DNA of 21,366 nt, from positions 1 to 21,366 of the IMG/VR virus record IMGVR_UViG_3300032086_004469, one strand, 5' to 3'. Positions 1 to 21,366 of this stretch are shown here, one piece after another. This DNA comes from a virus. Numbering within the stretch: position 1 is the stretch's first letter; each line of letters begins with the position of its first letter. Made by a program: the position numbers and the translations under genes. The notes beneath the pieces were generated by a model. The model was not told the origin of the DNA and made no database searches. It saw only the letters and a list, made by a program, of their open reading frames with translations.

Positions 1-4
1 GGCT

Positions 5-748
5 ATGAATAAGAAATATATTATTATCGGAGCGGTTGTTGCTGCTATTGCATATCTTACTATGTGTGGTAAGTGCGACGCTCAAGAAGTAGTACAAGAA
101 AAAAACTGGGAGCTCAATACTGAGGTCGGATATTACGAAAAGCGTATCTCCGGCGGTCTTTATGGAGCTCAAGATTCAGCGTATGTTAAGGCATCAACAA
201 AGCTTGGAGATCTTCAAGGTCTAGCTCTTGTCGGTAGTCTTGAATATGTCAATACTGATGATTACCAACTACACGGTACTGTTGGTACATATCTTAATAC
301 CCCTCTCGGTGGTGTTGACACACGTCTTGTAGTTCATACAGGTGAAGACGCTGATACTACATATGAATTGAACGGTGCTTATGATCTCAATTGGTTTGAG
401 TTTGTTGATACATCTTTTACTGTTGCTTTCGAAGACGGTAGTGAATCCGGTACTAGTACTGATAGTATCGTAACTACGCCAGCAATCAATGTATCTAAGA
501 CGTTTGATGTAACGTATGCAGATATGACAGTTGGTGGCGAATATGGTCAATCGTTCGGGTTTGATGAAGATGTAGAGTATGTACATGGTTATGTACGCTT
601 TACTTCAACTATTAATAATACCCTACCAGTATTCGTCCAGGTTAATGCTCTCAAGAATAATCTTGGCGTTGTAAATGCTATTTCATCTGAAGGTACAGAC
701 GGTGATTTCGATACATCGGTTACTGCAGGTGTAGCTTTTACGTTCTAA
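5..748 (+). CDS. Secreted outer-membrane beta-barrel (porin-like) protein
   Basis: This 247-residue protein starts with a lysine pair and a hydrophobic stretch (about residues 4-20), followed by a polar segment ending in Cys-Asp-Ala-Gln. That reads as a Sec signal peptide with probable signal peptidase I cleavage after Ala26. The mature part has no long hydrophobic helix; it is made of alternating strands rich in Gly, Thr, Tyr, Val and Asp, and its last residue is Phe after an alternating GVAFTF. A C-terminal aromatic is the usual recognition signal for the BAM complex of Gram-negative bacteria. I infer an outer-membrane beta-barrel of perhaps 10-12 strands. The specific family is not recognised. 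It could change host envelope permeability or block superinfection, but both roles are guesses. The start lies at the window edge, so its promoter is not visible; a terminator follows at 785-817. Confidence 0.6.
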   Translation: MNKKYIIIGAVVAAIAYLTMCGKCDAQEVVQEKNWELNTEVGYYEKRISGGLYGAQDSAYVKASTKLGDLQGLALVGSLEYVNTDDYQLHGTVGTYLNTPLGGVDTRLVVHTGEDADTTYELNGAYDLNWFEFVDTSFTVAFEDGSESGTSTDSIVTTPAINVSKTFDVTYADMTVGGEYGQSFGFDEDVEYVHGYVRFTSTINNTLPVFVQVNALKNNLGVVNAISSEGTDGDFDTSVTAGVAFTF

Positions 749-784
749 TAAATACTTAGATAACCTCCAGAGTAAATCTCTGAT

Positions 785-817
785 AGCGTGATCTCGAAAG
801 AGGTTGCGCTTTTTTTT
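785..817 (+). terminator. Rho-independent terminator after the beta-barrel gene
   Basis: An 11-bp stem (AGCGTGATCTC pairing with GAGGTTGCGCT, including a few G-T pairs) closes a GAAA tetraloop and runs into eight T residues. It ends the beta-barrel transcript before the Hsp20 gene. Confidence 0.85.
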
Positions 818-844
818 GGATATTTTGTATTTTTATATTATAAT

Positions 845-852
845 AGTAAATA
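845..852 (+). promoter_or_regulatory. Late-promoter octamer upstream of the Hsp20 gene
   Basis: AGTAAATA ends 7 nt before the ATG at 860. A TATAAT hexamer at 839-844 abuts it and might act as a host-type -10 element. No Shine-Dalgarno sequence is present. Confidence 0.4.
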
Positions 853-859
853 TTAATCT

Positions 860-1276
860 ATGACTAAACTAACTACATATAGAGGTACAAACCCAATAAC
901 AAACATTGAACAGGCTCTTGAAAGCATGTTCAATTTAACCCCTGTCTTCCATAATTTGGAAGAAGTATATAGAACTGGCGACCAGGTTCGATTTGCATCG
1001 CGCGAAGACGCTTTGTATATCCAAATCGATATCCCTGGTTGTGAAAAGAAAGATCTAGATCTTAACGTCGATACAGATCGTCGTGATATCTACATCAAAG
1101 GTAAACGCACTGTTAAAACAACTGATAGTGAAGAAACGCAAACTATGAATAGAAGCTTTTCTATTGGTAGAGAATACGATCTAAATAAGGTTGAATTCGC
1201 GTATAAGAATGGCGTACTCGAAGTAACTGTTCCGCGTAGAAAAAAAGAGGAATATATTAAGAAATATACACTCTAA
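860..1276 (+). CDS. Hsp20-family small heat-shock chaperone
   Basis: This 138-residue protein has an alpha-crystallin domain at about residues 40-130. It begins with a strand pattern around ALYIQIDIPGCEKKDL (51-66) and ends with the family hallmark AYKNGVLEV (114-122), followed by a basic tail. Small heat-shock proteins bind unfolding proteins in the cytoplasm and hold them for ATP-dependent refolding. Hsp20 genes are common in marine T4-like phages, where a role in folding or protecting virion proteins is suspected but not settled. The family call is secure. The gene stands alone between two terminators (785-817 and 1343-1366), so it is probably a single-gene transcript. Confidence 0.92.
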   Translation: MTKLTTYRGTNPITNIEQALESMFNLTPVFHNLEEVYRTGDQVRFASREDALYIQIDIPGCEKKDLDLNVDTDRRDIYIKGKRTVKTTDSEETQTMNRSFSIGREYDLNKVEFAYKNGVLEVTVPRRKKEEYIKKYTL

Positions 1277-1342
1277 CCTTAAATAAAAATAGGTCGGTGC
1301 ATAACTAATATACTAAACAGGGGATGGATGGTGGGCGTTATT

Positions 1343-1366
1343 AAAAGGCACTTCGGTGTCTTTTTT
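1343..1366 (+). terminator. Rho-independent terminator after the Hsp20 gene
   Basis: AAAAGGCAC, a TTCG tetraloop and GTGTCTTTT form a 9-bp stem inside a run of six T residues. It lies 67 nt after the Hsp20 stop. The open frame of the next gene reads back through it, which argues that the real start of that gene is downstream. Confidence 0.8.
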
Positions 1367-1378
1367 ATGGAACTGTAT

Positions 1379-1384
1379 TATAAT
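1379..1384 (+). promoter_or_regulatory. Possible -10 hexamer for the glycosylase-like gene
   Basis: A perfect TATAAT lies 6 nt before the ATG at 1391, just after the upstream terminator. No convincing -35 hexamer was found at 15-18 nt spacing, so this is tentative. If real, transcription would start at or next to the ATG. Confidence 0.3.
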
Positions 1385-1390
1385 AAGTAC

Positions 1391-1831
1391 ATGCAGACTT
1401 TTTTACCTTACGCATCATTTAAAGAATCAGCTAAAGCTTTAGATTATAGAAGACTTGGAAAGCAGCGAGTAGAGGTTTTACAGCTACTTAACAGTATTAA
1501 AAAGCTTAAGAATAACGAACCGGTTAAAGGTTGGAAGAATCACCCAGCTAGAAAAATGTGGTATAATGATAAGGGTGACTATACAAACGCTTTATGTTTA
1601 TATGGTCTATCCATCTGTAAAGAATGGAAGAGGAGAGGTTATAAAGATACGTGTACTGAAAAGATAGAAGCTCATTTTGATAAGTCTAAACCAGTCGTTT
1701 ACCCTAAATTTATCAACGATGCTAGAGTGCATCTATCCCATAGAAGTAACCTTATAAAGAAAGATAATAGCTACTATAAGGATAAATTTAAACGTACTGG
1801 TAAAGATATTGAATATTTCTGGAGTTATTAA
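1391..1831 (+). CDS. Pyrimidine-dimer DNA glycosylase-like protein (Pyr_excise-type)
   Basis: The chosen start gives 146 residues beginning MQTFLPYASF. The segments MQTFLPY, ALDYRRLGKQRVEVLQLL, WKNHPARKMW and LCLYGLSICKEWKRRGYKD form the conserved core of a small phage and bacterial family usually annotated as pyrimidine-dimer DNA glycosylase, related to T4 endonuclease V. Such enzymes cut the glycosidic bond at UV dimers, which would suit a phage in sunlit water. The frame stays open to 1328, but that extension is made of the preceding terminator, so I use the internal ATG that matches the family N-terminus. The family match is from memory of motifs; activity on dimers is inferred from annotation practice and is less certain than the family. 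Confidence 0.7.
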   Translation: MQTFLPYASFKESAKALDYRRLGKQRVEVLQLLNSIKKLKNNEPVKGWKNHPARKMWYNDKGDYTNALCLYGLSICKEWKRRGYKDTCTEKIEAHFDKSKPVVYPKFINDARVHLSHRSNLIKKDNSYYKDKFKRTGKDIEYFWSY

Positions 1832-1839
1832 GTATTAAG

Positions 1840-2097
1840 ATGGAAACAATCGGTTGGACTTATACTGTATGTTTTGCTATTTGTTATGTACCGCAAATAG
1901 TAAAAAGTTTAACAACAAAAAAAGTTGATGATGTAAGTGTATCTCTCTTTGCGCTATCACTTATCGGATACATATCAGCTCTTACGTATACTATTGGAGA
2001 AATAGGTTTAAACCCAATTCTAATAACTAACTATATATCTGGAGGACTATGTAGTTTATTAATGATAATTATATTTTTATGCTACAAAAAGAATTAA
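1840..2097 (+). CDS. PQ-loop / SemiSWEET-like small membrane protein
   Basis: This 85-residue protein is almost entirely membrane-embedded, with three predicted helices at about residues 4-23, 34-54 and 59-81. The first helix contains CYVPQI (15-20), the Pro-Gln signature of PQ-loop proteins, followed by a polar SLTTKKVDDVSVSLF linker typical of the MtN3/SWEET/SemiSWEET group. Bacterial SemiSWEETs are three-helix half-transporters that dimerise in the inner membrane to move sugars by facilitated diffusion, and the size and topology fit. The substrate cannot be read from the sequence. It starts 8 nt after the glycosylase-like gene and overlaps the next gene by 19 nt, so the three are probably one transcript. 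Confidence 0.72.
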   Translation: METIGWTYTVCFAICYVPQIVKSLTTKKVDDVSVSLFALSLIGYISALTYTIGEIGLNPILITNYISGGLCSLLMIIIFLCYKKN

Positions 2098-2291
2098 ATA
2101 TATATGTGGGTAAGGAGTTCTATAGCTCAAAGGTTTATTTATTTCTTAAGCAAGAACAGCAAGAGATTGACAAGCTCAAGTGGATAGAATCCGAAAAAGA
2201 AGGCCGTGATATAGGAAGATATAGAGCGGTTTTTTTGTGGAATAAATACCACCGCGATGAGTGGAAAAAAAATCTATGGTCTAGTTCTTAA
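2079..2291 (+). CDS. Small conserved-looking protein of unknown function
   Basis: This 70-residue protein is charged and mainly helical. Its second half, KWIESEKEGRDIGRYRAVF followed by WNKYHRDEWKK, resembles a short motif seen in uncharacterised proteins of phages and cyanobacteria (Trp, then GxDIGxxRA, then a His-Arg-x-x-Trp ending). The function is unknown. The start overlaps the end of the PQ-loop gene, which suggests translational coupling. The end overlaps the convergent minus-strand coiled-coil gene by 18 nt, with no terminator between them. Confidence 0.6.
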   Translation: MLQKELNIYVGKEFYSSKVYLFLKQEQQEIDKLKWIESEKEGRDIGRYRAVFLWNKYHRDEWKKNLWSSS

Positions 2292-2663
2292 CTCAGCTTT
2301 AATATACTCAATATCTTTTTTAATAGATGTTATTTCACGCTCTAATTCTACCATGTTTTGTGTTATAACGATCTGGCCATCGCTTGTTATTAACTTTGAT
2401 ACGAGATTCTCCATTCTCTCTATTAACGGTATAATTTTTGTAGCGTCAGCTTTAAGATTTGCGACTGTCCATTTTAAAGATTGAGTCTCCATCTCTAAAT
2501 TGCTTATCTTTAATAAGATAATTTCTTGATCTTTTTGATAAATCTCTGTACTAACATAGTTATTATTGAGCCATAAGGCCGCAGAAGCAGCAATAAATGC
2601 AGCCACAAACGGTGCAACCTTAAAGTCATTAAAAAATTCTAGAAGGGAACTTAAGTTCTTCAT
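2274..2663 (-). CDS. Membrane-anchored coiled-coil protein, unknown function
   Basis: Starting at the ATG at 2663, this is a 129-residue protein. An upstream TTG at 2675 would add four residues, but the ATG is preferred. After about 14 polar residues there is one Ala-rich transmembrane helix (about 17-32). The remaining roughly 95 residues are heptad-like, rich in Glu, Lys, Ile and Leu, and should form a coiled coil. The architecture resembles small phage inner-membrane proteins (spanin or holin-accessory type), but no family was recognised and no lipobox or periplasmic partner gene is visible. It follows the spike gene on the same strand and has its own late-promoter octamer. Confidence 0.6.
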   Translation of the reverse strand: MKNLSSLLEFFNDFKVAPFVAAFIAASAALWLNNNYVSTEIYQKDQEIILLKISNLEMETQSLKWTVANLKADATKIIPLIERMENLVSKLITSDGQIVITQNMVELEREITSIKKDIEYIKAELRTRP

Positions 2664-2679
2664 AAGTATATACAATAAG

Positions 2680-2687
2680 TATTTATT
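2680..2687 (-). promoter_or_regulatory. Late-promoter octamer upstream of the membrane coiled-coil gene
   Basis: On the minus strand the octamer is AATAAATA followed by CTTA. It ends 16 nt before the ATG at 2663, one of the few cases with room for a short leader. Confidence 0.45.
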
Positions 2688-2725
2688 CGCTGAATTCCTG
2701 TAACTCGGTTAAAAGTTCATTTATT

Positions 2726-4915
2726 TTAGTCTTTTTTCTCGTTATGTATTGCTTCAGCGACACTTCTAGAACTACTTGAGTTTAAAGCAGTTGCAGCAGC
2801 TGCTCTAAGAGCTGCATTACCACCGACTAGTGTCATAGCTGGTGCTCGAAAGTAGTGCGCATGTGCTGGGATATCTACTTCATGCGTATGCCCCGGTCCA
2901 TCGTTTGCACTCGTTATAATTGTTTCAATATCACAATCTTCTGTTATATGAAATTCCACCGGGGCTGTAATATGCTGCACAAATAGCTCACCTTCGACAT
3001 GTAGACCACCGCCTATAATAACATTCTTATTAACACCTAAGCCGCTATCAATTAATACTTGTCTCTGATTTTTATTACGAAGTCTCAATATTTCACCACT
3101 GATATTAACTACTTTAGCATCGATATTTACTTCGTTCTCTGAGCCAATATTAACCTGCTCACCAGCTATATTAGTTATTGAACCGGTTAGGTTTGTCGGC
3201 CCGTAAGATTTAAGATTAAGCCCACCGGCACCTACCATTACATTATACCTATTACATACATTTAAGGTATAATTACCACCGGGTAGATCCTGTACATGTA
3301 CATATTCTAATAAAGGTGATTCGGTTTTATTGAGATACACGACATCGTTATCAACTAATACTTCACTAGGCGTCAATTTACCGATATTATCTAAACGTAT
3401 ACTGCCGAAATCATTCATTAGCATTCCGATTGTCTCCATCTTATGTTTAGTGATCTGGGTAATCTCGCTACCACCTACACCTAATTCCTGTTCAATTTTA
3501 GTAAGTTCCGGAAGACTCGCTTCAATTAACTCTTTAAGCTTATCTTTTCTATCATCTATATCCCAGGTACCACCCTGCGTTGATGCGCTCTTCCCCGAAC
3601 CGTTAACGAATGACTTTCCTGATTGACTTTCCCACCTAGCCGTGCTAGCAGTTGCAGCACCTAATCCACTCTCTGCAGTACCATCTACGGCAGGTGCGGT
3701 TGAGACCTGTGAAGTTGTTGGTATATTAACGGGTGTTGTAGTAGTACCGCTACGAGCCTGGTATGTATCAGAACTTGTTACTGGAAAATTAGCAAAGGTA
3801 CCGCTTCTCTCCTGAAGAAGGCTATTTCTTTTTAATGTAGTTATACCATTAGAATCTTTTACGCTATTATCATTTGTACGTTTTATTTCAAATAGCTGCT
3901 TAAACTCCTGTATGCCCGATACAACATCTTTCCATTTTTTGAAATACTCCTCATTTAATGAACCAACCTTTTTATACTTGTCTCTATAGACTATCTCATC
4001 TAAATTTTTACCGGTAAATTCGTTTTTAAAACCTCTCACCGTGTCATATGAATCGTTTAATGTTAGTCCTTGCTTGTTTTTAGAGTTAAGCTCTACGCTA
4101 GTCTGATTATTCATCTCTTTAAATGATCCAGAGTAATGTGTTAGTCTTACCTTTTCATTCAAATCACTATTAACGAACTCTAATGTACCGCCTTTTTGAT
4201 TAATAACGTATTTATTTCTATATGCATCAACGTTATTATTATATTCGGTTATACTAGCGTTCTTATTTTCATACGTGCCTGGGTAATCTAACCCCGGTTC
4301 ATTTTGCGACTCGTAAATACCTTGCCAGTCTGATTGACCGAAACTAGCGGCAAAATAAACAGGGAAGTTCGGATTACCTTCTCTAAAGAATACCCATACG
4401 TGTGCTCCGACAGATGGTATACAGAAAGCTCCTTTAGCTTCGTTCGAATAACCGTTAGGTTTATATTCATACGATAAAGGGTTAGGTCTATTTACATTCA
4501 TCGATGCATCATTAAATGCATCGCTTACTCTAATAGTTTCATCATAAAAATTACTAGGCGCTGCTCCCTCACCTGTTAGAGCGGACGTAGCACTTGTTAC
4601 TGTATCGAGGAAATTACTATCAGAGACACTACCCGTTAGGTTAAAATTATTAAATCTACCGCTAGCGCTTTCACCCACGAGAGGTGCAGCGCAGTCAGCC
4701 CACGGTGTTATTCTCTTAAGATCGTCGAGAATCTCGGTAAGATCTTCATCTATATTATTACCTATAAACTTTAAAGCTTTATTTTCGCTTTTTTTAACCC
4801 AATTATTATAAATCGTAGAAGATATATGAGGTACGAACACTTTTATCTTACCAGCTTTATCCGGGTCATTATTCTGGATTACAATGCCTAGATGATTTCC
4901 GTAGTATTTCTTCAT
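2726..4915 (-). CDS. Baseplate central spike protein, gp5/VgrG-like, without a lysozyme domain
   Basis: This 729-residue protein begins with the oligosaccharide-binding-fold segment of phage spike proteins: GNHLGIVIQNNDPDKAGKIK, VFVPHIS, then the second half around SVGAHVWVFFREGNPNFPVY. A long low-complexity Ser/Thr/Ala region follows (roughly residues 370-450). The C-terminal third (about 560-670) has repeated short strands such as LNLKSYGPTNLTGSITNIAG, as in the triple-stranded beta-helix of T4 gp5. The end carries two His-x-His pairs (H676/H678 and H685/H687), like the metal-binding tips of spike proteins. T4 gp5 also holds a lysozyme domain between OB-fold and helix; I see none here. The role is to pierce the outer membrane during tail contraction. 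It is followed by a membrane protein gene and preceded 13 nt upstream by a coiled-coil gene. Confidence 0.8.
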   Translation of the reverse strand: MKKYYGNHLGIVIQNNDPDKAGKIKVFVPHISSTIYNNWVKKSENKALKFIGNNIDEDLTEILDDLKRITPWADCAAPLVGESASGRFNNFNLTGSVSDSNFLDTVTSATSALTGEGAAPSNFYDETIRVSDAFNDASMNVNRPNPLSYEYKPNGYSNEAKGAFCIPSVGAHVWVFFREGNPNFPVYFAASFGQSDWQGIYESQNEPGLDYPGTYENKNASITEYNNNVDAYRNKYVINQKGGTLEFVNSDLNEKVRLTHYSGSFKEMNNQTSVELNSKNKQGLTLNDSYDTVRGFKNEFTGKNLDEIVYRDKYKKVGSLNEEYFKKWKDVVSGIQEFKQLFEIKRTNDNSVKDSNGITTLKRNSLLQERSGTFANFPVTSSDTYQARSGTTTTPVNIPTTSQVSTAPAVDGTAESGLGAATASTARWESQSGKSFVNGSGKSASTQGGTWDIDDRKDKLKELIEASLPELTKIEQELGVGGSEITQITKHKMETIGMLMNDFGSIRLDNIGKLTPSEVLVDNDVVYLNKTESPLLEYVHVQDLPGGNYTLNVCNRYNVMVGAGGLNLKSYGPTNLTGSITNIAGEQVNIGSENEVNIDAKVVNISGEILRLRNKNQRQVLIDSGLGVNKNVIIGGGLHVEGELFVQHITAPVEFHITEDCDIETIITSANDGPGHTHEVDIPAHAHYFRAPAMTLVGGNAALRAAAATALNSSSSRSVAEAIHNEKKD

Positions 4916-4925
4916 AGTATATTAT

Positions 4926-4933
4926 TATTTAAA
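4926..4933 (-). promoter_or_regulatory. Late-promoter octamer upstream of the spike gene
   Basis: TTTAAATA on the minus strand, 10 nt before the ATG at 4915. It overlaps the last codons of the coiled-coil gene that ends at 4929. Confidence 0.45.
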
Positions 4934-5561
4934 TAAAAATATTTTTTTTATCAACAAGACTATCTAATGTATCAACAGATTTAAGTTGCGCTTTAGCTTT
5001 TTCCGCATTAGATATACCCTTTTCAGCAGCCACTTTACCGGATTCTAAAACATTAGACGTTATGTCATTTACTACTTTTTGTTGATTAGCAATATCTACA
5101 TTAAAATCTCTTAGCTGATTATTTGTAATCCCCTTTACGCTTGATTTAATATCACCGAACATATCGCCTTGAAATTTTGCAACTTCATCTGATGATATTT
5201 TTTCTATGTCTATACTATCTAATTGACTCTTAAAATTTATCTCCTTTTTTAGCTTCTCTGCGTTGAGCTTACTACGAATATCGGTTAAAGATTCTAAGCT
5301 TTGGCTAACCTTATCATCTATCGCTTCAATATACGAACTAACATCTATTTCTGGTATACTAATCTCCGGCAACTGACCAGTTTTAAGATTTTTAAAATTT
5401 TCTACTGCGCTAGTAACCTTACTTTTAATTTGCGGAGTAACACTCTCTATAGTTTGATTTATATCAAACGTCTTAATCTTAGGGGATTTGAGCTCTATAG
5501 ATGACGGGTTAATTTTCTTTAACTCGGTTGAGAGAGAGTCAGTATTAAAAGATATAGCCAT
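4929..5561 (-). CDS. Coiled-coil protein, putative virion or baseplate component
   Basis: Read from the ATG at 5561 this is a 210-residue protein beginning MAISFNTDSLSTEL. The frame is open for 20 further codons upstream, but those cross the promoter octamer and the start region of the divergent operon, so the shorter form is preferred. The sequence is rich in Ser, Lys, Ile, Asp and Glu with heptad-like spacing over about residues 35-200, and has no membrane helix or signal peptide. No family was recognised. Its position directly before the spike gene, on the same strand, suggests a baseplate or tail role, but this is inference from context only. Confidence 0.6.
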   Translation of the reverse strand: MAISFNTDSLSTELKKINPSSIELKSPKIKTFDINQTIESVTPQIKSKVTSAVENFKNLKTGQLPEISIPEIDVSSYIEAIDDKVSQSLESLTDIRSKLNAEKLKKEINFKSQLDSIDIEKISSDEVAKFQGDMFGDIKSSVKGITNNQLRDFNVDIANQQKVVNDITSNVLESGKVAAEKGISNAEKAKAQLKSVDTLDSLVDKKNIFI

Positions 5562-5566
5562 ATAAT

Positions 5567-5574
5567 TATTTACT
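5567..5574 (-). promoter_or_regulatory. Late-promoter octamer upstream of the coiled-coil gene
   Basis: AGTAAATA on the minus strand ends exactly 5 nt before the ATG at 5561. It lies back-to-back with a host-type promoter for the plus-strand DNA-modification operon. Confidence 0.5.
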
Positions 5575-5601
5575 TGATAACTCAGCTTTAGTATATATAA
5601 T
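5574..5601 (+). promoter_or_regulatory. Sigma70-like promoter of the DpdA-like/kinase/QueF operon
   Basis: TTGATA (5574-5579), 16 nt, then TATAAT (5596-5601) reads as a host vegetative promoter and contains no TAAATA late element. Transcription would begin about 7 nt downstream, at or next to the ATG at 5609. An early promoter would suit a DNA-modification operon needed before packaging. This is a sequence call without expression data. Confidence 0.5.
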
Positions 5602-5608
5602 ATAACAT

Positions 5609-6400
5609 ATGTTAGTATCACATGAAAGTCCTATCTCCATTCTAGATAAGTCGCGTGAGTATAATGATTATGATTACGCGCTTGTACATCTATTTGAAAC
5701 GCATCCCGAGTATTATGAATACTTTAAAAACAGTGTCAAACTTGGCAGAGAAGTTCTGCTAGATAATAGTATCTTCGAACTCGGCGAGGCGTTTGATTCT
5801 GAAAAATTTGCAAAATATACTAAAGAGCTTAAGCCGAGCTATTATATTGTACCCGATGTATTGGAGGATGGATATGCTACTATTAAAAGCTTTTCTGAGT
5901 TTACATCGAAATATACCGATCTACCCGGTTTAAAGATCGGTGCCGTGCAAGGTAAAACGTATGATGAAATTGTTGACTGTTATCGGTATATGTCAGAATA
6001 TGCTGACTACATTGCTATTAGTTTCGACTTTAGCTATTACATTGCAACGGGCCGTGGTAAGACAAAGCTTGAGAGATGGTGCTCTGGCAGACAAAAATTA
6101 ATTAACGATCTTAAAAGTGACGGTATCTGGAATGCGAATAAACCGCATCACTTATTAGGATGCTCTCTCGCTCGTGAATTTAAGAAATACGTCGGTGATA
6201 GGTCGATTAGATCTGTTGATACTTCAAATCCAGTCGTCGCCGGTATTAAGGAACTCCGATATACTGGTGATCTAGGATTAAATGAGAAACCTTCTATTAT
6301 GTTAGCGGATCTTATTGATCACGAAGTAACAGATACAGAATGGGAAAACATCGATCATAACGTTTGGTGCTTTAAAGATATTATTGGACATGGTTATTAG
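5609..6400 (+). CDS. dpdA: TGT-superfamily DNA transglycosylase, DpdA-like (7-deazaguanine insertion)
   Basis: This 263-residue protein has the strand-loop pattern of a TIM-barrel tRNA-guanine transglycosylase relative. Recognisable segments are LLDNSIFELGEAFD (50-63), YYIVPDVLEDGYATI (78-92), KIGAVQGKTYDE (109-120), HHLLGCSLAREF (180-191) and IRSVDTSNPVVAGI (200-213). Asp52, Asp83 and Asp204 are candidate catalytic acids. Phage DpdA enzymes exchange guanine in DNA for a 7-deazaguanine base. The call is strengthened by the QueF gene in the same operon. The protein is shorter than bacterial TGT (about 370 residues) and lacks its Cys-x-Cys-x-x-Cys zinc site, arguing against a normal tRNA enzyme. 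It overlaps the kinase gene by 11 nt. A DNA rather than RNA substrate is inferred. Confidence 0.68.
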   Translation: MLVSHESPISILDKSREYNDYDYALVHLFETHPEYYEYFKNSVKLGREVLLDNSIFELGEAFDSEKFAKYTKELKPSYYIVPDVLEDGYATIKSFSEFTSKYTDLPGLKIGAVQGKTYDEIVDCYRYMSEYADYIAISFDFSYYIATGRGKTKLERWCSGRQKLINDLKSDGIWNANKPHHLLGCSLAREFKKYVGDRSIRSVDTSNPVVAGIKELRYTGDLGLNEKPSIMLADLIDHEVTDTEWENIDHNVWCFKDIIGHGY

Positions 6401-6938
6401 TTTTACAGGGGCTCAAAGTACAGGTAAATCTACCTTACTTGAAAGATGTAAGTTGGACGAAAAGTTCAGGAAATTCGATTTTGAACCTGAAGTTACTCGT
6501 TGGGTAAAGAAAACCTATGGGTTAGCTATTAACGAAGAAGGTGACGATACGACTCAATTATCAATTCTTAGCAGACATTTACATAACTATCTCTATTATA
6601 AAAATAAGGATGTTATTATGGATAGGTGTATTTTAGATGGATTGGTGTATACAACATATCAGTACTGTCAAGAAAAAGTAAGTCGTGGGGTATATGACTA
6701 TGCTGAACTTTTATTTAAGAAGTTAATTGATAAGGTTGATATAATTTTCTATACTGAACCTGATATTGAACTCGTTGACGACGGTGAGAGAAGTGTCGAT
6801 GAGGAGTTTAGAGAAACGATCATTAAATTATTTGAAGAAGCAATTGATCATTACGATATTAAGGTAGTAAGATTAAGCGGATCAGTTGAAAATCGCATGA
6901 ACATCATTTATAATACAGTAAACAATTATGGCAAATAA
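6390..6938 (+). CDS. P-loop nucleotide/nucleoside kinase-like protein (AAA_28/NadR-type)
   Basis: Read from the ATG at 6390 this is 182 residues. A Walker A motif, GAQSTGKST, lies at residues 7-15 directly after the first strand. Other segments include FEPEVTRWV (about 31-39) and VIMDRCILDGLVYT (75-88), whose Asp-Arg pair resembles the DR(x) motif of thymidylate and nicotinamide-riboside kinases, and a strand ending YTEPD where a Walker B-like base-binding loop would follow. The fold is a small-molecule phosphotransferase of the AAA_28/NadR-kinase group; the substrate is not evident. It overlaps both neighbours by exactly 11 nt (6390-6400 and 6928-6938), so its product is probably coupled to the DpdA-like and QueF proteins. 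It might phosphorylate a nucleoside or a cofactor precursor. Confidence 0.75.
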   Translation: MVISFTGAQSTGKSTLLERCKLDEKFRKFDFEPEVTRWVKKTYGLAINEEGDDTTQLSILSRHLHNYLYYKNKDVIMDRCILDGLVYTTYQYCQEKVSRGVYDYAELLFKKLIDKVDIIFYTEPDIELVDDGERSVDEEFRETIIKLFEEAIDHYDIKVVRLSGSVENRMNIIYNTVNNYGK

Positions 6939-7857
6939 AGAGTTAGATAACAGTAGAATTAGTAAACACCTAGGTCAGACATCTCAATATAAGAGTACGT
7001 ATGATCCTGAATTGCTCGTAAAAGAGCCGCGTAGTAATAATAGAGAGTATCTCAATATTTTTAACGATGATCTCCCTTTCGTCGGTTCAGATACATGGAA
7101 TGCATATGAATGCTCGTTTCTCTTAGATACCGGATTACCAGTTACCGGTGTGTTGAAGATTAACTATCCGTGTGATAGTGAGTATATTGTTGAAAGTAAA
7201 AGTATTAAGCTTTACTTAAACTCATTTAATATGCAAAAGATGGGGAATGATAAAGCAGATGCTATTAAGAAGTTTGAAGAAACAGTTAGCAACGATTTAA
7301 CCTCTCTTCTCGGCGGTCAAGCTAGTGTATACTTCCATCTCGGCCATCAAGTAGATAGTTGTAATATCGGTGCCGGTCGAGAGTGGGATATTGGAGAGTA
7401 TGAAAACGTAGATCTACAGGATACTAATGGGTTAGAAATTACTCAATATACAGAAGATCCGACGTTGATTGAGGGTATGTTCGACGAAGGCGTAGAAGTA
7501 GAACAGAAGTTTTACTCCGGCTTACTTAAGAGTAACTGCCGTGTAACGTCTCAACCTGACTGGGGCGATGTATTTATTCACCTTAAGTCAAATGTAGTTA
7601 TCGATCCTCAATCTATTCTAAAGTATGTTATTTCTTTTAGAGATGAGTGTCATTTCCATGAAGAAATCTGTGAATGTATCTATAAGCGTTTATACGATAT
7701 GTGTAACCCTTCTGAGTTGTTTGTTATGTGTTTATATGCACGGAGAGGCGGTATTGATATTAATCCTGTAAGAGCGACTAGTAATGAGCTTATTAGAGAT
7801 TTAGCTCCAAGCTTGATTGATACTTCGATAGCGCATATCAAGACGTCTAAGCAATAA
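6928..7857 (+). CDS. queF: QueF, NADPH-dependent 7-cyano-7-deazaguanine (preQ0) reductase, long bimodular form
   Basis: QueF reduces the nitrile of preQ0 to the aminomethyl of preQ1 using two NADPH. This 309-residue protein has the length and two-module layout of the E. coli-type enzyme. Diagnostic motifs are VESKSIKLYLNSF (88-100), the QueF substrate-binding signature, and LKSNCRVTSQPDWGD (200-214). The latter holds the nucleophile Cys204 and the proton-shuttling Asp211, seven residues apart as in the E. coli enzyme. Also present are ECHFHEEICECIY (240-252), with the His-Glu pair, and ARRGGIDINPVR (271-282). All catalytic residues are intact. It is the last gene of the operon and overlaps the kinase gene by 11 nt. 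With the DpdA-like enzyme it would supply preQ1 for DNA. Use in tRNA queuosine synthesis is the alternative. Confidence 0.93.
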   Translation: MANKELDNSRISKHLGQTSQYKSTYDPELLVKEPRSNNREYLNIFNDDLPFVGSDTWNAYECSFLLDTGLPVTGVLKINYPCDSEYIVESKSIKLYLNSFNMQKMGNDKADAIKKFEETVSNDLTSLLGGQASVYFHLGHQVDSCNIGAGREWDIGEYENVDLQDTNGLEITQYTEDPTLIEGMFDEGVEVEQKFYSGLLKSNCRVTSQPDWGDVFIHLKSNVVIDPQSILKYVISFRDECHFHEEICECIYKRLYDMCNPSELFVMCLYARRGGIDINPVRATSNELIRDLAPSLIDTSIAHIKTSKQ

Positions 7858-7871
7858 TTATATAATTAGAC

Positions 7872-7908
7872 AAAAAAAGAGACCTGGCTCATTAATGAAC
7901 CAGGTCTC
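7872..7908 (-). terminator. Rho-independent terminator after the major capsid gene
   Basis: On the minus strand a perfect 9-bp stem, GAGACCTGG with CCAGGTCTC, is extended by three more pairs past one mismatch and followed by seven T residues. It lies 25 nt after the gp23-like stop. In the plus direction no T run follows, so it should terminate only the capsid transcript. Confidence 0.88.
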
Positions 7909-7932
7909 AAAGTGTTTGTTACTTATCTTGGA

Positions 7933-9399
7933 TTAGAAGTACACACTCGGCGATGAAGCCGGTGAGAAGCTCTCCCCGAGACCAGTTACAAGAATCGTGT
8001 GGTAGTATAGGTTAGCACCAAAGATATTATCGACAACACCATAACGAGTAAGCAAGCCTACACGTGGAGCGAAGTCGTTAGGACCAATTGTGCGCTGAAC
8101 CATAACCGGGATATAAGGGCAGTAAATAATACCAGTGTCATAGAATTCAGGTCCCTTGTATCCGAGAAGCGCGTACTCAGGACGGCTTGCATCATTAACA
8201 TTGTTACCTTCAGTTCTTGTGTCACGGTATACATTAAAGCGACCACCAAGATTACCTACCTTAGCAACACCTACAGGTTGTGTGTTAACGTTACCTTGTA
8301 CAGGTACCCACTGGAATTCAGGGAGCATCTCAAGGATAGCGCAAACACGAGGAGTTGCGACGATGAAGTTAGCAGCACCACGGCGATTTCTCACAGCGAT
8401 TCTGTTTGCTTCAATGATAAGTCTTTGATAGAAATCACGATTACGTTCTACTAACCAACGGCCATCAGCTGATTGTGGAGCCCAGACAGAGAATCCAGTA
8501 CCTTGACCTGCGTCAAGAGTAACTTGGATCATTCTTACAAGCATTTCACGGTCGATTTCAGCCTGAATTTCATACGACATAGCGTTTGTCAATTCAGTAT
8601 CGATATCGATACCGTTCATGTTTTTAAGGTCTTGCTCAAGCTCAACTGACCAACGTGCGCCGAGGCGACGTGTACCAGCTTCAACAGCAGTCTTCTCGAA
8701 AGAAACTTCCATTGTAGGAATGTTACCAGTAATTTCGAAGTCTTTAAGAATTCTTGCTACACCCTTGTCATTAGCACCAATGATCTTATTCACACCTGCG
8801 CTTAATGTGGCGTAGTCTGTCTCTGCGGCATCCATACCGGTAAGATATCCAGATTCAGTACCAGTGTACTGAGTTGCAAGCTTCTGATAACCAGCTTCTC
8901 CTGTAACACCAGTAATAGAAGGTACAGTAGTCGCAGCAGGAGTAGTTTTACCATCGATACCAGTACCGAGTGTTTCACCGGAATACTTGTAACGAAGAGC
9001 AAATGCAAGGCCAACTGGACCAGCCATTGGTTGAACACCAACGATTTCATTTGTAATTAACTCGGGAAAAGTACGTCTAATCATTGGAATCAAGATCTTT
9101 GGAAGACGAGCATCGCCTGTGGCATAACTGTCAGTACCAGGGGTACCGGAAGCAGTACCATCAACACCGATAGAAGCGCCGCTTCCGAAAGCACCGCCAT
9201 TGCCAGCGGTATTACCGGATTCATTCAAGCACCATGACTCTTGGTTTTCCAAAAGCATAGCAGTGTTTAAACGAGTGTGGCTGTCTTCAATAGGAGCAAC
9301 AGACTTGGAAGAATAATCCAAAACTGGTGCCCACTTCTCAAGAAGAGAAGCTGCTCTCGATTCGTCAATATAAGCCTGTGTAGGTCTAATTGAATTCAT
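7933..9399 (-). CDS. gp23: Major capsid protein, T4 gp23-like
   Basis: This 488-residue protein forms the hexamers of the T4-type head. The N-terminal part (about 1-60) matches the gp23 propeptide pattern, and LPKILIPMIRRTFPELITNE (99-118) then IVGVQPMAGPVGLAFALRY (119-137) is the hallmark gp23 segment. The C-terminal half keeps the expected fold segments such as FIVATPRVCAILE. A candidate gp21 processing site of the x-x-Glu type is Leu-Asn-Glu60/Ser61, just before a Gly/Ser/Thr-rich stretch (61-96); the exact cut is inferred. Unlike most genes here it has a real leader with AAAGGA about 10 nt before the ATG and no TAAATA octamer next to the start, fitting very high translation. A strong terminator follows. 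It is preceded by the scaffold gene gp22, as in T4. Confidence 0.96.
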   Translation of the reverse strand: MNSIRPTQAYIDESRAASLLEKWAPVLDYSSKSVAPIEDSHTRLNTAMLLENQESWCLNESGNTAGNGGAFGSGASIGVDGTASGTPGTDSYATGDARLPKILIPMIRRTFPELITNEIVGVQPMAGPVGLAFALRYKYSGETLGTGIDGKTTPAATTVPSITGVTGEAGYQKLATQYTGTESGYLTGMDAAETDYATLSAGVNKIIGANDKGVARILKDFEITGNIPTMEVSFEKTAVEAGTRRLGARWSVELEQDLKNMNGIDIDTELTNAMSYEIQAEIDREMLVRMIQVTLDAGQGTGFSVWAPQSADGRWLVERNRDFYQRLIIEANRIAVRNRRGAANFIVATPRVCAILEMLPEFQWVPVQGNVNTQPVGVAKVGNLGGRFNVYRDTRTEGNNVNDASRPEYALLGYKGPEFYDTGIIYCPYIPVMVQRTIGPNDFAPRVGLLTRYGVVDNIFGANLYYHTILVTGLGESFSPASSPSVYF

Positions 9400-9409
9400 A
9401 GTTGTATTT

Positions 9410-9415
9410 TCCTTT
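9410..9415 (-). promoter_or_regulatory. Shine-Dalgarno sequence of the major capsid gene
   Basis: AAAGGA on the minus strand, with 10 nt to the ATG at 9399. It stands out because almost all other genes in the window lack any such site. It supports the chosen start. Confidence 0.65.
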
Positions 9416-9429
9416 ATTTTTATTCGACC

Positions 9430-9450
9430 CCAAGGGTTTAAGAACCCAGG
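9430..9450 (-). other. Hairpin in the gp22-gp23 spacer
   Basis: On the minus strand CCTGGGTTCTTAAACCCTTGG folds into a GGGTT/AACCC stem with a CTTA loop and flanking C-G pairs. It has no T run, so it is not a standard terminator. It sits in the 83-nt leader before the capsid gene and could be a processing or stability element. Confidence 0.4.
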
Positions 9451-9482
9451 AAACTCAGGAAAGCCTAATCAATTATAAGAAA

Positions 9483-10334
9483 TTAATATTTGCTTAACTC
9501 GGACATATAAGGGTTGCTAGGTGCAGGTGTTTCAACCTTCTCCTCAACAACTCTATCTACCTTAGTAGTGCCCTCTAAAGCTTGCTCCTTTAAGCTTTCA
9601 AGTCTGCTCTCTTCTTTCTTTTCAAAAAGTTTTAAAGTATAATCGAAGTTCTCAGCAATGAACTCTACGTCCTTACCTGCTAACGCCTTTTTAACATACT
9701 TTGCACTTCTTTCATCAAGACCAGCTGTTTTCTGTTCAATTAGAAGATTCGCCTTAATTGTATTAAGCTCTTCTTCAACAACGGCCTTCTCTTGAAGGGC
9801 AGACTCAAGCTTTGTAGTAGCTTCATTTATTTGATTTTTGCCATCTAAAACAGCATCCTTAATGCTCTCTTTTTGTAGAGCGCTGTCAATAGCCAAATGG
9901 TTACGAATACCTTCAAGAACTTGAATAGCTTTCTTATTCTTTACAGCTTCTTTGATTTCTTCAGCAGGAATACTTTCCTGCAAGTATTCATCGAGATAAG
10001 AAGAAATAGATTCAACTAACTCGGTTTTAAAATTCTCAGCATCTTCTGTTAATGCAGATTCATACTTCTTGATGACAGCTTTAAGCTTAGCAGTTCTGTC
10101 AGCGTCAACCGCTTCAACTACTTTTTCTAATTTTTTCGTATGGTCAGCATCTAAAGCTTCTAAGAGCTTTTCTAGTTTAGATGTGTAAAGCTCGTCTTGC
10201 TCTATTAAGGCCTTATCAACATGCAATTGTGTCTTTTCTTCTAAGCGCTTTTCAAACGCCGATTCAATTGCAGCAAGAGTTGATTCGTCAATTGCCCCGT
10301 TAGTAGCTTCTTTTAGTATTTCAGAGATATTCAT
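9483..10334 (-). CDS. gp22: Prohead core scaffolding protein, T4 gp22-like
   Basis: This 283-residue protein is strongly charged, rich in Glu, Lys, Ala and Leu, and almost wholly helical with no globular enzyme motif. It holds a near-tandem 15-residue repeat, KLEKLLEALDADHTK (53-67), KLEKVVEAVDADRTA (68-82), and a partial third copy. The position between the gp21 protease side and the gp23 capsid gene, the length and the coiled-coil composition are those of T4 gp22, the main core scaffold around which the head assembles and which gp21 later degrades. The C-terminus ends in NPYMSELSKY. The call rests on synteny as much as on sequence. Confidence 0.85.
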   Translation of the reverse strand: MNISEILKEATNGAIDESTLAAIESAFEKRLEEKTQLHVDKALIEQDELYTSKLEKLLEALDADHTKKLEKVVEAVDADRTAKLKAVIKKYESALTEDAENFKTELVESISSYLDEYLQESIPAEEIKEAVKNKKAIQVLEGIRNHLAIDSALQKESIKDAVLDGKNQINEATTKLESALQEKAVVEEELNTIKANLLIEQKTAGLDERSAKYVKKALAGKDVEFIAENFDYTLKLFEKKEESRLESLKEQALEGTTKVDRVVEEKVETPAPSNPYMSELSKY

Positions 10335-10336
10335 AT

Positions 10337-10489
10337 TTAAAATAGGTTTATATTATTATTTATGATCTCACGCTTAATTTTCTTATCAACTGCACGAGAT
10401 AAGTTCCCATGAGCCTTTTTATAGTCCTTATCAATAATATTATTGATGAAGCTCTTAACTTCTTTTGTGACTTCTAGTGACTTGCTCAT
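10337..10489 (-). CDS. Small basic protein, prohead core (gp67/gp68-type) candidate
   Basis: This 50-residue frame begins MSKSLEVTKEVKSFINNI and ends INNNINLF, with its TAA stop 3 nt before the gp22 start. It fills nearly all of the gap between gp21 and gp22, and a perfect TATAAATA lies 5 nt before its ATG, so I regard it as a real gene. The product is basic and helical, with the pattern KDYKKAHGNLSRAVDKKIK in the middle. T4 encodes small core proteins gp67 and gp68 just upstream of gp21, and related phages keep small core genes in this area. Assignment to that role is by position and character, not by a confident sequence match. Confidence 0.7.
   Translation of the reverse strand: MSKSLEVTKEVKSFINNIIDKDYKKAHGNLSRAVDKKIKREIINNNINLF
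10357..10364 (-). promoter_or_regulatory. Late-promoter octamer upstream of the scaffold gene
   Basis: CATAAATA on the minus strand, inside the end of the 50-codon gene and 22 nt before the gp22 ATG at 10334. Confidence 0.4.
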
Positions 10490-10494
10490 ATCTT

Positions 10495-10502
10495 TATTTA
10501 TA
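10495..10502 (-). promoter_or_regulatory. Perfect T4-type late promoter TATAAATA
   Basis: On the minus strand the exact T4 late consensus octamer ends 5 nt before the ATG of the 50-codon gene and overlaps the stop codon of the gp21 gene. Confidence 0.6.
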
Positions 10503-11166
10503 GGGATTTAATAAATTGCAACATATGCTCACGTAAAAAGGCATCTTTATTCTTAAGAGGCATTGTAGCGATTGTTTTTTCAAAATTATCATAAGCTTCT
10601 TCGAATTGGCCGTACTTATTTACAACGTATTGCTTACTCTCCAGAATACCGTTAACAAACGCTTTCGGGAAAGACGGGTCAGCAACACAGTCAATAGCAA
10701 CTAATTTAAAGTCTTTAACTCTATTAACGCCGTCCTGACCTGATTCAGGGATAAGCTGACCAAGAGCTCTAGAGCTCATACCGACTCTCACGCCATCATT
10801 AATAAGAGATCTAACAATTAAACCTGTTGGAGTAGATAATACCTTACTCTTACCATAGAAAACATTACCATCTTGCGACATTTCTGTGACTAAATGACAT
10901 GCTCTCTCAAGATCTACATCAGCTGTAGTAGGGTGGTTTAACTCTCCCATAGCCCTGCCTGTCTTTACCATAGATTCCTCGTAACGTTTGATCTCTCTTT
11001 GCATTTCCTCTAAAGGATATATGCGTTTATTACGATTAACACCCTCCGCCATCATATATGGCCCCTTAATATAGAAATTCTTTTGATCCTTAGAATTACC
11101 TTCCTCAACGATATATTCGAAAGCTTCTTTCGGTGCCGGTGTTTCAACTATAAGATTTAAACTCAT
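10498..11166 (-). CDS. gp21: Prohead core protease, T4 gp21-like
   Basis: This 222-residue serine protease matures the T4-type prohead by cleaving gp23, the scaffold and itself. Family landmarks are KNFYIKGPYMMAEGVNRNKR (29-48) followed by IYPLEEM, GRAMGELNHP (70-79) with the catalytic His78, and VRVGMSSRALG (126-136) with the nucleophile Ser131 or Ser132. The spacing between His and Ser (53-54) is close to that of T4 gp21. The C-terminal part is a helical tail as usual. It precedes the 50-codon gene and gp22, the standard T4 order 21-22-23. The start ATG at 11166 gives the expected N-terminus and has an octamer 8 nt upstream. Confidence 0.94.
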   Translation of the reverse strand: MSLNLIVETPAPKEAFEYIVEEGNSKDQKNFYIKGPYMMAEGVNRNKRIYPLEEMQREIKRYEESMVKTGRAMGELNHPTTADVDLERACHLVTEMSQDGNVFYGKSKVLSTPTGLIVRSLINDGVRVGMSSRALGQLIPESGQDGVNRVKDFKLVAIDCVADPSFPKAFVNGILESKQYVVNKYGQFEEAYDNFEKTIATMPLKNKDAFLREHMLQFIKSL

Positions 11167-11174
11167 GTATTAAT

Positions 11175-11182
11175 TATTTATT
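11175..11182 (-). promoter_or_regulatory. Late-promoter octamer upstream of the protease gene
   Basis: AATAAATA on the minus strand, 8 nt before the ATG at 11166. Confidence 0.45.
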
Positions 11183-11209
11183 AGGATGGGAACAATTTCC
11201 TACTTTTTA

Positions 11210-11659
11210 TTATATTCCAAGCTCTTTTTCTGTTATTATTAAGAACTTATAGCCTTTACGCTTAGACCACTCCTCTGCAGCTTTCCACTTAGCTTGATTT
11301 ACAACCCATGTCTTTTGCTCATATAGAATAGTACGGCGATGTTTACCCTTTACAGTTGTAGGCTTAGCTACTTGCTTACTTGGCTTTATCTCGATTAAAA
11401 ATTTTTGCTTATTACCGTTTCTATCTCTAAAAACGATAAAATTGTCTACAAAATATCTATGTACTTTACCGTCGAGCGGGCTCGTATATGGTATGATTAT
11501 ATTTTCGCTTCCCCATGCGAGTATATTTTCATTGCAATCAGCCCATCTAAAAAATTTCAATTCCCAGCTTGATCTATATGTAGGAGAATCATTACCAATA
11601 TATTTGTTTTTATTTTTTGGCTTGAATATTCCTTGTCTAAACCTTTTATCTTTCTTCAT
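11210..11659 (-). CDS. gp4: Head completion nuclease, T4 gp4-like
   Basis: This 149-residue protein matches the T4 gp4 (gp50/gp65) head-completion family, which acts after DNA packaging to make the head competent for tail joining. The basic N-terminus FRQGIFKPKNKNKYIGN (7-23), YRSSWELKFFRWAD (28-41), HRYFVDNFIVF (67-77) and KFLIEIKP (86-93) are characteristic. They place Glu33, Asp72, Glu90 and Lys92 as the E-D-ExK nuclease triad of this TnsA-like restriction-endonuclease fold. All residues are present, so it should be active. It lies 43 nt upstream of the gp21 gene on the same strand. Its start is divergent from the plus-strand acidic gene, 17 nt away. Confidence 0.9.
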   Translation of the reverse strand: MKKDKRFRQGIFKPKNKNKYIGNDSPTYRSSWELKFFRWADCNENILAWGSENIIIPYTSPLDGKVHRYFVDNFIVFRDRNGNKQKFLIEIKPSKQVAKPTTVKGKHRRTILYEQKTWVVNQAKWKAAEEWSKRKGYKFLIITEKELGI

Positions 11660-11663
11660 ACGT

Positions 11664-11671
11664 TATAAATA
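11664..11671 (+). promoter_or_regulatory. Perfect T4-type late promoter TATAAATA (plus strand)
   Basis: The exact octamer ends 5 nt before the ATG at 11677 and fills most of the 17-nt gap between two divergent genes. Confidence 0.55.
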
Positions 11672-11676
11672 TAGTT

Positions 11677-12201
11677 ATGACATTTGAGGAGAAAATTATA
11701 AGCAATAGTAAGATTAGGCAGAGTAAATTAATGAGACCAGCTAAAATTGCTTGCGAAAAACCTGATACTGGGGTCACCATTAATAAGAAAGGTGCGTATT
11801 ATCTGATAAAAGACTCGGCGGAGATTACTGTACAATATCTTGTACATCTTTGCTATGGTAGCTATACAGATGCTATTAAAGAATTAAAAGGAAAGTTTAC
11901 ACAAAGTGAAATTATTGATTTTGTAGGTAGGAGTAAAGAAGAGAAATTTACTAATCAATTGTTAAGCATTATATTAGCTGATATAGGTTGTATTAGCCAA
12001 ACGTTTGATGTACAGGATGAGACAGTAGAAGAATTAGATTTATCTATTAATGATGATGAGGATGATGTATACGGTGATTATGAATCAGAACCTACACCTA
12101 CTAAAAAGTCGACAAAAAAATCTTCTTCAGAAGAACCTATCGATATTAATGATGTTAGCGGTGTTATTCAAAAGCTAATTGAAGTATTTGCCGCTAAATA
12201 A
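11677..12201 (+). CDS. Acidic protein of unknown function
   Basis: This 174-residue protein is not recognised. Residues 1-110 look like a compact mixed domain with a helix around YLVHLCYGSYTDAIKELKG (54-72). Residues 111-140 are very acidic, with a run of Asp and Glu (LSINDDEDDVYGDYESE). A short Lys/Ser/Thr-rich linker (141-152) and a final helix (about 155-173) follow. An acidic disordered region before a C-terminal helix is common in proteins that contact nucleic-acid-binding partners, but no function can be assigned. It is flanked by head genes on the other strand and carries its own late-promoter octamer, so late expression is likely. The 3' end overlaps the convergent 53-residue gene by 8 nt. 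Confidence 0.65.
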   Translation: MTFEEKIISNSKIRQSKLMRPAKIACEKPDTGVTINKKGAYYLIKDSAEITVQYLVHLCYGSYTDAIKELKGKFTQSEIIDFVGRSKEEKFTNQLLSIILADIGCISQTFDVQDETVEELDLSINDDEDDVYGDYESEPTPTKKSTKKSSSEEPIDINDVSGVIQKLIEVFAAK

Positions 12202-12355
12202 GTTCACCTTCTCTGGTAGTCATTGCGACCCCTACATCGTTTGCTGATATAATCTTGTGTATATTATATAGAGGCTCACCTACTCCTGATAAATACGCTG
12301 CGCTTGTCCCGGTGAAGGAAGTATTAAGATAGTTATATCCGATTTCTTGGCTCAT
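12194..12355 (-). CDS. Small protein of 53 residues next to the neck gene, unknown function
   Basis: This frame begins MSQEIGYNYLNTSFTGTSAA and ends TTREGELI. Its ATG follows immediately after the stop of the neck gene, and it fills almost the whole gap to the convergent acidic gene. Those features and the Gly/Ser/Thr-rich, beta-type composition typical of structural proteins make it a likely gene, translated by reinitiation after the neck gene. The repeated small polar residues recall short decoration or fibre-associated proteins, but no match is recognised. It has no promoter octamer or Shine-Dalgarno site of its own. Confidence 0.6.
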   Translation of the reverse strand: MSQEIGYNYLNTSFTGTSAAYLSGVGEPLYNIHKIISANDVGVAMTTREGELI

Positions 12356-13513
12356 TTACCCGACAAAGAACATTGGTGGTTCTGCATCACCCAAGCCTGG
12401 TGAGCCTTCGTATATAGCAGTTTCGAGTTTCTCCTTTTCAGCTAAGCCTTGAGTCATTAGATCTGTTGAATTTAAACTACCACCACCGAATAGAGTTACA
12501 TTACCATATTTACCGCGAATGTTAGCAACAGCGATCTTAGTAAGTGCTAACGTATATTGATATACCCAGTGCTCTTTAATAATATCTCTTATAGGTCTCT
12601 CAACATAACAACTAACAACACCGTAAAATCTAACACCGTCGCCTCTAGAATCAGGCTGCGGGTACATTCTCATAGTTTGCGTTCTGTCATCAAATGTATA
12701 GCTTCGCTTAGTAGCTAGAAGCTTCTCCCTCATTTCCATCCAATCCTTAAGAACGTACCAACTTACTAAATCGAATCCATAATTACCCATTGCGTAACTG
12801 AAATATGTTTGCTGTGCAAGTGTCTGCTCGATTGTAAATAGAGTATTAATACCTGTAGTAGAACCTTCTTCGAAGTCTTGAACCGCAATAACCTTACGGT
12901 AATCCATTACATCGTAATCGAAGCTGTTTAAATATTTTTCCTTCTTACTTGTTGTTTTAGTGCCCTGCCTGGTAAAGTTTTCTTGCTGACTAGGTATAAA
13001 ATTAGCAGACAGAGCAGCCCAAGTACCAGTTATTGACTTATAAACAGTTTCAGAAAATATCTGATTCTCAAAAATTCCACCTGAGAGTGGTGAAGAGAGC
13101 TCCGGTGTGAGTGAAAAGAGCCCACCATCAATTGCACTAGTAGCTATATATAACGTTCCCGGCTCTGTTATATAGTTTGAGAAATCTTCACTTTCATTTT
13201 TATTCTCTATCTGATCAGTAAATGAATCAGAATTTTGTAAAGAAAAAAGCTGATCTAATCTTATACCTTTATTAGTGTCATAGAGAGCGCTATCAAACAA
13301 AAGATATTCCTGCGTATATCCGGCAAACTTCGCAAACATCTCACATGCTACACTTATATTTTCGTACAATGTATCGCGATGAATCTCAACATTAATAAAA
13401 GGGTAACCTAACGATCGTAGAACACGGTCGCTTAGTCTATCGAAACTATCAACCTTGCTATTAAGATTTGTACTTTGAAAAGCGGAAATAGGAGTTATGT
13501 CGCATTTAGCCAT
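12356..13513 (-). CDS. gp13: Neck protein, T4 gp13-like
   Basis: This 385-residue virion protein has an N-terminal motif, LSDRVLRSLGYPFINVEIHR (27-46) then DTLYENISVACEMF, that resembles the start of T4-type gp13 (leu-arg-arg-leu-gly-ala-pro-x-ile-asn-val-glu). gp13 joins the head to the tail at the neck. The C-terminal half has the aromatic YGFDLVSWYVLKDWMEMREK segment and a late GKYGNVTLFGGGSLN loop also seen in marine T4-like structural proteins. It is longer than T4 gp13 (about 309 residues); a Ser/Thr/Gly-rich stretch around 110-200 may be an insertion. The family call comes from the N-terminal motif and the head/tail gene context; another connector or adaptor protein remains possible. 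Confidence 0.68.
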   Translation of the reverse strand: MAKCDITPISAFQSTNLNSKVDSFDRLSDRVLRSLGYPFINVEIHRDTLYENISVACEMFAKFAGYTQEYLLFDSALYDTNKGIRLDQLFSLQNSDSFTDQIENKNESEDFSNYITEPGTLYIATSAIDGGLFSLTPELSSPLSGGIFENQIFSETVYKSITGTWAALSANFIPSQQENFTRQGTKTTSKKEKYLNSFDYDVMDYRKVIAVQDFEEGSTTGINTLFTIEQTLAQQTYFSYAMGNYGFDLVSWYVLKDWMEMREKLLATKRSYTFDDRTQTMRMYPQPDSRGDGVRFYGVVSCYVERPIRDIIKEHWVYQYTLALTKIAVANIRGKYGNVTLFGGGSLNSTDLMTQGLAEKEKLETAIYEGSPGLGDAEPPMFFVG

Positions 13514-13519
13514 TTAAAA

Positions 13520-13527
13520 TATTTAAT
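13520..13527 (-). promoter_or_regulatory. Late-promoter octamer upstream of the neck gene
   Basis: ATTAAATA on the minus strand, 6 nt before the ATG at 13513. Confidence 0.45.
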
Positions 13528-13592
13528 AACATTACCCGGGTTTTGTGTATTATTTAAATTTAACTATATATGCAATATAATAAACATTTATA

Positions 13593-13600
13593 ATTAAATA
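13593..13600 (+). promoter_or_regulatory. Late-promoter octamer upstream of the adhesin pair
   Basis: ATTAAATA ends exactly 5 nt before the ATG at 13606, in the 92-nt AT-rich gap between divergent genes. Confidence 0.5.
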
Positions 13601-13605
13601 ATTAT

Positions 13606-13902
13606 ATGTCTTTCTATAATAAAAATAAATCTTATTCCTTTAACATGGATGTTACTACTTCGCTAGTCGCTCTATCCTCATTTACAGCGAGTGAGGTTTT
13701 GATTATTAATAAGTCTGGCCAAGACATATACATTTATGACAATGGTAATACAGCGGATGATAGAAGGTTATTATTGCAGGATTCTGAAAGTATCGTTCTA
13801 AGAGGTATAACTAACACTAGTGAAGTAAGTGCGAAAACAGCAGCTTTATCTGGCAAAGTTTATTTTAGGTCAGCTTACTTTAGTAATTTTAACCAATTCT
13901 AA
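13606..13902 (+). CDS. Small beta-rich protein, probable virion or adhesin accessory
   Basis: This 98-residue protein is made of short strands with no helix-forming stretch, membrane segment or signal peptide. The centre, EVLIINKSGQDIYIYDNGN (about 30-48) followed by ADDRRLLLQDSESIVLRG, looks like a small beta-sandwich. No family is recognised. Its stop codon overlaps the start of the next gene (TAATG), so the two are translationally coupled and their products probably act together, for example as an attachment module for the adhesin. It is on the plus strand in the middle of minus-strand structural genes. Confidence 0.65.
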   Translation: MSFYNKNKSYSFNMDVTTSLVALSSFTASEVLIINKSGQDIYIYDNGNTADDRRLLLQDSESIVLRGITNTSEVSAKTAALSGKVYFRSAYFSNFNQF

Positions 13903-15206
13903 TGATTAAAGGTATACCAACTTTTAATAAGCTCTTTACTACTACCTCCGATGTGGTAACAAATTCTGTTGACCTATCTAAACCTATGTCAGCACTATGG
14001 GATGAATACGGTACACCGAAAGTCGCATATAGTCTTAGAGATATTACAGGTCAAAATAAAGTAGCTGTTAGAGTTCGCAAGGGAGTATACGATGAAAATG
14101 ATCCTCCTGCAGAGGGGGATTATGAAAAAGATTTTAGGGTTAGCGAGCTTACTGATGGTACTCTTGAAGAATGGGTAGGTTCAGGAGACGGTTATGTCGA
14201 AACGTGGTATGATCAGGTAGGTAGTATATACCATGACCCACAGAACATTACTGGATTTTTGATGAGAGGTGTAACCAACCCGACTACACTCAACGGTGAA
14301 TGGTATAAGAATGGCAGCAATCAAGGCAAACCAGTATGGAAGCACGAAGTTAATACCAATCTTAGAATAATTTGGAATGGTAGTCAGTGGTTGATGCGTA
14401 TAGCAGGTGGGGCAATTTATTTTAGATCTTCAGTCAATACCGCTTACCCATTCCATAAAGATAACGTCTGGGTGGCAGAATCGGGCTCATATACAGGCAC
14501 ACCAACGTTTCATAGTTTTGATGGTGGCTGGTATGATCCGGTTAACGGTGAAGGTGGTATGCTCACTCAAGATTCTGAAACCTTTCAACCGCTTATCGTA
14601 TCAAACGGTACATATTTAGGTGAGATTGATTTTGACGATAACCCATCTGATGAAACACGTGATAGGCTTAATTCGCACTTCAAAATTAATATAGACCCAT
14701 ACGGTCAAGATCATTTCTGTATATTCATTGTTGCGGCGTTCGATAAAAATGCAGGTGAAATTAATCCAGTGACAGGATATCCGAAGAATCAAGTTCTTCT
14801 CGTAAATCAAGCGCCAATTTCAGCAGGCGATGCTTTTCAACAAGTTCAATTCACAAACGCAGGCAAATATACCTTTAAATTAAGTGACGGGGTCGATGAT
14901 ATTACTATAGGAAGCGGTCCAGGTAGTTACGGTGATAGTACATACCACGTTTTTAGTACTACGATATATGATGCTAGGCCGTATGGTGGGCCTAGAGCTC
15001 GTGGCGAAACATACGTAGATGGAGGCGATTATAAACTTAGACGAAACTTAGTTGATATAGATTCAACGGAGGGTGACGACGATGTACTTTATTCAGCGCC
15101 AGCAAACCCATTCTTAGGTAAAGTTAAAGAGATAATTATCTACGAATCGAGCCAATATATATCTAGAAATAAGATTGAAGATAAAATAATAAGTTATTAT
15201 CGCTAA
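13902..15206 (+). CDS. Putative tail fibre/adhesin with AbfB-like lectin fold
   Basis: This 434-residue protein shows a motif series found in phage tail proteins and in the catalytic-domain family of alpha-L-arabinofuranosidase B: AYSLRDI (42-48), VAVRVRK (54-60), WVGSGDGYVETWYDQVG (91-107). That jelly-roll (concanavalin A-like) fold is widely used by phages as a sugar-binding module. The C-terminal part (about 280-434) again reads as jelly-roll strands, with FKLSDGVDDITIGS, a Gly-Pro-rich loop and a final EIIIYES strand. I infer a host-recognition adhesin or fibre tip; enzymatic activity is not supported. It is coupled to the 98-residue gene and its stop overlaps the convergent portal gene by 4 nt. 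Confidence 0.65.
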   Translation: MIKGIPTFNKLFTTTSDVVTNSVDLSKPMSALWDEYGTPKVAYSLRDITGQNKVAVRVRKGVYDENDPPAEGDYEKDFRVSELTDGTLEEWVGSGDGYVETWYDQVGSIYHDPQNITGFLMRGVTNPTTLNGEWYKNGSNQGKPVWKHEVNTNLRIIWNGSQWLMRIAGGAIYFRSSVNTAYPFHKDNVWVAESGSYTGTPTFHSFDGGWYDPVNGEGGMLTQDSETFQPLIVSNGTYLGEIDFDDNPSDETRDRLNSHFKINIDPYGQDHFCIFIVAAFDKNAGEINPVTGYPKNQVLLVNQAPISAGDAFQQVQFTNAGKYTFKLSDGVDDITIGSGPGSYGDSTYHVFSTTIYDARPYGGPRARGETYVDGGDYKLRRNLVDIDSTEGDDDVLYSAPANPFLGKVKEIIIYESSQYISRNKIEDKIISYYR

Positions 15207-16945
15207 ACCGCTGGTTCCGGTGGCGCTTCTTCAGCAGGCGCTTCAGCTTCACCAGTATCCGCTTCACCAGTATCCGCTGGCGCGCCACCGAACGCGGGCG
15301 GCTCACCAGGTGCAGCACCACCCTCTACATCGCCACCTTCAGCAGGCGCGCCCTGTAAAGCATCTTTCCAGCCAGGCCCGGCACCTTGTATTTGCTGTAG
15401 CTCCCATTGTACTTCAGCGTCCTTACGAAGCAATTCTCTATTAGCCTTAATATCATTTTCACTCCAACCAAGATACTTCATCTGACCATATGTAGCGGAA
15501 ATGAATTCATTTGCGACAAGATTATTATATGTAGCGGTTTTAAGTTCGAGCTTTTGATTTTCTCTTAACTCGTAGAAGTTAGTTGGTACATTAAAGTGTA
15601 AATGGATCTGAGACTCCTTTAAGTCATACTTCTTCTTCAGCCCTTTTAATTCTAAATGAGTCAAGAAGCCTCTCTTTAACCCGCTAGCGAATTGCTGCTG
15701 TAATCTTATAATGAACTTAGCAAACTTAAGTTCTTCTCTTAAGATTTCCTGACCATCGCTGAACGTAGATTCAGGATTTAATCTATTTGTAGGTACTTTT
15801 AATGCCTTATAAAGCTTATTAACGAAATACATCAGGTCGGTTAATTCGCCTAAATTTGCACCACCGGCCAATTGAGTAACTGATGTACCTTCTGAACCTG
15901 CTCTCTTTGCAAACCAGAAAGAGTCTAACATCGATTGCGGGTTGAACTTCTGCACTGCTCCTTGCTGATTAACATCGAAAGTCTTTTTAGACCAATACTG
16001 CTGCATTAGTTTTCTAAGATACGCCTCAGCTTTAGGCGGTGACATGTTACCAACATCAACGTTAAACACTAAGCGCTCCGGAGCTCTAACTAAGCGATAG
16101 ATAACGATGCTATCTTCGACGAGCGATAATTGACGATATGCTCTACGCGCGTTCTCGATAAAGGGTAATCTAAAGGTTTTATCTTGATTCCATATACCAG
16201 AGTTTATATATGATACTTGATTATCATCTAGCGGTACTAATTCTACCTTTTCAATCTTCGTAGGCTTATTAGGATCGAAAACAGGCTTACGTAATATAAA
16301 GCCTTTAATAAGCATGTTCTGGATGTTGTCATACACTGCATCGACGAGGTCAGATGGTAAATGTACGACGCCTAGAATACCTTCATCAGCATACTTTTTA
16401 TGTATAATGTGTTCGAAAAATACCTCGCCCTCAATAAGCATTTGCCTAAAGTACTCAAAACCCTTTTTTTCGAGATTATAGTAATCAATATACTTTTCGA
16501 ATTCAGCTGTTATCTTACCTTTATCGCTATCATCTAATATTGTGTTTCTAAACTCGAGATTGACGATATTTCCATTTTCATCCTTATTTACAACCTCATC
16601 ACAGATCTCATCTAAAGCATCAGCAATTTCAGCAAATGAAGCCATTACCCTATAGTCACGGAGTCTACCACCTTTATTCTCTTCAATGTTAGCATAAACA
16701 AGTTCTGCATATTGAGTTTCAGTACCGAATTGACCTGGTGCTACATTATTATAATCATTATTATAAAGAACGGATTGGCCGGCCAATGCTTCAGTCCTCT
16801 TTATACCAGTATCTTGGAATACTTCGTACTTAGGATTTAAATTACCGATTATATCATTCGCATTAGGGGTCTGATAAGGTAGTTTATTAGCGATATTTCT
16901 AAAAATATCTGATTGAAAGAATGATCTTTTATTTTCGTCGGCCAT
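15203..16945 (-). CDS. gp20: Portal vertex protein, T4 gp20-like
   Basis: This 580-residue protein is the dodecameric head portal through which DNA is packaged and to which the neck attaches. Diagnostic stretches include FAEIADALDEICDEVVNKDE (104-123), FEYFRQMLIEGEVFFEHII, VHLPSDLVDAVYDNIQNM and, in the crown/stem region, LVEDSIVIYRLVRAPERLVF and KALKVPTNRLNPE. The length is near that of T4 gp20 (524) plus an unusual tail. The last 60 residues (521-580) are almost only Pro, Ala, Glu, Gly, Asp and Thr, presumably disordered, and are GC-richer than the rest. Within it two exact 15-bp copies encode an ADTGE repeat. The gene lies next to the gp15-like gene and opposite the adhesin. Confidence 0.95.
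   Translation of the reverse strand: MADENKRSFFQSDIFRNIANKLPYQTPNANDIIGNLNPKYEVFQDTGIKRTEALAGQSVLYNNDYNNVAPGQFGTETQYAELVYANIEENKGGRLRDYRVMASFAEIADALDEICDEVVNKDENGNIVNLEFRNTILDDSDKGKITAEFEKYIDYYNLEKKGFEYFRQMLIEGEVFFEHIIHKKYADEGILGVVHLPSDLVDAVYDNIQNMLIKGFILRKPVFDPNKPTKIEKVELVPLDDNQVSYINSGIWNQDKTFRLPFIENARRAYRQLSLVEDSIVIYRLVRAPERLVFNVDVGNMSPPKAEAYLRKLMQQYWSKKTFDVNQQGAVQKFNPQSMLDSFWFAKRAGSEGTSVTQLAGGANLGELTDLMYFVNKLYKALKVPTNRLNPESTFSDGQEILREELKFAKFIIRLQQQFASGLKRGFLTHLELKGLKKKYDLKESQIHLHFNVPTNFYELRENQKLELKTATYNNLVANEFISATYGQMKYLGWSENDIKANRELLRKDAEVQWELQQIQGAGPGWKDALQGAPAEGGDVEGGAAPGEPPAFGGAPADTGEADTGEAEAPAEEAPPEPAV
15246..15275. repeat. Two tandem 15-bp copies in the portal tail
   Basis: GCTTCACCAGTATCC occurs twice back-to-back (15246-15260 and 15261-15275). 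The copies are in frame and encode a duplicated Ala-Asp-Thr-Gly-Glu unit in the disordered C-terminal tail. The unit can expand or contract by slippage without a frameshift. Confidence 0.85.
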
Positions 16946-16955
16946 GGTTTATTAA

Positions 16956-16963
16956 TATTTAAT
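16956..16963 (-). promoter_or_regulatory. Late-promoter octamer upstream of the portal gene
   Basis: ATTAAATA on the minus strand, 10 nt before the ATG at 16945, between the gp15-like stop and the portal start. Confidence 0.45.
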
Positions 16964-16965
16964 AA

Positions 16966-18084
16966 TTAGTTAACCTTAATAAAGGTCGTATTACCACTAA
17001 ATGTCTGCGTCTCTAGTGTTGTATCACTGAATGAGTAACCAGCTTTATTATAAGGTATAAACCTCACGCTACCGGTCCCACCTGTCAGCACGGGCATGTT
17101 TAAGCTAATGATATTATCATTTAATATTGTAAAGGGTATTGATTGCCCAGAGATCTCTGATTGTCTCGTTGTCGCAGGAAGCGATGTTAATGATGAGTAC
17201 ATACTATCATTGGTCGAGCTAAACAATACTGTTTCGGTATTAGTGAATCCAGTACCGTTAAGAAGAATAGTACCTGCACTGGTAGAGCTTACTTGAGACG
17301 TTGTTAATGTTACATCGTCATATAACTTAACTCCATTATAGAATATATCTGTAATATGCGGAGAACCAGATAGTTCGAATGATTCAGTTGGTAGACTAGC
17401 ACTGGCCATGCCATCGTAATCAGATATTAGATTAACAGCGTTAAAGTTTTGGTCTATATAAAATATATTTCCAACAGGCTCATCTTCATCTTTAAATAAC
17501 CAACCCTTAATAGTGAACGATGTATCAGCTGTTATACGCGCCTTTTGCGATGCATTTAACTCAGTAGGATAATTTAAACCAACATTACCATCCCATAGTA
17601 CTTCGGATCGTATCTCTTGATCAACTGATAAATTAAACGCTTCAGGTACCTTCCAAGAGATAACCACGTAAGGATTTGCAAATGGTATGAAATTGCTTAA
17701 GATCTGATCTAAGTCTGTCTGATACCTACTTAGGATAGAAACACCAACTGTTATATTAACGGGTACAGGAGCTTTAATATGTCTAGACGTCTTTTCCTCT
17801 CCACTTGTACCGGAATAATAAAACCCGTCTAGTTTATTAAAAACTCTGCTTGTATCGCGCGCTACACTCTTAATACTAACTGCAACAACAGGTAAGGTAA
17901 TGGTTTTATTCTCATTGATAATGTCATGCATCACTCTCTCTTTTGGAGCATAAACATAACGAACATCGATCTTATCAACCTCAGATCTATTTTTATTATA
18001 TCGACCTATAACGATATCATCAAACGCAGCAATAAACTGCGTGATAACATCCTTGATCTCGAAATGGAAAGCGCGACTCTTCAC
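16966..18084 (-). CDS. gp15: Tail sheath stabiliser, T4 gp15-like, with C-terminal Ig-like (IPT) domain
   Basis: This 372-residue protein begins at a GTG, placed by an octamer 5 nt upstream. Segments VRYVYAPKERVMHDI (41-55), TITLPVVAVSIKSV (61-74), VPVNITVGVSILSRYQTDLD (107-126), QILSNFIPFANPYVVISWKV (127-146) and TSFTIKGWLF (188-197) line up in order with T4 gp15, which caps the tail and stabilises the contracted sheath. T4 gp15 is about 272 residues. Here about 130 residues are added from roughly 243 on. That extension contains GTILLNGTGFTNTETVLFSS (271-290), a typical Ig-like/IPT strand pattern. The neighbours are portal on one side and a phosphoribosyltransferase on the other. Confidence 0.8.
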   Translation of the reverse strand: MKSRAFHFEIKDVITQFIAAFDDIVIGRYNKNRSEVDKIDVRYVYAPKERVMHDIINENKTITLPVVAVSIKSVARDTSRVFNKLDGFYYSGTSGEEKTSRHIKAPVPVNITVGVSILSRYQTDLDQILSNFIPFANPYVVISWKVPEAFNLSVDQEIRSEVLWDGNVGLNYPTELNASQKARITADTSFTIKGWLFKDEDEPVGNIFYIDQNFNAVNLISDYDGMASASLPTESFELSGSPHITDIFYNGVKLYDDVTLTTSQVSSTSAGTILLNGTGFTNTETVLFSSTNDSMYSSLTSLPATTRQSEISGQSIPFTILNDNIISLNMPVLTGGTGSVRFIPYNKAGYSFSDTTLETQTFSGNTTFIKVN

Positions 18085-18088
18085 TTAA

Positions 18089-18559
18089 TTATTTATCCCA
18101 TGGAAAGACATACCACGCATCACCTTCATGCTCTATACCGTAATACCCATCCTGCCACTGTGATGACTGTCTTCTTACACACGCTGAATAGTAAATCTCA
18201 CCAAGCTCTCCTCTCTCAAAATGCTGGGCAAGATATTCGCTAACTTCCTTGAACGTTCTTCCTGAATCATTTATATCATCTACTACTAAAACATTTCCGA
18301 AGAGATTTGAATGTCCATAGAATTCAGTAGACTCTACCTCTCTTGTTCTCACACCCAACATCTCCATTTGCGGCTTTTCTAGACTATAACTCATTATAGT
18401 AGCAGGTACCATCCCACCCCTAGCAATACCTAGAATAGTATCGATAACAATACCCTCGCTCTTAAGTTGATCTAAAATGCTCTTACAGCATTCAGTTACC
18501 TCATCCCATGATAGATGTTTTAATTCAGTACTTTCGGCCATATTATAATTATAGGCCAT
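18089..18559 (-). CDS. Purine-type phosphoribosyltransferase (Gpt-like)
   Basis: This 156-residue protein has the type I phosphoribosyltransferase fold. The PRPP-binding motif VLVVDDINDSGRTF lies at about residues 90-103, the loop GIARGGMVPA at 44-53, and the C-terminus ends AWYVFPWDK as in xanthine-guanine phosphoribosyltransferases of the Gpt group. The family transfers phosphoribose from PRPP to a purine base; substrate choice (guanine, xanthine, hypoxanthine or another base) is not readable. A second ATG at residue 7 is possible. It sits among late virion genes, with an octamer 17 nt upstream that overlaps the previous stop codon. It may salvage purines or supply a nucleotide for DNA synthesis; a link to the 7-deazaguanine operon is only speculation. 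Confidence 0.85.
   Translation of the reverse strand: MAYNYNMAESTELKHLSWDEVTECCKSILDQLKSEGIVIDTILGIARGGMVPATIMSYSLEKPQMEMLGVRTREVESTEFYGHSNLFGNVLVVDDINDSGRTFKEVSEYLAQHFERGELGEIYYSACVRRQSSQWQDGYYGIEHEGDAWYVFPWDK
18090..18097 (-). promoter_or_regulatory. Late-promoter octamer upstream of the gp15-like gene
   Basis: GATAAATA followed by ATTAA on the minus strand, ending exactly 5 nt before the GTG start at 18084. It lies inside the end of the phosphoribosyltransferase gene and helps choose this non-ATG start. Confidence 0.5.
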
Positions 18560-18576
18560 TTATTGCAGTTATCAAG

Positions 18577-18584
18577 TATTTATC
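18577..18584 (-). promoter_or_regulatory. Late-promoter octamer upstream of the phosphoribosyltransferase gene
   Basis: GATAAATA on the minus strand, sharing its first bases with the upstream gene's TAA stop and lying 17 nt before the ATG at 18559. Confidence 0.42.
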
Positions 18585-18951
18585 TGCTATAAGTCTTTGA
18601 AAATAAAGTCAATAGATCGGCCTTATCTGTAACATTATACACTCCACGGTCAAGTGATTGCTGTATCTCCTGAGCTAACTTTTCAATTAACCCTTTCAAT
18701 TGAGACTTCTTCATAACACCGTAACCCTTTACCTCGACCATTACATCCTCTTCATCAGAGGATAAATCGGCACTAGTAGACATTCTAGCAGCATTAGGAG
18801 TACCTCTACCGGCTAAACCTCCGAACTGGGCCATGTTACTGTTCTTTAAATCTGCCCCAGGTGCATACTTAGAGTTATTACTAGAGCGCTGTTGCATATC
18901 AGCTAAACCTCTGTAGCTCTCGAATAAAGACTGATTATCGTTTGTCCACAT
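18580..18951 (-). CDS. Protein of unknown function, late-expressed
   Basis: This 123-residue protein has no recognised family. Residues 1-70 are polar and Gly/Ser/Asn-rich (QFGGLAGRGTPNAARMS) with an acidic SSDEED patch. From about 77 to 121 it is helical (KKSQLKGLIEKLAQEIQQSL and a final LLTLFSKTY). A disordered N-terminus and helical C-terminus are compatible with an internal head protein or assembly factor, but that is a guess. It carries a perfect TATAAATA 5 nt before its ATG and lies between a zincin-like protein and the phosphoribosyltransferase gene. Confidence 0.6.
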   Translation of the reverse strand: MWTNDNQSLFESYRGLADMQQRSSNNSKYAPGADLKNSNMAQFGGLAGRGTPNAARMSTSADLSSDEEDVMVEVKGYGVMKKSQLKGLIEKLAQEIQQSLDRGVYNVTDKADLLTLFSKTYSR

Positions 18952-18956
18952 ATTAT

Positions 18957-18964
18957 TATTTATA
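18957..18964 (-). promoter_or_regulatory. Perfect T4-type late promoter TATAAATA
   Basis: On the minus strand it ends exactly 5 nt before the ATG at 18951 and overlaps the last codons and stop of the zincin-like gene, which ends at 18960. Confidence 0.6.
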
Positions 18965-19403
18965 CCATATCAATAAATCTCTCTATTAATTCTTCCCATT
19001 CAGCACACTCAATCTCGTATTTGTTACCTGTATACTTCTCATTACGCTCGTTGATATCTTGTTCGGTATAGTCTAGACGGCTCCCTGGTACATTCTGAAC
19101 CTGTGACTGTACCCAATGTCTATACTCATGAACTAGACTTTTTATGAAATACATCTTACGCTCGTTCTTTGTCGTGCACCCAGTACAGTTTAGTGCTACC
19201 TCTATCTCATCCTCACCCCAAAAGTACTGAGAATCGACACCCTTACAACCTTTTACGGTAACCTCATATACCCACCACTTTCTAGTATTAACTAGATTAT
19301 TAGTAATAAAGATTAGATAATTTTCCAGCTTCTTCTTATCGATACCATACTTCTTAAACTTCTCGCGAATATCTTTAGTACATTTAAGCTTTACAATTAT
19401 CAT
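18960..19403 (-). CDS. HEXXH zinc metallopeptidase-like protein
   Basis: This 147-residue protein has SLVHEYRHWVQ at 89-99, giving the zincin signature His92-Glu93-x-x-His96. Downstream, YEIECAEWEE (129-138) offers Glu132 or Glu135 as a third zinc ligand, in the Glu-x-x-Ala arrangement seen in small zincins. There is no signal peptide, so the protein should act in the host cytoplasm or the virion. The fold suggests a peptidase, but the substrate is unknown and some relatives are inactive. It lies at the head of the minus-strand transcript that continues through the phosphoribosyltransferase to gp15 and the portal. It has no TAAATA next to its start; a TATAAT-like hexamer lies 13 nt upstream. 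Confidence 0.68.
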   Translation of the reverse strand: MIIVKLKCTKDIREKFKKYGIDKKKLENYLIFITNNLVNTRKWWVYEVTVKGCKGVDSQYFWGEDEIEVALNCTGCTTKNERKMYFIKSLVHEYRHWVQSQVQNVPGSRLDYTEQDINERNEKYTGNKYEIECAEWEELIERFIDMV

Positions 19404-19416
19404 AGATTACAATACT

Positions 19417-19422
19417 ATTATA
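19417..19422 (-). promoter_or_regulatory. Possible -10 hexamer for the zincin-like gene
   Basis: TATAAT on the minus strand, 13 nt before the ATG at 19403. No good -35 hexamer was found, so this is weak. Confidence 0.28.
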
Positions 19423-19467
19423 TCACAGTTCCTCTTTCATATAAAGAAAGCCCGGCGCCGGAGGCGC

Positions 19468-19509
19468 AAAAAAAATTCCGGCAGCACTCGCAGAGCACCC
19501 GGCCGGAAT
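19468..19509 (-). terminator. Rho-independent terminator after the EF-hand gene
   Basis: On the minus strand ATTCCGGC and GCCGGAAT form a perfect 8-bp stem around a 19-nt loop, followed by a T run. Just beyond, GCGCC-TCC-GGCGC forms a second small hairpin. The area is much GC-richer than the rest of the window. Confidence 0.75.
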
Positions 19510-19536
19510 CGTATACCGCTCTTCGGCGGATTAAAA

Positions 19537-19773
19537 TTAGCAATACCCCATAAAACGCGCTTCCCAAGCAGCTTTTTCTTCTGCGGAAACAACACCGTCC
19601 TTATTAGTATCAGCCTCATGATAAACAACTTCTTGTTCTTCTTCAGCAAATACAGCAGCAATCTCTTTAACTAACTTCGCCTTAGAGTATCTCTTATCAA
19701 GCTCAATACCTTTAGTACGGCCAAGTTCTTCAAGTGCATCTTTGGATAATTGTTTTAAAGTCTCTTTTGTCAT
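19537..19773 (-). CDS. Small helix-extended-helix (SAP/Rho-N-like) protein with one EF-hand loop
   Basis: This 78-residue protein has two modules. Residues 3-41, with LSKDALEELGRTKGIELDKR then YSKAKLVKEI, have the helix-extended-helix pattern of Rho-N/SAP/LEM-type domains, which usually bind nucleic acid. Residues 55-66, DTNKDGVVSAEE, are a complete canonical EF-hand calcium loop with all oxygen ligands in place (Asp55, Asn57, Asp59, Ser63, Glu66) and Gly60 at position 6. Helical sequence continues to the end at GYC. The combination in such a short phage protein is unusual. A late octamer lies 5 nt upstream and a strong terminator follows, so it is a one-gene transcript. A calcium-sensitive nucleic-acid or assembly factor is a speculation. 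Confidence 0.68.
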   Translation of the reverse strand: MTKETLKQLSKDALEELGRTKGIELDKRYSKAKLVKEIAAVFAEEEQEVVYHEADTNKDGVVSAEEKAAWEARFMGYC

Positions 19774-19778
19774 ACAAA

Positions 19779-19786
19779 TATTTAAT
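19779..19786 (-). promoter_or_regulatory. Late-promoter octamer upstream of the EF-hand gene
   Basis: ATTAAATA on the minus strand ends exactly 5 nt before the ATG at 19773. Confidence 0.5.
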
Positions 19787-19814
19787 GGATCTTTAACTAA
19801 TTTATAGAAAATAT

Positions 19815-19822
19815 GCTAAATA
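19815..19822 (+). promoter_or_regulatory. Late-promoter octamer upstream of the thermonuclease gene
   Basis: GCTAAATA, 6 nt before the ATG at 19829, in the 55-nt gap between divergent genes. Confidence 0.45.
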
Positions 19823-19828
19823 GATTCT

Positions 19829-20248
19829 ATGTATCAATATAAAGCAATTATTACAAAAGTGATCGACGGTGATACTGTTGATGTAGATATCGATTTAGGA
19901 TTTGAAGTATGGCTACGTAATCAGCGTATTAGACTTTACGGCATTGATACGCCAGAGTCTAGAACGTCTGATAAGGTAGAGAAGGTGTTTGGCAATCTTG
20001 CTAAGAGTAAGATATTAGAATTTTGCCCTGTTGGCTCTTCTATAATACTGCAAACGAAGACAGATGATAGTAGAGGCAAATATGGGCGTATTCTAGGAGA
20101 GCTTATTGTAGATGGTGTTAATGTCAATCAATACATGATAGATAATAACTATGCTGTTGCATACTTTGGAATGTCGAAATCTGATATAGCACAGAAACAG
20201 CTAGACAACCGCCAGGTAATACTAGAGCGCGGTGAAGTAGAATTATAG
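19829..20248 (+). CDS. Thermonuclease-family (staphylococcal nuclease-like) nuclease
   Basis: This 139-residue protein is a compact staphylococcal-nuclease domain without signal peptide. It has VIDGDTVDVDIDLGF (11-25), RIRLYGIDTPES (33-44) and KYGRILGEL (84-92). The catalytic residues Arg35, Glu43 and Arg87 are all present, as are Asp20-Asp22 and Asp40 near the calcium site, so it should be an active calcium-dependent nuclease cutting DNA and RNA. Without a leader peptide it would work in the host cytoplasm or be carried in the particle. A role in degrading host nucleic acid is plausible but not shown. It is followed 43 nt later by the DUF268-like gene, which has its own octamer. Confidence 0.9.
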   Translation: MYQYKAIITKVIDGDTVDVDIDLGFEVWLRNQRIRLYGIDTPESRTSDKVEKVFGNLAKSKILEFCPVGSSIILQTKTDDSRGKYGRILGELIVDGVNVNQYMIDNNYAVAYFGMSKSDIAQKQLDNRQVILERGEVEL

Positions 20249-20278
20249 TACTAGTACTTGCAAAAGGTGAGATTACTC

Positions 20279-20286
20279 TTTAAATA
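20279..20286 (+). promoter_or_regulatory. Late-promoter octamer upstream of the DUF268-like gene
   Basis: TTTAAATA ends exactly 5 nt before the ATG at 20292. Confidence 0.5.
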
Positions 20287-20291
20287 CTCTA

Positions 20292-21059
20292 ATGTATAAT
20301 CAAAGCCCGTATAAAGAAATACCTGAAGAGTTAAAAGATAAATTTACAATGAATGGTAAGATTCCCATTCTTAACTGGTGGTTTGATGGTACAAAAGATA
20401 TAAGTTCTATAGGAGAGGATGTATGGACTGATGAATATATTCAATCACATTGTGATAGATTCACAGTTGATAATATTAGTAATAATAGAGAAGGAAAAAG
20501 CCCATACGGGCATGAATCCGTATCTAATCTTCTAAAATCGTTTCAAGATTATGATATATCTAATAAACGCGTAGCTGTAGTTGGCTCTCTTGTACCATGG
20601 ATAGAGGCAATGCTAATCAATCTCGGTAACGATGTAACCACTATTGAGTATAATGTACCAACCACAAAGTTTACAAATCTACAATGTAAAGATTATTTTA
20701 ATTACTTCATGAGTAATGAAGATCAATTTGATGCTATTATATCGTTTTCATCTATAGAGCATAGTGGCTTAGGTAGATATGGTGACCCGCTAGATCCTGA
20801 CGGTGATATACATACAATGAATGTTATAAGAAAGAATCTCAAAGATAACGGAATACTTATATGGGGATCGCCTGTCGGGTGGGATACGTTAGTATGGAAC
20901 GCTCACCGGGTATATGGTCCAATAAGAATGCCTATACTGTTTAAAGACTTCATAAAACAGCAATGGTATGGCACATCCGAGGAGCAGCTATTTAGAGGCA
21001 ACAAAGTTGCCCAGATAAACGGCTATCAGCCTGTAGTCGTTCTTAGAAAGAAAACTTAA
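20292..21059 (+). CDS. DUF268-family protein with methyltransferase-like fold
   Basis: This 255-residue protein has the motifs VAVVGSLVPWIEAML (94-108), DAIISFSSIEHSGLGRYGD (147-165) and WNAHRVYGPIRMPILF (202-217). They match the DUF268 family of uncharacterised proteins from bacteria, viruses and nematodes. The early strand-loop-helix with an acidic residue at the end of the next strand (TIEYN, 117-121) resembles an S-adenosylmethionine-binding Rossmann fold, and SSIEH parallels the motif after strand four of methyltransferases, so it may be a methyltransferase-like enzyme of cell-surface sugar metabolism. Its biochemical activity is not established. It is transcribed with or just after the thermonuclease, and the non-coding stretch from 21060 follows. 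Confidence 0.72.
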   Translation: MYNQSPYKEIPEELKDKFTMNGKIPILNWWFDGTKDISSIGEDVWTDEYIQSHCDRFTVDNISNNREGKSPYGHESVSNLLKSFQDYDISNKRVAVVGSLVPWIEAMLINLGNDVTTIEYNVPTTKFTNLQCKDYFNYFMSNEDQFDAIISFSSIEHSGLGRYGDPLDPDGDIHTMNVIRKNLKDNGILIWGSPVGWDTLVWNAHRVYGPIRMPILFKDFIKQQWYGTSEEQLFRGNKVAQINGYQPVVVLRKKT

Positions 21060-21072
21060 CCACACGGCTCTA

Positions 21073-21093
21073 TTCCCTTCTGCAAGAAGGGGG
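21073..21093 (+). terminator. Hairpin after the DUF268-like gene, possible terminator
   Basis: CCCTTCT and AGAAGGG form a perfect 7-bp stem with a GCA loop, extendable by two T-G pairs, starting 14 nt after the DUF268-like stop. The following CTTCTATATAT is only partly T-rich, so termination is likely but not certain. Confidence 0.45.
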
Positions 21094-21260
21094 CTTCTAT
21101 ATATACAGAAATTCCGCGCGCGAAAAAAATTTTTGTAGCATGGGGCCCCCAACTTCCCATTCCCGTTCTCTATAGTCAGAGAATTCTAATGGCGTGGTCT
21201 GACAGAGCGGTTCTCTCTGATAGACCCCTTTCTCTAGAGACAACCTTCGGACATAGAAAG
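21094..21260. other. Structured non-coding stretch with repeated CTCT/AGAG elements
   Basis: No reading frame of note occurs here. From left to right it holds CGCGCGCG next to an A7-T5 block, a GGGGCCCC palindrome, a TTCTCT/AGAGAA hairpin (21166-21183), a strong 31-nt hairpin (21196-21226) and a TCTCTAGAGA palindrome (21231-21240). In the 31-nt hairpin, six pairs, an A-A mismatch and five pairs close a 7-nt loop. The density of inverted repeats suggests a structured RNA or a processing region, but no known RNA family is recognised and it is not a tRNA cloverleaf. Confidence 0.45.
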
Positions 21261-21281
21261 ACCGGCCCATCTCTGAGCCGG
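21249..21281 (-). terminator. Probable terminator of the partial minus-strand gene at the right edge
   Basis: On the minus strand CCGGC and GCCGG form a 5-bp GC stem around a 10-nt loop, then TCTTTCTATG. It starts 22 nt after the stop of the edge gene. The T tract is interrupted, so confidence is moderate. Confidence 0.5.
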
Positions 21282-21303
21282 CCCTTCGTTACAACACACA
21301 CTA

Positions 21304-21366
21304 TTAAATGCCGAATGCCTGACGCATCTTTTCTAAAGTATCTGAATAGTTATCGTTAACAGTACC
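21304..21366 (-). CDS. C-terminal end of a protein cut by the window edge
   Basis: On the minus strand the last 20 codons of a gene are visible, reading GTVNDNYSDTLEKMRQAFGI then TAA. The frame is open to the window edge and a hairpin follows the stop. The remnant is too short to identify. Given the neighbourhood a virion protein is likely, but this is context only. Confidence 0.5.
   Translation of the reverse strand, partial: GTVNDNYSDTLEKMRQAFGI

Follow-up and report, generated by a model that had tools for sequence, protein, structure and literature searches.

A three-gene cassette among structural genes

The window, by which we mean the whole stretch of 21,366 bases analysed here, is a 21-kb fragment of the genome of a marine, T4-like phage (gp23 capsid, gp20-type portal and prohead protease genes), the wider gene content of which was read from larger relatives; searched as a whole against the GenBank phages by megablast, it gave no match. 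Three genes lie in order on its plus strand, flanked by a region of base-plate genes and by the capsid gene and on the opposite strand. These are dpdA (5609-6400), encoding a DpdA3-type, TGT-fold protein of 263 aa that is assigned by homology and model and has a predicted guanine transglycosylase activity; a nucleotide or nucleoside kinase gene (AAA_28, P-loop; 6390-6938), assigned by Pfam, fold and gene linkage; and queF (6928-7857), encoding a bimodular 7-cyano-7-deazaguanine reductase of 309 aa, assigned by its domains and catalytic residues. The kinase reading frame can start at TTG 6384 (184 aa) or at ATG 6390 (182 aa), and with the latter start both junctions overlap by exactly 11 nt (6390-6400 and 6928-6938), just as an earlier note on this sequence had read them. 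Among 84 homologous three-gene arrangements, a count that certain contigs entered twice, the overlap is again 11 nt at the dpdA/kinase junction in 62 and at the kinase/queF junction in 53, so the tight coupling is conserved. Upstream of the cassette, the promoters of both the cassette and the divergent gene probably lie in a short AT-rich gap (5562-5608, taking ATG 5561 as the start of the divergent gene), and downstream a perfect hairpin (GAGACCTGG...CCAGGTCTC; 7879-7908), set where queF and the capsid gene converge, is probably a two-way terminator. Elsewhere in the window are genes for an Hsp20 chaperone and a pyrimidine-dimer glycosylase (860-1276 and 1328-1831, plus strand), a phage-encoded PQ-loop (SWEET-like) membrane protein of 85 aa (1840-2097, plus strand), a phosphoribosyltransferase that could serve purine salvage (18089-18559, minus strand) and, at 20292-21059 on the plus strand, a protein without a PHROG match that strongly matches (3e-32) DUF268, a Pfam family that takes its name from Caenorhabditis proteins.

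The product of the first gene has no match in Pfam. Its AlphaFold model (pLDDT 96) can be matched from end to end with TGT and with bacterial DpdA, and in Foldseek and VIA-align comparisons residues 1-263 fit TGT, archaeosine TGT and DpdA 7ui4 with Z scores of about 17 (17.7 to the TGT-type structure 1iq8 and 17.0 to 7ui4). The structure search thus places the model, with its TGT-type barrel, inside the TGT superfamily, in agreement with the TGT/DpdA-type pattern that had been noticed in the sequence. The top GenBank match is the 'DNA guanine transglycosylase' of Flavobacterium phage immuto (54%), proteins of the Campylobacter phage CP220 type are 47% identical over 99% of the protein, and the protein matches phrog_19058. 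We take this branch (CP220/immuto type) to be DpdA3, which was reportedly defined by Cui et al. in 2023; a search for DpdA3 in PubMed Central found no relevant paper. Asp52, Asp83, Gln114, His181 and Asp204 are conserved in the DpdA3 alignment, with the three aspartates invariant and Gln114 nearly so. A profile alignment pairs Asp52/Asp83/His181/Asp204 with Asp72/Asp114/His196/Asp215 of DpdA1 at a probability of 1.9%, too weak a match to show homology alone, and it is the fold comparison that establishes the homology. Net charge, used as a test of DNA binding, makes DpdA3-type proteins on average somewhat more acidic than DpdA1, with overlapping ranges that render the test indecisive. One relative (L114, 6001-7621) has two DpdA-type genes in tandem, the second of which is about 31% identical to the window DpdA.

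The second gene product matches PF13521 (AAA_28; 3.4e-16) and has a P-loop, and its modelled fold is nearest to the NadR kinase domain, the deoxynucleoside kinases dCK/dGK and TMPK. On this model it is a small NadR/dNK/TMPK-like P-loop kinase, with a fold that matches nucleoside and nucleotide kinases alike and cannot separate the two. The family is usually annotated as thymidylate kinase, as is the homologue in the deposited immuto genomes, where the gene order is also visible. In the third gene product both Pfam domains exceed their cut-offs (QueF_N, 4.9e-32; QueF, 6.3e-23), and the protein has Cys204, Asp211, an ESKS motif and His244-Glu245, all shared with the immuto phage protein, which bears out the earlier description of QueF, with its substrate motifs, as secure. 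Against the NCBIfam equivalog TIGR03138 it scored 255.6 bits, below the cut-off of 293.45 bits, and we therefore file it in the QueF family by its domains, with the exact reaction predicted.

Linkage of the kinase to DpdA3

The survey for the same three-gene order that the earlier note had proposed was run over viral contigs and gave 80 relatives, in which the order DpdA-kinase-QueF or DpdA-PurN-kinase-QueF is kept almost throughout. A second scan reached distant members, and a kinase-type gene lies at most 5 kb from dpdA in 105 of 117 distinct DpdA3-like loci. The known sequence ends at dpdA in seven of the other 12, two have PurN-kinase-QueF 6-7 kb off, and three (L110, L127 and L194) have no kinase visible within 5 kb, although L127 has a weak partial kinase match elsewhere on its contig. 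The 18 GenBank records with a DpdA of at least 47% identity are the same 18 that have the kinase at E <= 6e-21, and of five loci found on scanning 84,980 species genomes, three have kinase and QueF nearby.

DpdA1 (phage 9g) and DpdA2 (phage nt-1) resemble the window system in combining a TGT-type transglycosylase with 7-deazaguanine synthesis genes, but the enzymes are larger (approximately 300-350 and 464 aa, compared to 263 aa in the window) and the modified fraction is about 2% of G or less (Dp-1, nt-1). In the 5 kb around 15 DpdA1/DpdA2 loci we found a single DUF3310 gene and not one P-loop kinase. The profiles for counting kinases were derived from the same neighbourhoods in which kinases were counted, so these control loci were also scanned for Walker A motifs, which gave two matches only, both in ORFs antisense to annotated genes. 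A kinase dedicated to the DpdA3 pathway is, on these gene neighbourhoods, well supported. The earlier note had seen in the kinase a meaningful part of the operon and not a standard one; the first half of that view stands, whereas the gene is no oddity of this phage but a near-constant partner on the DpdA3 branch. The kinase as a fixed DpdA partner is not described in the literature searched, though the 2023 paper of Cui et al. may mention it. That this DpdA family exists and is connected with complete replacement was known before, and what is new here is the kinase.

The Firehammervirus phages CP220 and CPt10 encode the same type of DpdA (gp056, 47% identical) and, directly 3' of it, a kinase of the same family (gp057), but their cassette is without QueF, has an HD+AAA_33 gene upstream and belongs with a different published base, dADG. 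Flavobacterium phage immuto has homologues of DpdA, kinase and QueF in the same order as the window and differs from it in the linked FolE, QueD, QueE, MazG-like protein and PurN-like formyltransferase. At the place that the HD, dpdA and kinase genes occupy in CP220, Campylobacter phage CC_R7 carries two other genes, one of them DUF7487 (L196, 14732-17349); no trace of dpdA or the cassette kinase was found at this syntenic place, QueD-type genes remain, and CC_R7 keeps a second, divergent kinase despite being without DpdA and the cassette kinase.

Other kinase families in the same slot

The slot between PurN and QueF is filled in ten loci by a protein of 84-122 aa from PF11753 (DUF3310), assigned by Pfam in four of them and by profile in the others, and no AAA_28 kinase was found in the 82-kb record that carries DUF3310. 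The DpdA tree requires the swap from kinase to DUF3310 to have happened at least twice, on branches that are well supported. The family is that of gp1.7 of phage T7, which is unrelated in sequence to the window kinase and is not known to be tied to DNA modification in T7. T7 gp1.7 phosphorylates dGMP and dTMP (PMC7693777, PMC12846349). Bacteroidetes-type relatives (the Cellulophaga/Chryseobacterium-type branch) have an AAA_18 kinase as the partner, and in Bacillus and Weizmannia phages a thymidylate-kinase-like protein overlaps dpdA, with a DNA polymerase gene next. Judged by these exchanges, the slot is a place for nucleotide kinase function and not for one protein.

In three loci (L106, 3489-4457; L103, 2279-3265; L109, 3489-4457) the AAA_18-type P-loop kinase is fused to a small T-fold-like protein (phrog_17812, of unknown function) whose resemblance to the QueD/T-fold family was judged by eye, and in relatives such as Cellulophaga phage phiST the phrog_17812-type protein and the AAA_18 kinase are encoded by neighbouring, unfused genes. 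MazG-like pyrophosphohydrolases are present in two DpdA3 branches; as a universal partner MazG was rejected, with no match in CP220 or in the 185-kb relative of the window (G001). An HD-domain dGTPase was likewise rejected as a general partner, being above the cut-off in CP220 only, with a sub-threshold match in immuto and none in six IMG/VR records.

A proposed base exchange at the nucleotide level

Why some phages replace guanine fully by a deazaguanine, compared to about 2% or less in other DpdA phages, is unexplained; in CP220 and CPt10, 100% of dG is reported to be replaced by dADG (PMC8306585). Our preferred but tentative reading, whose chances we put just short of even, is that the cassette gives the phage DNA a preQ1-type 7-deazaguanine by way of free nucleotides. 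PreQ0, of phage or host origin (QueC is encoded in the 185-kb relative), would be reduced to preQ1 by QueF, and DpdA3 would then put preQ1 in place of guanine in free dGMP (or deoxyguanosine). By phosphorylation the kinase would bring the deazaguanine deoxynucleotide closer to the triphosphate, the general host nucleoside-diphosphate kinase would add the final phosphate, and the phage polymerase would insert the deazaguanine dNTP in place of dG, which would allow complete replacement and would explain the figure published for CP220. The QueF step and the TGT chemistry rest on family knowledge, while the role of the kinase and the free-nucleotide level are suggested by linkage and replacement, since a kinase that is dedicated and yet repeatedly replaced points to the dNTP pool. 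What the data show is to which fold and family each protein belongs, that the linkage is conserved and that other nucleotide-kinase families have repeatedly taken the place of the kinase; the substrates, the timing of the exchange on free nucleotides and the base that ends up in the DNA are inferred. The earlier note had offered either an extra modification step or a new precursor route, and it is the second that we retain, because a near-constant partner swapped for other nucleotide kinases fits a nucleotide-level precursor route better than it fits an extra modification of the base. The presence of preQ1 in the DNA is a prediction, and the anti-restriction role that the earlier note ascribed to such a base is putative.

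It is conceivable, although we lean slightly against it, that DpdA3 works as a transglycosylase on free deoxynucleotides and not on DNA, and that, together with its near-obligatory kinase, it provides a second pre-replicative route to full replacement. By analogy, and with slightly less than even confidence, this route might be regarded as the deazaguanine counterpart of the Z-genome pathway (MazZ, PurZ, DatZ; cyanophage S-2L), which also reaches full replacement via the nucleotide pool, MazZ making dGMP from dGTP (PMC8342488). The comparison is one of mechanism and not of membership: the search for such genes covered MazG-like and HD ones, MazG-like enzymes occur in some DpdA3 relatives, and a base exchanger and a dedicated kinase would replace PurZ/DatZ. 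If true, the claim would shift the reaction from finished DNA to the nucleotide level, mononucleotides would be possible substrates of TGT-fold enzymes, and fully substituted DNA could be made with deazaguanine dNTPs from a small set of genes. The linkage of the kinase makes the site of base exchange a question for simple enzyme assays.

We know of no TGT that acts on mononucleotides, and no paper on the insertion of deazaguanine at the nucleotide level was among those listed by a search for the subject. The three loci with no kinase in view, and the want of a MazG match in CP220 and the 185-kb relative, speak against the nucleotide-level route. The accepted view, which also counts against it, is that DpdA exchanges bases on finished DNA (PMC12783734). 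If DpdA3 does the same, which is the main rival reading, the kinase may recycle the released guanine products to GTP/dGTP, after a phosphoribosyltransferase or salvage enzymes have turned the guanine into (d)GMP, and the GTP would also feed FolE and hence preQ0. Complete exchange would free large amounts of guanine, and in many relatives FolE has phosphoribosyltransferase genes close by, with one also in the window (18089-18559). We nevertheless consider recycling unlikely, as the DUF3310 family that stands in for the kinase is known for dGMP and dTMP and not for GMP, and the kinase stays with PurN and QueF even at a distance of 6-7 kb from DpdA, as would be expected of an enzyme for the modified compound.

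We consider it decidedly improbable that the kinase serves dNTP supply in general, as a thymidylate or dNMP kinase placed beside dpdA by chance or convenience. The usual annotation of the family agrees with such a role, as do distant relatives in Streptomyces phages outside the DpdA3 match list, but the coupling to DpdA3 is near-constant across many phage types and absent near DpdA1/DpdA2, the second, divergent family member elsewhere in CP220 could do the general job, and the window cassette stands among structural genes, outside any nucleotide-metabolism block. Phosphorylation of the modified base itself (in DNA or as a free precursor), which would activate it towards a heavier derivative on the model of the 5-hydroxymethyl-dU DNA kinase, has a precedent in the P-loop kinases of hypermodified phages, and the formyltransferase-like PurN beside the kinase in relatives makes further modification of preQ1 plausible, but we hold it to be very improbable given that preQ1 has an amine to offer and no hydroxyl, that the CP220 kinase adjoins DpdA without a linked QueF in a phage with dADG as its reported base, and that a swap for a DUF3310 dNMP kinase would then make no sense.

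Returning to the nucleotide-level route, the window-type branch is without PurN beside the kinase, so plain preQ1 would be its likeliest base. In the branch with PurN the DNA may contain a formylated form, and from its gene content the base in immuto DNA is likely to be formylated.
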